A DNA stretch of 64,000 bases, from the NCBI RefSeq assembly GCF_013214165.1, contig NZ_JABSSM010000025.1, forward strand, positions 1-64,000. The letters run 5' to 3'. Below are positions 1 to 64,000 of this stretch, one piece after another. Both the position numbers and the translations under genes were made by a program. The notes below the pieces were generated by a model. The model saw only the letters and a list, made by a program, of their open reading frames with translations, was not told the DNA's origin and searched no databases. This DNA is from Shewanella sp. (GTDB lineage Bacteria > Pseudomonadota > Gammaproteobacteria > Enterobacterales > Shewanellaceae). Each line of letters begins with the position of its first letter. The first letter of the stretch is position 1.

Positions 1-57
1 AAAATGCCTCGACTCACCTCCCCCTATTCCTATAGAAACTAATATGGACAGGCATAG

Positions 58-177
58 TTGATGGCTCTGTCGATAAAAGAGTGGTACCACATGATCAGCA
101 ACGCCACGATCGCCGATGTGTTATTAGCTCGCTTAATCCACAACTACCACCGAATAGAGCTGGGTGGTGATCGATGA
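58..177 (+). pseudogene. istB: IstB (IS21-family helper ATPase), C-terminal remnant
   Basis: About 39 codons remain open up to the TGA at 175-177. The translation (EWYHMISNATIADVLLARL, then a tail ending in HRIELGGDR) matches the usual C-terminus of IstB, the AAA+ helper ATPase of IS21 transposases. An in-frame TAG at 55-57 closes the frame upstream, and no Walker motifs or transposase gene lie in the window, so this is a dead 3' fragment, or the end of an element mostly outside the window that is already interrupted. Recognition is by motif memory only. Confidence 0.7.
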
Positions 178-191
178 GAAAACGGATAAAG

Positions 192-241
192 CGGATAAAG
201 GGGTCAGAGCGAATTACGGATAAAGGGGGCAGAGCGAATTA
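192..241. repeat. 25-bp tandem duplication
   Basis: Two adjacent 25-bp copies (192-216 and 217-241) differ at one base. Each begins CGGATAAAGGGG and ends CAGAGCGAATTA. They start 14 bp after the istB remnant and may be part of the terminal region of the old IS21 element, whose ends often carry repeats bound by the transposase. A partial third copy (CGGATAAAG) sits just before, at about 183-191. Confidence 0.75.
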
Positions 242-384
242 GAGAGATTTCGAATAAACTAAGATACTTTTTTTAATCAAAATCTCGTCAGTTAAAGCTC
301 TAGCTCGTTTGTGTCCAAAGTGGGTTCGCGATCTCGCCCTGTAGTAGCTCTTGCAAAGTCACTAAAGTAATGACCATATATGCA

Positions 385-504
385 TAGCAAAGAATTTAAG
401 AGTGATTCCCAACGCTTGGTATTTTATCTCAAGGTTAGTTTCGTGTTTACGGCGCAATGGTTTAGGCTTGGTGGTAGCGTTGCTCACACCCTAATGCGGC
501 ATTA
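385..504 (+). other. Orphan integron attC-like recombination site
   Basis: The left part runs TAGCAAAG to CCAACGC (385-414) and the right part runs GCGTTGCTCACACCC to GCGGCATTA (477-504). Together they have the order, spacing and about 120-bp length of the VCR-type attC sites of Vibrio and Shewanella integrons: CAACGC and GCGTTG are the inner complementary boxes, and TAGCAAA and GGCATTA the outer ones. The outer right box reads CATTA where functional sites have CGTTA, so the site may be decayed. No integron integrase is seen. The 85-codon frame across it is an artefact of the site. Confidence 0.6.
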
Positions 505-1000
505 CCGTATATCCGATTGCCATACTTTCCCTAATGAGACTCATCATCTTAAGAGCTTTAACTCTAAGAAGCTTTTGTCCAAAAGTGAGTTACTAGCCAG
601 TAAAATTCAAATCGAAGAAGCAAATACTCTGGTGTAAACGCGGCTGTGACCTTCGGCATCAGGGATGATGTCGTAGAGCCCACAGGGACAGTGCTTGTGG
701 CGTGTCACAGAAGTGTTTGCACTTAAGCCCACGGCAGGTGATAGATAAACATGAAGCTATGTTTACCAGACAATGACCAAACCCAATCCCGCCCAATGAA
801 GCAATCAAAAAAAATATTTGAAACTTGTTATCCGACAAGTAAACCCATTTCTGTCCAAAGACGAGTTACAAAATCCTCAACCCTAATGGCCTTAAAACAC
901 TCGCTTCTATCGACACATTTATAGAAGGTAAACCTGTATTTATCACTGGATAGATGAAGGGGTTGAGCACCGTTACTCACTTGGTTGATGATGCTGTTGC
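505..1000. other. Gene-poor scar between attC-like site and racemase
   Basis: No convincing gene is seen. A phrase containing GTCCAAA followed by a GAGTTA-like string occurs at about 577-590 and again at about 854-868, with a related one at about 315-330, suggesting decayed copies of some sequence. Near 880-953 a short open frame (LNPNGLKTLASIDTF and onward) may be the tail of a lost gene. Confidence 0.35.
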
Positions 1001-1693
1001 TTAAAAGAGTGCTTTTTTAACCGCGGCTTCTGAGTGTATGGCCGTCGTATCATACAAGGGAACCTGGGTATCTTGCTGGCCAACTAATAGCGCTATCTCG
1101 GTGCAACCTAGAATCACCGCTTGTGCGCCCTGAACATAAAGGCGTTCAATGATCTTCAGGTAGGACTGGCGAGATTCTGGTTCCACCTTGCCAAGGCATA
1201 GCTCCTCATAGATAACCCGATGAATAAGTTCTCTATCTTGAGGCTCAGGCGTTAGCACCTCGATACCATATTGCTCGGTCAAGCGTCCCTTATAAAAGTC
1301 CTGCTCCATGGTAAATTGTGTGCCCAATAGCCCAACGGTTGTGACTCCGTCTGCAATAAGCTTATGGGCAGTAGCATCGGCGATATGCAGCAGTGGGATC
1401 CCTACTGCTTGCTCTACTTTTTCGGCGACCTTGTGCATGGTGTTGGTACAGATCATGAAAAAATCTGCCCCCGCGGCTTCAACCGAGCGCGCTGCGTCGG
1501 CGAGTATCTCGGCGGTTTCATCCCACTTGCCTAAGTGTTGCAGGCGTTCAATCTCGGCAAAATTTACGCTATAGAGGGCGATTTTTGCCGAATGCAATCC
1601 ACCGAGTTCACGCTTTATGCCCTGGTTTAATGCCTGATAATAACTCGCCGTAGACTCCCAGCTCATGCCGCCTATCATTCCTATGGTTTTCAC
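1001..1693 (-). CDS. Aspartate/glutamate racemase family protein (YgeA-like)
   Basis: This is a PLP-independent amino-acid racemase of the Asp/Glu/hydantoin racemase family. It would interconvert L- and D-amino acids in the cytoplasm using two opposed cysteines. Both are visible: Cys82 in ICTNTMHKV and Cys197 in ILGCTEIALL. The N-terminal GMIGGMSWESTASYY block is typical of the YgeA/RacX subgroup, which has broad specificity (homoserine, arginine, lysine and others), so the substrate cannot be named. The 230-residue length is normal for the family. The start is GTG with a strong GGAGAG ribosome site just upstream. It appears monocistronic, with gene-poor DNA on both sides. Confidence 0.88.
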   Translation of the reverse strand: MKTIGMIGGMSWESTASYYQALNQGIKRELGGLHSAKIALYSVNFAEIERLQHLGKWDETAEILADAARSVEAAGADFFMICTNTMHKVAEKVEQAVGIPLLHIADATAHKLIADGVTTVGLLGTQFTMEQDFYKGRLTEQYGIEVLTPEPQDRELIHRVIYEELCLGKVEPESRQSYLKIIERLYVQGAQAVILGCTEIALLVGQQDTQVPLYDTTAIHSEAAVKKALF

Positions 1694-2030
1694 CCTCTCT
1701 CCTTGACCGTCTTGTCTGGCCCTTGTTTATTAGACCCTGAATTTTCTAGATAGACTAACCGGTTTGACCTTATGATCACAGTGAGCCAGATCAGCAAACT
1801 TGTACCGCAAGATTAACAGACTGAGTCAGCGCATCGAGTGTCTTACCCGATGCCATGGCCAGAGACGTTCAAGGCGACTATCGAAGTGCATATCAAGGTG
1901 AATATCGAGTCGTAAGCATCGAGGCAAAGCTACGCCGATAACATAATAGAAGCCGAGTTGGTTGAAGCCTAACTCGCTTAGGTTAATTACGCTGTAAAAC
2001 GAGCCAGCAGCATAAACTGGCAGCAAATAC
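1694..2030. other. Intergenic, no feature recognised
   Basis: No gene is supported here. A 68-codon minus-strand frame (1826-2032) has no recognisable motif, no ribosome site, and runs into the terminator of the operon at 2111. Confidence 0.5.
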
Positions 2031-2072
2031 AAAGGGCTATTGATGAGTCATTCTCTCAACAATAGCCCTTAT
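2031..2072 (-). terminator. Rho-independent terminator of the heme-receptor operon
   Basis: AAGGGCTATTG and CAATAGCCCTT form an 11-bp stem around an 18-base loop. On the minus strand it is followed by TTTG, a short U-tract. It lies about 40 bp downstream of the last gene of the 8769-2111 operon. Confidence 0.65.
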
Positions 2073-2110
2073 GTTTACCCTAGGCTCGGTGTTTACCGCG
2101 CAGGCTAGCC

Positions 2111-2692
2111 TTATTCAGGTTCGGGTGCTGGGTCGGCGACCAAGAGCACACCGCGGGCATAATCCACCACCGAGGTACTGGCCACCACAGCGCCAGCGGT
2201 CACATCTAAATTCATTATTCCTTCGTCGGCAATGACCGGAGTGGATGACCAGAGGTAGGAATAACCGCCTTCCGCCTGAGCAATCGCATCGACATTAGGG
2301 AAGATCACACTGTTCATCGCAGGATACACGCAGCGCTGCTCGCGTATAGAAATCAGCTCTTTGATGTTAGGCACGCGCCAATTTGTCTTATCAGCGAAGT
2401 GATATAGCTTATTTGCCTGATTATTTCTGGCGTTGTCGGCCGCTTGCAGCGCTCCTTGCCAGAAGACAGTCACGGGCATACCATCACAATATTTAGTCTC
2501 ATTGTTCCAGCTTTGGCCTACAGAACAACGCATCCAGATCAGTTTAGTGGCTTGATCTGTCACCGTGCCGTCATTGTTATCGATAAATCTTGCGGTCGGT
2601 GTGGTCGCGTCGAAACTCATTTCACAGGCTTGCTCTACTGCCGTCGCAGAAAAACTCAGGGTTATCGCCGCCGCTAATAGTAATTTATTCAT
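2111..2692 (-). CDS. Secreted DUF1566 (Lcl C-terminal domain) protein
   Basis: A Sec signal peptide (MNKLLLAAAITLSFSATAV) is followed by one DUF1566/Lcl_C domain from about residue 33. Its hallmarks are visible: ARFIDNNDGTVTDQATKLIWMRC, NWRVPNIKELISI and the late YLWSSTPV. The fold is a C-type-lectin-like surface domain; most members have no known function, and Legionella Lcl is an adhesin. Several cysteines could form disulphides. It is the last gene of a minus-strand operon, 18 bp after the larger DUF1566 lipoprotein gene and ending at the hairpin at 2031-2072. Its position behind a hemoglobin-type TonB receptor and a protease suggests a periplasmic or surface accessory in heme capture; that is inference. 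Confidence 0.75.
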   Translation of the reverse strand: MNKLLLAAAITLSFSATAVEQACEMSFDATTPTARFIDNNDGTVTDQATKLIWMRCSVGQSWNNETKYCDGMPVTVFWQGALQAADNARNNQANKLYHFADKTNWRVPNIKELISIREQRCVYPAMNSVIFPNVDAIAQAEGGYSYLWSSTPVIADEGIMNLDVTAGAVVASTSVVDYARGVLLVADPAPEPE

Positions 2693-2710
2693 TATATTTC
2701 CCTAATTCTC

Positions 2711-4138
2711 TTATTTAACACCGACAAGACGGACTGGCAAGGCTGATGGATAATCACAATCATCTTGAGTGACACAGTATGAGTAAGACGTGGTGGCCCC
2801 CATATACCAGCGGTTAAAACCTAAGGTCCACATGTAGGCAGACTGATCCATCGAGGCATAATTTTCTACCGAAGGCGTACTGGTCCAATAATCATTATCC
2901 GCCGTATTGGGGAAGAACTTGATGTCGACAGCCATCTGCACATCATCACTACCTGAATCAGTAGAGGCGAAGTTGACCAGGCTGTATAGCTGATCGAAAG
3001 TCGGTAATTGCCAATCTTTAACACCGCACAAACCTTGTTTATCATCTAGCCCATTCAGATAGGTCTGATATTGCGCCGTGGTACAGATACCATTGGCATC
3101 ATCACAGCTGGCCTCATCAATCTCACCTTGGTTGATCACTCGCTCATCCTTGATATAGATCAGCAGATGATCTTTATCTTGCACACCTATGCCATCGGCG
3201 GTTTTATTTTCCCAAATAAGCCCGCTATTGAGATCTTTAACACAGCTCCACAGCTGAGCATCGGCGGCCAATGCCTCGCCCTTGGCATCGAGTTTCTGAT
3301 AACTGAAGCCCGCGAGCCCGTCACTGTTATCATTGTTGGTTTTATCTAGGCCATAGTCGGCATCTTGTCCGGCAAACTGCTCATCTCGGTTTTCAGCGGC
3401 GAATGAACTGCCATCGGTAAACAAGGTGATCCCTGTGTCTGTCATGGGATAAGCCGAATTTAGCTGACTGGCGTAACCTACGATATCTTCTGCAAAACCT
3501 GTTATCTCTTCGTCAGTCATGCCGGCCCATGAGGCCAGATGCTGGCTCATCGCGGCCAGTAACGTCGGCGATTGAGCCGCCTTAGCGCCTATCGCTTGCC
3601 ACATGGTGTCAAATTTAGGCTTAAAATCGGTCAAAGCATCATGATGCTGTAACAGGCTGGCATCGGTTGGCAACTCAAGCGTAAACTGCTTGTTTAGGCT
3701 TGTTGCTATCGAGGCTAATGCCTTCTCTTGTGTCATGCCGTTCAGCATAAGACCAGACACCATGCTGGAAACCGGATTGAGTGTCACCTCACTCTTATCG
3801 GCAATAGCCGCAGATGCAAGGTAGCGCATCATGGGCTTGTCACTGCCGGCATCTTGGCTCTGTACTATGTAGTAATTATTGAGCACGGCCACATCTTCGC
3901 TGCTCAGCGTCGCGACACCGGCCGTCATATCGGCTTGGGTTTCACCCGCATCACAGACGAAATTCTGGTTACCATCGGCGCAGACCTGACCATCGACACT
4001 GGTATCGGCAGCAAAGCTAACGCTATAAACCTTAGCGGGTTCAATAGTCGGTGTTGTGGTCGAATCATCGCTCGAACCACAGGCGGTTAATCCGGCACAA
4101 ACCAGTGCGAGATACAGAGGGCTTAGGGTTTTGTTCAT
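2711..4138 (-). CDS. DUF1566 lipoprotein
   Basis: An outer-membrane-type lipoprotein: MNKTLSPLYLALVCAGLTAC carries a lipobox (GLTAC) with a Ser-Ser-Asp stretch after the cysteine. The chosen start (4138) has GGAG nine bases upstream; an in-frame start 24 bases earlier would overlap the protease gene and add residues before the signal. The middle third is alpha-helical with no known domain. The C-terminal part (about residues 295-475) is an Lcl/DUF1566 domain (DLNSGLIWENKT, DWQLPTFDQLYSL, YWTSTPSVENYAS, LPVRLVGVK). It sits 4 bp after the protease gene and 18 bp before a second Lcl protein, in an operon headed by a hemoglobin-type TonB receptor. A heme- or hemoprotein-binding role like that of HmuY lipoproteins is possible by context only. 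Confidence 0.72.
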   Translation of the reverse strand: MNKTLSPLYLALVCAGLTACGSSDDSTTTPTIEPAKVYSVSFAADTSVDGQVCADGNQNFVCDAGETQADMTAGVATLSSEDVAVLNNYYIVQSQDAGSDKPMMRYLASAAIADKSEVTLNPVSSMVSGLMLNGMTQEKALASIATSLNKQFTLELPTDASLLQHHDALTDFKPKFDTMWQAIGAKAAQSPTLLAAMSQHLASWAGMTDEEITGFAEDIVGYASQLNSAYPMTDTGITLFTDGSSFAAENRDEQFAGQDADYGLDKTNNDNSDGLAGFSYQKLDAKGEALAADAQLWSCVKDLNSGLIWENKTADGIGVQDKDHLLIYIKDERVINQGEIDEASCDDANGICTTAQYQTYLNGLDDKQGLCGVKDWQLPTFDQLYSLVNFASTDSGSDDVQMAVDIKFFPNTADNDYWTSTPSVENYASMDQSAYMWTLGFNRWYMGATTSYSYCVTQDDCDYPSALPVRLVGVK

Positions 4139-4142
4139 GGTA

Positions 4143-6596
4143 CTAGTTCTCCATTTTTCCATATTTTCGTGTTATATAAGCGCAACCAAGCATCCACAGT
4201 GTCCAGCCTAGGCTGCCACCTGAATCTTTAGGTTTTTCATCGGGTGTCTCATCTGGTTGTGGGCTAACATCTGGCTGACTACAGGTGTATTCACTCACCT
4301 GGCTCAAGCCCCATGAAAGCAGTTGGCCCTCGTTACCGGCGTCGTGATCTATGATCTGCAGCTGCCACTTGCCCGTCAGACTCTCATCTATGACTGCGGA
4401 CCAGTCGATATCGGCCACACTATTTGGCAAGGTCTGATCGAAACTCGTACGCGGGTAATAACCTCGGTCCCAGATATCGACCTGCAGACCCGACGGGCTG
4501 ATGAGCTTGATGCTGAGCTGGTCAAATTGGGGATGCTCTATGTGCAGTGACAGGGTAAGATCTTGATTAATCTTCAAATCTTGCTGACTAAAATCCAGAT
4601 AGAAGTTGTTCACCCCCATCTCCCTAGTCAAACCGACATCATTGGCCGTGGCATCGAGCAAGTCTCCGCCGGTGCCTGTGGCCGTCTGATAAGCTCCTTC
4701 GCCTATGGTCACACCGAGTGCGAGGCGGGAGTGATTTATCGCGGCAATATCACTGGTATAATGCATATCGACGGGCAATATTATCTTCTGACCACAGGTT
4801 AACTTGTCCCCAAGCACTAAGGTAAATTGTCCGTCTATCGCCCTGCTATCACCGGCGAGCAATTCAGTCATTGGCGTCATATCACCACTCACCTCGACAC
4901 CGCCGGGTAAGTCTACGAAACTCAAGCTAATATTTTCTAGTTTTGCCACCGCAAGATTTTGCAGAGAAAGGTTTAGCGGCACAGATCCGGCCTGCTGCTT
5001 CACCGCACTGGAGATAATTAATTCGATGGGGTCTAAGATCAAACCATGCTTATCGAATTGCTGTTGCAAGATGGCGGCATAGTCTTTATCCGGGTGCATA
5101 CGCGCGGCCATGTCCAGCGTCGATAGGGCGAGCTGATCCATACGCACCCCAGCACCCATGCCATACATGGCTTCGATAACGATGCGTTCAAAATCATCGA
5201 TAGCCTGCTCGCCATGGCTTTCGAACGCCCGGCGCATCCCCTGAAATAAGGGGGTCGACCAGAGCTGATCGCCTAAAGTATCTTTGACCCACTGGTGAGC
5301 CGGATAGTTATAATTAGGATTATATTTAGCCGATTGATCGTTTAATGTTCTGGGCTTACGATTACCGAATCTGGCATCCCAGTTAAACAAGACATTTGGC
5401 TCAAAAATTTGGCCTTGAGGATCCCTGAAGCTGTGCACTCCGGCGTAGAAATCGGAAAACCCCTCGCCTATGGCACCACTGTCGCCGCCCTTATCGCTAT
5501 TATTGATGAAATGCAGCAAACCATGGCCAAATTCATGCCAGATCACATCAGCATCTTCACCGTCGGGCACCCCGCCGATGCCGAGCAAGATCCTATTCTC
5601 GAGGAAAGAAAACGCCGACTGATCGTTAGTGCCGCCGCGAGCATCCACCTCGATGGGCGCATAAAATATCTGGCTTGTGTCTTGATAACCCAAGCTCTGC
5701 AGATGACGTTGAGCCTTGTCCAGATGATAGTAAGCCATGACCTGAACAAACTCATCGTCATGACGGCGCCACTCCATCTCCCCTGTCAGCAAGGGAGATG
5801 GATTAACGGGCTCGGCTAAGTCCACCACCTTGGCATAGGGTCCGCTGAGCATGAAGCCCGCTTCGACAGCCTGAAGATCTTGCAGCTCGACTCGGCTATA
5901 GGCAGCGTCTGGTAACAAGTCCGTCAAGGCTTGTTGCTCCAGACTCTCATCCATCAGCTTGGTCTTAGGATCGGGATCGAATACCAGCGCCTCGAGACTC
6001 TTGCCTGTGAGCAAGTCACCGGGGGTAAAGTCAGGCTGATACGCTTCAACCGTGCGCTCCTGGCCCAAAAATTGTTTATGGTCTAAGTCGATGTAGAAAG
6101 AAAACGTCGCCTCAGGTTCGAGCTGTTTAACCTTCACCTGCCACACGGGCTCAAGGCCCGACGCCTCGGTTAACCACCAACCTTTGGCTAGACCTAGGAT
6201 GGCGAAATTATCCGCTTCGATGCCGATAGCCAGGGCAATGGCACTCGACTCGGGTTCAAGATCAGACTCAGGCCAGGTGAGTGATAGCAAGAAAGTAACC
6301 GACGCCTGATAGTAGCGAAAGGGCATGCCGGCTCGGTTCACCGCTAAGGCATCCACCACGGAAAATAGCGGTAGCCCATCTATCAGAGGATAGAAACTGT
6401 AGTAATGGCCGAATACGCCGCGGCGTTCGTAGGCAAGTTGATGCGCCCTTGAAAACTCTTGGCTCAGATAAGCATTGGCCTGACCTGCACCTGCTAGCGG
6501 GGTGGGGCTCGAGGGAGTCAGAAAATGTAACTCACTGGCTCCGCAGACACCGCTAACGAGCAGAGCTACAGCCGCTAATTTAAACTGATGTTGCAT
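4143..6596 (-). CDS. Secreted zinc metalloprotease with P-domain and GlyGly-CTERM
   Basis: An exported gluzincin-type zinc protease. After the signal peptide (cleavage near VSGVCGA-SE) and a long propeptide-like region, the active site is VIWHEFGHGLLHF (HExxH at about 354-358) with the third ligand in GAIGEGFSDFY (Glu about 378). A P/Homo B-type beta domain follows at about 650-765 (LSLHIEHPQFDQLSIKLISP, GKWQLQIIDHDAGNEG). The C-terminus is a GlyGly-CTERM sorting tail: a Pro/Asp/Glu linker, then SGGSLGWTLWMLGCAYITRK. Such tails are cut by a rhombosortase and the protein is exported by type II secretion to the surface. The gene is 7 bp after the heme-type TonB receptor gene, so liberation of heme from hemoproteins is an attractive role (inference). 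The exact peptidase family is not certain. Confidence 0.82.
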   Translation of the reverse strand: MQHQFKLAAVALLVSGVCGASELHFLTPSSPTPLAGAGQANAYLSQEFSRAHQLAYERRGVFGHYYSFYPLIDGLPLFSVVDALAVNRAGMPFRYYQASVTFLLSLTWPESDLEPESSAIALAIGIEADNFAILGLAKGWWLTEASGLEPVWQVKVKQLEPEATFSFYIDLDHKQFLGQERTVEAYQPDFTPGDLLTGKSLEALVFDPDPKTKLMDESLEQQALTDLLPDAAYSRVELQDLQAVEAGFMLSGPYAKVVDLAEPVNPSPLLTGEMEWRRHDDEFVQVMAYYHLDKAQRHLQSLGYQDTSQIFYAPIEVDARGGTNDQSAFSFLENRILLGIGGVPDGEDADVIWHEFGHGLLHFINNSDKGGDSGAIGEGFSDFYAGVHSFRDPQGQIFEPNVLFNWDARFGNRKPRTLNDQSAKYNPNYNYPAHQWVKDTLGDQLWSTPLFQGMRRAFESHGEQAIDDFERIVIEAMYGMGAGVRMDQLALSTLDMAARMHPDKDYAAILQQQFDKHGLILDPIELIISSAVKQQAGSVPLNLSLQNLAVAKLENISLSFVDLPGGVEVSGDMTPMTELLAGDSRAIDGQFTLVLGDKLTCGQKIILPVDMHYTSDIAAINHSRLALGVTIGEGAYQTATGTGGDLLDATANDVGLTREMGVNNFYLDFSQQDLKINQDLTLSLHIEHPQFDQLSIKLISPSGLQVDIWDRGYYPRTSFDQTLPNSVADIDWSAVIDESLTGKWQLQIIDHDAGNEGQLLSWGLSQVSEYTCSQPDVSPQPDETPDEKPKDSGGSLGWTLWMLGCAYITRKYGKMEN

Positions 6597-6603
6597 ACTT
6601 CAC

Positions 6604-8769
6604 CTAAAATTGATAAGAGACTGAGGCGCTAAAAGTGCGGCCTGGCTGAGTGGGCTGGTAGCCTGACGTGCCAGCAACATCTTGGTAGCGCACATACTCT
6701 TTATCGAGTAGATTTTTAATCGACAGATTAACTTTGAAGTGAGCGTAGACTTCATATTGGGCGGCTAGATCGACAATCACCCAGCCCGCAGGTACCGGGC
6801 AATCCTGCGGGCCGGTGCGAGAATCGACACAGGTGGTGACATTAGTCATCTCACTCGCTCCGTTAATCAGGCCCGAGAGGCGTAAGTTGTCGTATTGATA
6901 GTTGAGGGAGACCGAGCCCTCCAGTGGGGTCAAGGTGCGTAACTTCTCGCCAGTATCATTATTCTTGCCATCAACCCAGCCCATTTGAAACTGGACGTCC
7001 AGGTTTTCAGTCAAGTCATAATCTAGGTTGAATTCGCCGCCCCAGGAGCTGGCGTTGTCGATGTTAACAAATTGGCGTTCAAATACGCCGTCACTCATGC
7101 GAAGACCGACCTCGATCCAATCGATGAAACCATAGTACTGGCTATAGTAATAACTCGCCGCTATGTCCAGATCTTGCCACTGCCAGCGCATGCCCAGCTC
7201 AATACTCTCGCTGGTTTCTTCATCCAAATCAGAATTGGGGATGATCTCAAACGGCGGCATGGCAAACAGGTGAGGAATACTGCCATAGACCTTGTCGTAA
7301 GGCGCGGTGCGGTAGCCTTGAGAGTAGGCGAGATAGACATTGATATCTTCACCGGGATCATAGCTTAACGCGACACTGGAAGAGACATTATCTGAAGCGT
7401 TATCTTCCAGTTTAATGTTTGATATTTCAGTTTGTTCTGGTGTCAGGCTATTGCTGTCATAGCGGCTACTGAGTAGCAGCCCCCAATTATCACTCAGGCT
7501 AATATCATCTGAGATATAGACACTGAATGAGTCGGTGCTGGCATCGGCAAAGGACTGATTTGACCAGTAGGTTTGTTTACCGTTCTCAATCATAGTGCGC
7601 GCCTTGGCGCGCGAGTGGAGCGAGCGCAGCCCTTCTACACCATAGAGGAAATTATGTTCCATGGCGTATAGTTCAGTACTCAGGTCCATGTCGATGCTGA
7701 AGCCATAGGTCTCCTCCTTAAATGTTTCATCACTCTCGTATCTACGATATCGCTCTTGTACGTTAAGAAATGTCCGTGTGAGTACATCGTTTACGTTATT
7801 TTCGTTTTCAGTCTCGCCATAGTAAATCTGACTCGATAGGTTATCGAACCAGGCTAAGGACTCGGGCGAGTATTGCATCTTGACCTGCTGCACCATTGAG
7901 CTTTGTTCTTCATCTCTATTGCGCTTTACCACATCCCAAGCACCATCAGGCTGTGGCACGGTATCCGGTGCCCAATGTGTCGATTTACTCTGGCTCTGCC
8001 AGTCAGTGTTGACGCTCAATAGCCAGTGCTTATTGCTGACAAGGTTAGTATTGAAAGAGATACTGGTGCCATCGATATCGGCAGGGGATCGCGTACCCGC
8101 ATAGTTTTGTTGCTCATGGCCCTGCCATTGACTCGCACGTAACATGACTGGAATATCAAATGCCTTAGTCGCAGCGGTGACAGATATCTTTTTCTGCTCG
8201 TTGACGCCGCTGTACAAGCCTTTTAACGACAGGTAATTTTTATGATGATAGAGGTAATCTGCCGCTTCCTTGGTCTCGACTTTCACCACCCCCCCTAAGG
8301 CTCCCGAGCCGAAGAATGAGGATGCGGGGCCCTTGGCCACCTCGATAGATTTAACATCATCGAGATCGAAGTTAAAACGTCCGACACTGTCGTTAATGTC
8401 GCTGGCACCATAACCATCGGCCATGCGCACGCCGTCTTTTATCATCAGGATTCGGTTGCCTGTGATGCCTCGAATGGTGATGTTCTGCGGCGTACCCGCA
8501 GAGCCCGTCACAGAGACGCCGGGTTCATTTCTAAACAGATCAGACAGTTCGGTGGCCACCAAGTTTTCGATATCTGCTGCTGTGATCACCACGGCACTAC
8601 CCGATATCTCGGTCAGAGGTTTCTCCAAGCGGGTGCCGATAACCTTGATCACCTCCAGCTGGTCTTTTTTGTGTTCACTCTTTGTTGGGGATTCGACCTT
8701 TGCATATGATAAACCACTGTATATGCTGGTAATAACGGCAATTGAAATGGGTAATAATTTCATAAACAT
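6604..8769 (-). CDS. TonB-dependent hemoglobin/heme receptor (HmuR/HemR type)
   Basis: An outer-membrane receptor that would import heme from hemoproteins using TonB energy. After a signal peptide (MKLLPISIAVITSIYSGLSYA) come a TonB-box region (LEVIKVIGTRL), a plug with VSVTGSAGTPQNITIRGI and IEVAKGPASSFFGSGALGG, and a 22-strand barrel ending in FSASVSYQF. The middle has FRAP/NPNL-like boxes of the hemoglobin/transferrin receptor family (SQGYRTAPYDKVYG, then NSDLDEETSESIELGMRW). The open frame extends to 8799 but the Fur-like box ends there, so an internal ATG at 8769 (or 8763) is preferred; the ribosome site is weak. The gene diverges from an ExbB/DUF2149/CobN-like operon and heads receptor-protease-Lcl-Lcl. 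Iron repression through Fur is likely. Confidence 0.85.
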   Translation of the reverse strand: MFMKLLPISIAVITSIYSGLSYAKVESPTKSEHKKDQLEVIKVIGTRLEKPLTEISGSAVVITAADIENLVATELSDLFRNEPGVSVTGSAGTPQNITIRGITGNRILMIKDGVRMADGYGASDINDSVGRFNFDLDDVKSIEVAKGPASSFFGSGALGGVVKVETKEAADYLYHHKNYLSLKGLYSGVNEQKKISVTAATKAFDIPVMLRASQWQGHEQQNYAGTRSPADIDGTSISFNTNLVSNKHWLLSVNTDWQSQSKSTHWAPDTVPQPDGAWDVVKRNRDEEQSSMVQQVKMQYSPESLAWFDNLSSQIYYGETENENNVNDVLTRTFLNVQERYRRYESDETFKEETYGFSIDMDLSTELYAMEHNFLYGVEGLRSLHSRAKARTMIENGKQTYWSNQSFADASTDSFSVYISDDISLSDNWGLLLSSRYDSNSLTPEQTEISNIKLEDNASDNVSSSVALSYDPGEDINVYLAYSQGYRTAPYDKVYGSIPHLFAMPPFEIIPNSDLDEETSESIELGMRWQWQDLDIAASYYYSQYYGFIDWIEVGLRMSDGVFERQFVNIDNASSWGGEFNLDYDLTENLDVQFQMGWVDGKNNDTGEKLRTLTPLEGSVSLNYQYDNLRLSGLINGASEMTNVTTCVDSRTGPQDCPVPAGWVIVDLAAQYEVYAHFKVNLSIKNLLDKEYVRYQDVAGTSGYQPTQPGRTFSASVSYQF

Positions 8770-8808
8770 CGTGCTGTAATTGCGAAAGGCCAGCACCATA
8801 CACTTAGA

Positions 8809-8824
8809 TAGTAATGATTACCAT
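8809..8824. promoter_or_regulatory. Fur box, receptor side
   Basis: TAGTAATGATTACCAT matches 13 of 16 bases of the Fur pattern TGATAATGATTATCAT. It lies 40-55 bases before the heme-receptor start, where it would cover the promoter of the minus-strand operon. Confidence 0.7.
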
Positions 8825-8845
8825 TTAGATTACAAAGAAACATTC

Positions 8846-8871
8846 GTTAACATGATGTTGATCACGTTAAC
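8846..8871. promoter_or_regulatory. 26-bp palindrome with CRP/FNR-type core
   Basis: GTTAAC arms flank a TGAT-N4-ATCA core: GTTAAC-A-TGAT-GTTG-ATCA-C-GTTAAC. The core fits FNR/EtrA (TTGAT-N4-ATCAA) and, almost as well, CRP. It is centred in the divergent heme promoter region, so it could act on both operons. The extended GTTAAC arms are not part of either consensus. Confidence 0.5.
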
Positions 8872-8890
8872 AGTAATGAGATCGATTATT
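8872..8890. promoter_or_regulatory. Second Fur-like box, ExbB side
   Basis: AGTAATGAGATCGATTATT matches about 11 of 19 positions of the Fur box. It sits 60-78 bases before the ATG of the plus-strand operon and just beyond the 26-bp palindrome. It is weaker than the site at 8809. Confidence 0.4.
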
Positions 8891-8949
8891 ATTTGCGTTG
8901 AGCGCACATGTATATATTATTCCTGCTTTTTTTACAGGAACCACAAATC

Positions 8950-9477
8950 ATGAACATCGCCTTGCTCGAAGGGCTGCTCGCTAACCTGTCTGAATATTTG
9001 ATGACACCGGTACTCATTTGTATCGTCTTATTATTGATCTATGCCATCTATGCCATGGGGCGATTCGCAGGCTTGTTTTACGTCAGGCGTAAGAATGCCC
9101 AGTTATACAGGCTGACGATTCAAATCAAAGAACGAAAATGGTATTCGGGTTATCCCATACACAACTATTTCGTCAATAACCCAAATGCCTGTGAAGATGA
9201 ACTAGAAATCTTCGCCCTCAAGAAGCTTGAAAATTTACGTGTCGTCACTCGCGTAGCCCCCATGCTGGGACTCATTGCCACCATGGTGCCCATGGGGCCG
9301 GCGCTCAAGGCCCTCGCCGACGGTAATATTCAAGGGATCAGCGAGAGCCTTATCATCGCCTTTGCCTCGGTGATCTGGGGTCTGGTCATCGCCACCCTCA
9401 CCTTCTGGCCAGCATCGGTAAAGAAACGTTGGTTCGCCAGCGAGCTGATTAATATCCGCAAGTTAAGGGGAGAGTGA
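8950..9477 (+). CDS. MotA/TolQ/ExbB proton-channel family protein (HmuU-like)
   Basis: An inner-membrane protein of about 175 residues with three hydrophobic segments: near residues 15-40, then a pair in the C-terminal half in VAPMLGLIATMVPMGPAL and LIIAFASVIWGLVIATLTF. That pair is the conserved ExbB/TolQ core. The start at 8950 has AGGAA upstream; an upstream frame to 8908 lacks a ribosome site. The stop overlaps the beginning of the DUF2149 gene, and a CobN-like gene follows. The same trio (proton channel, DUF2149, CobN-like) occurs in Bacteroidetes hmu heme operons, so it probably energises the chelatase-like protein or heme transport. Coupling to TonB itself is less likely because no ExbD/TonB is present. 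Confidence 0.78.
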   Translation: MNIALLEGLLANLSEYLMTPVLICIVLLLIYAIYAMGRFAGLFYVRRKNAQLYRLTIQIKERKWYSGYPIHNYFVNNPNACEDELEIFALKKLENLRVVTRVAPMLGLIATMVPMGPALKALADGNIQGISESLIIAFASVIWGLVIATLTFWPASVKKRWFASELINIRKLRGE

Positions 9478-9479
9478 AG

Positions 9480-9836
9480 GTGCGTTTCTTAGATGAAGAC
9501 GAAGAGCTCAACCCTATCCTGTCCAGCGTCAACCTGATCGATATTTTTCTGGTGCTGATCGCCGCCCTGCTGATCGCCATCGCACAGAACCCCTTGAACA
9601 CATTTTCTGCAGAAAATGTCACTGTGGTGAAGAATGCTGGCAAGCCCAACATGGAGATCATCGTCAAGGAAGGTAAGGAGATCAAACATTACAAATCATC
9701 GGGCAATATTGGCAGCGGTCAAGGTGCCCGTGCCGGCATCGCCTATAAGATGGTCGACGGCTCGATGATCTATGTCCCCGAAGACGGCGAAATTGCCACC
9801 TCAGATAAGCAAACTGCCACAAATAACAAGCTATAA
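9480..9836 (+). CDS. DUF2149 family membrane protein
   Basis: A small protein (about 118 residues) with one transmembrane helix near the N-terminus (NLIDIFLVLIAALLIAIAQNP) and a periplasmic domain with a Gly-rich GNIGSGQGARAGIAYKMVDG segment, typical of DUF2149. One N-terminal helix followed by a periplasmic domain recalls ExbD/TolR topology, fitting its place next to an ExbB-like gene. The GTG at 9480 is chosen because AGGGGAG lies six bases upstream; the GTG at 9474 overlaps the previous stop and sits too close to that ribosome site. The function is unknown; by context it is part of the heme-iron complex. Confidence 0.75.
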   Translation: MRFLDEDEELNPILSSVNLIDIFLVLIAALLIAIAQNPLNTFSAENVTVVKNAGKPNMEIIVKEGKEIKHYKSSGNIGSGQGARAGIAYKMVDGSMIYVPEDGEIATSDKQTATNNKL

Positions 9837-9852
9837 AGCGAGCGAAAACTTC

Positions 9853-12800
9853 ATGTTCCTACGTGTATTAATCCTGATATCCATGTTTTTACCCGGCCTT
9901 GCCCAGGCAGACACCTCGGCTGACACTCAAACAGGTGCCAAGCGTGTGCTTATGGTGATGTCGAATTATAATTCGGCGCCCAAGAAGGCACTGTTAACCA
10001 GACTGGCAAAAGAGCAGCCATTTGAACTCATTCAACTCATCACCAAGGGCAAGTCAGATAAAGAGATAGCCGCGCAATGGCGCAGCGCCGATCTGGTGAT
10101 GCTAGATGGCATCAATCCCGCGTTATCTCAGTATATGTTCGAGAAATTCGAAGTCATAGCCAAGCAATTCCCCAAGTTGAAAATTGTCTCTCTGGGGGAT
10201 CTCGAAGGTGACACATTCAATCAGAACCTTGCCGATGAACAGAGTCAGCGACTGGCAGATTACTTTCGTCATGCCGGAGGCAGAAACTACAAAAACCTGA
10301 TGATTTATATCGCCACTGATGTGTTACACATCAGTAAAATAAAGGCTGATGCACCTAGAACCACCCCTGTGACTGGCCTGTATCATCCCCAATATCCTGA
10401 CTTGTTGACCGATGAGGAGCAGGCATTCTTCACCTGGCTTGCCCCCACAGAGCAACAAGCCGTTATCGCCATCGGCATTCACCGCTCTGCCATCGATTAT
10501 GAACAGCAAGAGGTGATCGATGCCATGATCAACGGCATAGAAGCTGAAGGCCAACGGGCCTTCGCCTTCTTCTACGACGATAAGGAGGACAAGCTAAAAT
10601 ACACGGACTTGTTGACAGATGACAAGGGGCAAACACGCGCTAACTTGATGATCAACTACCGCTCACTGCATTATGTTAAGCAGCGCCGGGAAGAATTTGA
10701 GCAGTTAACCATCCCAGTGATCCATGCACTCAACTATGTTGACGGTGACAGCGAACAGTTTGCACAGGCTCAAGCTGGAATATCGCCGGGTTTAACCCCA
10801 TTCTTCCTGGTGATGCCCGAAGACACCGGCAGTATCGATCCTGTCATCATAACCGCTAATGACAAGGGCAATAAGCAGGTGATGCCGGCGCAGATGGACG
10901 CGCTTATCCAGCGCGCCATCAAGCATGCCAAACTCGCCATCACGGCCAATGAAGACAAGCGAGTGGCCGCGTTTATCTGGAACTATCCTCCCGGAGAGAA
11001 GAACATAGGCGCCGCATTTCTTGACGTTCCCGCCTCACTCGAGGTGATAGCCAAGGCGATGAGACAAGACGGTTATAACGTCAAGCCAAAACCTGCCAAG
11101 GAGATCATCGAGGCGGCAGGCAAGCTACTGCGTCCCTATTATCGTAACGAAGACGCCAGTGGTCTGTTAGCGCAAGATCTCGCCGACCTCTTGCCCCTGG
11201 CCGATTATGAAGCCTGGTTTGCGAGCTTGCCAGGCTCGGTACAAGAAGGCATCAACGACCGCTGGGGACAGGCCAAAGACAGCCCCATGATCACCACTAA
11301 AAAGGGTGAGCTGGCCTTCATCATTCCGCGAATGAACCTGGGTAACCTAATCGTGCTTCCTCAAGGGGGGCGCAGCAACGACATCTCGGAGCACGGCTCC
11401 TTGTATCACGACATGAAGACGCCGATAAACCACGGCTACCTGGCCATCTATCTCTACGCCAAGCAGATATTTAACGCCGATGCCTTCATCCACTTAGGGA
11501 CTCATGGCTCACAGGAATGGTTATTGGGTAAGGAGCGCGGCCTGTCGGTCGATGACTCGCCCAACCTGGCCGTGGGTAATGTGCCGGTATTTTATCCTTA
11601 CATCATAGATAATGTCGGCGAGGCCATGCAGGCAAAACGCCGCGGCCGGGCAACCACCATCAGCCACCTGACGCCAGGCTTTGCCAAGGCTGGCCTGTAT
11701 GCCGATATCGCTAAACTCAACGATCTACTATCGAATTATCGGCTGTTAGATGAAGGGCAAACGAGGGAGAATACCAAGACCCAGATCACCAAGAACGTCG
11801 AAGCCCTCAATCTGTTAAAAGATTTGGCCATGAACAGGGAAGAGTTTGACCGTGACTTCGATCAGAATCTGGCCCGACTTCAAGATCAACTTACCGAGAT
11901 GGCCGAGCAGGCTCAGCCGCTTGGGGTGCATACCTTCGGCTTGTTACCCAAGGAGCAACACCTGTATAGCACCATGCTGCAGATGTTGGGCGATGATTTC
12001 ACCAAGGCGGCCAAGGCCTACGAAAATGACCACCGCCTAACGCTGCCCGCCGATGAGCAAACAGACAGGCTGAACGTGACTCGTCTCGAGGCCTTAGCCG
12101 GGTTCCAACTGCTACAGGCATACATTCAGGGCCAACAACTCGAAGGCTTAAGCGAAGAGCTAAACGCCTGGCTCACCACGGCGCAACAATATTGGGACAA
12201 TTTTGCCAATATCGCCGAAACAGAAAACCTGCTTGCCGCTATGTCGGCCAAGTATATTCCCGTGTCTTATGGCGGCGATCCTATCCGTAGCCCGGAATCT
12301 GTGCCTACCGGACGCAATCTTATCGGTTTCAACCCGGCTAAGGTACCATCGAAAGAAGCCTATGAGGCAGGCGTGCTCTTGTTAGAGCAGACGGTGGCAG
12401 ATTACCGAGAAAAGCATGGTAAATACCCACAGAAACTGGCCTTCTCTCTCTGGTCACTCGAAACCATGCGTCATCATGGCGCACTAGAGGTGCAGATCCT
12501 CCATGCCCTCGGGATCAGGCCCACATGGGATGCGCAAGATGATGTCATCGGCATTGAGGTCATTCCAATGAGTGAGCTCAAACGCCCAAGGATCGATGTG
12601 GTGGTATCGGCGACTGGCCTCTACCGTGACGCTTTTCCCAATGTCATGTTATGGATGGCAGACGCCATCGACACTATAGCCAAGATGAAGGAGGACAATA
12701 ACTTCGCCTATCGTCACTCTCAAACATTGAAGCTACAGCTGGAGCAGCAGGGCAAGACACCGGAGGAAGCGGATTATCTCTCCAGTATCCGCATCTTCTC

Positions 12801-13812
12801 TAACGATTCGGGTAACTACGGCACGGGATTGGCGGATCAGACCTTAGATTCTGGCAGCTGGGAGACCGATGATGCCATGAGCGAGCGTTACCTTAAACGT
12901 ATGGGTTATGCCTATGGCAAGGATGAGAGCCGCTGGAGCGAGAAAATACAAGACGTGGATCTCTATGGCAAGGTGTTATCCGGTACCGATGCGGTGATAT
13001 TCTCCCGCTCGACCAACCTCTATGCCCTGTTGACCAATGACGATCCCTTCCAGTATTTCGGCGGCATGGGCCAGGCTGTGCGTAAACTCGACGGCAAGAC
13101 GCCCGAAATGTACGTGAGTAACTTACGGCGTAAGGACAAGATAAAGGCGCAGACCATGGCCAGTTTCCTCAATAACGAGATGCGCGGCCGTTATCTGCAT
13201 CCTCGCTGGATCCAAGCCATGCAGGAGTCGGGTTATGCCGGCGCCACCACCATACTGGATCGTATCAACAGCCTCTGGGGCTGGGAGGTGATGACCCCAG
13301 AGCTGGTGCGGGACGATCATTGGCAGTCGATATTCGAGGTCTATGTCGAAGACAAGTACCAGCTGGATATGCAGGCCTTCTTCGAGGAAAATAATGCCCA
13401 CGCCCTGGCGCAGATGTTGGAGCGCATGCTCGAAGCCAATCGTAAAGACTACTGGAAGGCCGACGAGGCGACGCTGAAGAAAATGCTGGAAACCTATATC
13501 AGTCTCGCTAATCGCTTCGATGTGGTCACCGACAACGACAAGTTTACCGAATTTGTCGAGACACAAGGTGTTGGCTTTGGCCTAGCACCATTGGCACCAG
13601 CCATGGCGGCGCCGGCTCAGACTCATACGTCCAAGGCGAAACAAGAAGTCAGCGGGCAGAAACTAGAGCAGGTGCAAAAACCTAGCGAGCAAGAAGAGGA
13701 TGACTACTGGTATCTGCTACCCTTATTCGTCTTGCTGTTTATCTTCTTCGCCGGCGCGGCCAGGCCCCTATTGGCGAGAGAGCCTCAGCTGATAAAGAGC
13801 CTCAGACAGTAA
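9853..13812 (+). CDS. CobN/magnesium-chelatase-like protein, periplasmic, heme dechelatase type (HmuS-like)
   Basis: A 1319-residue CobN-family protein with a signal peptide (MFLRVLILISMFLPGLAQA) and a C-terminal membrane anchor (WYLLPLFVLLFIFFAGA), so the body should lie in the periplasm. CobN landmarks are present: FIHLGTHGSQEWLLGKERGL, IDVVVSATGLYRDAFPNVM, and IRIFSNDSGNYGTGLADQ. True cobaltochelatase CobN is cytoplasmic and works with CobS and CobT, neither of which is here, nor any cobalamin gene. In Bacteroidetes the homologue HmuS is reported to remove iron from heme. With a hemoglobin-type receptor across the promoter, heme-iron extraction is the best reading. An upstream frame to 9772 overlaps DUF2149 and is discarded. 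The acidic/Gln-rich linker before the anchor is notable. Confidence 0.8.
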   Translation: MFLRVLILISMFLPGLAQADTSADTQTGAKRVLMVMSNYNSAPKKALLTRLAKEQPFELIQLITKGKSDKEIAAQWRSADLVMLDGINPALSQYMFEKFEVIAKQFPKLKIVSLGDLEGDTFNQNLADEQSQRLADYFRHAGGRNYKNLMIYIATDVLHISKIKADAPRTTPVTGLYHPQYPDLLTDEEQAFFTWLAPTEQQAVIAIGIHRSAIDYEQQEVIDAMINGIEAEGQRAFAFFYDDKEDKLKYTDLLTDDKGQTRANLMINYRSLHYVKQRREEFEQLTIPVIHALNYVDGDSEQFAQAQAGISPGLTPFFLVMPEDTGSIDPVIITANDKGNKQVMPAQMDALIQRAIKHAKLAITANEDKRVAAFIWNYPPGEKNIGAAFLDVPASLEVIAKAMRQDGYNVKPKPAKEIIEAAGKLLRPYYRNEDASGLLAQDLADLLPLADYEAWFASLPGSVQEGINDRWGQAKDSPMITTKKGELAFIIPRMNLGNLIVLPQGGRSNDISEHGSLYHDMKTPINHGYLAIYLYAKQIFNADAFIHLGTHGSQEWLLGKERGLSVDDSPNLAVGNVPVFYPYIIDNVGEAMQAKRRGRATTISHLTPGFAKAGLYADIAKLNDLLSNYRLLDEGQTRENTKTQITKNVEALNLLKDLAMNREEFDRDFDQNLARLQDQLTEMAEQAQPLGVHTFGLLPKEQHLYSTMLQMLGDDFTKAAKAYENDHRLTLPADEQTDRLNVTRLEALAGFQLLQAYIQGQQLEGLSEELNAWLTTAQQYWDNFANIAETENLLAAMSAKYIPVSYGGDPIRSPESVPTGRNLIGFNPAKVPSKEAYEAGVLLLEQTVADYREKHGKYPQKLAFSLWSLETMRHHGALEVQILHALGIRPTWDAQDDVIGIEVIPMSELKRPRIDVVVSATGLYRDAFPNVMLWMADAIDTIAKMKEDNNFAYRHSQTLKLQLEQQGKTPEEADYLSSIRIFSNDSGNYGTGLADQTLDSGSWETDDAMSERYLKRMGYAYGKDESRWSEKIQDVDLYGKVLSGTDAVIFSRSTNLYALLTNDDPFQYFGGMGQAVRKLDGKTPEMYVSNLRRKDKIKAQTMASFLNNEMRGRYLHPRWIQAMQESGYAGATTILDRINSLWGWEVMTPELVRDDHWQSIFEVYVEDKYQLDMQAFFEENNAHALAQMLERMLEANRKDYWKADEATLKKMLETYISLANRFDVVTDNDKFTEFVETQGVGFGLAPLAPAMAAPAQTHTSKAKQEVSGQKLEQVQKPSEQEEDDYWYLLPLFVLLFIFFAGAARPLLAREPQLIKSLRQ

Positions 13813-13863
13813 AGGACCTTAGCTGATAAAAATCCTAGGCTAACCCACGCACATTTTCGTGCA

Positions 13864-13898
13864 TAAAAAAACGGCAGTGCATGTTAACGCCCTGCCGT
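13864..13898 (-). terminator. Terminator of the phosphodiesterase gene
   Basis: ACGGCAG and CTGCCGT form a stem at 13871-13898. On the minus strand it is followed by seven Ts, so it ends the 15063-13990 transcript. It may serve weakly for the convergent CobN-like gene too. Confidence 0.75.
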
Positions 13899-13989
13899 TG
13901 TTGATTAAACATAAACCCCACATAGCTAACCTTGTTCGGATCTCAGCGGAGTCGAACCTTAGCCTGTTGCATGTCTTTAAGAGATTGCC

Positions 13990-15063
13990 TTATTTTGACA
14001 GTATGTAGGTTATCGGCTTACCGGCTGCCGGATTGAAGTCGCTGGTCTGCTCACCGAGTAAGGTTAACGCCGTGGCCGCAATTTGATTGAGTTTCACTTC
14101 TTGTGGCGTGGTTATGGTGCCTGCGGACTTAACACCCGGGCCAATGGCGGCTAACCACACTTGCTCTGAGCCAACGTCATACTTAGCACCATGCTTGCCC
14201 CAATCCGCAAGCTGAGCCCCGCGGCCATGGTCGACGACGATCAGCATCACGGTATTATCTCTATACTCAGGCGTCGATTGGATGAACTCCCATAACTCCT
14301 GCAAATATCTATCGGTGCGTTTGGCCGCATACAAATATTGGTCATAGAGACCGTCATGGGCAAAGTCATCGGTTTCGCCATAGGCAATATAGGTGATTTT
14401 AGGTTTATTTAACGCCAGATGATGCATCGCAAAGCGGTGAGTAAACGCGTCGAAGCCTACATTGTGCCAAGGGCTGGGGATCTCTGTCTGTAACTGATTA
14501 AGTAACTGACTGTAACTGTCAGTCTCCGGGCTGCTATCGAACCCAGCATTGACTGGGATCTTGCTACGCTCGCTATTGATGATGTAGGGGAATACGTCCC
14601 AACTCGCAAATGCAGCCACTTTATTTTTATACTTAGGCTTACTATTGAGCCACTCGAGAAATGTAATATTGGGGTTATTGATCTTATCGTTACTGTCTAT
14701 CTTAGGATCGACAATCCCGGTTAATATTTCGCTATAACCTGGATAAGAGAACATAAATGGATTGGCTACCGACATGTTAGAGCCTTGATCTCTGTTGCCG
14801 ATGAGTGCGCCCTGTTTGGCTATTGTCTGCCACAAGAAGGGCATCAGCTTTTCTCGGCGTTGTTGCAGATCATCATGCCAAAAATCAGCTTTTAGCTCTT
14901 GTGGTCGAGCAGCCGCATCCTTGTCCTCTAAGATACTCATCTGTGCACCGTTAAACACATCTTGCCAGCGTAAACCATCGATGGACACTAGAATAAGATT
15001 ATCGGCCGCAATGGTCATAAAGCTGCTGCTCAAGGCGAGCACCGCAATTAGTTTTTTAAACAT
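13990..15063 (-). CDS. Exported alkaline-phosphatase-superfamily phosphodiesterase/phosphatase
   Basis: A periplasmic hydrolase of the type I phosphodiesterase/nucleotide pyrophosphatase branch of the alkaline phosphatase superfamily. A signal peptide (MFKKLIAVLALSSSFMTIAA) precedes the fold. Two-metal ligands are visible: Asp in LVSIDGLRW, Asp and His in YGETDDFAHDG, Asp-His in IVVDHGRG, and His in WGKHGAKYD. The nucleophile is probably the Ser in FSYPGYSEILTG. The start at 15063 has GAGGG five bases upstream; the longer frame to 15096 has no such site. It ends at a strong hairpin and has a weak palindrome (15135-15150) in front, related to the island's regulator motif. It probably hydrolyses a phosphodiester or phosphomonoester of an inositol-containing compound; the exact substrate is unknown. 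Confidence 0.82.
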   Translation of the reverse strand: MFKKLIAVLALSSSFMTIAADNLILVSIDGLRWQDVFNGAQMSILEDKDAAARPQELKADFWHDDLQQRREKLMPFLWQTIAKQGALIGNRDQGSNMSVANPFMFSYPGYSEILTGIVDPKIDSNDKINNPNITFLEWLNSKPKYKNKVAAFASWDVFPYIINSERSKIPVNAGFDSSPETDSYSQLLNQLQTEIPSPWHNVGFDAFTHRFAMHHLALNKPKITYIAYGETDDFAHDGLYDQYLYAAKRTDRYLQELWEFIQSTPEYRDNTVMLIVVDHGRGAQLADWGKHGAKYDVGSEQVWLAAIGPGVKSAGTITTPQEVKLNQIAATALTLLGEQTSDFNPAAGKPITYILSK

Positions 15064-15134
15064 GTTTTTCCCTCTTGCATGATTCAGATAGCACAAGCCT
15101 ATGCAAACAGGTTTGCTTGACTGAAATCACATGG

Positions 15135-15150
15135 TTGACATTAATATCAA
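15135..15150. promoter_or_regulatory. Weak regulator site before the phosphodiesterase
   Basis: TTGACATTAATATCAA is a near-perfect palindrome 72-87 bases before the phosphodiesterase start. Shifted by one base it matches about 11 of 16 positions of the stronger sites at 18570 and 40049. It may be a weak binding site of the RpiR-type regulator. Confidence 0.4.
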
Positions 15151-15157
15151 CAATGCC

Positions 15158-15189
15158 CCCTGCATCACCTTTGACGGGTAAATGCAGGG
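15158..15189 (-). terminator. Hairpin after the TonB receptor gene
   Basis: CCCTGCAT and ATGCAGGG form a stem 33 bp downstream of the receptor stop. There is no long U-tract, so termination may be partial. It separates the receptor from the promoter of the phosphodiesterase gene. Confidence 0.45.
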
Positions 15190-15221
15190 AGCATGTGAGC
15201 TCTCTATCTAAGCTTTATCAT

Positions 15222-18047
15222 CTAAAAGTCGGCACGAATGCCTAGGCTGATACGACGTCCGGTATATTCATGCATATTTGGGAATTGTGGCGCTATGGTA
15301 TAACCCCTGACAGCTTCATCGGTTATATTAATGCCTTTTAAGCTGATTTTAATATTATCCATGACTTTATAACCAATCGAGATATCTGTTTGACCATACT
15401 CATCGCGATATACGGGATAAAGATCATTTTGGATATAATCTACATACTTATCCTTGTAGTTATAAGAAATACGAGCATCGAAGGTATCGTTTTCATAATA
15501 AAAGGTGGCATTGTATGTCTTATCCGCTAAACCTTCTGGTGGTGTTGGTATATTAATATCCGAATCACCTGTTAATGAGTTATCTAACATGGTGTAGTTG
15601 GTATTTATACCAAAGTTTTCCAAAGATTCATGAAATAATCCCAGAGAGAATTGCGCAATCAACTCGATACCGCTAACGGTATATGACCCATCGGCATTCA
15701 CTTTTTGATACACATCGAAATCAAAAGAACCATCGACACTACCATCATCATTGTACCTAGTGACATCTTCGACGACACCCGTTTGGGCTTCACGCACCAC
15801 CCCCTCGATTTCTTTGCTGAAGTAGGAGGCAGCCAAAATACCGCCTTCGACCATGTACCATTCAACACCGACTTCCCATTGCTTAGCATAAGTAGGTAAC
15901 AGATCTGGGTTACCGTCGCGGTATTTAAACTCGTGTTGACTCACAGTACGCTTATAGGCAATATCTTCCAATGCTGGACGCATCAAGGTTTCCGATGCTG
16001 CCGCCCTAAATAACACATCATCTGTCAGTTCTACGCTCAGATTCATGCTGGGTAACACATCGGTATATGAGCCCTTCTTAGAGACTGGCGCATCTGTGTA
16101 ACCTGTCGAGCCATTTTGATCTTGAACTTGATGGTAACCGAAGGATAAAATAGACGTATCAACAATTCTCACACCGGTATTGAGATACACTGGCAAGCTG
16201 GCTATTTCAAATTCAAAATCTGCCATTCCGTACAGGCTAACGGTCTCTTCATCGACACGATAAAATTCTTCTTCTTCAAAATCCACCTTAAAACCATCAT
16301 ATCTAAATTCGTCTCTCGCATAGGAATTAGATACCTGAGACCAAGACAAGTCACTGTTTGTTTGGGACAAATAATCGCCACCAGGCAGTAAATCTGAGAT
16401 CTCAGTTAGGTCACTGTCGAGCAGAGAACGATTACCACCCCATGAACTGTCTCCCTCGGAGGGTCCCTTGACCCGATCGTTACCAAAGTTACGTACTTTA
16501 GATTTATCGGTATATCTCACGCCAAATTGAACACTGGCTAGGGCTGGAAAAAACTCTAGGTCTAATGCCCGATGAAAATCAAGTTGTACCGCATATTTAT
16601 CATCTGTGATTTCTTCAAAATCGACATCATAATGAACAAACGTATAGGCACTCGGCGTATTGTACATATCGAAGCTGTCTGGATTATCACTCAATATGGT
16701 CTCGGCGCCGGTGTCAGTAAAGCGAGCGCGCGAAGGACCATAGGCCGTGTGCTTTAAATTGGCATAATCAGATACCTTTTCGGCACCAGAATAGCCCAAG
16801 AGACCGTTAATGTCCCAACCCGCCACTTCCCAATCCATCCGTAAGCTATATTGGCTATATTCGGTATTATCAATATTCTCTCTACTCAGGAATTCATGTT
16901 GGGTATCGGCATAAGATGCATCCGTTAATACCGTCATGCCATATTCAGATAATGTCGTATTATCATAGCTATGAACTTGCTCTAAGGTACTGCTACTCGA
17001 TGCAGAATAACCGGCGGCATCATAGGTATTTTCAATACTTTCAAACCCACCTAGCATGGCATCGAAGGTAAGACTAAACGCATCACTGGGTTTAAATTGT
17101 AATGAAGCCGTCGCGCCCCACTTTTCTTGTTCAGTGATATAGGAACGATCGGCCACTTTATTGATAAACGCCACACGGCCAGTTTCGTCACGATCAAATC
17201 TATCTTGGATGGTAATACCCACGTCGCGTTCCAACACGTCTGCAGCCTGATCTGATTGTGCTTGTTTCGAATCTGAGCCTGATTTCTCTAACCAGCGAAA
17301 CATGGGTCTTAAATCGATACCCGAATTAGAATCTGTACGGTTGGTTCTTTTAGAAGACGAGAATGAAACTAATGCTCCCCAGTCACCAAACTTTTCACTG
17401 GCTAAGAGGGAAAATCTGGGATCGACTTCCTCGGAAATGGAATTATGTGCGGCCTCCGCCGATACGATGAGCTTTCTGCCTTGATAATCGAAGGGACGTG
17501 CCGTGGTGATTGAGACTGAGCCTGCTATCCCGCCCTCTTCATCCGCGGCAGTGGGTGATTTTTTTACGCTAACGCTCTGAATAATTTCAGCAGCAAAGAT
17601 ATCGAATTCAACATCACGGCCGCCACTGCCTGATGCTGTCGCAAGGTTATTGATTGAAACATGGGTAAATTCGGAGGGTAAACTACGTACATTCACCTTA
17701 GAACCTAAACCTTTATTACGTTCTATGGTTACGCCAGGCATGCGCTGTAGTGCCTCGGCTAAATTTTGTTCGGGAAAGTCGGCGATATCCGTCGCCACAA
17801 TTGAATCAGAAAAGCCCACGTTAGCGCGTTTGATATCGATGGCTTTTTCTAAACTGCGGCTATAGCTGCCAGTTATTTCAATGACTTCCACATCTTCAAC
17901 ATGAGTCGATGGGTTATTCTCATCGGCAGCGAGCACATCAAATGTCGCCCCGACCAAGACGGCGCTGACAAATACACTATTGATAGCACTGCATAATTTA
18001 TTTTTTTTAAAGTTACTTAACGTATTATTTTGTTGTAATGAACACAT
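15222..18047 (-). CDS. Large TonB-dependent receptor (Xanthomonas/Caulobacter carbohydrate type)
   Basis: An outer-membrane receptor of about 941 residues. After an N-terminal signal region ending near VLAADENN come a TonB-box-like VEVIEITGSY, a plug with FPEQNLAEALQRMPGVTIER and GGIAGSVSITTARPFD, and a long barrel ending in GRRISLGIRADF. The plug pattern belongs to the TonB-Xanth-Caul type that commonly imports oligosaccharides. AGGGGA seven bases upstream of the ATG at 18047 fixes the start; the frame to 18086 is discarded. Regulator palindromes lie 118-163 bases upstream. Placed between an exported phosphodiesterase and an EEP-fold lipoprotein and next to inositol genes, it probably takes up an inositol glycan or a large precursor. 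Confidence 0.85.
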   Translation of the reverse strand: MCSLQQNNTLSNFKKNKLCSAINSVFVSAVLVGATFDVLAADENNPSTHVEDVEVIEITGSYSRSLEKAIDIKRANVGFSDSIVATDIADFPEQNLAEALQRMPGVTIERNKGLGSKVNVRSLPSEFTHVSINNLATASGSGGRDVEFDIFAAEIIQSVSVKKSPTAADEEGGIAGSVSITTARPFDYQGRKLIVSAEAAHNSISEEVDPRFSLLASEKFGDWGALVSFSSSKRTNRTDSNSGIDLRPMFRWLEKSGSDSKQAQSDQAADVLERDVGITIQDRFDRDETGRVAFINKVADRSYITEQEKWGATASLQFKPSDAFSLTFDAMLGGFESIENTYDAAGYSASSSSTLEQVHSYDNTTLSEYGMTVLTDASYADTQHEFLSRENIDNTEYSQYSLRMDWEVAGWDINGLLGYSGAEKVSDYANLKHTAYGPSRARFTDTGAETILSDNPDSFDMYNTPSAYTFVHYDVDFEEITDDKYAVQLDFHRALDLEFFPALASVQFGVRYTDKSKVRNFGNDRVKGPSEGDSSWGGNRSLLDSDLTEISDLLPGGDYLSQTNSDLSWSQVSNSYARDEFRYDGFKVDFEEEEFYRVDEETVSLYGMADFEFEIASLPVYLNTGVRIVDTSILSFGYHQVQDQNGSTGYTDAPVSKKGSYTDVLPSMNLSVELTDDVLFRAAASETLMRPALEDIAYKRTVSQHEFKYRDGNPDLLPTYAKQWEVGVEWYMVEGGILAASYFSKEIEGVVREAQTGVVEDVTRYNDDGSVDGSFDFDVYQKVNADGSYTVSGIELIAQFSLGLFHESLENFGINTNYTMLDNSLTGDSDINIPTPPEGLADKTYNATFYYENDTFDARISYNYKDKYVDYIQNDLYPVYRDEYGQTDISIGYKVMDNIKISLKGINITDEAVRGYTIAPQFPNMHEYTGRRISLGIRADF

Positions 18048-18164
18048 GGTTTCATCCCCTGTAATTATAATATCTAATTCTTGCAACTTGTCTCTGACTT
18101 AACATTAATCCCGAACCACTCACACAAGTCGTCACATACCCATAACAAGTCACGACCACATTAT

Positions 18165-18180
18165 CAGAATTTAAATTCCA
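18165..18180. promoter_or_regulatory. Inositol-island regulator site, TonB receptor
   Basis: CAGAATTTAAATTCCA contains a perfect 12-bp palindrome (GAATTTAAATTC) and fits the consensus YRGAATWTWWATTCCA shared with sites before iolG, iolC and iolB. It lies 118 bases before the receptor start. Confidence 0.65.
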
Positions 18181-18194
18181 CGCAACAGGTATTC

Positions 18195-18210
18195 AACATT
18201 TAAATTCCGA
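18195..18210. promoter_or_regulatory. Second, weaker regulator site, TonB receptor
   Basis: AACATTTAAATTCCGA keeps the right half of the motif. Its centre is 30 bp (about three helical turns) from the stronger site at 18165, consistent with cooperative binding on one DNA face. Confidence 0.4.
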
Positions 18211-18506
18211 AAAGAGCTTAAAAATGTATCAAAACTTTATGGCTATCATAGAAATATCAGGATAAATACAGATTTGGAGCCGATCTGGCCAGTGTAGACT
18301 TGACTGCCGATCACCTAGATAACTCTAGCGACACTTTATTACAACATGATGACTGACTAACGCGCCCACCTAGCATCAATGGCAACAGTGAGATGATCAC
18401 GGCTAGGGCAAGTCAGTCAGATCCTGGCCAGTAAGGATCAATTGACCCCCATCAAGTTCGTTACATGTCAGGCTATCGTGTCCAGATGACCACAGAAACG
18501 CGCTCT

Positions 18507-18522
18507 GTTGATAAATATGCCA
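18507..18522. promoter_or_regulatory. Regulator site, EEP lipoprotein (distal)
   Basis: GTTGATAAATATGCCA matches the right part of the motif (ATAAATATKCCA). It is about 110 bases before the lipoprotein start. Confidence 0.4.
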
Positions 18523-18569
18523 TTGACATCACCAGGTTTGAGAAATATTATTTTCACGCGTCATGTTAT

Positions 18570-18585
18570 TGGCATTTATATTCCA
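18570..18585. promoter_or_regulatory. Regulator site, EEP lipoprotein (proximal)
   Basis: TGGCATTTATATTCCA is a good inverted repeat and nearly identical to the site before iolB (TGGGATTTATATTTCA). It lies 45 bases before the start codon, where a bound repressor would block transcription. An AT-rich palindrome GAAATATTATTTTC is just upstream (18542-18555). Confidence 0.65.
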
Positions 18586-18629
18586 CCAATTTCATTTGGA
18601 CAGTATTTTCATCGAAATCAGGAGCAAGA

Positions 18630-19505
18630 ATGATACCCATTAAAACAATCGGTGTGACAGCCGCCATAGGGCTCAGCATCATTGGCATAGCATGTACGAG
18701 TCAGCCTCAAGATTCAGAATCACTCAATGTGCTGAGTTTTAATATTAGATATGATAACCCCAGTGATGGTCCCAATGCCTGGCCTCATAGGCAGGAATTT
18801 GTTGCTTCATTGATTCAATTTCATCACGCGGATCTAGTTGGTGTTCAAGAAGCCTTGGTGGGGCAACTATCTGATTTACAAGGGCTGTTACCTCTGTATT
18901 CCTGGTTTGGCGTCGGGCGGGACGATGGTGAAATAGCAGGAGAGTTTACCGCCATCTTATATCGTAAAGATAAATTAACGTTACAGCAGCAAGGGACATT
19001 TTGGTGTTCGCCAACACCGGATGTTCCGTCTAAAGGTTGGGATGCAGATTTAAACAGAACGGTGACTTGGGGACAATTCACACGCGCCAGTGGCGACAAC
19101 TTTTACCTCTTTAATACCCATTTTGATCATAAAGGCGCAGAATCCAGGGCAGAGTGTGCACAATTAATTCGCCGCCGTATCGATATGATAGCCAACCAAT
19201 CTCCTGTCATTGTCACCGGTGACTTCAATACCACTCCAGCAGATAAACCCTATCAAGTATTGACCGATAATACCCCCTACAAGCATGCTCTTTATGATGC
19301 ATCTCGCGTCAGTGAATTGAAACCCTATGGCTCGAATTTTACCTTCACCGAGTTTAATATCGCCGCCATGGGGGATGCGCCAATCGATTACATTTTCACC
19401 AGCGATTCAATCAAGGTTAGACGTTTTGGTGTGCTATCGGACTCTTTCAATGGTCGACTCCCATCGGATCATTATCCGTTACTCGCTGAAATTAATTTCC
19501 CCTAG
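18630..19505 (+). CDS. Endonuclease/exonuclease/phosphatase-fold lipoprotein (phosphodiesterase)
   Basis: An exported Mg-dependent hydrolase of the EEP fold, about 291 residues. A lipobox (IIGIAC) follows the signal MIPIKTIGVTAAIGLS, so it is anchored in a membrane facing the periplasm or surface. Catalytic landmarks: Asn in LSFNIRYD, Glu in VGVQEAL, THFDH, GDFNTTP, and the terminal SDHYPL His. AGGAG five bases before the ATG at 18630 decides the start. The EEP fold includes nucleases and also sphingomyelinases, inositol-phosphosphingolipid phospholipases C and inositol-phosphate phosphatases. Being exported and under the inositol-island motif, a role on an inositol phospholipid or phosphodiester is more likely than DNA degradation. 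Confidence 0.8.
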   Translation: MIPIKTIGVTAAIGLSIIGIACTSQPQDSESLNVLSFNIRYDNPSDGPNAWPHRQEFVASLIQFHHADLVGVQEALVGQLSDLQGLLPLYSWFGVGRDDGEIAGEFTAILYRKDKLTLQQQGTFWCSPTPDVPSKGWDADLNRTVTWGQFTRASGDNFYLFNTHFDHKGAESRAECAQLIRRRIDMIANQSPVIVTGDFNTTPADKPYQVLTDNTPYKHALYDASRVSELKPYGSNFTFTEFNIAAMGDAPIDYIFTSDSIKVRRFGVLSDSFNGRLPSDHYPLLAEINFP

Positions 19506-19532
19506 CTCAATGATCTTAAGCCCAACCACAGA

Positions 19533-19569
19533 AAAACGTCCCTAACGTGATGTGCATTAGGGACGTTTT
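19533..19569. terminator. Bidirectional terminator
   Basis: AAAACGTCCCTAA and TTAGGGACGTTTT form a 13-bp stem between the convergent EEP lipoprotein and iolR genes. A and T runs at its foot suit both directions. Confidence 0.85.
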
Positions 19570-19587
19570 CCACCATGAATAAGGGGA

Positions 19588-20412
19588 CTATTCACGAAAA
19601 GCGACGGATGTAGCCAATGTTTGTGCTATACACATAGAGGAATTAAGCGAGCGAAAGCCATGCACTTCGGCATCATGTACTTCAAAATATACCCGAGCTG
19701 CGCTCGATACCGGGCTATATGTGCTGTCTGTGATCACTATGATCGGGGTGCTAGTCTTAGACGCCACTGCCACCACCTTGGCGGTTTCAGGTGAATAGGG
19801 TGGAAAAGTAATGCTAATTAACACATCTTTGCTGGTCATAACACGCGCCTGCTCGAGGAGCATACCGCCCATGCCATCTAATAAATGGGCACGACAGTCA
19901 GAATGATTAAGCGCGTAGACCAGATACGTCGCAATGGGAAACGACCGACCCTGAGCCATAATATAAATATGTTCTGCTTCATTGATTAACTTGACTGCCG
20001 ACTCGATATCTTGTGACAAGACACTGGCGCATAATTCCTCGAGTGACACTATGCCTGCATTACAAAATTGCTTCAGCAGATTATGTCCTCCTCCCTGCTC
20101 AGGATCATAATCGGTCACATCGATCGCGCTAACCCTTTCTTTATAGCTGGCAGAATGTTCAACAACTCGGGTCTTAAACGCTTTTTGCATTTCAGAAAAG
20201 CCTGAAAAGCCAAAGGCCTTTGAAAATCGAATGATAGATGATGGCTGCACATCGGCTCGTTTGGCAATGCTGGCAATGGTTTCCAATGCCATGTCGGTTG
20301 GATGATCTAACGCAAATTTCGCAATTTGCCCCAAACGTTTACTCAGCGTCTTGTGACGCTGGGTGATCTCTAGTCGTAAACTGTCGTAATCTCGCTTTAG
20401 TGCATCAGACAT
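19588..20412 (-). CDS. iolR: RpiR-family transcriptional regulator of the inositol island (IolR-like)
   Basis: A 274-residue regulator with an N-terminal RpiR helix-turn-helix (about 1-80: ETIASIAKRADVQPSSIIRFSKAFGFSGFSEMQKAF) and a C-terminal SIS sugar-phosphate-binding domain (about 125-260: EHIYIMAQGRSFPIATYLVYALN, VLISITFPPYSPETAKVV). RpiR proteins sense phosphosugars; in inositol clusters of Proteobacteria they repress iol genes and respond to a pathway intermediate. Two motif copies lie directly upstream (20475 and 20497), so it probably controls itself. It is transcribed like iolG but 150 bp away with its own sites. It differs from the DeoR-type IolR of Bacillus, so the symbol is by role. 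Confidence 0.85.
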   Translation of the reverse strand: MSDALKRDYDSLRLEITQRHKTLSKRLGQIAKFALDHPTDMALETIASIAKRADVQPSSIIRFSKAFGFSGFSEMQKAFKTRVVEHSASYKERVSAIDVTDYDPEQGGGHNLLKQFCNAGIVSLEELCASVLSQDIESAVKLINEAEHIYIMAQGRSFPIATYLVYALNHSDCRAHLLDGMGGMLLEQARVMTSKDVLISITFPPYSPETAKVVAVASKTSTPIIVITDSTYSPVSSAARVYFEVHDAEVHGFRSLNSSMCIAQTLATSVAFRE

Positions 20413-20474
20413 TTATAATCTACCATCATATGTAACATTTCATTAACTCTAACAGTGTGAATGAATAAAAAATC

Positions 20475-20490
20475 CAGACAATATATTCTA
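20475..20490. promoter_or_regulatory. Regulator site 1 before iolR
   Basis: Read on the minus strand it is TAGAATATATTGTCTG, matching the left half of the motif well. It lies 63-78 bases before the iolR start. Confidence 0.45.
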
Positions 20491-20496
20491 CACCAT

Positions 20497-20512
20497 AAGA
20501 ATATTTTCCCCA
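20497..20512. promoter_or_regulatory. Regulator site 2 before iolR
   Basis: AAGAATATTTTCCCCA matches most of the motif. Its centre is 22 bp (two helical turns) from the neighbouring site at 20475, so the pair is in phase. Confidence 0.45.
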
Positions 20513-20562
20513 AATAACAAGCATCTAAGTCCTGATATACGCGCTGTCAGTATCAAGTTCGA

Positions 20563-21549
20563 CTACAAGATCACGGCGTGTCCTGTTTGTAGGGATCTTA
20601 GGGCCGCGTCGGCTAATAATAACGCTCGCATGCCATCATCGGCCGATGCGACAGGTACAGCTTCACCACGCAAGCAACTAACATAGTTGTCTAACTCCAA
20701 GCGGTAGGCCTGTGCATAACGTTCGAGGAAAAAATGTTGAGGTTTCTCACTCAAGGACCCATGTTCGCCGGTGACAACTAGGTTAGACTCAAGATTATTA
20801 TTGGCCTGAATCATGCCTTTGGAGCCAAAGACTTCAATCCGTTGATCATAACCATAAACAGCACGGCGACTATTATTTATTTGGCAAAGTTTGCCACTGG
20901 CTGTTTTTAATGTCACCAGTGCACTGTCTACATCACCGACCTCGCCTATGGCCGCATCGACTTGACAACTTGCGGTAGCAAAAACTTCCACGATCTCCTC
21001 ATCGAGTAACCAACGGGCCATATCAAAATCATGGATCATCATGTCTCGAAAGAGTCCACCAGAGACCTTGATATATTCTACTGGAGGGGGTGACGGGTCA
21101 CGGCTGGTGATGCTGATAATTTCGACTTGTCCGACTCGACTCTGTTCGATGGCGCGTTTGAGTTTTTCAAATTGAGGATCGAAACGTCGATTGAAGCCGA
21201 TGGCACAAAGTACGCCTGTTTTTTCTACCACAGCTAAACAGTGTCGTACCCTATCAATATCAAGGTCTATGGGTTTCTCACAAAAAATGGCCTTACCCGC
21301 CAAGGCTGCTTGCTCAATTAAATCTGCATGGGTATCGGTCGAACTGGCAATAATAACCCCATCTATCTCAGGATCGGCTAATGCCGTTTGGGGATCCGTG
21401 ACAGTCGCAGCACACTCTAACGCTAACTTTTCTGCGGCTGGCGCATAAACATCAACCACATAACGAATACGCACATCTGCATGTTGATTGACACAGGCTG
21501 CGTGAATAGCACCGATCCTCCCAGCACCAAATAAACAAATATTAATCAT
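20563..21549 (-). CDS. iolG: Inositol 2-dehydrogenase (Gfo/Idh/MocA family)
   Basis: An NAD-dependent dehydrogenase of 328 residues that oxidises myo-inositol to 2-keto-myo-inositol, the first step of inositol breakdown. The N-terminal Rossmann motif is INICLFGAGRIGAIHA; the catalytic Lys is in AIFCEKPIDLD; FRDMMIHDFDMARWLL carries the conserved His/Asp of this family. It is divergent from iolC, and the 395-bp gap holds two strong regulator sites. The family also contains scyllo-inositol and other sugar dehydrogenases; the neighbours make the myo-inositol assignment likely. Confidence 0.88.
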   Translation of the reverse strand: MINICLFGAGRIGAIHAACVNQHADVRIRYVVDVYAPAAEKLALECAATVTDPQTALADPEIDGVIIASSTDTHADLIEQAALAGKAIFCEKPIDLDIDRVRHCLAVVEKTGVLCAIGFNRRFDPQFEKLKRAIEQSRVGQVEIISITSRDPSPPPVEYIKVSGGLFRDMMIHDFDMARWLLDEEIVEVFATASCQVDAAIGEVGDVDSALVTLKTASGKLCQINNSRRAVYGYDQRIEVFGSKGMIQANNNLESNLVVTGEHGSLSEKPQHFFLERYAQAYRLELDNYVSCLRGEAVPVASADDGMRALLLADAALRSLQTGHAVIL

Positions 21550-21674
21550 AAAGCCAAAGTTCCTTATTAAAGATGGTGATATCCGATAACGTTTGCAGTC
21601 ATATCAAGTCCCGTCTACAAGCTCATGTATGCAAGGATTAAAAATACACCTAATTCATTCTAAATATACAAGTA

Positions 21675-21690
21675 CAGAATATATATTCAA
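21675..21690. promoter_or_regulatory. Regulator site, iolG side
   Basis: CAGAATATATATTCAA holds a perfect 12-bp palindrome, GAATATATATTC. It lies 126-141 bases before the iolG start. Confidence 0.7.
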
Positions 21691-21777
21691 CATAAAAATA
21701 TTATAGGCCTATAGTTTCTTGCCTAGTGAGCTTAACCGGACGATGCGCAAACTATATTTTCCACACTATTGCTTGCG

Positions 21778-21793
21778 TGGAATATTTATTCTA
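21778..21793. promoter_or_regulatory. Regulator site, iolC side
   Basis: TGGAATATTTATTCTA is one of the closest matches to the consensus. It lies 152-167 bases before iolC. Confidence 0.7.
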
Positions 21794-21944
21794 TAGTAGA
21801 TTATCACTTTGAGTAAAGCGATTTAATCGTTGGCCGAGATTAAGCTAGGCTAGTCACGGGACCGTAAATTATTTTATCAGTTATAAGCCGTAGTTTAGGT
21901 GTCAATTCCAGCCCAATACGTCTCTATCTGGAGCATATTTTTAT

Positions 21945-23861
21945 ATGAACAAACACAAACAATTCGATATCATTTGTCTAGGCAGAGCTGCGGTTGACTT
22001 TTACGGTCAACAGATAGGTAGCCGCTTGGAAGATATGAGCAGTTTTGCTAAGTACCTGGGCGGGTCTTCCGCAAACATCGCTTATGGTACCGCTCGTCTC
22101 GGCCTAAAATCAGCCATGTTGACTCGCGTTGGCGATGAACACATGGGCCGTTTTGTTCGAGAAGAATTAGCCCGTGCCGGCGTTGACACCAGCCAGGTAT
22201 TAACCGATGCCGACCACCTGACCGGGCTCGTCATCTTGGGGATCAAAGATCGTGAGACCTTCCCATTGATTTTTTATCGCCATGACTGCGCTGACATGGC
22301 GCTAACCAAGGCGGACATCAACCGTGAATTCATTGCCTCTAGCCATTCCTTATTATTGACCGGTACCCACCTGTCGACGCAAACCACCTATGCTGCCTGT
22401 CGTCAAGCCATCGACTATGCTAAAGATGCCGGTAGCAAGGTCATTCTCGATATTGATTATCGTCCCGTTTTATGGGGATTAACCGGACTGGGTGAGGGTG
22501 AAAACCGTTTCGTTTCATCGGCTAATGTGACCTCTCATTTACAAACAATTCTGCCTGATTGTGATCTCATCGTCGGCACCGAAGAAGAAATTAACATAGC
22601 AGGTGGTTGCGACGATATTATTGCCAGCTTAAACAATATCCGCCAATTAAGCACTGCGACTATCGTATTAAAACTCGGTCCATTAGGTTGCACCGTGCTC
22701 GATGGTGAGATCCCTGCCACTGAGCAAGACTTTCACCTTTACTGCGGCGTTCAGGTAGAAGTACTCAACGTATTGGGTGCAGGCGATGCATTTATCAGTG
22801 GGTTTTTGCGCGGCTGGCTAGCGGGTGAACCCTTCGAACGGTGTGCAGCCTATGCCAATGCCTGTGGTGCCTTAGTCGTTTCACGTCATGGTTGCGCACC
22901 AGCGATTCCGTCGGCCCAAGAGCTAGACGACTACCTCGAACGCGCCCAAACGGTACCAAGACCCGATCGCGATACCCGGCTCAATTATTTGCATCGGGTC
23001 ACCTCACGTCATCAAGCCCCTCGGCAAGAATTATGTGTACTCGCGTTCGATCACCGCAAGCAATTTTATGACATGGCTACCGAAGCCGATGCCGATCCCA
23101 AGCGGATCCCAGCCCTAAAGCAACTCTTGGTCAAGGCCACCGAACGTGGGGCAGCACGAGCCGGCATCGAAGGCAAGGTGGGCGTCTTGATCGACGATAC
23201 ATATGGTCAAGATGCGCTCAATGATGTGACGGGCAGAGGGTGGTGGATCGGCCGCCCCGTTGAGCTGCCCTCTTCTCGCCCCTTGGAACTCGAAGGTGGG
23301 CGCAATATCAGTGAACGCCTAAAAACTTGGCCTAGGGAGCATGTGGTTAAATGCCTGGTGTTCTATCACTTGGACGACCCAGTCCCATTGCGATTGCAGC
23401 AAGAACGCCAAGTACAAGAACTGTACCAAGCCTGTATCGGCAGCGGTCATGAATTTTTACTGGAAATTATTCCACCAAAAGATTGCCATCAGGATGACAA
23501 TACCATAGTGAACAGCATGAAAAGATTTTATAACCTGGGGATTTTTCCTGACTGGTGGAAACTGCCCTCCCCCAGTCGCACAGCCTGGCAACAGATCAGC
23601 GATTTAATTGCCAGTCGCGATCCACATTGTCGTGGTGTCGTGCTGCTTGGATTAGATGCCTCCCAAGAAGCACTTCGTCAAGGATTTAATCAGAGTGCAG
23701 GCTTCGAAATATGCAAAGGTTTTGCTGTGGGGAGAACCCTATTTGGCCCTCCTGCACTCCAGTGGTTGAAAGGCGAGATAGACGACCAGCAACTGATCGA
23801 GAAGGTAAGCGATAACTACTTGACATTAATCGGATATTGGCGTGAACGCAACGCAAAATAG
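21945..23861 (+). CDS. iolC: Bifunctional 5-dehydro-2-deoxygluconokinase (IolC) fused to DUF2090 aldolase-like domain
   Basis: A 638-residue fusion. Residues about 1-325 are a PfkB-type kinase (FDIICLGRAAVDFYG, SSANIAYGTARLGL, and catalytic NVLGAGDAFISGFLRG) that phosphorylates 5-dehydro-2-deoxygluconate. Residues about 330-638 are DUF2090, a TIM-barrel domain related to class I aldolases (ELCVLAFDHRKQFYD, EFLLEIIPPK, GFAVGRTLFGPPALQWL). DUF2090 fused to IolC is common in Proteobacteria that lack IolJ, so it probably cleaves the phosphorylated product to dihydroxyacetone phosphate and malonate semialdehyde. No separate iolJ is present here, in agreement. It is first in the operon iolC-iolD-iolE-iolA, 13 bp before iolD. 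Confidence 0.92.
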   Translation: MNKHKQFDIICLGRAAVDFYGQQIGSRLEDMSSFAKYLGGSSANIAYGTARLGLKSAMLTRVGDEHMGRFVREELARAGVDTSQVLTDADHLTGLVILGIKDRETFPLIFYRHDCADMALTKADINREFIASSHSLLLTGTHLSTQTTYAACRQAIDYAKDAGSKVILDIDYRPVLWGLTGLGEGENRFVSSANVTSHLQTILPDCDLIVGTEEEINIAGGCDDIIASLNNIRQLSTATIVLKLGPLGCTVLDGEIPATEQDFHLYCGVQVEVLNVLGAGDAFISGFLRGWLAGEPFERCAAYANACGALVVSRHGCAPAIPSAQELDDYLERAQTVPRPDRDTRLNYLHRVTSRHQAPRQELCVLAFDHRKQFYDMATEADADPKRIPALKQLLVKATERGAARAGIEGKVGVLIDDTYGQDALNDVTGRGWWIGRPVELPSSRPLELEGGRNISERLKTWPREHVVKCLVFYHLDDPVPLRLQQERQVQELYQACIGSGHEFLLEIIPPKDCHQDDNTIVNSMKRFYNLGIFPDWWKLPSPSRTAWQQISDLIASRDPHCRGVVLLGLDASQEALRQGFNQSAGFEICKGFAVGRTLFGPPALQWLKGEIDDQQLIEKVSDNYLTLIGYWRERNAK

Positions 23862-23874
23862 CAGGTAAATATTC

Positions 23875-25734
23875 ATGAAAACCATAAAGTTAACCATGGC
23901 TCAAGCGGTAGTAAAATACCTAGCCGCGCAGAAAGTGGACATCTCAGGCGAGACCTTCCGACTGTTCGAAGGTGTGTTTGCTATTTTTGGCCATGGCAAT
24001 GTCGCTGGGATAGGCAGTGCATTACATCAGGCCCAAGATCTGCTCCCTACGTACCGCGCTCATAATGAACAAGGCATGGCTCATGCGGCAATTGCCTATG
24101 CCAAGGCACATGACCGACAGCGCATGATGGCCTGTACCAGCTCTATCGGTCCTGGTGCGACCAACATGATAACGGCAGCAGCCTTAGCCCATGTTAATCG
24201 TTTGCCAGTCCTGTTTTTACCGGGTGATAACTTTGCCAGCCGCACCCCAGATCCTGTGCTGCAACAAATAGAACACTTTGGCGATCCGACCATAGGTGTC
24301 AACGACTGTTTTCGCCCCGTGAGCCGCTACTTTGACCGCATTACTCGGCCAGAACAAATCATTACCAGTTTACCAGCGGCAATACAGGTCCTGCTAGATC
24401 CGGAACACTGTGGACCTGCAACACTGGCACTGTGCCAAGATGTGCAGACCCAAGCTTATGACTATCCAGAGAGCTTCTTCGCCGAGCACATTCATCGCGC
24501 ATACCGTCAGCCCAGCGATTCACGCCAGTTGCTCGAGGCGGTAAAGATCCTCAAAGCCTCGAAACGGCCTTTATTGGTTGCCGGCGGGGGTGTCCATTAT
24601 GCCAAGGCGATCACTGAGTTGACTCGCTTTGCCAAAGCTCACGGCATCCCGGTAGCAGAAACTCAAGCAGGAAAAGGTGCCCTAGCCTGGGACAATCCCA
24701 ACACTGTCGGCTCTATTGGGGTCACAGGCACGCCAGCGGCGAATGAACTGGCACGAGAGGCTGACGTTATTTTAGCCGTAGGCACTCGTTTACAAGATTT
24801 CACTACAGCATCTAGGACCCTATTTAACAACCAAACATCGGTATTAATTCAATTGAATGTCGCTAAGTTTGATGCCTTTAAGCATAACGCCACCCCCTTG
24901 ATTGGTGATGCCAAGTTAGGACTGGCAGCGCTAAGTGAGCAATTGTCCGATTGGACCGTCTCACCTGATTGGCAGCAACAGGGTCGTGATGCCATGACCC
25001 GATGGAATCATTATTATGCAGCCGTCACCGCGGCCACTGAGACTCCTAACACCCCAACCGGGCTCCCAAGTGATGCACACGTCTTAGGTGCGGTAAAGCG
25101 CGCCAGTGCCAAACGCGATGTTGTCGTGTGCGCGGCTGGAGGATTGCCTGGTGAGTTACACAAGCTTTGGCGAACCGACGATCCTAAGGGCTATCATGTC
25201 GAATATGGCTTCTCCTGTATGGGATATGAAATTGCAGGGGGCTTAGGCGTCAAGATGGCAGACCCTAGCCGTGACGTCTTCGTGGTGGTCGGCGATGGTT
25301 CGTACATGATGCTCAACAGTGAAATTGCGACCTCGGTGATGCTGGGTTACAAAATCATCGTGGTGGTGCTAGACAATCGTGGCTATGCCTGTATCAACCG
25401 TTTACAGCACGCCACTGGCGGGGCGCCCTTTAACAACATGCTGGAAGATTGCCGCACCATAGACAGTGGCGCGCCTAAGTTGGACTTTGCCGCCCATGCG
25501 GCGGCGATGGGCGCTCAGTCAGAACGGGTCGAGGGCATTGCCGCGCTCGAGCAAGCATTGCAACGCGCTGTTGCGAGTGATATGACCTATGTGATCAGCT
25601 TGGATACCGACCCTAATATCACCTCAGAGGGAGGATATTGGTGGGACGTAGCGGTACCAGAAATATCTGCACGACAGCAAACTAAACTGGCGTATTCGAA
25701 GTACTTGGACGCGAAACAAAAGCAACCATATTAA
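23875..25734 (+). CDS. iolD: 3D-(3,5/4)-trihydroxycyclohexane-1,2-dione hydrolase
   Basis: A thiamine-diphosphate enzyme (619 residues) that opens the cyclic diketone of the inositol pathway to give 5-deoxyglucuronate. The three ThDP-fold domains are visible: the N-terminal pyrimidine-binding part with the catalytic Glu in YRAHNEQGMAHAA, the central domain (RPLLVAGGGVHYAKA), and the C-terminal cofactor motif (VVVGDGSYMMLNSEI to VLDNRGYACINRLQ). The length is normal for IolD. It needs ThDP, which the thiamine operon 30 kb away could supply. The gene is 13 bp after iolC and 15 bp before iolE. Confidence 0.93.
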   Translation: MKTIKLTMAQAVVKYLAAQKVDISGETFRLFEGVFAIFGHGNVAGIGSALHQAQDLLPTYRAHNEQGMAHAAIAYAKAHDRQRMMACTSSIGPGATNMITAAALAHVNRLPVLFLPGDNFASRTPDPVLQQIEHFGDPTIGVNDCFRPVSRYFDRITRPEQIITSLPAAIQVLLDPEHCGPATLALCQDVQTQAYDYPESFFAEHIHRAYRQPSDSRQLLEAVKILKASKRPLLVAGGGVHYAKAITELTRFAKAHGIPVAETQAGKGALAWDNPNTVGSIGVTGTPAANELAREADVILAVGTRLQDFTTASRTLFNNQTSVLIQLNVAKFDAFKHNATPLIGDAKLGLAALSEQLSDWTVSPDWQQQGRDAMTRWNHYYAAVTAATETPNTPTGLPSDAHVLGAVKRASAKRDVVVCAAGGLPGELHKLWRTDDPKGYHVEYGFSCMGYEIAGGLGVKMADPSRDVFVVVGDGSYMMLNSEIATSVMLGYKIIVVVLDNRGYACINRLQHATGGAPFNNMLEDCRTIDSGAPKLDFAAHAAAMGAQSERVEGIAALEQALQRAVASDMTYVISLDTDPNITSEGGYWWDVAVPEISARQQTKLAYSKYLDAKQKQPY

Positions 25735-25749
25735 TCGGGAGTGAAACTA

Positions 25750-26649
25750 ATGAGTGTAAGGATCGGCATTAATCCATTGACGTGGAGCAACGATGACATG
25801 CCCCAATTGGGTGCAGAAACACCACTCGAACAGTGTCTAAGTGAGGGAAAAAAAGCGGGATACTCTGGCTTCGAGTTGGGCAACAAGTTCCCCAGAGAGG
25901 CTGACAAGCTGGCGCCTATTTTAGCAGAACAAGGTTTATCTCTGGTCTCGGGCTGGTTCAGCGGACAATTATTAAGCCGCAGTGTCGCCGAGGAGATTGT
26001 CGCCATTCAAAGCCATCTGACCCTATTAAAGGAGCTGGGCGCTAGCGTCATGGTGTATTGTGAAGTGACTGATTGCATTCATTCCCAGCAACACACCCCT
26101 TTATCACAACGCCCGGTATTAACCCAGTCTCAATGGCCGGAATTTGCACGGCGTTTAACAGAGTTAGCGCAATATTGTTTGTCCCAGGGAGTGCGCATCG
26201 CCTATCACCACCATATGGGCACGATAGTACAATCTGAAGCCGATATCGATGCACTGATGGCACATACTGGACCAGAGGTTGGCCTGCTGTTGGACACTGG
26301 ACACCTGACTTATGCCGGCGCAGATCCGCTCGCCCTACAGCAAAAGTATGCCCATCGTATCTGTCATATTCATTGTAAAGACGTGCGTGGATCGGTACTT
26401 ATCGACGTAAAGAACCGTAACTTAAGCTTTCTTGATGCCGTGCTTAATGGGGTATTTACTGTCCCCGGGGACGGCTGTATCGACTATCAGACCTTATTCT
26501 TTGCTCTGAAAAAATCACACTACCAAGGTTGGTTAGTGGTTGAGGCAGAACAAGACCCAGCCGTGGCTCACCCTCTCACCTACGCCACCCTAGGCGCAGT
26601 GAATTTACGTGCCTTATGTGAACGCGCTGGCCTTGAAATAATAAGCTAA
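25750..26649 (+). CDS. iolE: Myo-inosose-2 dehydratase
   Basis: A TIM-barrel dehydratase of the xylose-isomerase-like family, about 299 residues. It removes water from 2-keto-myo-inositol to give the diketone used by IolD. Metal-site motifs are visible: AYHHHMGTIVQSEADID, VGLLLDTGHLTYAGADPL, ICHIHCKDVR and WLVVEAEQDPAVAHP. The ATG at 25750 is preferred because GGGAG lies eight bases upstream; the GTG at 25741 overlaps that site. It is tightly spaced behind iolD. IolE needs Mn or Co and often glutathione in other species. Confidence 0.92.
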   Translation: MSVRIGINPLTWSNDDMPQLGAETPLEQCLSEGKKAGYSGFELGNKFPREADKLAPILAEQGLSLVSGWFSGQLLSRSVAEEIVAIQSHLTLLKELGASVMVYCEVTDCIHSQQHTPLSQRPVLTQSQWPEFARRLTELAQYCLSQGVRIAYHHHMGTIVQSEADIDALMAHTGPEVGLLLDTGHLTYAGADPLALQQKYAHRICHIHCKDVRGSVLIDVKNRNLSFLDAVLNGVFTVPGDGCIDYQTLFFALKKSHYQGWLVVEAEQDPAVAHPLTYATLGAVNLRALCERAGLEIIS

Positions 26650-26714
26650 ACCATCCGATGGGTCACTGCCCCTAACATTCAATCAGGTCATTTTTAACCA
26701 GCCAGAGGCAAACA

Positions 26715-28217
26715 ATGCAAACTTTAGGAAATTACGTCGACGGTGTTCATCACACAAACCAGACGAGTCGAACAATCGCCGTTCATAACCCTGCGACAGG
26801 TCAGCAATGTGCCAGTCTGATACTCTCGGAGGCAGAGCATGTACGCGCGGCCATCGATGTCGCTCAGACAGCCTTTACGGGGTGGAGTAAGGTCTCTCCA
26901 CTCAACCGTGCTAGAGTTCTATTTAGGTTCAAAAGTTTAGTCGAACAGCATCAAGATGAGCTCGCTCAACTCATCACCCTAGAGCATGGTAAAGTTCATT
27001 CTGATGCCATGGGCGAAATACAACGCGGCTTAGAAGTGGTCGAATTTGCCTGCGGTATCCCCCACCTTCTCAAGGGGGAATATTCATTAAATGTCGGCCG
27101 TGGCGTCGATTGTTTCTCCATGATGCAGCCCCTGGGGGTGTGTGCGGGCATTACGCCATTTAACTTCCCGGCTATGGTACCCATGTGGATGTTTCCGATC
27201 GCCCTCGCATGTGGCAATAGCTTTATCTTAAAACCCTCAGAGAAAGCCCCTTCGGTGCCACTACGTTTAGCGCAATTATTGACTGAGGCGGGTCTACCCG
27301 ATGGCGTATTCAACGTCATTAATGGTGACAAGGTCGCGGTGGACGAGCTGCTTCATGATGAACGAGTTCATGGGATAAGTTTCGTTGGCTCAACACCCAT
27401 CGCCGAATATGTCTATGCCACTGCCAGCGCCAAAGGTAAACGCGTACAGGCCTTAGGCGGCGCTAAGAACCATATGGTTATTATGCCCGATGCCGATGCC
27501 GAACAAGTGATTAACTCTCTGATGGGGGCCGCTTATGGCTCTGCCGGCGAACGTTGTATGGCCATATCTGTGGCTGTATGTGTCGGGGATATCGTCGCCG
27601 ATAACTTGATTGAGCAGCTTAAGGTCGCCATCGATGACATGCGGGTGGGGCCAGGAACAAAGTCGGACAATGAATCCCACATGGGTCCCCTCATCAGCCA
27701 AGAACATGCCGATAAGGTTCGCAACTACATCACAGCTGGGGTCGAAGATGGGGCCAGCTTGATTATCGACGGACGCACATTTGTCTGCCCGGATAATGAA
27801 TTAGGCTATTTCGTCGGACCCACCCTATTTGATCACGTCAAACCTGGCATGCGTATCTATGACGAAGAGATCTTTGGTCCGGTATTATGCATTGTCCGTG
27901 TCGACAGCTATGAACAGGCCACTCAACTGATCAATAGCCACGAATTTGCCAATGGCACGGCTATTTTTACTCGCGACGGTAACTATGCTCGTCAATTTGT
28001 AGAAGATATTCAAGTGGGTATGGTTGGCGTCAATGTCCCTATCCCGGTACCTATGGCTTTTCATAGCTTTGGAGGGTGGAAGCGGTCCTTATTCGGCCCC
28101 TTGCATATGCACGGATCCGATGGCGTGCGTTTCTACACTAAGATGAAAGCGGTAACCGCGCGCTGGCCGAAAGATCAACCAGGCTCGGCAGACTTTTCGA
28201 TGCCAACGATGGGATAA
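26715..28217 (+). CDS. iolA: Malonate-/methylmalonate-semialdehyde dehydrogenase (CoA-acylating)
   Basis: A 500-residue aldehyde dehydrogenase of the MmsA/IolA type. It oxidises malonate semialdehyde with CoA and NAD to acetyl-CoA and CO2, the last step of inositol catabolism. The catalytic Cys281 is in YGSAGERCMAISV, typical of MmsA; the cofactor region AGITPFNFPAMVPMWMFPIA and FVGSTPIAEYVY are also present. It is the last gene of the iolCDEA operon, 65 bp after iolE, and is followed by a strong terminator. A role in valine breakdown is possible for this family, but the operon favours inositol. Confidence 0.92.
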   Translation: MQTLGNYVDGVHHTNQTSRTIAVHNPATGQQCASLILSEAEHVRAAIDVAQTAFTGWSKVSPLNRARVLFRFKSLVEQHQDELAQLITLEHGKVHSDAMGEIQRGLEVVEFACGIPHLLKGEYSLNVGRGVDCFSMMQPLGVCAGITPFNFPAMVPMWMFPIALACGNSFILKPSEKAPSVPLRLAQLLTEAGLPDGVFNVINGDKVAVDELLHDERVHGISFVGSTPIAEYVYATASAKGKRVQALGGAKNHMVIMPDADAEQVINSLMGAAYGSAGERCMAISVAVCVGDIVADNLIEQLKVAIDDMRVGPGTKSDNESHMGPLISQEHADKVRNYITAGVEDGASLIIDGRTFVCPDNELGYFVGPTLFDHVKPGMRIYDEEIFGPVLCIVRVDSYEQATQLINSHEFANGTAIFTRDGNYARQFVEDIQVGMVGVNVPIPVPMAFHSFGGWKRSLFGPLHMHGSDGVRFYTKMKAVTARWPKDQPGSADFSMPTMG

Positions 28218-28262
28218 ATCGACCACGGTTTGCCTGTAAGGTGCAACATGTCGATGCCACTC

Positions 28263-28295
28263 AATGCCGTTCACTTAGCCTGTGAACGGCATTTT
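28263..28295 (+). terminator. Terminator of the iolCDEA operon
   Basis: AATGCCGTTCAC and GTGAACGGCATT form a 12-bp stem with a 7-base loop, followed by TTTT, 46 bp after the iolA stop. Confidence 0.88.
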
Positions 28296-28993
28296 CATGT
28301 CGACTCGGGTCTATCGCGCTCACCGGTGTTCACCCCAAGCCGCGGCATTCACAACATGACTGATCCTCAAGATTAATACCATTCCCTATAAGTATCTGGT
28401 CAGTTCAGAGACTCTCCGTTTTTTAAATTCAAGGCGCAATTGATGAGGAAATGGTTATTCCCTTTTAAGTCAACGTAACACAGAAGTGGAAACACTGAGA
28501 GCCTCACGCTGTGCGGCTGATGTGTACAACAAATGGCAAAGCCCTTTATGCTAGGTTACATGTTCTCGATATACGACTGCATGGTCAATGTTGTTCCATA
28601 CAAAATAAGACATCCCTCCTTGACCTACATGGATGGAGGGAATGCTATCATGATATTGGGAGTATCATTGGCCCCTGGCGATCAGATGCAGGAGGTACCA
28701 GCCATGGAAGGGTGAAGGGTGAGTAATGCAGGAGCTATTATCGAGAGTAACGCAGGAGCAGTTACCGAGGAGCTATATAGTGATCTTGCCTACAGCGCTT
28801 TGAACTCCCGCTCAATGATCAGATACTGACTCGCAATGGTATTCTTTAGTGCTAGGGCTGATACTGCTGCTGACTATTTGCCAGATAGGGGGACATGCGT
28901 GAGGTAGGTGGACAATCCTGGTATCCCTGGTTAAAAATGGCTGTGAGTGTGCTAGGCCGATATCGCCATCCTTGGCTAATGTTAGGTTAATGC
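28296..28993. repeat. Convergent intergenic region with a likely dispersed repeat
   Basis: About 700 bp without a convincing gene between convergent operons. The part at about 28373-28520 (TAATACCATTCCCTATAAG, then CAACGTAACACAGAAGTGGA) resembles intergenic repeats I recall from Shewanella genomes. A reverse-oriented fragment sharing GTAACRCAGAAGT occurs near 59345-59365. Two overlapping 60-71-codon frames (28511-28726) lack ribosome sites and motifs. Confidence 0.35.
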
Positions 28994-31654
28994 TTAAGAC
29001 TTTTCGATCAACAGGGTCACCGCCTCCTGGGGGCGTGCTTGCCCCAACTGGGTTAGATTAGCCAACTTCTCACCCCGGGTTTCAGCCATACTCGAGCGAA
29101 ACACATCCCCGGTGATGTATTCACCCGATAAAGACCCGATATCCTGAGCAGCAAACGATGGGTTAAACATACGTAATATAATGGCTTCGCTGTCTTCTGC
29201 TTTCTTTATCGCGCTGACCGCCAGCCTAGAGTCTAAGGTTAACAAGCTAAATTCATCGGCTAATTTTTTCTCCACCCGATTGATGCTAAACCGATTGAAG
29301 CCACTATCATGGAAACTTTCGATAGGACTTAAGAATTGTTTAGCCTGCCTGGCCACGCCTGCCGCCACCACATCGCCTCTATGGGGCAAGAGCGCAAAAT
29401 GGAAACTTAACTCGCCCAATAGCTGTGAGTCTGGGGTAAGGGTAGACATGCCAGATAAGCGTCCGGGTCTGTAGACCAAATTCGGCTTACCCAAGGCGCC
29501 TACCCCTCTAAATAAGGTAATAGCGAGATCACTGGCATTATCCAGACTGACTTCATATTCTCGAATACCCTCAGTGATCACTGCCAAGCCTTGTTGGCCA
29601 TCATTTAGGGCCGCGAAACTCTGCATGGGATACAAGGGCAAGGGTTTCGATGTCCATTCTTGTGATTGCCATTCATCGAGTTCTGGCGGGTGACTGGCAC
29701 GCATTATGGTACCAAATGGTTGATCGGCATAGGAAACATCACTGTCTATATCGGTTCTAAATACTGCCTGGAGTCGATGATCTGCTACCGTGTTATTAAG
29801 ACTCACAGTGACATCGACACTTTCAGCCCCCCGAGTTAGGCTCAAGCACACCTTGACGGGCACATTCACCGAAGCGCAACCTCGCTGGCGCTCGCTCAGA
29901 TCTGCTGGCAGCGACAGATTATATTCCAGCCACATAGTGCTCGCTAGGTAGCCTTGCTGCAGACGCACCTCTGGCGCTTGTCCGCGGGTGGAGATCAACC
30001 AATCTTGCACTGGGGGTGAGAAGTCATAGTTATCGCCATCATCTCCGCCATCGACCAGTTCGAGCAAGCCCGATAACGTTTGACCTGTCTGACGATTAAC
30101 GAGCGTCAGGGTCCCATCGACGAGACTGAGGCTAAGTTTATCATTGCTTATCTTGGCTTCCGAGGGGCTCGCCGCGTATATTTCAGCCTGTTCGAGCGAC
30201 CTAGATTGGGTATTATGTTGGATATAGAGTGTTTTATACCCTAGGGCCGGTATTTCACCCGCATCCACCAACAAGTGATATTGATACAATATCGGATCAC
30301 CGACTTGGCCAGGTTTCAACGCAGCGGCCAAATCTTGCACTAGCGAACTCAAGTTAACCGCTTCGACTGATAACACTTGCAATCGCTGGGCTTGACCTTG
30401 GTTGTTGACGATAGTAAATGCATCATGGGCCGATGCTGGCACCACAATCTCGATCTTCACTAGCTCTGTTCTAGGGTGTGGCAAGGTATTGAACAGCACC
30501 AGCTTTTCGCCTTCGAGCCCAGGTACAATGCACTGGCTTATCTGGCGCTGACGCAGATCGAGTTGCTGACGACACAGGGCCATCGACGCGGTAAAACGCT
30601 GTTTCACCGCCGCGTTAACCGGATCGGTATTGCAACAACCAATACTATCATGTGCATGACTCTGCATGATAGTTTTCCATATTTTCTCAATTAAACCATG
30701 TGGATATGACATACCCATGCTCCAGCCTATGGTCAGCAGGGGTTCGAGTTGATTGGTGATCAGATTTTCAATGTCTGCATTGGCTTTCTTAATGTCATAA
30801 CGGGTAGAATAAATACCTCGATGAGTACGGGAATATTTCCCGGCCAACATTTCACCGCTCACATTTTTCAATGGCTTATCCTGTTTTAAAGCTTGGAAAA
30901 AGTCATTAAAGCTAGCGAGTTGGTAATGATATTGTGTTTGGCGAGCATTTTCTTCATTGAGCAAATTAGGCAGACGAGCATCCCATGGCTGCTGATCATT
31001 ACCCGCCATGATCAAGGTGTTCTTACCATGATTGAAAGACGCGACGCCACTGAGCAACAGCTTAATATTTTTAAGACCCGTCTGACTAAACTCCTCATCA
31101 CTGGGCATTCCCTTCATGCCACTGTAACCCTTCTGAATCACGGCGGTGATCACTTCACTGCCATCCTTAGCCTGCCAATTAAATTCGGTTTTGGGACTCA
31201 TACCATCCCACAAACCACGCCAAAAGACCGCGTATTTGATACCAAATTGATTAAAAAATTGCGGCAATTGTTCGGTCTGACCGAACGAGTCGGGCACATA
31301 TCCTACATTCATGTGGCCGCCCAGAGGCGCACAATCCCGGGTGCCGTACAATAAGTTACGCACCATGGATTCGGCACCGACCACGCACTGATCGGTCTGG
31401 GTATACCAAGGCCCCACTAGCAGCTTGCCTGCACTGACTAATGCTTTTATTCTCTGTGTCTCTTGTGGCATCAAGTCTAGATAATCCGCCAGCATCACAC
31501 TCTGTCCATCGAGGACAAAATAAGGCAGGCTGCCCTCTTCCAGCGCGGCCAGGATCACCGGTAAGGCTTCGAGTAACAATACCTGTGATTGTTCGACCGA
31601 AAAATACCATTCTCGATCCCAATGAGTATGAGGCACAACATAAATCTGCTGCAT
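28994..31654 (-). CDS. GH38 alpha-mannosidase (mannosylglycerate-hydrolase/MngB type)
   Basis: An 886-residue family 38 glycoside hydrolase without a signal peptide, so cytoplasmic. Metal ligands are in VVPHTHWDREWYF (His11, Asp13), and the nucleophile is Asp122 in VGYVPDSFGQTEQLP; QSHAHDSIGCCN carries the third-domain His region. Length and motifs match E. coli MngB, which splits 6-phospho-mannosyl-glycerate delivered by the PTS. Here it lies at the end of an operon with PTS EIIB/EIIC, mannose-6-phosphate isomerase and iolB. It should release mannose-6-phosphate from an imported phospho-alpha-mannoside; the aglycone is plausibly inositol rather than glycerate, because the island has inositol genes and no glycerate kinase. 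Confidence 0.87.
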   Translation of the reverse strand: MQQIYVVPHTHWDREWYFSVEQSQVLLLEALPVILAALEEGSLPYFVLDGQSVMLADYLDLMPQETQRIKALVSAGKLLVGPWYTQTDQCVVGAESMVRNLLYGTRDCAPLGGHMNVGYVPDSFGQTEQLPQFFNQFGIKYAVFWRGLWDGMSPKTEFNWQAKDGSEVITAVIQKGYSGMKGMPSDEEFSQTGLKNIKLLLSGVASFNHGKNTLIMAGNDQQPWDARLPNLLNEENARQTQYHYQLASFNDFFQALKQDKPLKNVSGEMLAGKYSRTHRGIYSTRYDIKKANADIENLITNQLEPLLTIGWSMGMSYPHGLIEKIWKTIMQSHAHDSIGCCNTDPVNAAVKQRFTASMALCRQQLDLRQRQISQCIVPGLEGEKLVLFNTLPHPRTELVKIEIVVPASAHDAFTIVNNQGQAQRLQVLSVEAVNLSSLVQDLAAALKPGQVGDPILYQYHLLVDAGEIPALGYKTLYIQHNTQSRSLEQAEIYAASPSEAKISNDKLSLSLVDGTLTLVNRQTGQTLSGLLELVDGGDDGDNYDFSPPVQDWLISTRGQAPEVRLQQGYLASTMWLEYNLSLPADLSERQRGCASVNVPVKVCLSLTRGAESVDVTVSLNNTVADHRLQAVFRTDIDSDVSYADQPFGTIMRASHPPELDEWQSQEWTSKPLPLYPMQSFAALNDGQQGLAVITEGIREYEVSLDNASDLAITLFRGVGALGKPNLVYRPGRLSGMSTLTPDSQLLGELSFHFALLPHRGDVVAAGVARQAKQFLSPIESFHDSGFNRFSINRVEKKLADEFSLLTLDSRLAVSAIKKAEDSEAIILRMFNPSFAAQDIGSLSGEYITGDVFRSSMAETRGEKLANLTQLGQARPQEAVTLLIEKS

Positions 31655-31736
31655 AATTAATTCTCTTCGCTATGATTGTTCAATCAGGATGTGGGTGCGA
31701 GTCCGCACACAATATGTCGCTGTTCGTGAGCGCGAT

Positions 31737-33827
31737 TTAATGTTTAAGATCGGTAATGGTCCCCTCAGTCATATCCAGCATGAAATGGTCATTGGGTAAA
31801 CCATGGCGAAAACCATCGAGTATCTCGAATAACCCGCCAAATTGTTTGACAAACACACTGTCCGTGAGCGCATTAGCATGCTGCTGTTCTGCGAGGATGC
31901 GAGTGAGTAAGGTGTATTGCCGCAAACGCCCTTGATTGATATCACGTAATGCGAGTTGATCTGCGTTGCGTAGACGATAGAAATCAACCGCAAGATCGAA
32001 ACCATTCCACTGAGAAAAATCGGCCAAATCTAAGTTTGCCCCAACAGCATCTTGTGCGGCTGCTTGCACAGCCATTTCCCAGTCATGAGTGTCCTGCAAC
32101 TGAGACAAACTAAATTCGCCGCGAGTCAGTTGTGCCAGTGTGATAGGCCGGTTTAACCGTGATAGCACTAAGATGTCTCGGCCAGTGAGGGCAAATAATA
32201 ACGTGCGTATTTCGATGGGCCATTCCTGGGGTAAAAAACGTTGCCGAGTCAGTTCTCGAATGTGCCATTGGGTAAATTCAGCATAACTGGTCGCATCGAG
32301 AATGCCGGGATCCCACTGTGTGTTTGCGCCCTGTTTGACCAAGTATTGGTATTCCTCACGGTAGTGGTCAAATAATTCGTTAAAGCGTGGGATATGCGTT
32401 AACACTATGGTTTCGACTTCGATATCACCATCAGTCTTGAGGGTCATTAACTTATAGGCAGGCACATAGGCGGCGATCGATGGCGCCTGAATATTAAATA
32501 GAAATTGGCCCTCTTTATTATGTTTGATCCCGGTATCATTGATATGCATATGCCCCCCAACATGCACCTTGAGTCCCGTGGCGGCTAGAGACTGACTCAC
32601 GGCCTCATCAGGGCGGCGCACTAATTGAAAATTATTGGCACCAAACAGCGTCTCGATGGCATTCGATTGTTGATCATAAAATTCGACCATAGGAAAATGA
32701 CTAAATGCGATCAATTGCTTGTCCATCGCAGCCGCACGCTTGACCACTGACTCAATCCACACCATCACATGGGCCTTATGGCTAACCATCTTGTTATATC
32801 CAGCGTTGCCCGAAGCTGAAAAATTAAACGGATCGGCAAGATCGCCTGCATTGATCTCGTCTCTGGGCACATACACATTGGCATCGATAGCCAATAACCA
32901 TAAGCCATCCACAGGTTCTACCACATAACTGGCATCTGGGACTTGCAGGCAATTGTCATAGTGAGCTTGCCGATATTGCCCCCCGGTTCCTTGGTGACAG
33001 ATTTCATATTGACGCTGCACAAGACTGGCTTGAGATTGAGCCTGATTAACGTCATAGTCGAGATATTCATATTGGCTGTAAGGCGATTCCCAATATAGAT
33101 AATTCGGTTTTGGATAAAATCCATGCTGCTCCAGTTGCGCCATCACCCCTAGATAGCCAAGTACTTTCACTTCTTCGCTACAAATCGTGGTTAAGGGGTA
33201 ACCGGCATCAATCACAGTCCAATTCTGCTTATAGTCCTGACACTCTGCCATTCCCTTGCTAAATATGCGTTGTTCGCGACCACCTGCACCAAGATAATCC
33301 GCCTTACCCGCCGGACGAGCGTATGGGCGTTCTGGATCGTGATTACCCGGTGCCGAGAAAAATTCGATACCGTATTGTTCGGCGTAGCGATCCAATATTT
33401 TACCCAGGCCGCGCATATGCACGACTTGACCATCATCACTAAAGTCCCCTGGCAGGGCGACTAATTTAACCCCCCGAGACACAATATCGTCTAGGGCAGC
33501 TAACAGGGCAAAATAATTTTCATTAAATAGCCGAGTAGACTTAAGTTGCGATGACATGGTGCGAATAGTGGCAGATTTGCCACCGCGAGCACTGACTAAT
33601 CCTGCAAAAGAGTCATCGTCAAAATCGGCGTAGATATCATGGAAATGAATATCCGGCATGAAGGCGATTTGAAGCTCAGATGATTGAACCTCAGTTGACG
33701 ATGGAGGCAAATGGCTAGGTGACTGGCAAGCCCAGGTACCTAGGCAAGCCATCATCAGCCACAAGCAGCGTCTTTGGATCTGGGCACCTTGAGTCCGTTT
33801 TTTTTGCATCAGGGTAAATGGCTTCAT
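31737..33827 (-). CDS. Large exported calcineurin-like metallophosphoesterase (lipoprotein)
   Basis: A 696-residue calcineurin-type phosphoesterase. A basic N-terminus and hydrophobic segment ending in a lipobox (LGTWAC) indicate a lipoprotein outside the cytoplasm. The metal-site blocks appear in order: AFMPDIHFHD, LPGDFSDDGQ, APGNHDPERP, AFSHFPMVEF, and GGHMHIND. The C-terminal 250 residues are helical with no known domain. It starts 5 bp after the EIIC gene and precedes the mannosidase by 82 bp, so it belongs to the same operon. It probably removes phosphate or cuts a phosphodiester in the periplasm so that the sugar part can enter the PTS; the substrate is inferred from context only. Confidence 0.8.
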   Translation of the reverse strand: MKPFTLMQKKRTQGAQIQRRCLWLMMACLGTWACQSPSHLPPSSTEVQSSELQIAFMPDIHFHDIYADFDDDSFAGLVSARGGKSATIRTMSSQLKSTRLFNENYFALLAALDDIVSRGVKLVALPGDFSDDGQVVHMRGLGKILDRYAEQYGIEFFSAPGNHDPERPYARPAGKADYLGAGGREQRIFSKGMAECQDYKQNWTVIDAGYPLTTICSEEVKVLGYLGVMAQLEQHGFYPKPNYLYWESPYSQYEYLDYDVNQAQSQASLVQRQYEICHQGTGGQYRQAHYDNCLQVPDASYVVEPVDGLWLLAIDANVYVPRDEINAGDLADPFNFSASGNAGYNKMVSHKAHVMVWIESVVKRAAAMDKQLIAFSHFPMVEFYDQQSNAIETLFGANNFQLVRRPDEAVSQSLAATGLKVHVGGHMHINDTGIKHNKEGQFLFNIQAPSIAAYVPAYKLMTLKTDGDIEVETIVLTHIPRFNELFDHYREEYQYLVKQGANTQWDPGILDATSYAEFTQWHIRELTRQRFLPQEWPIEIRTLLFALTGRDILVLSRLNRPITLAQLTRGEFSLSQLQDTHDWEMAVQAAAQDAVGANLDLADFSQWNGFDLAVDFYRLRNADQLALRDINQGRLRQYTLLTRILAEQQHANALTDSVFVKQFGGLFEILDGFRHGLPNDHFMLDMTEGTITDLKH

Positions 33828-33832
33828 CGACG

Positions 33833-34921
33833 TTATCCGCCGCTTGTTTGAGGTTCTGGTTTAACCAGTAGGCCGGCACCCACAGCGATGATCCCGGCGC
33901 CAACCGCGATGGAGAATACGTATATCATCCAGCCATCGACTGCCAGCCAACCATAAAAGCCGCTGATAGGTGCCTTATTGACGGCGCCTAGCCCCACGGC
34001 TAATGCCGCAGCCACCGCAGAGCCAATGACATTAATGATGATCAGTTGAGGTTTAGCGAGTATGAAAGGAATGGCCCCCTCGCTAACACCGACTAGGCCC
34101 ATCAATAATGAAGATTTCCCCGCTTCTTGTAGTGGACCTTGAAAGCGACTTTTCCAGATAAAAATGGCCAGACCTAAGCCAATCGGTGGTACGACAATCG
34201 CCACCTGCGCCGCCGTATTGGGGTCGTAAATCCCAGATGCCAATAGTGCCAGCGAGCTGGTAATGGCGGCTTTATTGACCGGCCCCCCCAAATCGAAACC
34301 GACCATGCCGCCAACGATGGCCGCCAGCAACACCTTGTTGGTTCCTGACATCATCTGTAACGAACTTTCCAGTGACTGGTTGAGGCTAGACAGGGGCTCA
34401 CCGATAACATAAATCACGATCAGACAGCTAGACAGCGTCGCGCCAAATGGGATCAAGAATATAGGGGTTATGCTGGCAAAGGCTCCGGGCAGGCGAATAT
34501 ATCTCACCATGTAGCGTACGATATACCCCGCCAATAATCCCGCCACTAATGCACCTAAGAAACCTGTGCCCAGCTGCTGCGACAAGGCTCCCGCAATTAA
34601 GCCCGGGGCTAAGGCGGGTTTATTGGCGATACCATAGGCGATATAACCCGCAATGATAGGTAGCATAAGACTCAAGCCTATCGAGCCTATTTGATCGAAC
34701 GAGTAAAGTAGACGAATGATACTATTATCGCTTAACGCATGGGCACTATCCCAGATATCCACGATGCCATAAAACGATGCTCCAATGCGGGCAAATCCCA
34801 TGATCACCGCACCGGCAATAACCAGGGGGAGCATATAAGATACACCTGTCATCAGCGCACCACGCAACTCAGTGATTAGCCCTTTCTTTTGTACACCAGC
34901 CTTGCTGTTAAATGTCGCCAT
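33833..34921 (-). CDS. PTS fructose-family EIIC permease
   Basis: A 362-residue inner-membrane PTS permease with about ten hydrophobic segments. Fructose-family signatures are visible: GGMVGFDLGGPVNKAAI and VGVSEGAIPFILAKP. It carries no EIIA or EIIB domain; these are supplied by the separate EIIB gene 37 bp upstream and by the C-terminus of the HPr-EI-EIIA fusion. The same family includes FruA and the mannosylglycerate transporter MngA. With a GH38 enzyme and ManA in the operon, an alpha-mannoside phosphorylated on mannose is more likely than fructose. Confidence 0.88.
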   Translation of the reverse strand: MATFNSKAGVQKKGLITELRGALMTGVSYMLPLVIAGAVIMGFARIGASFYGIVDIWDSAHALSDNSIIRLLYSFDQIGSIGLSLMLPIIAGYIAYGIANKPALAPGLIAGALSQQLGTGFLGALVAGLLAGYIVRYMVRYIRLPGAFASITPIFLIPFGATLSSCLIVIYVIGEPLSSLNQSLESSLQMMSGTNKVLLAAIVGGMVGFDLGGPVNKAAITSSLALLASGIYDPNTAAQVAIVVPPIGLGLAIFIWKSRFQGPLQEAGKSSLLMGLVGVSEGAIPFILAKPQLIIINVIGSAVAAALAVGLGAVNKAPISGFYGWLAVDGWMIYVFSIAVGAGIIAVGAGLLVKPEPQTSGG

Positions 34922-34958
34922 ATTCTATTACTCTACTCTCACTCAAGATGTTGATGTA

Positions 34959-35273
34959 TTAAGTGTTGTGGATTTCTTGCACGAGGGCCTCGATAACTTC
35001 ACGACCCTGTTTAATCGGGTCCGCTACGCCGCATTCCAACAGGGGGAGATGTTGGAAGCGTTCGACTCCCTCGATCATTATCTCGGTGGCTAAGATAACG
35101 CCATCGGCTCGCGCAATATCTTCGGCGGTAATTTCATTCTCGATCCCTAGGCTTCCCTGGGTTTCAACTTTAATTTCGTGACCTAACTCCTTACCGATTT
35201 GTTGTAACGATTCAGCGGCCATATAGGTATGCGAGATGCCTGTCGGACATGCGGCTACACAAATAATAAACAT
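34959..35273 (-). CDS. PTS fructose-family EIIB
   Basis: A free-standing 104-residue EIIB domain. Cys9 in CVAACPTGISHTYMAAE is the phosphorylation site and the CPTGxxHT motif is diagnostic for fructose-type EIIB. It takes phosphate from the EIIA domain of the fusion protein and passes it to the sugar during passage through EIIC. AAGGAAAAA upstream is a good ribosome site. It lies 65 bp after manA and 37 bp before the EIIC gene. Confidence 0.9.
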   Translation of the reverse strand: MFIICVAACPTGISHTYMAAESLQQIGKELGHEIKVETQGSLGIENEITAEDIARADGVILATEIMIEGVERFQHLPLLECGVADPIKQGREVIEALVQEIHNT

Positions 35274-35338
35274 AGATTTTTCCTTTTATTACGACGTTAA
35301 AAATTAACACCTTGTACTCAGCTAACCAATGGCTTAGC

Positions 35339-36523
35339 TTACGCGCTGGCGCGGGCGACACGACCACAACCTGCAATACTGTATTCTCGGGTTTGAGCGG
35401 TGAGTAAACACGACTGCCCCAGATTCAGCACCAGACATTGTCCAGCAGATGTGCGGACAGTGACTGAGCCCTGCAAGCAAAATAAAATTTCTGCACTGCG
35501 ACACGTATAGCTCTGCGCCTCATCGAATGCATTGATGACGCTGAAGCTAAAGTCAGACACTGGCACAGGAAATGATGTCTGAGCTTGGGTAACAACAGCG
35601 TGTACTCTCAACTCGGTTGCATCGGTCGGTTCAAAATCAATGGTCTCAATTAGCGCTTGGATATCGATATGCTTATTGGTCAAGCCGCCCCGTAATACGT
35701 TGTCTGAGCTAGCCATAATCTCTAAACCTGTGCCCTGCAGATAGGCATGCAGGGTTCCCGACTTGAGGAACATGGCTTCTCCAGGCGCTAAAGTGACGAC
35801 ATGTAATAACAAGGGTGAGAGCACCCCTATGTCCCCGGGGTAATATTGATATAGGGTCAATAATTCCTGCAGCGCCAATTCATCGCTCTGATTAGCCGCG
35901 ACTAACGCATCATCGAGTAGACACTGTTTCTCTACATCTTGCAGTGCCATGAGGCTTTGATAAAAAACTTTTAAACCGTCACTGTCATTCGCTTGCTGTA
36001 AATCACTTAACCAGACACCTAACACCGAATTATCGATGAACGTGAATAGACGCACAATCTCATCGATGCTGCGAAATCCATTCATGGCTTTAAATGGTGT
36101 CAGCGCATAAATCAGCTCGGGTTTATGATTATCATCGCGATAATTTCTCTGGCTTGCTGTGAGTGGGATCCCTAAGGCATTCTCTCTGGCAAAACCTCGT
36201 TCGGCCGCTTGCTTATTGGGGTGAGCTTGAATGGATAAGGGTTTTTCGGCTGATAACAGCTTCAATAAAAAAGGTAATTTCCCGCAGAAGCGTGCGTTAA
36301 TTTCCGCCCCTAGTACCTGCTCTGGATTTTCAGATATAAATGCATTCATCGCCTGGGGCCGCTGAATGAAAGAGGGTGCCTTATCATGGGCTCCCATCCA
36401 CATTTCTGCCTGTGGCAACTGCTCTGGGTTCGCGATGGAAAATAGCTTCTCCATCGCTTTAGGGTGTCCCCAGTGATAGGCCTGTGTGGTGTTCTGCAGG
36501 TAATATATGGTGTCGTCAGCCAT
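35339..36523 (-). CDS. manA: Mannose-6-phosphate isomerase, class I
   Basis: A type I, zinc-dependent isomerase of about 394 residues converting mannose-6-phosphate to fructose-6-phosphate. Zn and substrate motifs: PLSIQAHPNKQAAERGFARE, DDNHKPELIYALTPF and KSGTLHAYLQGTGLEIM. The second of two adjacent ATGs (36523) is preferred because GGAG lies five bases upstream; it overlaps the fusion gene's stop by one base (TGATG), so the genes are translationally coupled. It links the PTS and the mannosidase to glycolysis: mannose-6-phosphate released by the GH38 enzyme would be its substrate. A separate housekeeping manA may exist elsewhere. Confidence 0.92.
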   Translation of the reverse strand: MADDTIYYLQNTTQAYHWGHPKAMEKLFSIANPEQLPQAEMWMGAHDKAPSFIQRPQAMNAFISENPEQVLGAEINARFCGKLPFLLKLLSAEKPLSIQAHPNKQAAERGFARENALGIPLTASQRNYRDDNHKPELIYALTPFKAMNGFRSIDEIVRLFTFIDNSVLGVWLSDLQQANDSDGLKVFYQSLMALQDVEKQCLLDDALVAANQSDELALQELLTLYQYYPGDIGVLSPLLLHVVTLAPGEAMFLKSGTLHAYLQGTGLEIMASSDNVLRGGLTNKHIDIQALIETIDFEPTDATELRVHAVVTQAQTSFPVPVSDFSFSVINAFDEAQSYTCRSAEILFCLQGSVTVRTSAGQCLVLNLGQSCLLTAQTREYSIAGCGRVARASA

Positions 36524-39045
36524 CATAACTCCAATACCTTGCTCAGATATGTCAACAGCGACGCGTCATCCGGGCAGGTTCTCAGTTCATGACGAAAAGA
36601 CTCATGCACAATCTTACGCGCCAATTTTGAAAAGTATTTCATGTGAACATCGCCACCATCACTGTTTTTCACCGCCAGCATAAATACGATATCGACCGGC
36701 TCACCGCCTTCTTCCCACTCTATTGGCGCTTGCAGACGCAACAGACTGATGCTGTTGTGCATCACATCGTCGGTTTTACAGTGAGGGATAGCGATGCCAA
36801 AACCCAAACCTGTGCTAAACATATCTTCACGCTGCCATAATGCTTCTTCGATAGCGTCGCTGCTCCGGACCCGCCCTTGCACCAGGAGATTATCCGCCAG
36901 TATTTTAATCGCCTCTGCACGACAACTCACGTCACAATCCGTTAAGATAAGCCCACGTTCGAGGACGGGTTTACTGACTCCCGAATGATGAAACTCGGCC
37001 AGCTGCGCTTTTACCGACTCAATATCTGGGCACGCCATCACCCGTTTGACCAAGGCATGACACGCTCGGTGATCTAAACTCACCACATTAGCCTTGGCTT
37101 TGGCAATACCAGGTGCAGCCATGCTTATTTCATCGAGCCCTAACCCCACCAATAGGGGCAATAGTTGGTTGTCTGCGGCCATCTCGCCACACAGACCTAG
37201 CCAACGTCCTGCCGTCTTAGCGTCATCGACAACCTGGCTGAGTAAACGAATAAACCCTGGGTGATAATTACTATAAAGGGCGGATAAACGCTTGTTGCCA
37301 CGATCACAAGCGAGGAAATACTGTGCTAAATCATTACTGCCAATGGAAAAAAAATCAGCGTATTGGGCAAGACTATCAATCATGAAGGCTGCAGAAGGGA
37401 TCTCGAGCATCATGCCAAGCTCAGGTTTAGCATGCTCGATGTTGTCCTGCTGCAATTGAGCAATGACCTCATCGAACTGTTCACGCACCCAACGCATCTC
37501 TTCCACGCTCGCAATCATAGGGATCATGATGCGTAAGTTACCAAAGACTGCGGCACGCACTAACGCCCTCAATTGAGTGGTAAAATACGCTAAAAATTCA
37601 GGATAGGTCCTCACGGCTCGATAACCCAAAAATGGATTGTCTTCATCGCCAATATTAAAATAGCTAATGGGTTTATCGCCGCCTACATCGAACGTACGTA
37701 TGATCACCGCGCTACCATTGGCCGCTTGCAGCGCTTCTTGGTAACACAGGTATTGCTCTTGTTCGCTTGGCGCACTGTCTCGATCCATAAACAGCATTTC
37801 AGTACGGAACAGACCGATAGCATCGGCACCTTGGAGAAAGGCGCCTTTAGCCTCTGGTGACAAGGCTATATTCGCAGCAATTTCAATTCCCAGTCCATCC
37901 AGTGTGCTGGCGTTAATGTGTTTGAATGGCTGATAACATGAGGCGAGCGCGACGGCTTTTTTCTGCTCTAATTGGTAAAAACCTTGAGTTGACTGTTGAA
38001 TATTGCGCAGTAATATTCCTAAATTGCCATCGAGGGTGACGCTATCTGAGCCACGACAAAAATCTACCGCCTTGTCTGCACCCACCAACACAGGAATTCC
38101 CGCTGCGCGTGCCAACAACACGGTATGGGATGTATGGCCACCACTTTCTAATACCAAACCTAATAAGTGAGGGCCGCTTAGCGCGATAAACGCACTGGGT
38201 GTTAATGTTGCAGTGATGACTATGCTGGCTTCATTGAGGCAGACGACTTGGCTCACCGCTTCATCACCATATAACAGTCGCATTAACTGACTGCCGATAT
38301 CCTGAATATCCAAAGCCCGTTCTTGTAAATACACATTCTCGGCGCGACCCAAGCGTTCATTGAAATAATCGATCGTACTCATGATCGCTTGTGCGCAAGA
38401 CACCTCAGCCCCTCGCGCCAAATAGCCAATTATGCGTTGCGCCAATTCTGGATCTTTTACGATCGCTAAATGCGCGTTTAAGACTTGTGTTTGGGTACTT
38501 TGACTCCCCAGCCCTAGGGCGTTTAATTCATCGCTGAGTAACTGGCCTAACGCTCGCAAGCCATCCTGTATACGCTGACTCTCTAGCGCGACGCCTTGCC
38601 CTTGAATCTGCTTCATTTCAGGTGAAAAACGATGCTGACCTAACACCATAGGCTTGGCAGTAGCAACACCTTGGCTCACCGAGACTGCCGCAATATAATC
38701 TGGCTTAGTCAGTGTTAGGGATCTAGGTAGTTTAATGGCAACCTCTTGCTGTAGCTCAGGCAATGCCTCATCACAATGTTGAAAATCATGTTGGATAAAA
38801 TGTGAAAGTTTCTCAAATGCACCATGGGCCTCTTCACCCGCGATGGCGATGCGGCACCGGTCATCAAGCAACACATCGGCGGAAATCATCGCCAATACGC
38901 TCGCCATAGAAGCACGTTCGCCATTGCGCAGGTTATCTAGGTATATTTCGGCGTTAAAACCCTGGCAAATCTCGGCCAAGACACTGGCTGGGCGAGCATG
39001 GATCCCATTGGGTAATGGGCACTCAAATAATATTTCTAGATTCAT
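36523..39045 (-). CDS. PTS multiphosphoryl transfer protein: HPr-EI-EIIA fusion
   Basis: An 840-residue fusion that carries a whole PTS phosphorelay. Residues 1-85 are HPr with His16 in PNGIHARPAS. Residues about 115-680 are enzyme I with the active His near 307 in SGGHTSHTVLLARAAGIPV, RTEMLFMDRD, and GLCGEMAADNQLLPLLVGLG. Residues about 690-840 are a fructose-type EIIA with His755 in GIAIPHCKTDD. The order HPr-EI-EIIA is like E. coli FryA and unlike FruB. It takes phosphate from PEP and passes it to EIIB 1.2 kb downstream, making this transporter independent of general EI and HPr. It is 61 bp after iolB and overlaps manA by one base. Confidence 0.92.
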   Translation of the reverse strand: MNLEILFECPLPNGIHARPASVLAEICQGFNAEIYLDNLRNGERASMASVLAMISADVLLDDRCRIAIAGEEAHGAFEKLSHFIQHDFQHCDEALPELQQEVAIKLPRSLTLTKPDYIAAVSVSQGVATAKPMVLGQHRFSPEMKQIQGQGVALESQRIQDGLRALGQLLSDELNALGLGSQSTQTQVLNAHLAIVKDPELAQRIIGYLARGAEVSCAQAIMSTIDYFNERLGRAENVYLQERALDIQDIGSQLMRLLYGDEAVSQVVCLNEASIVITATLTPSAFIALSGPHLLGLVLESGGHTSHTVLLARAAGIPVLVGADKAVDFCRGSDSVTLDGNLGILLRNIQQSTQGFYQLEQKKAVALASCYQPFKHINASTLDGLGIEIAANIALSPEAKGAFLQGADAIGLFRTEMLFMDRDSAPSEQEQYLCYQEALQAANGSAVIIRTFDVGGDKPISYFNIGDEDNPFLGYRAVRTYPEFLAYFTTQLRALVRAAVFGNLRIMIPMIASVEEMRWVREQFDEVIAQLQQDNIEHAKPELGMMLEIPSAAFMIDSLAQYADFFSIGSNDLAQYFLACDRGNKRLSALYSNYHPGFIRLLSQVVDDAKTAGRWLGLCGEMAADNQLLPLLVGLGLDEISMAAPGIAKAKANVVSLDHRACHALVKRVMACPDIESVKAQLAEFHHSGVSKPVLERGLILTDCDVSCRAEAIKILADNLLVQGRVRSSDAIEEALWQREDMFSTGLGFGIAIPHCKTDDVMHNSISLLRLQAPIEWEEGGEPVDIVFMLAVKNSDGGDVHMKYFSKLARKIVHESFRHELRTCPDDASLLTYLSKVLEL

Positions 39046-39106
39046 GTATCACACTCATTATTCAACATAGACAGGTAATAAATTAGGGCTGTTTGACCAC
39101 AATGAA

Positions 39107-39925
39107 TTACTGTTTGGCAATCCAATCATGCTCAGGATCATTAGCAAACACCCAGGCACGCTTGGGACCTGCCATGACATTTAAATAATACAAATCATAA
39201 CCATGGGGAACTCCTACCGGGTGATAACCCTCGGGTACCATAACGACATCACCGTCAACCACTGTCATGGTTTCATCTACACTCAAGTCGTCGGTATAGA
39301 CCCGTTGAAAGGCGAAGCCCTGAGGAGGATTGAGGCGGTGATAGTAGGTTTCTTCTAATGCTGATTCTTGGGGCAAGTTATCCGTATCGTGTTTATGAGG
39401 CGGATATGATGACCAATTGCCCGATGGCGTGATCACCTCGGCAATCAACAAGCTTTCTGCTCGTTCATTTTCCGGTAATATGTTGCGCACCAGACGACTA
39501 TTACTCCCTTGACCACGTTGCTCGACCGAGATCTGTTGCGGTGTGATTAAACGGACCTCGGCTGAGGCATCGCCTGGGGCTGTGCATAAGGCAATCTCAG
39601 CGGGGGTTATACTTTCAATTTGGTACTCGATCCCAGCAGGGACGTAGATTGCGTAAGGAGACATGGGATCGAAGACACTATTGCGTTCACCAACATCGTC
39701 GAAACGAACCTCTCTACCCTCATCATTTAAGGTTAAAAAGTTAACCTTCCCCGACAAGATCACGATGCAAGTCTCCTGTTCACTGGCATTTTTAGTCAAT
39801 AATTTGTGCCTAGCCAGCTTATGTACGGCGAAACCAACATAACGCCAATTCGCCGACTCAGGTGTGACCCGAACGACACATCCACAGCTGTCTTCGCCGC
39901 CAGAATGTACCAGTAAATGACTCAT
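39107..39925 (-). CDS. iolB: 5-deoxy-glucuronate isomerase
   Basis: A 272-residue cupin-type isomerase converting 5-deoxyglucuronate into 5-dehydro-2-deoxygluconate, the substrate of IolC. Features include GNWSSYPPHKHDTDNL (metal-binding His and Asp) and the ETYYHRLNPPQGFAFQRVYTD stretch. AGGAGTTTT before the ATG is a strong ribosome site. It is the first gene of the minus-strand operon that continues into the PTS fusion, manA, EIIB, EIIC, phosphoesterase and mannosidase, and a regulator palindrome lies 124-139 bases upstream. Placing iolB at the head of a mannoside-PTS operon, away from the other iol genes, ties the two pathways together physically. Confidence 0.92.
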   Translation of the reverse strand: MSHLLVHSGGEDSCGCVVRVTPESANWRYVGFAVHKLARHKLLTKNASEQETCIVILSGKVNFLTLNDEGREVRFDDVGERNSVFDPMSPYAIYVPAGIEYQIESITPAEIALCTAPGDASAEVRLITPQQISVEQRGQGSNSRLVRNILPENERAESLLIAEVITPSGNWSSYPPHKHDTDNLPQESALEETYYHRLNPPQGFAFQRVYTDDLSVDETMTVVDGDVVMVPEGYHPVGVPHGYDLYYLNVMAGPKRAWVFANDPEHDWIAKQ

Positions 39926-40048
39926 AAAACTCCTCTACACTGCCTATTTTATCCTGCTATTCGACATCGAGGCACTCATTGGTCCCCCCACCTCGGCGTG
40001 TTGCAAGAAAGCGCTCAAAATGTTAAACCCCATAAGAGGGTATCTTAA

Positions 40049-40064
40049 TGGGATTTATATTTCA
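40049..40064. promoter_or_regulatory. Regulator site, iolB-PTS-mannosidase operon
   Basis: TGGGATTTATATTTCA matches 14 of 16 bases of the site before the EEP lipoprotein (TGGCATTTATATTCCA). It lies 124-139 bases before iolB and brings the PTS/mannosidase operon under the same control as the iol genes. Confidence 0.65.
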
Positions 40065-40465
40065 AACCCTCAAAATAGAACTTTTAAACCGAAATATGAC
40101 TATACGGAATTTTTGTTGCACTGGCAATGCTGGAGAGGTAAATACTTGCCGGCATCATTTTTAACGGTGGGCATAATGTCGACATCATCTTTTAGCTATC
40201 ACCTTGTTGGCTTGAGTCGTCCCAACCTCGATCTTGAGTCATGCAGAAATTCCCGTATTTATATCGAAATAGTCTAACGATGGTTCGCAATAAGGCGCCG
40301 CGCTTATCTTGCGCGCTGCCGAATGCGCCAAATAGTGATCAGCACTAAAGGCTTACCGGAGTCAGCATAAAGATTCCATTTTAATTCATTTTGGCATTTT
40401 TGATTGTTGACTTGATTTCTAATCCTGCTAGGAACGAGATTGTTCGGCACTGGAAATACAATCAT

Positions 40466-40487
40466 ATTCAGTTACAATTCAGTTACA
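40466..40487. repeat. 11-bp phased direct repeat before the Vps62-like gene
   Basis: ATTCAGTTACA occurs twice in tandem, followed by a third partial copy (ATTCAAG). The period is one helical turn. AGTTACA-N4-AGTTACA has the geometry of a Pho-box (7-bp direct repeats, 4-bp spacer), although the sequence match to PhoB sites is only partial. Confidence 0.45.
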
Positions 40488-40523
40488 ATTCAAGTGTTAA
40501 TAAGATAATCAACGAGGTGTCCC

Positions 40524-42083
40524 ATGAATTTCAATGATAAAAAATATCTTTTTTTACTGGCAATTTTGTATGCTGCCGTAAGCACTAATGTCAGTGCAAA
40601 CGACATAAAACTCGCCGTGAAATCCGTTACTCAATTTTCCTGGAAATATAATGATAGCGGCACGGATGCCGATGATGACTTGTCGATCTGGCGGCCTGAC
40701 TTAACCCATGCTCAATTTAGTGATGGATATTACAGTTTAGGTGATGTTTCTATGAGCAGCCATACAAGACCCAAGCTGGCATTTGCAGTGAAAGCGATTG
40801 CCTCTGATGCCTTAAAAAAACCCACTGGCTATGATGAGGTTTGGAATGATTCTGGCTCCGGAGGCGACTATGATGTCAAGTTCTGGCAACCCATAGCGCC
40901 CTCTGGATATACTTGCTTAGGCCATGTTGCTGTCGGAAGCTACTCTCATACTCCCGATCGCGATTGGATACGTTGCGTAAAAACCGATTATCTAAAGGCG
41001 GGAAGCTATATTAAAGTTTGGGATGATACAGGCTCCGGTGCCGATGACGATACAGGGGTATGGCAAGCATCAGTAGTATCAGGCGATGAAGCAGGACTCG
41101 CAGCCAACACATTTATTACACGGAAGAGTCACCATGTTGGCAGCCAGCAATTTTTTGTATTAGACAAGGCTAAGATCGACGGGCTAGGGTTTAACCAAGG
41201 CCCCGTAACCGATGATGATTGGAGAGCATTAGCCAGTCAATTCGCCCCGAAAGTATACTTACACGAGGATGAATCGTTTTTTCCCTCATCCGTCCCCTAT
41301 CATGCACCCTGTGGCAGTCCATTTTATGGTGACAATAACGACATTGCCGACAGCAACAACTTTCTAACCACCCCGTTAGACTGTGCTATTTGCACCAATC
41401 AGATATTCCTGCTGGGACAAAACCCGGCCTCGAACGATGTGCCTGTTTATACCAGTATCATCCAGAAAAAGTCGCCGAATATCACCACTGACGGGATCAA
41501 GCCGACAGACACAGTGACAGATATCATCTATTGGATGTTCTATCCCTACAATAGAGGCAAGTTTATTGACTGGCCACCATTAACCTACGCCGACACATAT
41601 TATGGTAACCATGTGGGTGATTGGGAACATATGACCGTCCGATTTGTCAATGGCTACCCTTATCAGGTTTATTTGAGCCAACACAGTGACGGCGATACCT
41701 ATATGTTCGGCGATAAGACGCTAGCCTTGGGGACGCAAGACGGAGGATTTGGCGCCGAGGTGTATTCAGCCGAGGGCTCACATGGATTATATGGCTATAC
41801 CGGCAATATCGTATACAAAACGATTGTTTATATCGATTTGATCGACAAAACCAGTAAAGGAATAGTCTGGGATACCAAAGATAATATTGAGGTGATCGTC
41901 TATCAAACACCGGGGCAATATGCTGGCGTTCACAGCTGGATGAATTATCAGGGACGTTGGGGAAATCCACAACAAGCCTGTATCGATAACATTGTAGATA
42001 TTGGCGTGTGTCGGCTCGAAGATGGTCCTACGGGTCCCATAAGAAAAGAGGCCTTAGATCCGGATCATTTTTCTTTAGAATAG
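40524..42083 (+). CDS. Secreted Vps62/DUF946-related protein
   Basis: A 519-residue exported protein (signal MNFNDKKYLFLLAILYAAVSTNVSA). The N-terminal half has three copies of a short repeat: WKYNDSGTDADDDLSIWRP, then VWNDSGSGGDYDVKFWQP, then VWDDTGSGADDDTGVWQ; the first two are followed by a GY(Y/T)xLG(D/H)V beta strand. The C-terminal half (about 230-500) contains conserved FAPKVYLHEDESFFPSSVP, YNRGKFIDWP, GDWEHMTVRF and a late WMNYQGRWGNP block, as in Vps62 and plant DUF946 proteins, whose biochemical role is unknown. The Asp-rich repeats suggest calcium binding. It is a lone gene with a GAGG ribosome site, phased repeats upstream and its own terminator. Confidence 0.8.
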   Translation: MNFNDKKYLFLLAILYAAVSTNVSANDIKLAVKSVTQFSWKYNDSGTDADDDLSIWRPDLTHAQFSDGYYSLGDVSMSSHTRPKLAFAVKAIASDALKKPTGYDEVWNDSGSGGDYDVKFWQPIAPSGYTCLGHVAVGSYSHTPDRDWIRCVKTDYLKAGSYIKVWDDTGSGADDDTGVWQASVVSGDEAGLAANTFITRKSHHVGSQQFFVLDKAKIDGLGFNQGPVTDDDWRALASQFAPKVYLHEDESFFPSSVPYHAPCGSPFYGDNNDIADSNNFLTTPLDCAICTNQIFLLGQNPASNDVPVYTSIIQKKSPNITTDGIKPTDTVTDIIYWMFYPYNRGKFIDWPPLTYADTYYGNHVGDWEHMTVRFVNGYPYQVYLSQHSDGDTYMFGDKTLALGTQDGGFGAEVYSAEGSHGLYGYTGNIVYKTIVYIDLIDKTSKGIVWDTKDNIEVIVYQTPGQYAGVHSWMNYQGRWGNPQQACIDNIVDIGVCRLEDGPTGPIRKEALDPDHFSLE

Positions 42084-42089
42084 CATCAT

Positions 42090-42125
42090 AACGGCTTAGC
42101 ACACATCTGCTGCCAAGCCGTTTTT
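42090..42125 (+). terminator. Terminator of the Vps62-like gene
   Basis: AACGGCTT and AAGCCGTT form the stem, followed by five Ts, just after the stop codon. Confidence 0.85.
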
Positions 42126-42225
42126 ACACCTTTGACGACTATCTTGAAACACACCGCTTACCTGCCATTTACAGCCGATTGAGTCTGAATCGTCTCAGGC
42201 TAACGAACGTATAACCTTCATAAGA

Positions 42226-43263
42226 TTATGGCGAGTCAGCCTCTGGTTCTGCCCTTGTCACCCCATGCCACTGATAATGATTATTGGCTTTCTTGCTGAC
42301 TATTCCTTCATCAAACAGCCGCTTAAAAATCTCATCCACCTCATCATTGGACAAATTTAAGTACTTGCTCACCGCCCGTTTACTGCAATTCACCCAATTC
42401 AGACTTAATGCTTGCAGCACTTGCTCGTAAGGTGATTTCTCGGCTTCAGCCACTATGTCAGCATCGTCGAAATGAGACAGTAACTCGGGTGATTTACTCT
42501 CTGCCGGGTTAAACCCCTCTATGGTCAGCGGCTTCATGTTGTGGAACTGATGGCGAAAACGATTCTCCTCGCCGATGAGGCCGACGAAGAAGGCGGCGAA
42601 GAAATCTAGCAGTACCGACAGAAAGACCACCAGGCCGAGTTGAGCCGTGCTTGCCTGAATGTTCAAGAAGCTGGCTAAACTGTCGATCAAGCCAATGACA
42701 GAGCCTTGACTGACTACGGGCAAGTTATCGCGTTCCATCGCCAGGGCTTGCTGCTCCTGTCTCAGCTTATTATTCTCTTTCTGAATACGGGTCACACCGG
42801 TGGCGATCCGCTCCATCTGAATGTATTTTTCGGCGGCAACATTATTAAGCTTGATCTGTGCATCGATAGCCTGGATCTGCATGTTGTAAGCGCTCACCTT
42901 GCTCTGCTGCACATTCACATGTTCCTGAGCCTTATTGGTGGCACTGTTAATACCGCCCACTGAGCCACCGATGGAGATGACGGCCAGCACCAGATAGAAA
43001 CCCAACGCAGAGAGCATGCCCGGATAGTTACGTCTCGCATGTCGTTCACCCACCTCATACCAGGCAAAAAATTTACCCAGTTCGAAAATCACCGCCAAAC
43101 CGCCAAACAGTAACTGCATAACAGGGTCATCATCGATGGACAGAAACAGCAATAAAGAGAATACGATGGAGGCTAAGATGGAAGCGCCGGTGAAGCTATA
43201 GACGCTCCACATGGCAAACTTACCTTTCGGAAAACGCAGGGCTAAATCTTGATTGTAAAACAT
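42226..43263 (-). CDS. Unknown membrane protein with coiled coil and C-terminal winged helix
   Basis: I do not recognise this 345-residue protein. Hydrophobic segments lie at about 19-43, 50-69 and 84-106, and a fourth at about 206-232. Between the third and fourth is a polar, probably coiled-coil region (about 107-185) rich in Gln, Lys and Glu. The C-terminal part (about 275-335: YEQVLQALSLNWVNCSKRAVSKYLNL) looks like a winged helix with VDEIFKRLFDEGIVSKK as the wing-side helix. A membrane protein ending in a DNA-binding-like domain could be a one-component regulator or a phage/plasmid-type factor; neither can be shown. It is a lone gene. Confidence 0.7.
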   Translation of the reverse strand: MFYNQDLALRFPKGKFAMWSVYSFTGASILASIVFSLLLFLSIDDDPVMQLLFGGLAVIFELGKFFAWYEVGERHARRNYPGMLSALGFYLVLAVISIGGSVGGINSATNKAQEHVNVQQSKVSAYNMQIQAIDAQIKLNNVAAEKYIQMERIATGVTRIQKENNKLRQEQQALAMERDNLPVVSQGSVIGLIDSLASFLNIQASTAQLGLVVFLSVLLDFFAAFFVGLIGEENRFRHQFHNMKPLTIEGFNPAESKSPELLSHFDDADIVAEAEKSPYEQVLQALSLNWVNCSKRAVSKYLNLSNDEVDEIFKRLFDEGIVSKKANNHYQWHGVTRAEPEADSP

Positions 43264-43549
43264 ATCTGACTTCTATTTCGGCGAGCCGATGCTCTTGGTC
43301 TGCAGCTTGGCGGCGCAGACAGAAAAATGGAGCGCCAGCATACATGAAAACCGAGCCATTTCCCTTATAAAGCATGGTTTAACAGCGCTTATTGAAGCTT
43401 TTTCAATCACAGCTGAAAAACCTGCTTAAAGCCTGCTCACCTATGTGCATCGCGTATTGATACAGTGTTATTTTTTAGTAACACCTAATATAGGTACGGA
43501 CAAACACAGCCAGATTGATATCGACTCTAGGGATTATCCCAATCGGCAT
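43264..43549. other. Intergenic, no feature recognised
   Basis: Nothing convincing is seen apart from the terminator that follows at 43550. A 76-codon frame (43445-43675) runs through that terminator into the permease gene and is not a gene. Confidence 0.5.
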
Positions 43550-43585
43550 AAAAACGGCCTTGCATCGCTATCGATACAAGGCCGT
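43550..43585 (-). terminator. Terminator of the ABC exporter operon
   Basis: ACGGCCTTG and CAAGGCCGT form a 9-bp stem. On the minus strand it is followed by a TTTTT tract, 50 bp after the permease stop. Confidence 0.85.
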
Positions 43586-43637
43586 AAATTGACTCATCCT
43601 TTATCACTCATGAATCATGAATTCAATGCAACTGAGA

Positions 43638-44894
43638 CTAATCTCTTTGCAGGGCGACGATCGGGTCCAGTTTAGCCGCCTTCTTGGCCGGGTAGAGGCC
43701 AAAACCCACACCGATAGTCATACACACTCCCAGCGCTAACACGATGGAAAAGGGGGACCAGGCCACCGGCCAACCTGCGGCGGAAGAGATCACGAACGCC
43801 AACAAGAGGCCAACACCTATGCCTATGACGCCGCCCGTGGCCGAGATGACTATACTCTCGATAAGAAACTGGCGGGCAATATCCTTGCGCCTGGCCCCTA
43901 ACGCCCTGAGTAAGCCTATCTCAGTGGTACGCTCCATGATGGTGGCCAACATGATGTTCATGATGCCTATGCCGCCCACCAGCAAGGAGATCCCCGCCAC
44001 ACAGCCCATGACAATATTGAATATCTGTTGCGTCTGCTGATGCTGAGCCAGCAAGTCCGCCGGTACCACTATGTCATAATCTTGCTCGCCGCCATGGCGA
44101 CGCTTGAGCAGATGCCTCAGGCTCTTGGCCGCCAATGATGGCTCCACCCCTTCGGCAAGTGACACCTTAAAGGCATCTAATTCATCTTCCAGACTCTTAA
44201 AATTCATCTTCTTCAGAGCCGTGGCCAGAGGAATGAATACCTCATTGCGCTCTCCACCCAGTTTAACGCCCTGAATTTTTGACTTACCACTCTGGGCATC
44301 GGTCAACACACCCACCACGGTAAACCACTGATGATTTATCTTGATCACGCTGCCGATAGCCTTTCCTTGTGGAAACAGGCCTCTGGCAGCTTCCGGACCT
44401 AATACGGCAACTTGTCGATAATGAGCCTCATCTTTTGAATCGAAGGCGCCGCCTTCACTCATTTTCAGGGCGCTCAAGTCAAAATAACTGGGCGTCACCC
44501 CCTTAACTTGAGCATCACTACGGCCTTCTAGGCTAAATAAGCTGAAGGTTTTGATCTGCTTCTCGGCGCTCCAGTTTTCCACGAAGGGTAAGGTATCTTT
44601 GGCACTCTCAACATCTCTGAGACTCAAACCTATGCTGTGCTCTCGAATCGATTTTAGCGCTTCGCCGTCCGATGTTCTGGCGTTAACTACCAGATTTCTG
44701 ACTCCCATGGACTCGATCATCTTCAGCGATTCTCGCTCCGCGCCCTCGCCCACACTCAACATGGCTATCACGGCGCCGACACCAAATATCATACCTAACA
44801 GGGTCAGAGCCGTACGCAACTTGTGATGGCGCATCTCATCGAAGGCTTGCTTTATGCCTTCGATATAAATCTTACTCTCATCGACTAAGCTCAT
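43638..44894 (-). CDS. MacB/FtsX-type ABC transporter permease
   Basis: A 418-residue permease with the four-helix MacB layout: one helix near the N-terminus (KLRTALTLLGMIFGVGAVIAML), a large periplasmic domain (about 50-285), then three helices (VMGCVAGISLLVGGIGIMNIM, FLIESIVISATGGVIGIGVG, and FSIVLALGVCMTIGVGFGLYP). The conserved ATIMERTTEIGLLRALGA coupling segment is present. MacB-type pumps use ATP to expel periplasmic substrates through an adaptor and an outer-membrane channel. The ATPase is a separate gene at the head of the operon. AGGAG eight bases upstream and an ATGA overlap with the mini-cistron show translational coupling. The substrate is unknown. Confidence 0.88.
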   Translation of the reverse strand: MSLVDESKIYIEGIKQAFDEMRHHKLRTALTLLGMIFGVGAVIAMLSVGEGAERESLKMIESMGVRNLVVNARTSDGEALKSIREHSIGLSLRDVESAKDTLPFVENWSAEKQIKTFSLFSLEGRSDAQVKGVTPSYFDLSALKMSEGGAFDSKDEAHYRQVAVLGPEAARGLFPQGKAIGSVIKINHQWFTVVGVLTDAQSGKSKIQGVKLGGERNEVFIPLATALKKMNFKSLEDELDAFKVSLAEGVEPSLAAKSLRHLLKRRHGGEQDYDIVVPADLLAQHQQTQQIFNIVMGCVAGISLLVGGIGIMNIMLATIMERTTEIGLLRALGARRKDIARQFLIESIVISATGGVIGIGVGLLLAFVISSAAGWPVAWSPFSIVLALGVCMTIGVGFGLYPAKKAAKLDPIVALQRD

Positions 44895-44977
44895 ACTCGG
44901 CTCCTTTTGGGAGGTGTGGTAATCGCAATAACATCACCTTGGTTCTGCCTCTGGGCGATCACTGTGACGATATTCAT
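44891..44977 (-). CDS. 28-codon mini-cistron, duplicated C-terminus of the adjacent adaptor
   Basis: An ATG that overlaps the stop of the adaptor gene (ATGA at 44974-44977) opens a 28-codon frame whose stop again overlaps the permease start (ATGA at 44891-44894). Its last 17 residues (NQGDVIAITTPPKRSRV) match the last 17 of the adaptor at 16 positions, while most codons differ only at synonymous positions. The duplication period is 83 bp and includes the ribosome site AGGAG for the next gene. It is either a leftover of a tandem duplication that kept both couplings, or a short real peptide or spacer cistron. No independent function is known. Confidence 0.6.
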   Translation of the reverse strand: MNIVTVIAQRQNQGDVIAITTPPKRSRV

Positions 44978-46182
44978 ACTCGGCTCCTTTTGGGAGGCGT
45001 CGTGAGTGCAATCACATCGCCCTGGTTTAAGCCATCGGTGATCACGGTTCGATTCAGGCTACGGCTCCCTGGCGTCACCGGCTGTTTAATGAAACCGGCA
45101 CTGGTCTTAAGGTAGACCCAATATTGGCCCTCTTTCTGAAACAATGCCTGATTAGGCACAGTCAGTACATCTTGCAGATTAAGCAGATGCACCTGAGCCT
45201 TTACTTGCCTGCCCGGCTGCATGATCGCCACTAAGGTTTTATCCAGGCTGATGGTGAATTGGAAATAATTGACCGGACTGTCCTTCTCCTTAGGTTTAGC
45301 CAAGGCATCGACTTGGGTCACCTTACCGGTGAAGGGTTTATCCGGATAAGCATCCAGATAGACGGTCGCCGTCTTTCCTATGGCGAGACCCGCCGCCTCA
45401 GATTCCTGCACAAATAACTTCGCCTGCATCACAGAGGTATCGGGCAAGAGGCCGATGGAAAAACCTGACCACATCATGTCACCCACCACAGGAAACGAGC
45501 CATCCCAACCCGCCTGATAGACAAATAAGCCATCATGAGGGGCGATGATCTCCATCTGGTTGAGGTTATTCTCATAACGGTTTATCTTGGCTGAGTGACC
45601 TTTCTGCCTGAGCTTTATCAGCTCCTGCTCGGCAGCAGCCTGATCGCCATGCTGATCTAGCCCCCAATCGAAGTAATGCATCTTAGCGACAAGATAGTCT
45701 TGATTACGCATCTGATCGATAATCTCTATCTTGGTATAGACGCGCTCATCGTCACTGAAGAAACGTTCGGCTAATGCTTTTTCTTCGCTAGTCACTCGGC
45801 TACCCGTTGAGAGTGCCTGACTGATGGTCTTGTCCTTCTCTGTCTGCATCTGACTATCGAAGCTCAACTTGTCAAAATCGAACTGCTCCATCTTGAGGCG
45901 ATAATGTTCACGGGTGGGATCCATTCTGGCGACGACATCCCCAGCCTTGACTCGACTGAAGTTTTCCAAGATCCAGGCTAATGACTGTGGGCCACGTAAC
46001 CCTACCGGCACGTTCACTGAGGTAGACTCGCTGGCTTCTAGCTCTCCGGTGGCCGGAATGTCGACCTTAAAGTCGGCTCGGCTCACATCCATGGTGAGTA
46101 CCCCGTCGCTGGCCTGTTGACTGCAGCCCGCAATCCATACCAAGCTAAAAACCAGTAAGCAGTTTCTGAAACTAAACATCAT
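44974..46182 (-). CDS. HlyD/RND-type periplasmic adaptor, lipoprotein (third adaptor)
   Basis: A 402-residue membrane-fusion protein with a lipobox (VWIAGC). The lipoyl half-motifs flank a coiled-coil hairpin (about 110-200), followed by a beta-barrel part (KLFVQESEAAGLAIGKTATVYLD) and a membrane-proximal domain (LTVPNQALFQKEGQYWVYLK). It joins an inner-membrane ABC permease to an outer-membrane channel. Its start overlaps the previous adaptor's stop by four bases (ATGA), and its stop overlaps the mini-cistron in the same way. It is one of three different adaptors in one operon. Confidence 0.85.
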   Translation of the reverse strand: MMFSFRNCLLVFSLVWIAGCSQQASDGVLTMDVSRADFKVDIPATGELEASESTSVNVPVGLRGPQSLAWILENFSRVKAGDVVARMDPTREHYRLKMEQFDFDKLSFDSQMQTEKDKTISQALSTGSRVTSEEKALAERFFSDDERVYTKIEIIDQMRNQDYLVAKMHYFDWGLDQHGDQAAAEQELIKLRQKGHSAKINRYENNLNQMEIIAPHDGLFVYQAGWDGSFPVVGDMMWSGFSIGLLPDTSVMQAKLFVQESEAAGLAIGKTATVYLDAYPDKPFTGKVTQVDALAKPKEKDSPVNYFQFTISLDKTLVAIMQPGRQVKAQVHLLNLQDVLTVPNQALFQKEGQYWVYLKTSAGFIKQPVTPGSRSLNRTVITDGLNQGDVIALTTPPKRSRV

Positions 46183-47378
46183 GGCAGTAATACCTCCTGA
46201 CCCACATCGAGTCCGGTGTTTATTGATACCAGCTCTTTGCCTATGGTGCCTATGGTAACGGCTTGCTTAGACTCGCCAAACAAACTAGGTAATAGTACAT
46301 AAGCCTGACCAGCCTCGTAATGAACGGCGTCCAGTGACAACAGAAGTTCCTGTTTATCATTGGCGATATCGATGGCTATTTTTGCCGTCATACCCGGTCT
46401 CATCAGGTCGGTATCCGCTTCATTTATGCTGGCCACCGCATCGAACACCACCAGAGGCACATCCTGATTTTTATGACGAAACACGGCCCCGAGTTCGATA
46501 ATTTCTCCGTAAAAGACTTTATCCGGATTCGCATCCAGTCTTATTTTGAGTTTCTGACCTAACTTGACCCGACTCGCCTCGACCTCAGGTATGGTCATGT
46601 TCACCTGCATATGATTCAGATCCGGTATACTGAGTACCGTATCTCCCATAAAAACAGACTGACCTTCCTTAATCTTATTGCCTTGAGAATCATTACCGTA
46701 CACCACCATGCCTTCTCGGGGAGCGATTAACGTCAGGGATTTTATTCCCTTTTTAAGTGCTGCGACTTCGGAGGAGAACTTTTGTCGGTCCCCCTCTAAC
46801 ATGGCTTCTCTTTGCTTAGCACTCTGATTTTCAAGCGCTATTTTTTGCTTGTTGAGTTGCACCCTATCCTTGGCGATGACGGCATCCTTCTCATACTTGA
46901 TTCTATCGATTGCGGCGACAGTTTCATCAGACAGTTTAAATTTACGCTCCGCTTTGTCGAAACTCATCTTAGCCTCGGCGAGCGCTAGCCTCAGCTCCTC
47001 CAACTGTTTGGCATTACGCAGTTTAGATGTTTCAATGTCTTGCAGGGTCGCCTCTAACTTGGCCGTCTTGACCGATAGACGTTGGGTCAGTTCGGAGGTG
47101 TCGAGTTGAGCGACCATGTCGCCTTCTTGAACCAGGGAGCCTTCCGCTGCGAGCTGCTTGACCTGATATTGCCACACCCTACGGATCGAAGGCGGCTTCA
47201 TAGATACGGTATCGGCGGATACCAGCTCTCCGGTAGCCTCGATACTCTGTCTTAACACTCCTAGCTCCACCGAAGTCACTGCCGCCCCGCTACATGCCGT
47301 TAGCAAGGAAAGCGAAAGCAGTAAACTCGAGGGCAACAAGCGATGTGATAGCGGTGAAATCTGAAATACCTTGCTCAT
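46179..47378 (-). CDS. HlyD/RND-type periplasmic adaptor, lipoprotein (second adaptor)
   Basis: A 399-residue adaptor with a lipobox (SLLTAC). Residues about 30-75 are the first lipoyl half (VSLDTVS-type start, GSLVQEGDMVAQLDTSEL), about 80-200 is a long coiled-coil hairpin (KLEATLQDIETSKLRNAKQL), and the remainder is barrel domain (VNMTIPEVEASRVKLGQKLKI; LMRPGMTAKIAIDI). It overlaps both neighbours by ATGA. A longer coiled coil than in the third adaptor suggests the two are not simply redundant. Confidence 0.85.
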   Translation of the reverse strand: MSKVFQISPLSHRLLPSSLLLSLSLLTACSGAAVTSVELGVLRQSIEATGELVSADTVSMKPPSIRRVWQYQVKQLAAEGSLVQEGDMVAQLDTSELTQRLSVKTAKLEATLQDIETSKLRNAKQLEELRLALAEAKMSFDKAERKFKLSDETVAAIDRIKYEKDAVIAKDRVQLNKQKIALENQSAKQREAMLEGDRQKFSSEVAALKKGIKSLTLIAPREGMVVYGNDSQGNKIKEGQSVFMGDTVLSIPDLNHMQVNMTIPEVEASRVKLGQKLKIRLDANPDKVFYGEIIELGAVFRHKNQDVPLVVFDAVASINEADTDLMRPGMTAKIAIDIANDKQELLLSLDAVHYEAGQAYVLLPSLFGESKQAVTIGTIGKELVSINTGLDVGQEVLLP

Positions 47379-48424
47379 GATACGGCTCCGGTACTGACTA
47401 AGACACTCATGCCGGGAACGATCTTGATATCTTCATCGGCCGCAAAACTCACCTCAACCTTGAACCAATTACTCTGACCCCAGGCTGGCTGTTTCTGCGC
47501 CTGGCGGCCGATATTTTTAATACTGCCGCTAAACGGCTTGGCCGACTGTGAATCCAGTCTGAGTGTCACTCGGCTCCCCACGGCTAACTTGTCGACATCC
47601 ACCTCATTGACCCAGGCGACTACCTCTAGTTCTTCCATCGCCGGCACTCTGGCTATTTGCCGGCCAATCTGTACGGTATCACCGACGGCAAATTTCTTAT
47701 TACTCCAGGGATCGCTACCATAGAGCACAGGGCCTTTTATCTTGGCCTTGAGTTCGAGTTGCTCTAAGCCGTTTAATGCTTGCGCTAACTCTAATTGCGC
47801 GCGGCGCCGTTCTATGGCTAATTGCGCCTTACTGGCGGCTTGTTTGTCCAATACTTCTTTGAGCGCCTGTTCGACCTTAGATAACTCGCTGCCTGCCTGC
47901 ATCAAGTTAAATTGATTCTCGGCATAATCTTTAGCCGCGATATAATTCGCTGGCACATCGGCATCGAGCCGACTCTTCTCGAGTTCAGATTCTTGCTGTT
48001 TAACATCGAATTTGGCCTGCAGCACACTGGCGGTAAGATCGATACTCAGACTCTGCTCCTGAGCCGTGACCCGCAGCAGACTCGCCTCTAGCTGTTCGAT
48101 CTGATTGGCAATTTGGCTCTTGTCGAAGATCACCACGGTCTGACCCGGCTCGGCAATTGAGCCCTCGGGCAGCATCCACTGGATTTGATAGCGCCAGGCA
48201 TCACCGGCCTTAGGCACCATAAAGGATTGAGACTGCACCGAGGAGATCTGTCCGGTCAATAACAAGGTCTGCTCGCCTAGGTTGGCAACGCCTGAGTCTG
48301 ATACATCACTCGTCGCTGTACTGACATTCGTTTCTCCGGCCACCAGCATATTGACCGGTAAAGAAAATGCAGTCAGCAAGACAAGTTTTGATAGCAATGG
48401 AGATCGATGTAAATTAAGCCGCAT
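47375..48424 (-). CDS. HlyD-family periplasmic adaptor (first adaptor)
   Basis: An adaptor of about 349 residues with a signal peptide ([20 protein letters not shown]) but no lipobox, unlike the other two. A coiled-coil hairpin spans about 95-205, and barrel-domain blocks follow ([35 protein letters not shown]). The ATG at 48424 is chosen for its GAGGAG upstream; GTG codons at 48433 and 48430 are also in frame. It overlaps the ATPase gene by 11 bp and the next adaptor by ATGA. Confidence 0.82.
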
Positions 48425-49100
48425 AGACACCACGCTCCTCTATTTCTACGATATGGCCATCCCGCATGCGGATCACCCGCTGGGCATAGGCTGCCACTTC
48501 CTCTTCGTGGGTCACTAAGATGATGGTTTGGCCCGCCTTATGCAGCTCGGTGAATAGATCCATGATCTCCACCGATGTCTTACTGTCCAGTGCACCCGTA
48601 GGTTCATCGGCCAATAAAATAGCAGGTTTGTTCACCAGAGCCCGCGCGATGGCGACTCTTTGCCTTTGACCACCGGACAGCTGATTGGGTCTATGATTTT
48701 GACGTGAACCTAAGCCCACTCGCATCAAGAGCTCATTGGCATAGCTGGTATCGTTATTAGGCGGGATGGCAAATCGTAGCGGTAACAGCACGTTTTGCAG
48801 CGCACTCATTCTAGGCAACAAGTGAAAACTCTGAAACACGAAACCTATGTCCTTATTTCGCACCGCGGATAGCGCATCATCATCCAGGCTGGCAACCTCT
48901 TGCTCATTGAGTTGGTAGCTCCCCGAGCTAGGCTTATCCAGACAACCTATGATGTTCATCAAGGTGGATTTACCCGAGCCAGATGGCCCCATGATCGCCA
49001 CAAATTCATTTTGTTTAATGGTGAAATCGACACCTCTGAGGGCAAAAACTGACGACTCCCCCATCTGATACTCTTTAGTTAATCCATTCACTCTTATCAT
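48414..49100 (-). CDS. ABC transporter ATPase (MacB/LolD type)
   Basis: A 228-residue ATPase with all motifs: Walker [14 protein letters not shown]-loop [12 protein letters not shown], signature [15 protein letters not shown], Walker [14 protein letters not shown], and the switch His in [11 protein letters not shown]. It pairs with the FtsX-type permease four genes downstream. It is first in an operon of overlapping genes: ATPase, three adaptors, mini-cistron, permease. A 20-bp perfect palindrome about 200 bp upstream may be its operator. Confidence 0.92.
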
Positions 49101-49424
49101 AATAATCTCTCACTGACACTCATATTCCATCCCTAGAATTTAGTCATCGTGGTTATTTTTATTAGCCTGGGTTCGATTGTTTTGCTTATGCCGCTTGGTA
49201 TTCCACTAGTGAAAGCTTTGAACTCATCAGGTTCAATGCTTGTTCAGTGCCTTGATACCATGCCCTACAAACGCGTGTACAGGCAATTAATTTTAATTAA
49301 CTTTGCAAAGTTAATAGATAATAATTAACGAAAATCACTGCAATGACACATAGTCGAATATTCACCCGTGGCGCAGATTAGTGAGGACCTGATTAATCCA
49401 ATACCCGTTCCACTAGAGTAGGTA
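49101..49424. promoter_or_regulatory. Promoter region of the ABC exporter operon
   Basis: No gene is seen in these 324 bp. The notable content is the 20-bp palindrome at 49296-49315 in an AT-rich part. Confidence 0.5.
49296..49315. promoter_or_regulatory. Perfect 20-bp palindrome
   Basis: ATTAACTTTGCAAAGTTAAT reads identically on both strands. It lies 196-215 bp upstream of the ABC ATPase start. The length and symmetry fit an operator of a dimeric regulator such as the TetR family; no regulator gene is adjacent. Confidence 0.55.
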
Positions 49425-49814
49425 TTAGGTAAGATAGATCCCCATTAGGCTCAAGGCCGAGATACTTGAGAACAGAGTCCATTGGAAAAGGTGCTTGAAG
49501 GGCGCATTTATGTCACTGAAGAAAGCGAAATATATCTGCCATACCGCGAAGAGGGCGAAGTTCAGTGCGACAAAGAGCACCAGGCTAATGCCTTGCATAT
49601 ATGACACCAGATCTAAACCGCAGACGGCTAATACCAGGGTCGATAACACCAGAAATGCCGACACATAATGAAATACACAGTGCATGACCGCTTTAGCCAC
49701 GGGATCGAAAGACGCCGCTAGCATAGGATTAAGGTACTGCTTCACACCATAGGTAAAGTGACCGATACAGGTCAAACAACCAAGAATTGCGGCCGCGATA
49801 AAATAATAGTTCAT
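49425..49814 (-). CDS. Small four-helix membrane protein, unknown
   Basis: A protein of about 129 residues made almost entirely of four hydrophobic segments (YYFIAAAILGCLTCIGHFTYG, VFHYVSAFLVLSTLVLAVCG, ISLVLFVALNFALFAVWQIY, LFQWTLFSSISALSLMGIYL). I recognise no family with confidence. Conserved-looking His residues in helices 1 and 2 could bind metal or heme. GAGG six bases before the ATG at 49814 decides the start over GTG 49826 and ATG 49820. It is a single gene facing the ABC operon promoter region. Confidence 0.7.
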   Translation of the reverse strand: MNYYFIAAAILGCLTCIGHFTYGVKQYLNPMLAASFDPVAKAVMHCVFHYVSAFLVLSTLVLAVCGLDLVSYMQGISLVLFVALNFALFAVWQIYFAFFSDINAPFKHLFQWTLFSSISALSLMGIYLT

Positions 49815-49894
49815 AGACATCCTCACATTTAATCTGTGTCACTAATGAATGGTACTATTCAGATAGACAGAGAAGAGCACATTTTTATTGCAAC

Positions 49895-49918
49895 AAAAGA
49901 GCCCAGTGGCTCTTTTTT
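49895..49918. terminator. Rho-independent terminator
   Basis: AAAAGAGCC and GGCTCTTTT form a stem with a 4-base loop. It can end the minus-strand gene at 49952 and carries A and T runs on both sides. Confidence 0.85.
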
Positions 49919-49951
49919 ATAGCAATAATAACGCTGTGAAGCACTGCCAAG

Positions 49952-50404
49952 TTACATGGTGGCCATGATCCAATAGTCCAGGCGCTGCTGCGGTTCTGCA
50001 AGTAAACTTTTACAGCTGTCCTTATACTTGCTCATCAAGTCTCGTAAACTCTTGTTGTCCGGCAGTGATGCCAAATGCTTCTGCTGAACGCTCGATAACC
50101 CATCGGCGACATCTTCTTTAGCCTGATACTCCTCAGCAATCGAGATGGCCTTGACCGATGAACTCTTCAAGCGTTCACCGACAGCCTGCATCTGAGGCGC
50201 ATTCATAGCAGAGATGGCAGCGGAACTTATCTGGTAATAGGATGCACACTCGATCACTTCATTGCTAAATATCATTTCAGCTTCGCTAGGCGCCGCAGAA
50301 ACAGTAAGCGGTGCCAAGCATAAAAGAGGGAGAATAAGACTATGTTTTATTTGACTAATACGTCGATTCTTAATCGATATTAAGCGAGTAGTTGAACTCG
50401 GCAT
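49952..50404 (-). CDS. Exported protein of unknown function
   Basis: A 150-residue protein with a long basic N-terminus and hydrophobic signal (HSLILPLLCLAPLTVSA), so a mature part of about 112 residues. Two Cys (IECASYY; KDSCKSLL) may form a disulphide. The rest is predicted helical. No family is recognised. GGGA lies just before the ATG. It ends at a strong terminator and appears monocistronic. Confidence 0.65.
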   Translation of the reverse strand: MPSSTTRLISIKNRRISQIKHSLILPLLCLAPLTVSAAPSEAEMIFSNEVIECASYYQISSAAISAMNAPQMQAVGERLKSSSVKAISIAEEYQAKEDVADGLSSVQQKHLASLPDNKSLRDLMSKYKDSCKSLLAEPQQRLDYWIMATM

Positions 50405-50659
50405 TGGGGATCCCTTTCTTGTTATACAGCTTCACCTGAGATGAAACGGCTCTAAGGCGTAACTCGTAACCTTGACTATATTCAGACAGGCCTAGTTAAT
50501 CAAGCGCTGCATAAGTTATTGTTCATGGATTGTAGACCGCTAGCCAGGAGTTAATCAAGCGTCTTGCTTGGCACTTAGGCATACCAGAGTTGCCAGAGTT
50601 ACCCATCCGCCACTGCCAGAGATAAGGCAGCAGCCAGCTCTAGCGTTAAAGGTTCAAGC

Positions 50660-50697
50660 ACTATATCTTCGTACTATATATTCGTACTATATCTTCG
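50660..50697. repeat. Three 13-bp tandem repeats across the GNAT stop codon
   Basis: Units of ACTATATNTTCGT repeat from 50660 to 50697. On the coding (minus) strand each carries TATAG, so several closely spaced TAG codons appear in different frames around the real stop at 50687-50689. Confidence 0.6.
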
Positions 50698-51223
50698 CCC
50701 GATTAGCACTGGTTTCGCTGTGCACTAATCGATAAAGCAAGACCTCTGAATTGTCCTCTTCCCAGACCATGGTCGAATCGAATGCCATACCCACTTTCTC
50801 TAACACTGAGATGGAAGCTGTGTTCCCCGGGCTCACGACCCCCCAAAGTCGTGAAATAGACAGGTCTCTACTGTGGCTAACTATCGCCTGAGCCGATTCG
50901 ACCGCATAGCCTTTCCCCCAGAACGCAGGCAGAAACGCATAACCGAGATCGGGAGAGTCGAGCACAGAACGTTTGACTAAGCCGCTGAGACCTATTGGCT
51001 CTCCGCTGGATTTTAACTGCACCACATAGAGACCGAAGCCATGTTGTTGGTAACTGGATATCGGTCCATCGATAAGATAGGTCTGGGCCTGACAAAGATC
51101 CCTGACACCACGATCGCCGATGTTTTCGATAAAGCCTGGGGTGTTTAACAAGTCTAAGATAAACTCAACATCGGTCAATACAGCGTGCCTAAGAATGAGT
51201 CTGGATGTTTCTAAAACAATCAA
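50687..51223 (-). CDS. GNAT-family acetyltransferase (RimJ/RimL type)
   Basis: A 178-residue N-acetyltransferase: ETSRLILRHAVLTDVEFIL at the N-terminus, GLSGLVKRSVLDSPDLGYAFLPAFWGKGYA with the acetyl-CoA-binding segment, and VSPGNTASISVLEKVGM near the end, as in enzymes acting on ribosomal-protein or small-molecule amines. The start is a TTG (51223) with AGGGA five bases upstream. The substrate cannot be told. The 3' end lies in a 13-bp triplicate. Confidence 0.87.
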   Translation of the reverse strand: MIVLETSRLILRHAVLTDVEFILDLLNTPGFIENIGDRGVRDLCQAQTYLIDGPISSYQQHGFGLYVVQLKSSGEPIGLSGLVKRSVLDSPDLGYAFLPAFWGKGYAVESAQAIVSHSRDLSISRLWGVVSPGNTASISVLEKVGMAFDSTMVWEEDNSEVLLYRLVHSETSANRAKI

Positions 51224-51330
51224 TTTTATCCCTATTTATCTAACAGAATCCGCTAACAAAGATGAGCTCAACCATGATTACCGCCGAACTAAGATCAATA
51301 TTAGCCGACGCTATCTATGACTTTTCAGCG

Positions 51331-51879
51331 CTAAAGGTAGCGAGCAAACTCACTGCCACTCTTACCTGGCTTCGAGGGGGCTTTTATCGCTTGAGTCCCC
51401 AGATAAAGAAACCCGACGATTTGATCGCCATCAGATAAACCTAAGCTATGGTGTACTCGCTTATCGAACGCCAAGTCACCCGTTCGCCAAATACCACCCA
51501 GCCCGAGTGCAAAAGCCGCCTGCTGCATCGCCATTGTCGAACATCCTGCCGCGATCAACTGCTCAAGCTCAGGGACTTTCCCATGAGGCTGAGGCTTAGC
51601 GACCACCACGATCACCATGGGTGCCCTCAATGGCATAGACTGGGCCTTCGCCTGTTTCGTCTCATCGGCACCATTTTCAATGGCCGCTTGTAAGAAAATA
51701 TTTCCCAGACGATTAAGGCCTTCGCCTTGAGCGATAATAAACTCCCAAGGTGATAATCCCCCATGATCGGGGACACGCACACCGGCGTCTAAGATGACTT
51801 TTAGTTGAACTTCATCGGGAGCGGGGGCTATAAGGCGTGGGCAAGATTGGCGAGTCAGCAATAATTCAGTCGCGTCCAA
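51331..51879 (-). CDS. Nitroreductase family protein (YdjA-like)
   Basis: A flavin-dependent nitroreductase-family protein of about 182 residues, close in pattern to E. coli YdjA: TELLLTRQSCPRLIAPAPDEVQL, AGVRVPDHGGLSPWEFIIA, IAAGCSTMAMQQAAFALGLGGIWRTGDLA, and the end IVGFLYLGT. The TTG at 51879 is the likely start: AGGAA lies seven bases upstream, and it gives the standard N-terminus. The longer frame to 51993 would run through the DoxX terminator (51961-51986) and is rejected. Confidence 0.85.
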   Translation of the reverse strand: MDATELLLTRQSCPRLIAPAPDEVQLKVILDAGVRVPDHGGLSPWEFIIAQGEGLNRLGNIFLQAAIENGADETKQAKAQSMPLRAPMVIVVVAKPQPHGKVPELEQLIAAGCSTMAMQQAAFALGLGGIWRTGDLAFDKRVHHSLGLSDGDQIVGFLYLGTQAIKAPSKPGKSGSEFARYL

Positions 51880-51960
51880 GAGTATTTCCTTCGGTGATGG
51901 GCTTGAATAATTCAAGTGTTCTAACTTTGATTTACAGGCAAGAATAACAAAGACGCAAAT

Positions 51961-51986
51961 AAAAATCCCACCAATGTGGTGGGATT
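51961..51986 (-). terminator. Terminator of the DoxX gene
   Basis: AATCCCACCA and TGGTGGGATT form a 10-bp stem with a 3-base loop. On the minus strand it is followed by a T-rich tract (TTTTATTT). Confidence 0.82.
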
Positions 51987-52033
51987 GACACAATCTTCAA
52001 GCTGAAAAGGTCACTTTATGCGATGTATTCAGG

Positions 52034-52645
52034 CTATAAACTAGTATCAGGATAACGTTTAGAGACTCGCTTACGGATGAAGTGATCCACACTGGTATAA
52101 CGTCCTCCACCTAACATCACCAAGGCGAGCAACATGATCGAATACGTTATCGCGAACTCGATACCATTATTTAAGATGACAAAACTACCTGAGCTAGTCA
52201 GCCATTCATAATTGCCATGTTGCTGTAATATCGCTTTAGCGGCATTGAGCTTCTCACCCGCAGCCAGTACTTGATCATTTGCCAACCAGGAACCACCATC
52301 GGCTATGGCTAACCAGCCATTATTCCAATGCACGGAGAAAGCCGCGACTAACATGGTAGCGAGTAAAGGTATGGAGATTAATCGCGTCCCGAGACCAATA
52401 ATCAGCAAGAAACCACCGACAAACTCGGTCCCCGCCGCCATAGTCACCATCACTTCAGGCATAGGCAGGCCTAGCCCCCAATCAGGGTTGCCAAACCAGG
52501 CCACAGTATCACTGAAATGAGATAACTTATTATATCCCGCTTGCATCAACACAGGTGCCAAGTACAAACGTAACGCTAAGGGAGCGATACCCGATACCTG
52601 CTCCACCACATTTAAAAACTTCTGATACGCGTTAACCATTAACAT
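52034..52645 (-). CDS. DoxX family membrane protein
   Basis: A small inner-membrane protein (about 203 residues) of the DoxX family. Hydrophobic segments include LALRLYLAPVLMQAGYNKL, MVTMAAGTEFVGGFLLIIGLG, ISIPLLATMLVAAFSVHW and FAITYSIMLLALVMLGGGRYT. DoxX-like proteins are linked to redox homeostasis or quinone-dependent oxidation, but for most the role is unknown. AGGAG before the ATG at 52645 decides the start. Single gene with its own terminator. Confidence 0.85.
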   Translation of the reverse strand: MLMVNAYQKFLNVVEQVSGIAPLALRLYLAPVLMQAGYNKLSHFSDTVAWFGNPDWGLGLPMPEVMVTMAAGTEFVGGFLLIIGLGTRLISIPLLATMLVAAFSVHWNNGWLAIADGGSWLANDQVLAAGEKLNAAKAILQQHGNYEWLTSSGSFVILNNGIEFAITYSIMLLALVMLGGGRYTSVDHFIRKRVSKRYPDTSL

Positions 52646-52759
52646 GTTTACTCCTGACAAATGCTATTGTCAGAATAGACCATATTGACAGGGAATATCT
52701 TTCATCTTTATATCGAACTCAGAGTAAACAAGGTGAATGCTGCGGCAGTGCCTGCTGGC

Positions 52760-53803
52760 TTAGGGCGAAATTAACGCATAAAATTGACTGAAACAATCCA
52801 GGTATTTCGCCCTATTCTCATTGCTTGAATCTACTGCTAAATCAACAGTTTCTTCTACATCAACCTCGGTTCCCGCGTCTGCAGACATCAGCAGGGACCA
52901 GCAGGCGGAAAACACCCAATAGATATTGATTGCCGCGGGCAATGCTGCTTTGGCGTCAAGGGTTAAATTCGGATGATTATCCAGATAGGCATCGATTAAA
53001 AAATGCCGTTGCGTCGTCGACAGCGCGTGACTCGATAACACGCCAGCCAGATCGAATAACGGATGTGAACTGCAGGCATATTCGAAATCTATGCACTGAA
53101 GTCGGCCATTTTGAAACAATAAGTTATGCGGGTTGAGATCTCTATGGCTGTATTGTTCCCCCAATGCGCAGGCATCGAGTTCATCTAACCATAGACTGAT
53201 GTCGTCTCTAAGAGACAGGAGCTTAAGATGCTTCTCTCGCCACTCTCTGTGCTGACGGCCCCCACCTCCCAGCGCTTGCTCATTGCAAATTTTGCTCCAT
53301 ATATCATACATAGAAGCCTGATAAATGGACCACTGCCTGGATACGCTGAGACTGTTTTCTGGGCATTCGAGTCCGGCTAACTCGGTCAAGAGTCGCAACA
53401 GTGCTGACTCTGCGCCGGGCCAAGGTATCGATTCATCGATAAGGGGGTGCGCCGATTTGGCGGTGATCAACTTACCCCAACTTTGCCCCTCCTCTTGCTC
53501 GATATATTCACTGAGGTAATATTTTCTGTCGTCACTGACAAAATACAAATCTGGTGCCAGCCCCCGCTCCGCCGCAATTTTCCAGTTTTTTACCTCGGCA
53601 TCGCGATCACAAATTTGACTACTCGCCAATGAGTTCACTCGCAATACCCAACTGGCATGTCTATCTCGAATCAAGTAATTTTGATTACTCAGGCCCTCAG
53701 CCAACACAGACACTGAAACAGAAGAGGACAGCACTAAGCCTGCCCCTTGCAGACCAGTCTTCACCTCCTGGGGCAAACTCGTCAATCCTTGGAATTGCTT
53801 CAT
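52760..53803 (-). CDS. Aminoglycoside-phosphotransferase-fold kinase, probable thiamine kinase
   Basis: A kinase of about 347 residues of the APH/choline-kinase fold. Motifs: NYLIRDRHASWVLRVN, the catalytic YSHRDLNPHNLLF (HxDxxxxN), and LQCIDFEYACSSHPLFDLA. It is the last gene of the TPP-riboswitch operon (TonB receptor, YkoF-like, PnuT-like, kinase), so thiamine or a precursor is the likely substrate, as for ThiK of E. coli. Trapping incoming thiamine by phosphorylation would drive uptake through the facilitator upstream. The ATG at 53803 is chosen over a TTG at 53812. The gene lies 53 bp after pnuT. Confidence 0.78.
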   Translation of the reverse strand: MKQFQGLTSLPQEVKTGLQGAGLVLSSSVSVSVLAEGLSNQNYLIRDRHASWVLRVNSLASSQICDRDAEVKNWKIAAERGLAPDLYFVSDDRKYYLSEYIEQEEGQSWGKLITAKSAHPLIDESIPWPGAESALLRLLTELAGLECPENSLSVSRQWSIYQASMYDIWSKICNEQALGGGGRQHREWREKHLKLLSLRDDISLWLDELDACALGEQYSHRDLNPHNLLFQNGRLQCIDFEYACSSHPLFDLAGVLSSHALSTTQRHFLIDAYLDNHPNLTLDAKAALPAAINIYWVFSACWSLLMSADAGTEVDVEETVDLAVDSSNENRAKYLDCFSQFYALISP

Positions 53804-53855
53804 CACATCCAATATCTCATGCTGTATCTCATGTTATATATGTCATGCTCTCGCT

Positions 53856-54500
53856 CTATTGAGCCAATGCCATTTTTTGATCACGCATCGCCGTGCGCCA
53901 TAAGAAATAGCCACCTATGGCCATACCGACATACAAGATAAATAACAGTGATGTTAGCATGAGCCCTTTTTGCAGATAAAGATAGATGGAGACGAAATCG
54001 ATCACCACCCAATAGAGCCAGTTTTCTAGCACCTTTTTGGCGACTAAATAGGTCGTCATAACCGCGAAACACGTGGTCGCGGCGTCGAGGTAGGCATAGG
54101 AAGCTTGGGTATAGGTCGCCATTAAATAGCCCACGACCACTGAGATGCTAGCGGTGGTGAGTATAAGCAGAATATGACGTCTCAGACTCCAGGAAATGAC
54201 TTCGATGCCAGAATCATCCCCTTTGCCCTTTGACCACTGACGAAAACCATAGACCGCCATCGCCATGTAGTACACATTGAGCACAGACTCCATCAATAGC
54301 GACACTTTCCAGAAGAGCGCCGTATAGATAGCCGTGCTGGCGAACGCGGCAAACCAACAGAAAATATTGCCCTTCATGGCCAGTATCAGGTAGGCTGCGG
54401 CTAGCACTACTGCAACGGCCTCCCAGGCAGTTAATGCCGTTGCTTGTATTAATGCACCGTTTATGGTGCTCATGAGCGCGGACCAAAAATCTATCATCAT
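53856..54500 (-). CDS. pnuT: PnuC-family transporter, probable thiamine facilitator (PnuT)
   Basis: A 214-residue inner-membrane protein of the PnuC family with about seven helices. AFASTAIYTALFWKVSLLME, MAVYGFRQWSKGKG and YWVVIDFVSIYLYLQKGLM (WxxID and Tyr-rich PnuC signatures) are visible. PnuC proteins move vitamins by facilitated diffusion and depend on a kinase to trap the substrate. Thiamine is assigned because the operon starts with a TPP riboswitch and ends with a kinase of the right type. A nicotinamide-riboside role is possible for the family, but no NAD gene is nearby. Confidence 0.85.
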   Translation of the reverse strand: MMIDFWSALMSTINGALIQATALTAWEAVAVVLAAAYLILAMKGNIFCWFAAFASTAIYTALFWKVSLLMESVLNVYYMAMAVYGFRQWSKGKGDDSGIEVISWSLRRHILLILTTASISVVVGYLMATYTQASYAYLDAATTCFAVMTTYLVAKKVLENWLYWVVIDFVSIYLYLQKGLMLTSLLFILYVGMAIGGYFLWRTAMRDQKMALAQ

Positions 54501-54600
54501 TTTTTCCGATATAAGACTTTGCTAACGTAAAACAGATGCTCGCCATACTCTTACAAGTCAGGCGAGCATAGGCTAAACAGGTAAACTTAATCCGATAACT

Positions 54601-54861
54601 TTATTGAGTGTGTGACAAATCCAGCTCACCACCAATAAACTTACACACGAACACAGCCTTGCCCCACTTTTCATGGGCAGCCTGCATCTCAGTCGCCAGC
54701 ATGGCCATCACGTCGCCATACTCGCCACACACCTGAGTAGCCATGGCATTGGTCTTACGTTCAATATTCTCATAGCTATCCAGACGGTCGATGAACCAGA
54801 GGATAGGATCCAGGTAGTTATCTTGCAGCGGGTAACAACTTATTTCGGCGGTTAATTTCAT
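54601..54861 (-). CDS. Small YkoF/MTH1187-type thiamine-binding-like protein
   Basis: An 86-residue protein starting MKLTAEISCYPLQDNY, with a mid-region DSYENIERKTNAMATQVCGEY and the end AVFVCKFIGGELDLS. This pattern fits the thiamine-binding YkoF/DUF77 ferredoxin-like family, which binds hydroxymethylpyrimidine or thiamine. GAGG before the ATG is a good ribosome site. It lies between the receptor and pnuT genes, all under one TPP riboswitch, so it may shuttle or sense thiamine in the cell. It has no signal peptide. Family assignment is by pattern memory. Confidence 0.68.
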   Translation of the reverse strand: MKLTAEISCYPLQDNYLDPILWFIDRLDSYENIERKTNAMATQVCGEYGDVMAMLATEMQAAHEKWGKAVFVCKFIGGELDLSHTQ

Positions 54862-54980
54862 TTTCTGACCTCAGGTGACCCGCTTTTTTAGGCGGAGTCA
54901 CAGCATTAAATTTCTGTTTTGTTACACTCGTTTTAATCTTTCAGCCCCAAGCGGCAGCGATGTTATCGTGCTGGGATACA

Positions 54981-57155
54981 TTAGTGAAACTTGACGCTGA
55001 CAGTCAATCCTAACTGGCGTGGATCACCATAGCGGATATATTGCTTATCTGCCCAGCCTTGATCTGGCTCATTACCAAAATAAAAGCCCCGTGTGCCGTA
55101 TTGCTCATCAAACAGGTTCTTGCCCCATAGATAAGCCGACCAGACCTCGGTTTCATAGCCGACACGGGCATTGAATATAATATAGGCTTCGGACGTAGAT
55201 TCGTTACTGTCTGAGTAGTAAAACTCACTCTTGCCACTGGTGGTCACGTTCGCGAACCAACCAGAATCGCTGCGATAGGTCGCTCCTGCACTGTAGGTGA
55301 AGTTAGGTGAATGGGCTAGCTCACGACCGGTTAGATCCACCGTCCCACCGTATTTATCCTGATAAGAATAATCGCCATAGGCCGTCTCTAACCAACCAAG
55401 ACTGGCATATAGCTTGAGGTTATCTGTCGCATACCAGTTGGCATCTAGCTCGGCACCATAGTTGTGTGAGCTACCTGCATTCTCGGTATATAAGATAAAT
55501 TTATGCGGATCGTCGAAGCTCTGCTGAGATGCTGAAACTTGCTGATCGCGTCTGTCCATAAAAAATAGCGATAAATTGGTGCTCACAGCGCCATCGAGCC
55601 AGCGTGATTTAAGCCCTATCTCATAGTTATATAAGGTTTCGGTATCATACTCTTTCTTGTCTGCCAGTTCCGCTGGCAATGACATGTTAAACCCTCCCGC
55701 CTTATAACCACGAGCGATACGCGCATAGGTTTCATGATTGCTGTTTAACGCCTTGCTCAGAGCAATATGTCCGCCCCACATGGTTTCACCTGGACTAAAT
55801 TCATCGCCAGCACTGTCGCTGTAATCACTGTCTCGACGTTCGACTCTCAGGCCGAAGGACAAAGCATAACCCGCACCGAGATCTGAATCTAATTGGCCAA
55901 ACACGGCAGTATTATTCGCTTCATATTCGGCAGCAAGCGTGTCTATCCAACCGTTATATTCTTCAATTGTGTCGTTGTCTTCAGTTAAGCGCATACCATA
56001 AACGCCCAGTAACCAATCGGTGCTCCCGCCGAAGATACGTCCAGCTTGAGTTGAGCTGAGTCTAAACTCTTGGCTAATGGTTTTTCGCTCGCCCTGTTTG
56101 TCCCAGGTATAATCGTATTGACAAGGCTCACCGTCACAATCGAGTCCCCCCCAGTAATCAGAATTAGCCCAGTCGCCATCATAGTTATGCTGCGTTCGAG
56201 ACTTGGCATATGACGTCAAGGACACGAGCTCGAACTGCTCGGCAGCCGAATAAGTAAACTTAAGCGAGCTACCTGTGGTGCGTTGCTTATCGACGCCCGG
56301 CGCATCGGTGAAGGTATTTTTGCCATTGTTATCTAAGGTCCATACATCATAGCCATTATCAAAATCGGCTTGAAGCAAGGTAAAGTCAATCTGCAGATCG
56401 TCGCTGGCATACCAGCGTAATTTCGCCCGACCGGAAAACTCCTTCCTGGCATTGGTATCGTCTCGATCTAGATAGAGGTTGTTTTGATAGCCATTCTGCT
56501 GATGTTGCTGCATCGAGACTCGGTAGAGTAATTTGCCCGAATCCGTCAGCGGCCCTGAGCTAAAGCCGCTAAACGTCGTCAGGTTATCATCCCCCATTGA
56601 CACTTCAGCCCCATGCTCAAACACATCGGTTGGGTCATTGCTCTTAAGGTATATCAAGCCGGCTAACGCATTGGCGCCGTATCGCGTACCTTGTGGACCA
56701 CGCAGCACTTCTACTTGCTGCAGATCATACATGCTGGCAATCATGCCCAGGCCAGACATGTCGATATCATCGATAATGTAACCAACAGATGAATTTGGCG
56801 CACCTTGGTATTCCTCCTGCTCGCCGACACCACGAATTTGGAAATATTTAGGACGAGAACTGCCGCCGGACCAGTTAAAGTTTGCGATGGAGTTAAGCAC
56901 ATCTTCGAAGTGCTGCGCGCCTTCGTCTTCTATCTGCTGCTGATCGATAATCGTAATGCTCGACGGCATCTTATCGAGCGACGAGCCGCGAAAATCAGCA
57001 GTCACCACGATCACTTCCATCTCATCGGAAGGTGTGTCTGTTGGTTCAACAGCGAACGCGTTTGGGCTGATTAGTGCGGTCGATACCGCAAGCGATAGCA
57101 CAGAGAATCTCTGCAAGACGGGTGAATCAAAACATAAAGATTTAAGTATAAACAT
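54981..57155 (-). CDS. TonB-dependent receptor, probable thiamine uptake
   Basis: An outer-membrane receptor of about 724 residues. After the signal region (VLSLAVSTALISPNAFA) come the TonB-box part (MEVIVVTADFRGSS), the plug (YFQIRGVGEQEEYQG; VEVLRGPQGTRYGANALAG) and a barrel ending RQLGLTVSVKFH. The start at 57155 has GGGG just upstream; the longer frame to 57257 runs into the riboswitch and is rejected. The TPP riboswitch upstream and thiamine genes downstream make thiamine or its phosphate the likely ligand. Receptors of this type under THI elements are known by comparative genomics in marine gammaproteobacteria. Confidence 0.85.
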   Translation of the reverse strand: MFILKSLCFDSPVLQRFSVLSLAVSTALISPNAFAVEPTDTPSDEMEVIVVTADFRGSSLDKMPSSITIIDQQQIEDEGAQHFEDVLNSIANFNWSGGSSRPKYFQIRGVGEQEEYQGAPNSSVGYIIDDIDMSGLGMIASMYDLQQVEVLRGPQGTRYGANALAGLIYLKSNDPTDVFEHGAEVSMGDDNLTTFSGFSSGPLTDSGKLLYRVSMQQHQQNGYQNNLYLDRDDTNARKEFSGRAKLRWYASDDLQIDFTLLQADFDNGYDVWTLDNNGKNTFTDAPGVDKQRTTGSSLKFTYSAAEQFELVSLTSYAKSRTQHNYDGDWANSDYWGGLDCDGEPCQYDYTWDKQGERKTISQEFRLSSTQAGRIFGGSTDWLLGVYGMRLTEDNDTIEEYNGWIDTLAAEYEANNTAVFGQLDSDLGAGYALSFGLRVERRDSDYSDSAGDEFSPGETMWGGHIALSKALNSNHETYARIARGYKAGGFNMSLPAELADKKEYDTETLYNYEIGLKSRWLDGAVSTNLSLFFMDRRDQQVSASQQSFDDPHKFILYTENAGSSHNYGAELDANWYATDNLKLYASLGWLETAYGDYSYQDKYGGTVDLTGRELAHSPNFTYSAGATYRSDSGWFANVTTSGKSEFYYSDSNESTSEAYIIFNARVGYETEVWSAYLWGKNLFDEQYGTRGFYFGNEPDQGWADKQYIRYGDPRQLGLTVSVKFH

Positions 57156-57440
57156 AGGACCCCAAATTATAATTTTTGAGATCCGGCAACTGGAAAAGCG
57201 AGAAAGGATGTTGTGGTCGACTACAGATGTCCTTAACAGACACCTCGAAAGCATCAAACCTATTGGCCCATTCCTACGCCGGTATTAGCCGGATCAGGTT
57301 CAAAGGGTTTGTCATCTGACATCTCAGAAACTGGTATATAAAAACAGTCTCACCCCTTGGCAGGCGCAATTATACATGAATCACACAAGGTATTGACAAA
57401 GATATGCCATGGGGTGGTGAATTTACATACACATGAGACA
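57156..57440. other. Leader region of the thiamine-salvage operon
   Basis: No gene. It contains the TPP riboswitch (57266-57360) and, up to 57440, the presumed promoter; no clear promoter elements could be fixed by eye. Confidence 0.5.
57266..57360 (-). ncRNA. TPP riboswitch (THI element)
   Basis: On the minus strand the conserved THI segments occur in order: AGGGGTGAGACTG, CTGAGAT, ACCCTTTGAACCTGATC, CCGGCTAATACCGG and GCGTAGGAA. These are the hallmarks of the thiamine pyrophosphate aptamer. It is about 110 bases before the TonB receptor start and should shut off the whole four-gene operon when TPP is plentiful. No clear downstream terminator was identified, so control may be at translation. 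Confidence 0.95.
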
Positions 57441-57467
57441 CAAAAAACGTCGGCCAAGCCGACGTTT
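57441..57467 (-). terminator. Terminator of ycfL
   Basis: AAACGTCGGC and GCCGACGTTT form a 10-bp stem with a short loop, followed on the minus strand by a T-run. Confidence 0.85.
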
Positions 57468-57505
57468 GCCTATTTTATCGCGGTACGCGTTCAATCAACA
57501 AAAGA

Positions 57506-57895
57506 TTAATTAGAGAAGGCTTTTCTCACATATAGCTCATAGCGAACGGCGTTGGCATTGGGCGCTATCGCCATGACTTGCATACGCTGCATGCCGTGTA
57601 ACTTTAATGACTTCCATGGGCTGGCCTCATCTTCTAGGGTAAAACCATTTATGTCATACCAGGTAAACTTGTATTGCAGTCGTAAGTCAGTGGCGACCTT
57701 ACTCATGATCACCCCAGAGCCTTGCAGTAAATCCCCCTGATGACGGGCCTTTAATTGCTCGACTGCAACTTCACGAGCGAAACTGCTGTTATCGACTCTG
57801 ACTTCACCGCTAGAACTGGCCATCACGCCCGCAGTGTGCTGAGCGCAGGCCGTGAAAATCAGGGCCGATGCTAACACCAAAACGATTTTTTTCAT
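57506..57895 (-). CDS. ycfL: YcfL family lipoprotein (DUF1425)
   Basis: A lipoprotein of about 129 residues: MKKIVLVLASALIFTAC carries the lipobox, and the C-terminal half (LRLQYKFTWYDINGFTLEDE; VRYELYVRKAF) matches DUF1425/YcfL, a beta-rich periplasmic family of unknown role. GGAG eight bases before the ATG at 57895 decides the start over the 57943 frame. Gene order hinT-ycfL matches E. coli, where lpoB and thiK (thiamine kinase) follow. Here the thiamine operon follows instead and lpoB is missing from the window. Confidence 0.82.
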   Translation of the reverse strand: MKKIVLVLASALIFTACAQHTAGVMASSSGEVRVDNSSFAREVAVEQLKARHQGDLLQGSGVIMSKVATDLRLQYKFTWYDINGFTLEDEASPWKSLKLHGMQRMQVMAIAPNANAVRYELYVRKAFSN

Positions 57896-58064
57896 TACAT
57901 TCGCTCCAAATTGATTTAGCCAATAAATAGGGCTAATCATCACCTACTTTTATAGCTGATGATTTATAAAATGAGATTAATCGACCAAAAGATCGACAAA
58001 GCGAGTCGCGATTTGCGTCAATGGGAAAAAATCTGAATTGACCTGCATACCTGTTCGCTCTCTA

Positions 58065-58421
58065 TTAGCTGTCAATGCTCAACATTGGACCTAAGGAGCA
58101 ACCACCCAGTAAGTGCATATGTATGTGAAACACCTCTTGCCCACCGTGCTTATTACAATTCATTATGATGCGATAGCCATCTTCGGCAATCCCAGCCTCT
58201 GCAGCCAATTTTGCGGCGACTGTGACCATACGACCAAGCGCCTTCTCATCCGATGCTTTTACATCGTTTGTCGTCGGGATCAAATGATTGGGGATGATCA
58301 ATATATGGGTCGGCGCTCTGGCATTTATGTCTCTGAATGCCGTGACTAGATCGTCTTGATATAGGATATCGGCGGGGATTTCACGTCGAATTATTTTGCT
58401 AAAAATGGTTTCTTCAGCCAT
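58065..58421 (-). CDS. hinT: HinT purine nucleoside phosphoramidase (HIT family)
   Basis: A 118-residue HIT-family hydrolase. The triad motif is [11 protein letters not shown] (H99, H101, H103, with H101 catalytic), and the N-terminus [20 protein letters not shown] is typical of HinT/YcfF. It hydrolyses adenosine phosphoramidates and aminoacyl-adenylates in the cytoplasm. It precedes ycfL as in enterobacteria. GAGG eight bases before the ATG gives good initiation. Confidence 0.94.
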
Positions 58422-58715
58422 CTGACCGTCCTCTTTTCTTTAGGTTGCCACAGTATACCCATAAATTTATAACTTGTGAGGATATGGGAGTAAAAACAAC
58501 CGACGACAAAATCACCAAAAACACAAACTCACAACGAGTGACACATATGTGTACACCAGGGAATTGACACCTTACATGCTGAAAGGTTGCAAGCAAAATA
58601 ATCTGTAAAACATGAGCCAGATATCGATCACCAGGCATCTATTGTAGCTTTTAACCGCTCTATTTAGGCTTTATATCGATTGGTATTGATACCATTTGAT
58701 ATAGCTGATGAGATT

Positions 58716-59198
58716 TCAGCTTGATACGCTAAAAAACATAGATATAAAAATATGAGAATGACTCACTCCAGTCTTTTCCAACAAGACTTTAGTCCCATCA
58801 GCATTGATACCCGTCCATGTTTTCCCCACACAAATGGCCTGGATAATACAATGGTAAGAGCTTAATTTACTTTCTGTTACAGCCACTTGCCCATAACCAG
58901 CCGCCTCTAAATACGCTATTGCCTCATCATAGGCTAAAGTTAAGTCACTAGAAAATGCCTTAAAAGATTTAGTTTTTAATTTGACGCCAGTTATCCCTTC
59001 ATCGCTATTCCCAATCAAGATATATTGTGTTGATTGAGTGTATGGATCAGGCACGTAATCTGTAATAACATATTGATAATTACTGGCATTTATGACCAAT
59101 CCGAAATCAGTAAGGCTCTGTCCCCAGCTAATTCCAAATGGTCCGGACGCATATAGACTCATAGGCAATATAGATAATAAAAATAACAAATGTTTCAT
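58716..59198 (-). CDS. Exported protein of unknown function
   Basis: A protein of about 160 residues with a signal peptide (MKHLLFLLSILPMSLYASG) and no recognised domain. Residues 20-30 (GPFGISWGQSL) recall small periplasmic proteins of the type that start with a GISWG motif. Two Cys (YHCIIQAICVGKTW) may pair. The ATG at 59198 is chosen over the TTG at 59201. It is a single gene with AT-rich flanks and low conservation signals. Confidence 0.6.
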   Translation of the reverse strand: MKHLLFLLSILPMSLYASGPFGISWGQSLTDFGLVINASNYQYVITDYVPDPYTQSTQYILIGNSDEGITGVKLKTKSFKAFSSDLTLAYDEAIAYLEAAGYGQVAVTESKLSSYHCIIQAICVGKTWTGINADGTKVLLEKTGVSHSHIFISMFFSVSS

Positions 59199-59417
59199 CA
59201 ATTTAATGTATGTCGATTAATTTTTTGTCAGGATACATTACAAAAAAATTAAATCAACATAATATGCCTACAAAGTAATAACCCCCCATAGGCTCATTTG
59301 AGCTATAACCAAGTTGGAATTCGAGCGCTTGCTTAAATTTAACTTCTGCGTTACATCAATCGTCCGCCGAAATGAAATAGGCCGTATTGAGCAAAAGTTA
59401 CCAGCAAACGACACGCA

Positions 59418-60050
59418 TCACAGATGGATCTCGTGCAGATGAGTCTGTGCCCACGCTATCGCTTGCCCACGACTGGAAACACCTATTTTTCTGAACGCTC
59501 GATAGAGATGAGTTTTAATGGTGCTCTCGCTCACAAACAACTGCATAGCGATATTGACATTAGTGCTACCGCTAAGCAGCGCCTGAAGGACTTCTCTTTC
59601 TCGAATGGTCAGATTATCACTTCCGTCCTGATTCGATTGGTCATCGCCACTGTTATGGATTAACTGAGCCGGGATAACAGACTTACCGCGCAAAATATTG
59701 GCTAAGCCTTGTCCAACGTCTTCTAATGAAGCATCACAATAGAAAATACCGGCAGTCACTGTTGGATGGATCAGAAAACGAGCATCGATCTGTCTGGGAT
59801 AGTGGAGGAATACGACTCTCGAGGCGTGTTCTTTCTCGACGTGTCGCTGAATTTGATACGCTTTTTGTACGTCAACCGTGGCTAAGTCAATAACGATAAG
59901 TGAAACACCTCCCTTCTTGATTTCCGGCTCCACTTTCTCTGGCGTCACCTTGACTAACTTAACCAAAAACTCTTGGGGCCAACGTGTATCCAGAAGATCG
60001 GCAATTAATTGAGAGCGTGAAACAACAATCCAATTTATGACTTTAAACAT
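59418..60050 (-). CDS. LuxR-family regulator with receiver-like N-terminal domain
   Basis: A 210-residue regulator. The N-terminal part (about 1-130: VSRSQLIADLLDTRWPQEFLVKL, SLIVIDLATVDVQKAYQIQRH) resembles a degenerate receiver domain of the CsgD/VpsT type, in which the usual acidic pocket is incomplete. The C-terminal HTH (about 146-208: LTIREREVLQALLSGSTNVN, FVSESTIKTHLYRAFRKIGV) is clearly LuxR type. Such proteins often control biofilm or extracellular matrix genes. GGAG lies eight bases before the ATG. Seven copies of a 10-bp AT-rich unit lie 91-159 bases upstream. Confidence 0.87.
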   Translation of the reverse strand: MFKVINWIVVSRSQLIADLLDTRWPQEFLVKLVKVTPEKVEPEIKKGGVSLIVIDLATVDVQKAYQIQRHVEKEHASRVVFLHYPRQIDARFLIHPTVTAGIFYCDASLEDVGQGLANILRGKSVIPAQLIHNSGDDQSNQDGSDNLTIREREVLQALLSGSTNVNIAMQLFVSESTIKTHLYRAFRKIGVSSRGQAIAWAQTHLHEIHL

Positions 60051-60571
60051 ACAGCTGACTCCATGTCGTATTATTTACTGTGCCGGACGCCTTAGATTTA
60101 ACAATTAGATTACACTAGTACGATAGATGTATCTATAAATATTATTTATTATTATTTAATATTATTTATTATTATTTAATATTATTTAATATTATTTAAT
60201 ATTATTTATGTATCAGCTTCAACATAGATATCAGTCATCTGGTTATTCTCATATTGGATGACATCGACATCATTACCCGCATAAAACCTGTTAGAGGCTA
60301 AGAAGATTCAATAAGGTTTTTCCCATTTTATCCATGTTTATAGGCAACATCTTGCATCCTGCTTCAACTAGTCAGACTATTGTTGTTATTATTTCGTTAA
60401 CAGCAGGCAATATAATCATCCAAAAGTATGAAGCTAGATGCCGCAAACACCCTGTTCTGACTAGCAATATAATACCTTTGCACTACCTATAAGTAGGTAC
60501 TGGCTAGCCAGTGAACATCTCATGAAAAATAGCCTGCCTCACTTACAAAAATCATTGATGATTAATACCAA
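60051..60571. other. AT-rich intergenic region
   Basis: No gene is seen. The main content is the tandem 10-bp repeat tract (60141-60209); the rest has no recognised motif. Confidence 0.5.
60141..60209. repeat. Seven 10-bp AT-only tandem repeats before the LuxR gene
   Basis: Seven consecutive units of ATTATTTAWT occupy 60141-60209 (the last one incomplete by one base). The period equals one helical turn. Such a tract could bend DNA, bind H-NS, or change copy number and so alter promoter spacing by full turns. Confidence 0.85.
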
Positions 60572-62500
60572 TTAGTAACTTAGCAGCAAGAGTAATGTAC
60601 TCAAACCAAACAATACCGAGACACCTTGCCAGAACCTCACGGGATCCCTGTCTAACAATGAGCGTCCCATTTCCGGTTTGTCCCAATTCGCCAGTGGTTG
60701 ATTGAGTTCATATAACAGCTCACTGGTATCGTTCTGACGGCGGCTAGGGTCGAAACTTAAGGCTTGCTTCAGTGGTGGGTCCATCCATAAGGGAATGAGT
60801 GGATTGAGTTCATAGCTAGGGACGTAAACCAGCTTGAGATAATCTTGGTTGGTGCGACATTGTGCCAACTTTCCTTTGAAGGGCAGCTGGCCGGTAAGCA
60901 TCTCGAAGGTGATCACCGCCATGGAAAACAGATCGGCTTTGTTGGTTACCCTATATCCCAATACACTCTCGGGGGCGGAATAGTCAGCTGTACCTAAGAT
61001 ACAGTCCCGTTGAAGAGGCGTGGCAATCTCGGCTATTCCCTTGATATGACAAGAGCCAAAATCGATAAGCTTAATCTGGCCTTCATAGGTCAGTAAGATA
61101 TTATCGGGTTTAAGATCTTGGTGTATGGTTTCCTTACGATGAAACGCCCTCACCCCTGACTCTATCTGTTTTAGCAGCACCAAGACCTCTTGCACCGACG
61201 CCTTAGGATTACGTGTGATCCAGGTACTCAAGGACATGCCGTTCAGATGCTCAGTGACATAGTAAAGCGCACTTTTTATTCGTTCCCTGTCTAATAACTT
61301 CACCACGTGCGGGCTATTTATCCTGTGGCCTATCCAACTCTCCAGCATAAAACGTTCGATATAGGCCGCGTCATCGAGATAATTAACCGATGGCGTCTTG
61401 ATGCAACGCTTATTGCCATCGGTATCGGATGCAAGATACACCTGGCTGCGTTGACTCTGATGTAAGACCTCTTCTATCAGATAACCGTCTAGCTTCATCC
61501 CCTCAGACAGTGGCGGCGGAAAAGGTAACTTAGACAGCTTCTGATAGAGATCCTCGATAGTTAACCTAGGTAATGTGTCTATGGATAACAGCTGACAGCT
61601 GACATTATCCAGACTGCCCGCATCGATTGCCTGAGCACACAATTGCCTGCAAAACTCATCGTGAACGATGGCGGAGTCTGTCTCTTGTTTAAGGCTTAGT
61701 TTACGTCCTGCTTTAGACTCAGGTTCAGACTCTGGTTTATAACGTGAAGTAGGCATAAACTCAGACAATTTAACAGCCAAATCTCGATCACAAATAATGT
61801 CATGAATGCCGTCTGTGGTCAGCAGATAGAGATCACCCTGCACTAACTCCAGCTTGCGGTAATCCACGTCCAGTTTCACATCTAACCCTAATGCCCTCGC
61901 CAGATAGCGCTTGTCTTTGCCAAGCACAGTCACATGATCCCGGCTCAGACGCTCAAGCTTGCCCGCTCTGAACCGATAGGCTCTGGAGTCACCGACATGG
62001 AGCAAATAAGCACTGCATGATTTAAAAATAAGGGCGGTAAAGGTGCATACATAGCCCCGCTGCGCCTCTCGATAGTCCTGACCCAAGCCGTACAGCCAAC
62101 GATTCAGTGCGGTAAGTACCTGAGAGCTGGATTTCTCGACGCTCCAGGTATCCGGCGTCGAATAGTAATCTGAGATAAAATTACTGATGCTGATGCCGCT
62201 GGCTTTCTCTGCCGCTTCTGCGGCGCTCACCCCATCACAGATTACCGACACGGCGCCCTTAGTGGTCAACATCAAGCCATCGGGGATACGTATGCCGATG
62301 GCATCTTCATTAGTGGATTTGGCCCCTCGGGCGGAGCACTGACCCGCCCCGATCTCAAGCTCGCCATCCAAAGGCAGCTCTCCATTGAGAGACGGGTCTG
62401 CAACTAAAGTCGGCTCCTGATGTAAGACAGGCTCAGGTTTAGATGTTAAATCATCTTCAACCAGACTCTTACTCAATGACACTGCGCCCGATGCTGACAT
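60572..62500 (-). CDS. PP2C phosphatase / Ser-Thr protein kinase fusion with C-terminal anchor
   Basis: A 642-residue protein with two opposed activities. Residues about 50-310 are a PP2C phosphatase (Asp89 in VICDGVSAAEAA, Asp171 in HVGDSRAYRF, Asp230 in TTDGIHD, Asp298 in GSLDNVS). Residues about 338-600 are a protein kinase (Lys369 in RCIKTPS, catalytic HQDLKPDN at 460-467, IDFGS with Asp480, APESVLGY). The catalytic loop is HQD where HRD is usual. A C-terminal helix (VSVLFGLSTLLLLLSY) anchors it, with both domains in the cytoplasm. It follows the NarK-type gene by 23 bp, as in nitrate-assimilation clusters of Pseudomonas and relatives, so it may regulate nitrate uptake. Its target is unknown. 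Confidence 0.9.
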   Translation of the reverse strand: MSASGAVSLSKSLVEDDLTSKPEPVLHQEPTLVADPSLNGELPLDGELEIGAGQCSARGAKSTNEDAIGIRIPDGLMLTTKGAVSVICDGVSAAEAAEKASGISISNFISDYYSTPDTWSVEKSSSQVLTALNRWLYGLGQDYREAQRGYVCTFTALIFKSCSAYLLHVGDSRAYRFRAGKLERLSRDHVTVLGKDKRYLARALGLDVKLDVDYRKLELVQGDLYLLTTDGIHDIICDRDLAVKLSEFMPTSRYKPESEPESKAGRKLSLKQETDSAIVHDEFCRQLCAQAIDAGSLDNVSCQLLSIDTLPRLTIEDLYQKLSKLPFPPPLSEGMKLDGYLIEEVLHQSQRSQVYLASDTDGNKRCIKTPSVNYLDDAAYIERFMLESWIGHRINSPHVVKLLDRERIKSALYYVTEHLNGMSLSTWITRNPKASVQEVLVLLKQIESGVRAFHRKETIHQDLKPDNILLTYEGQIKLIDFGSCHIKGIAEIATPLQRDCILGTADYSAPESVLGYRVTNKADLFSMAVITFEMLTGQLPFKGKLAQCRTNQDYLKLVYVPSYELNPLIPLWMDPPLKQALSFDPSRRQNDTSELLYELNQPLANWDKPEMGRSLLDRDPVRFWQGVSVLFGLSTLLLLLSY

Positions 62501-62523
62501 ACCTTTCCCCTTCTAATTCTTGA

Positions 62524-63993
62524 TTAATTGACACTGATTAAGGTCACTTCACCATCCTCATTCACTTCGGCGATATGCCCCTTAGGCTCAGTGAGAAACA
62601 GCAGACTCACAAGACCCAGCACAGCACTGGCGGCGATAACATAGAAGAAGATTTGCGTAGACACCATAGAGTAGACAGTCAGGAAAAATACAGCTCCAAC
62701 GTTACCATAGGCGCCGGTCATGCCGGCAATCTGACCGGTCAATCGACGTTTAATCAAGGGAACTGCTGCAAATACCGCCCCTTCACCGCCTTGAACAAAG
62801 AAAGAACAAGTCATCACCATAATCACAGCCAAAGGTAATGCCCAATCTGAGGTTATTTGTGCCATACCAAGGTAACCCAATGCCAATCCAGCAGTCAAAA
62901 TCATTAAGGTCGGCTTACGACCGAACCTGTCACTTATCCAGCCGCCGCCCGGTCTTGAGACCAGATTCATGAAGGCATAAGTGGATGCCAACATCCCCGC
63001 CTGAGTCAGTCCAAGCTCGAAGGTTTCAGCAAAATACAGCGGCAACATGGAGACCACTGCGAGCTCTGAACCAAAGGTCGAGAAATACAGCACATTCAAT
63101 ACTGCAACCTGCTTGAAGGGATAGCGTTCAAACTCGGGAACCGGCCCCGCGAAGATATGCTTGTTCACCTGATAGGTTTGATACAAGTCGAGCATTAACA
63201 CACCAACCAAGATGCCATAGATCCCATAAACCTCCATCTGAGTGAACATGGCGACGCCCGCTGGTGATAACTTCCAGCCCAGTAATGCCAAGGTGGCGTA
63301 CATGGGCAATTTCATCAGGATAAGCAGGGCTAAATCCCCCTTGCTGGTCACTTCCAGCGCGCCCGCCTTCTTAGGTTTAAAGTAGGTTGAACCCTTGGGG
63401 GTATCGGATACATTGAAGTAATAAATAAAGGCGAACACAAAGCTCATCACGCCTGTTAACCCAATGGCATATCTCCAGCCATTATCTCCACCGAAGGCAA
63501 TGGCTATAGCGGGTAAGGTGAACGCGGCGGCAGCCGAGCCAAAATTGCCCCAACCGCCATAGATCCCTTCGGCCGTGCCGAGCTCTTTCGCCGGAAACCA
63601 CTCGCTGACCATACGAATACCGATAACGAACCCTGCACCGATAAAGCCGAGTAGGAAGCGCGCCAGCGCTAACTGTTCGAATGTTTCTCCTAGTGCGAAC
63701 ATGAAACAGGGAAAACTACACAATATCAGCAGCGCCGAATAGGTCAGCCTAGGACCAAATTTATCGGTCACCATGCCTATGATAATCCTCGCGGGGATCG
63801 TTAACGCCACATTGAGGATGAGCAGTGTCTTAATCTGCTCATTGGTCAATCCTAAGCTCAGGGCAATCACCCCCATCAGAGGCGCGGCGTTAAACCAGAC
63901 CATGAAACTGACGAAGAAGGCCATCCAGCTGAGGTGCATTATTTTCATTTTTCCCGAGAAGGAGAAAAGATTAAATTTGTCAGAACTCATCAT
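62524..63993 (-). CDS. NarK/NasA-type nitrate/nitrite MFS transporter
   Basis: A 489-residue major-facilitator protein with about twelve hydrophobic segments. NNP-family features: NAAPLMGVIALSLGLTNEQIK, RIIIGMVTDKFGPRLTYSAL, GFVIGIRMVSEWFPAKELGTAEGIYGGWGNFGSAAAAF (the NarK signature) and SRPGGGWISDRFGRKPTLMIL. It carries nitrate in, or exchanges nitrate and nitrite. It shares an operon with the PP2C-kinase fusion. The start lies 7 bases from the window edge, so the promoter and any upstream genes are not visible. Confidence 0.9.
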   Translation of the reverse strand: MMSSDKFNLFSFSGKMKIMHLSWMAFFVSFMVWFNAAPLMGVIALSLGLTNEQIKTLLILNVALTIPARIIIGMVTDKFGPRLTYSALLILCSFPCFMFALGETFEQLALARFLLGFIGAGFVIGIRMVSEWFPAKELGTAEGIYGGWGNFGSAAAAFTLPAIAIAFGGDNGWRYAIGLTGVMSFVFAFIYYFNVSDTPKGSTYFKPKKAGALEVTSKGDLALLILMKLPMYATLALLGWKLSPAGVAMFTQMEVYGIYGILVGVLMLDLYQTYQVNKHIFAGPVPEFERYPFKQVAVLNVLYFSTFGSELAVVSMLPLYFAETFELGLTQAGMLASTYAFMNLVSRPGGGWISDRFGRKPTLMILTAGLALGYLGMAQITSDWALPLAVIMVMTCSFFVQGGEGAVFAAVPLIKRRLTGQIAGMTGAYGNVGAVFFLTVYSMVSTQIFFYVIAASAVLGLVSLLFLTEPKGHIAEVNEDGEVTLISVN

Positions 63994-64000
63994 TACCGCC

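Follow-up and report, generated by a model that had tools for sequence, protein, structure and literature searches.

In an ABC exporter operon of Shewanella, a 28-codon mini-cistron lies between the third adaptor gene and the permease gene, and its sequence indicates that it originated as an 83-bp tandem duplication of the adaptor-3/permease gene boundary. We consider it probable that this copied boundary serves as a translational relay whose copy number varies between genomes; a specific function of the encoded peptide is less likely than such a relay. As read from the DNA, the mini-cistron array is real, old and structurally unusual, its proposed mechanism is plausible, and its scope is small. 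Our analysis started from the window, i.e., the whole stretch of 64,000 nucleotides, in which the operon is a run of genes on the minus strand:

48414..49100, minus strand: ABC ATPase gene, first of the run (228 aa), overlapping adaptor gene 1 by 20 nt
47375..48433, minus strand: adaptor gene 1 (352 aa; listed with a GTG start), in 4-nt overlap with adaptor gene 2
46179..47378, minus strand: adaptor gene 2 (399 aa), in 4-nt overlap with adaptor gene 3
44974..46182, minus strand: adaptor gene 3, encoding a membrane-fusion protein of the HlyD-like kind (402 aa)
44891..44977, minus strand: mini-cistron between adaptor gene 3 and the permease gene, 28 codons from ATG to TGA
43638..44894, minus strand: MacB-like permease gene with MacB_PCD and FtsX domains (418 aa)

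Pfam and NCBIfam profile searches matched the adaptors to HlyD-type families. The permease scored 128.7 bits with Pfam PF12704 (cut-off 27) and 84.7 bits with PF02687 (cut-off 25.5), i.e., it carries both the MacB periplasmic core and the FtsX domain expected of a MacB-type ABC exporter permease, and solved MacB structures were its top sequence matches. The N-terminal ATPase that is a trait of MacB itself is not present on the permease chain, the match to NCBIfam PRK10535 being partial (positions 255-647 only; 219 bits vs. a cut-off of 966). The operon shares an ATPase, adaptors and a MacB_PCD/FtsX permease with MacA-MacB and LolD-type ABC export operons, but differs from them in possessing three adaptor genes, separate genes for ATPase and permease, and a mini-cistron in front of the permease. 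Downstream of the permease, a 345-aa ORF (42226-43263, minus strand) had no Pfam or NCBIfam match at E 0.001.

The mini-cistron (44977..44891, minus strand) is translated as MNIVTVIAQRQNQGDVIAITTPPKRSRV, followed by a stop codon, and 4-nt overlaps link adaptor 3 to it and it to the permease, as they link the successive adaptors to each other. Its signals and the repeat unit, whose boundaries were placed by inspection, are:

44974..44977, minus strand: ATGA overlap of the adaptor-3 stop with the mini-ORF start
44891..44894, minus strand: ATGA overlap of the mini-ORF stop with the permease start
44984..44988, minus strand: AGGAG ribosome-binding motif of the mini-ORF, within the last codons of adaptor 3
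44901..44905, minus strand: AGGAG ribosome-binding motif of the permease, within the last codons of the mini-ORF
44966..45048, minus strand: first copy of the putative 83-nt repeat unit, made up of the adaptor tail and the 12-nt mini-ORF start
44883..44965, minus strand: second copy of the putative 83-nt repeat unit, made up of the mini-ORF tail and the 12-nt permease start

The initial annotation had proposed an 83-bp period at the end of adaptor 3, with a copy that opens and closes on ATGA overlaps, keeps its ribosome site and differs almost only synonymously over its last 17 codons, and our analyses bear this out. Tandem Repeats Finder reported period 83 at 44891-45045 (79% matches, score 203), and a repeat search of the window aligned 44891-44965 with 44974-45048 at 77% match. 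AGGAG precedes both ATGA overlaps at a spacing of 6 nt, and among the last 17 codons seven differ between mini-ORF and adaptor tail, six synonymously and one by a Leu to Ile change. The description of the repeat as the end of the third adaptor holds for the adaptor tail but is too narrow, since the unit seems to comprise 24 adaptor-tail codons together with the first 12 nt of the permease, which would make the mini-ORF a fusion of permease start and adaptor tail. Indeed, codons 1-4 of the mini-ORF resemble the permease start and the remaining 24 the adaptor tail; in the window, 8 of the 12 nt are identical to the permease start, and the clearest case is S. benthica KT99, in which both mini-ORFs start with MSLV, as the permease does. 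Because 83 leaves a remainder of 2 on division by 3 and the ATGA overlap shifts the frame by -1, the duplicate is in frame by construction. The second ATGA is thus a consequence of the duplication and requires no separate coincidence.

We postulate that a ribosome would end adaptor 3 at the first ATGA, restart there on the AGGAG site, translate the 28 codons, end at the second ATGA and restart on the permease. If termination-reinitiation is what supplies the permease with ribosomes, the copy would be both tolerated and kept open, whereas a stop or frameshift within it would release ribosomes far from the permease start. Recombination between units may lead to the gain, loss and partial homogenisation of copies. 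Accordingly worded, the relay implies coupling at this junction, a peptide without a specific role of its own and copy turnover by a recombination route, all of which we infer. Coupling at 4-nt overlaps is well documented elsewhere. In the available part of one report, such overlaps conferred coupling in 13 of 14 tested pairs from E. coli and Haloferax, with one of the five E. coli pairs showing none (PMC6728339). The accessible text of another states that spacings near -4 to +3 couple best and that coupling declines by some 30-40 nt in most studies (PMC12548453). An open copy that closes on the permease start would be tolerated because a frameless 83-nt insert would leave the adaptor stop well outside the coupling range.

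The distribution of the mini-cistron was read from 129 same-genus genomes, in which the permease was sought; 60 were counted at E <= 1e-100, the window among them, and each junction was read. Related named records were Shewanella at 15/15 loci. The adaptor-3 stop overlaps a start codon at every one of the 60 junctions (55 ATGA, 3 TAATG, 1 GTGA, 1 TGATG), and coupling is therefore the conserved trait; stop and start codons likewise overlap at both ends of all mini-ORFs. The overlapped start is that of the in-frame permease in 54 genomes, despite the variable length of the permease N-terminus, and that of a mini-ORF in the other six; AGGAG or AGGAA is found at 55/60 adaptor-3 junctions. Ten mini-cistrons were present altogether, with one copy in the window, G010 and G082, two in G070 and G071, and three in G149. 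The junction sequences of G070 and G071 are identical to the named loci L068 and L069, which identifies them as S. benthica DSM 8812 and KT99, respectively; G149 is presumably S. violacea DSS12 and G010 S. psychrophila WP2. All ten mini-ORFs are open, chained by ATGA at both ends and closed by AGGAG-N6-ATGA, so that a Shine-Dalgarno motif lies inside the upstream ORF at spacing 6 before every start of the array. The unit is 83 or 95 bp long, the difference being 12 nt in phase; in G149 (locus L043) an ATAGTC-type repeat (IVIVIV) has expanded in the three mini-ORFs and lengthens them by 12 nt in phase. Many other Shewanella genomes (L056-L067 and others) possess, instead of a mini-ORF, an N-terminal extension of the permease on the same overlap start, which makes it longer than the permease of the window by about 32 codons at most. 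None of the 60 junctions showed a broken copy. Hence, absence from all relatives combined with frameshifts in sister strains, the outcome that the initial annotation had named as contrary to its reading, is not what these genomes present: six of 60 operons hold one to three open copies. An assembly artefact is argued against by the fact that G010, G149 and G082 are on single-contig or complete-looking chromosomes.

In the seven genomes compared, the arrangement is confined to this operon. The pattern AGGAG-N6-ATGA-N58..90-AGGAG-N6-ATGA gave 10 matches in seven whole genomes, one for each of the ten mini-ORFs, against zero in the reversed control of these genomes. Across 369 genomes of the class, it was matched in the window and in three other genomes, once each, and the reversed control gave three matches, all in one genome. 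BLAST searches of the seven genomes with the repeat unit turned up this operon alone (other matches at E 0.029 or worse), by which a dispersed element is ruled out. The same search speaks against horizontal recombination from a related operon as the source of the copy, a reading that would account for the 23% divergence between the two copies in the window and for the similarity of the mini-ORFs of the window and G082 (8/54 nt differ) despite the saturated synonymous distance of the genes. Since the local boundary accounts for the unit, G010, G149 and S. benthica carry it at the same place, and the mini-ORFs of five genomes have bases in common that the adaptor tails lack, a foreign source is not needed, and we regard it as very improbable.

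Trees of the permease and adaptor 3 from 15 genomes, at the nucleotide and protein level, bear on the age of the copies. G003, in which there is no mini-cistron and which shares 97% (permease) and 96% (adaptor) protein identity with the window, falls into a strongly supported clade (100/99 on nucleotides) together with both S. benthica strains and the window, and this clade branches inside G149 and G010. Being nested within mini-bearing genomes, its zero state is most simply explained by loss, and the absence in this close relative is probably such a loss. The protein tree places G082 beside the group of the window, S. benthica and G003 (91/87), a topology that by inspection needs one gain and one loss; in the nucleotide tree its position relative to a mini-less genome is not settled (44/13), and the count is three changes. 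Moreover, the codons GCG ATT are common to five mini-ORFs (window, DSM 8812 no. 1, KT99 no. 2, G149 no. 2 and G082), and the adaptor tails of the seven genomes read GCN CTN. Bases that are common to the mini-ORFs of five genomes and occur in no adaptor tail indicate a shared, old copy (type A). Other copies are younger, e.g., KT99 no. 1, which differs from its own adaptor tail at 3/54 nt, and in S. benthica and G149 adjacent units are similar to each other. The array thus turns over by duplication and loss, and probably also by conversion.

This turnover is what a neutral tandem repeat would display as well: a by-product of slippage or unequal recombination, kept open mainly by recency and conversion, that leaves permease level and fitness unchanged. 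Copy numbers of 0-3 among close relatives and the concerted evolution visible in KT99, S. benthica and G149 are in line with it. Openness alone is weak evidence of selection, since a neutral simulation left 20 codons open throughout the five type-A genomes in 14% of runs from one starting sequence and in 17% from another (neutral P 0.14-0.17; the simulation comprised substitutions only, and indels would lower these values), and we therefore do not take openness as proof of selection. In addition, the variable sites of type-A mini-ORFs are spread nearly evenly over codon positions 1, 2 and 3 (7, 9 and 10, vs. 2, 4 and 17 in the adaptor tails), which also speaks against strong selection on the peptide. 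A recent neutral origin is nevertheless at odds with the type-A diagnostic bases, which are common to five genomes that include one at saturated synonymous distance, and thus old. The invariant left ribosome site is stronger evidence than openness: AGG AGC CGA GTA, the four final codons of the adaptor, do not vary among the six mini-bearing genomes, in which they constitute the ribosome site and start region of the mini-ORF and not of the permease. Under synonymous-only evolution from that state at the operon's rate, such invariance has a P of about 0.0007. Against this, runs of four identical codons recur at three other places in the adaptor. Over the whole adaptor, 82 of the 306 amino-acid-invariant codons other than Met and Trp are fully identical among the six genomes.

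Substitution rates were estimated on the operon tree from six genomes, one mini-ORF each, over the 19 codons before KRSRV. With omega at 0.043 in the codon model of the operon, the mini-ORF yielded 0.23 on the fixed neutral scale of the operon and 0.30 with a free rate scale (0.34 without G010), and neutrality (omega=1) was rejected clearly in the former case (2dlnL 51) and more weakly in the latter (2dlnL 9.7; 5.5 without G010). For the adaptor tail, the same six genomes yielded 0.087 on the fixed scale and 0.041 on the free one; the higher omega of the mini-ORF means that its peptide is constrained several-fold less than the parent adaptor tail. Close pairs agree with this weak constraint: between the mini-ORFs of the window and DSM 8812 (no. 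1), dN (0.21) equals the dS of the operon (0.21-0.26). Concerted evolution confounds these rate estimates. Taken together, we regard the purely neutral repeat as unlikely.

An omega below 1, along with the NQGDVIA part largely kept in the ten mini-ORFs, could also reflect a functional 28-residue peptide, which might act as a cytoplasmic regulator or imitate the adaptor C-terminus as a decoy. Such constraint can, however, arise at the nucleotide level or from conversion, the N-terminal half and the PP motif vary freely, and G003 does entirely without a mini-ORF. The mini-ORF has no Pfam match and no signal sequence by eye, and the peptide copy would therefore not reach the periplasm, while the adaptor has a lipoprotein-like signal (also by eye). 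Hence, we consider a functional peptide quite improbable, and the earlier idea of a small membrane-exporter peptide, given also the weaker constraint relative to the adaptor tail, finds no support. The alternative offered with it, a translational spacer, fits best; it may lower permease synthesis, as suggested there, leave it unchanged or increase it. The relay itself has to be weighed against two further points: gene conversion from the adaptor tail could by itself keep copies open and lower omega, and the AGGAG sites could start translation without coupling.

A further rival reading, which we consider rather unlikely, is a copy-number rheostat. Each added reinitiation step might shift the permease:adaptor ratio, such that copy number tunes the exporter and is under selection; the occurrence of 0, 1, 2 or 3 copies in seven close genomes with intact coupling sites fits this possibility. 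Predicted ribosome-site accessibility, however, is not consistently different by copy number: the mean unpaired probability of the SD-ATGA stretch was 0.32-0.49 vs. a local mean of 0.40-0.46, with no copy-number trend (nine of ten loci, UCD-KL12 left out), on which ground a structure-controlled attenuator was rejected. Fusion of adaptor and mini-ORF by a -1 frameshift was likewise set aside, no classical slippery heptamer being seen by eye. Somewhat more speculatively, and in our view doubtful, duplication of an ATGA boundary might automatically yield an in-frame, self-coupled mini-cistron, so that unequal recombination, adding or removing single steps of ribosome transfer, would set the permease dose and one array could drift towards a new small gene.

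Mycobacterial MIRUs, the copy number of which varies, are the closest parallel to the relay proposed here, although the array does not belong to them. In the available part of PMC12548453, the ORF of the repeat is described as coupling to the neighbour gene through a -4 nt overlap, with an insertion that little affects expression (Supply et al., 1997), and all ten Shewanella mini-ORFs likewise join their neighbours through -4 nt overlaps. MIRUs are dispersed and apparently mobile in mycobacteria, whereas the Shewanella unit was found at one locus by BLAST of seven genomes. Host and sequence family differ as well, since the unit resides in Shewanella and is a copy of the gene boundary of its own locus, by which, and not by comparison with MIRU sequences, we set it apart. 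Termination-reinitiation at ATGA overlaps, as described in the available part of PMC6728339, shares the 4-nt overlap and the Shine-Dalgarno motif inside the upstream gene, but such pairs are usually two real genes, while duplicated mini-ORFs stand in between here. Salmonella mgtQ, between mgtC and mgtB, is also a short intergenic ORF affecting translation of a transporter gene; it reportedly acts by alternative stem-loops and ribosome-destabilising residues, and the accessible portion of PMC8092293 mentions neither an overlap chain nor a tandem copy. A literature search by title and start of abstract, with subscription papers outside it, retrieved no such Shewanella array.

Our findings imply that a gene boundary can be copied into a chain of coupled mini-cistrons with the operon remaining unbroken, which suggests a birth route for MIRU-like spacers and small coupled ORFs. 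With alleles of 0, 1, 2 and 3 copies occurring naturally in close relatives, it becomes testable whether a termination-reinitiation step reduces downstream expression. Elsewhere in the window, Tandem Repeats Finder reported two shorter arrays, AATATTATTT at 60138-60208 (10-bp, 7.1 copies) and ACTATATCTTCGT at 50660-50697 (13-bp, 2.9 copies).
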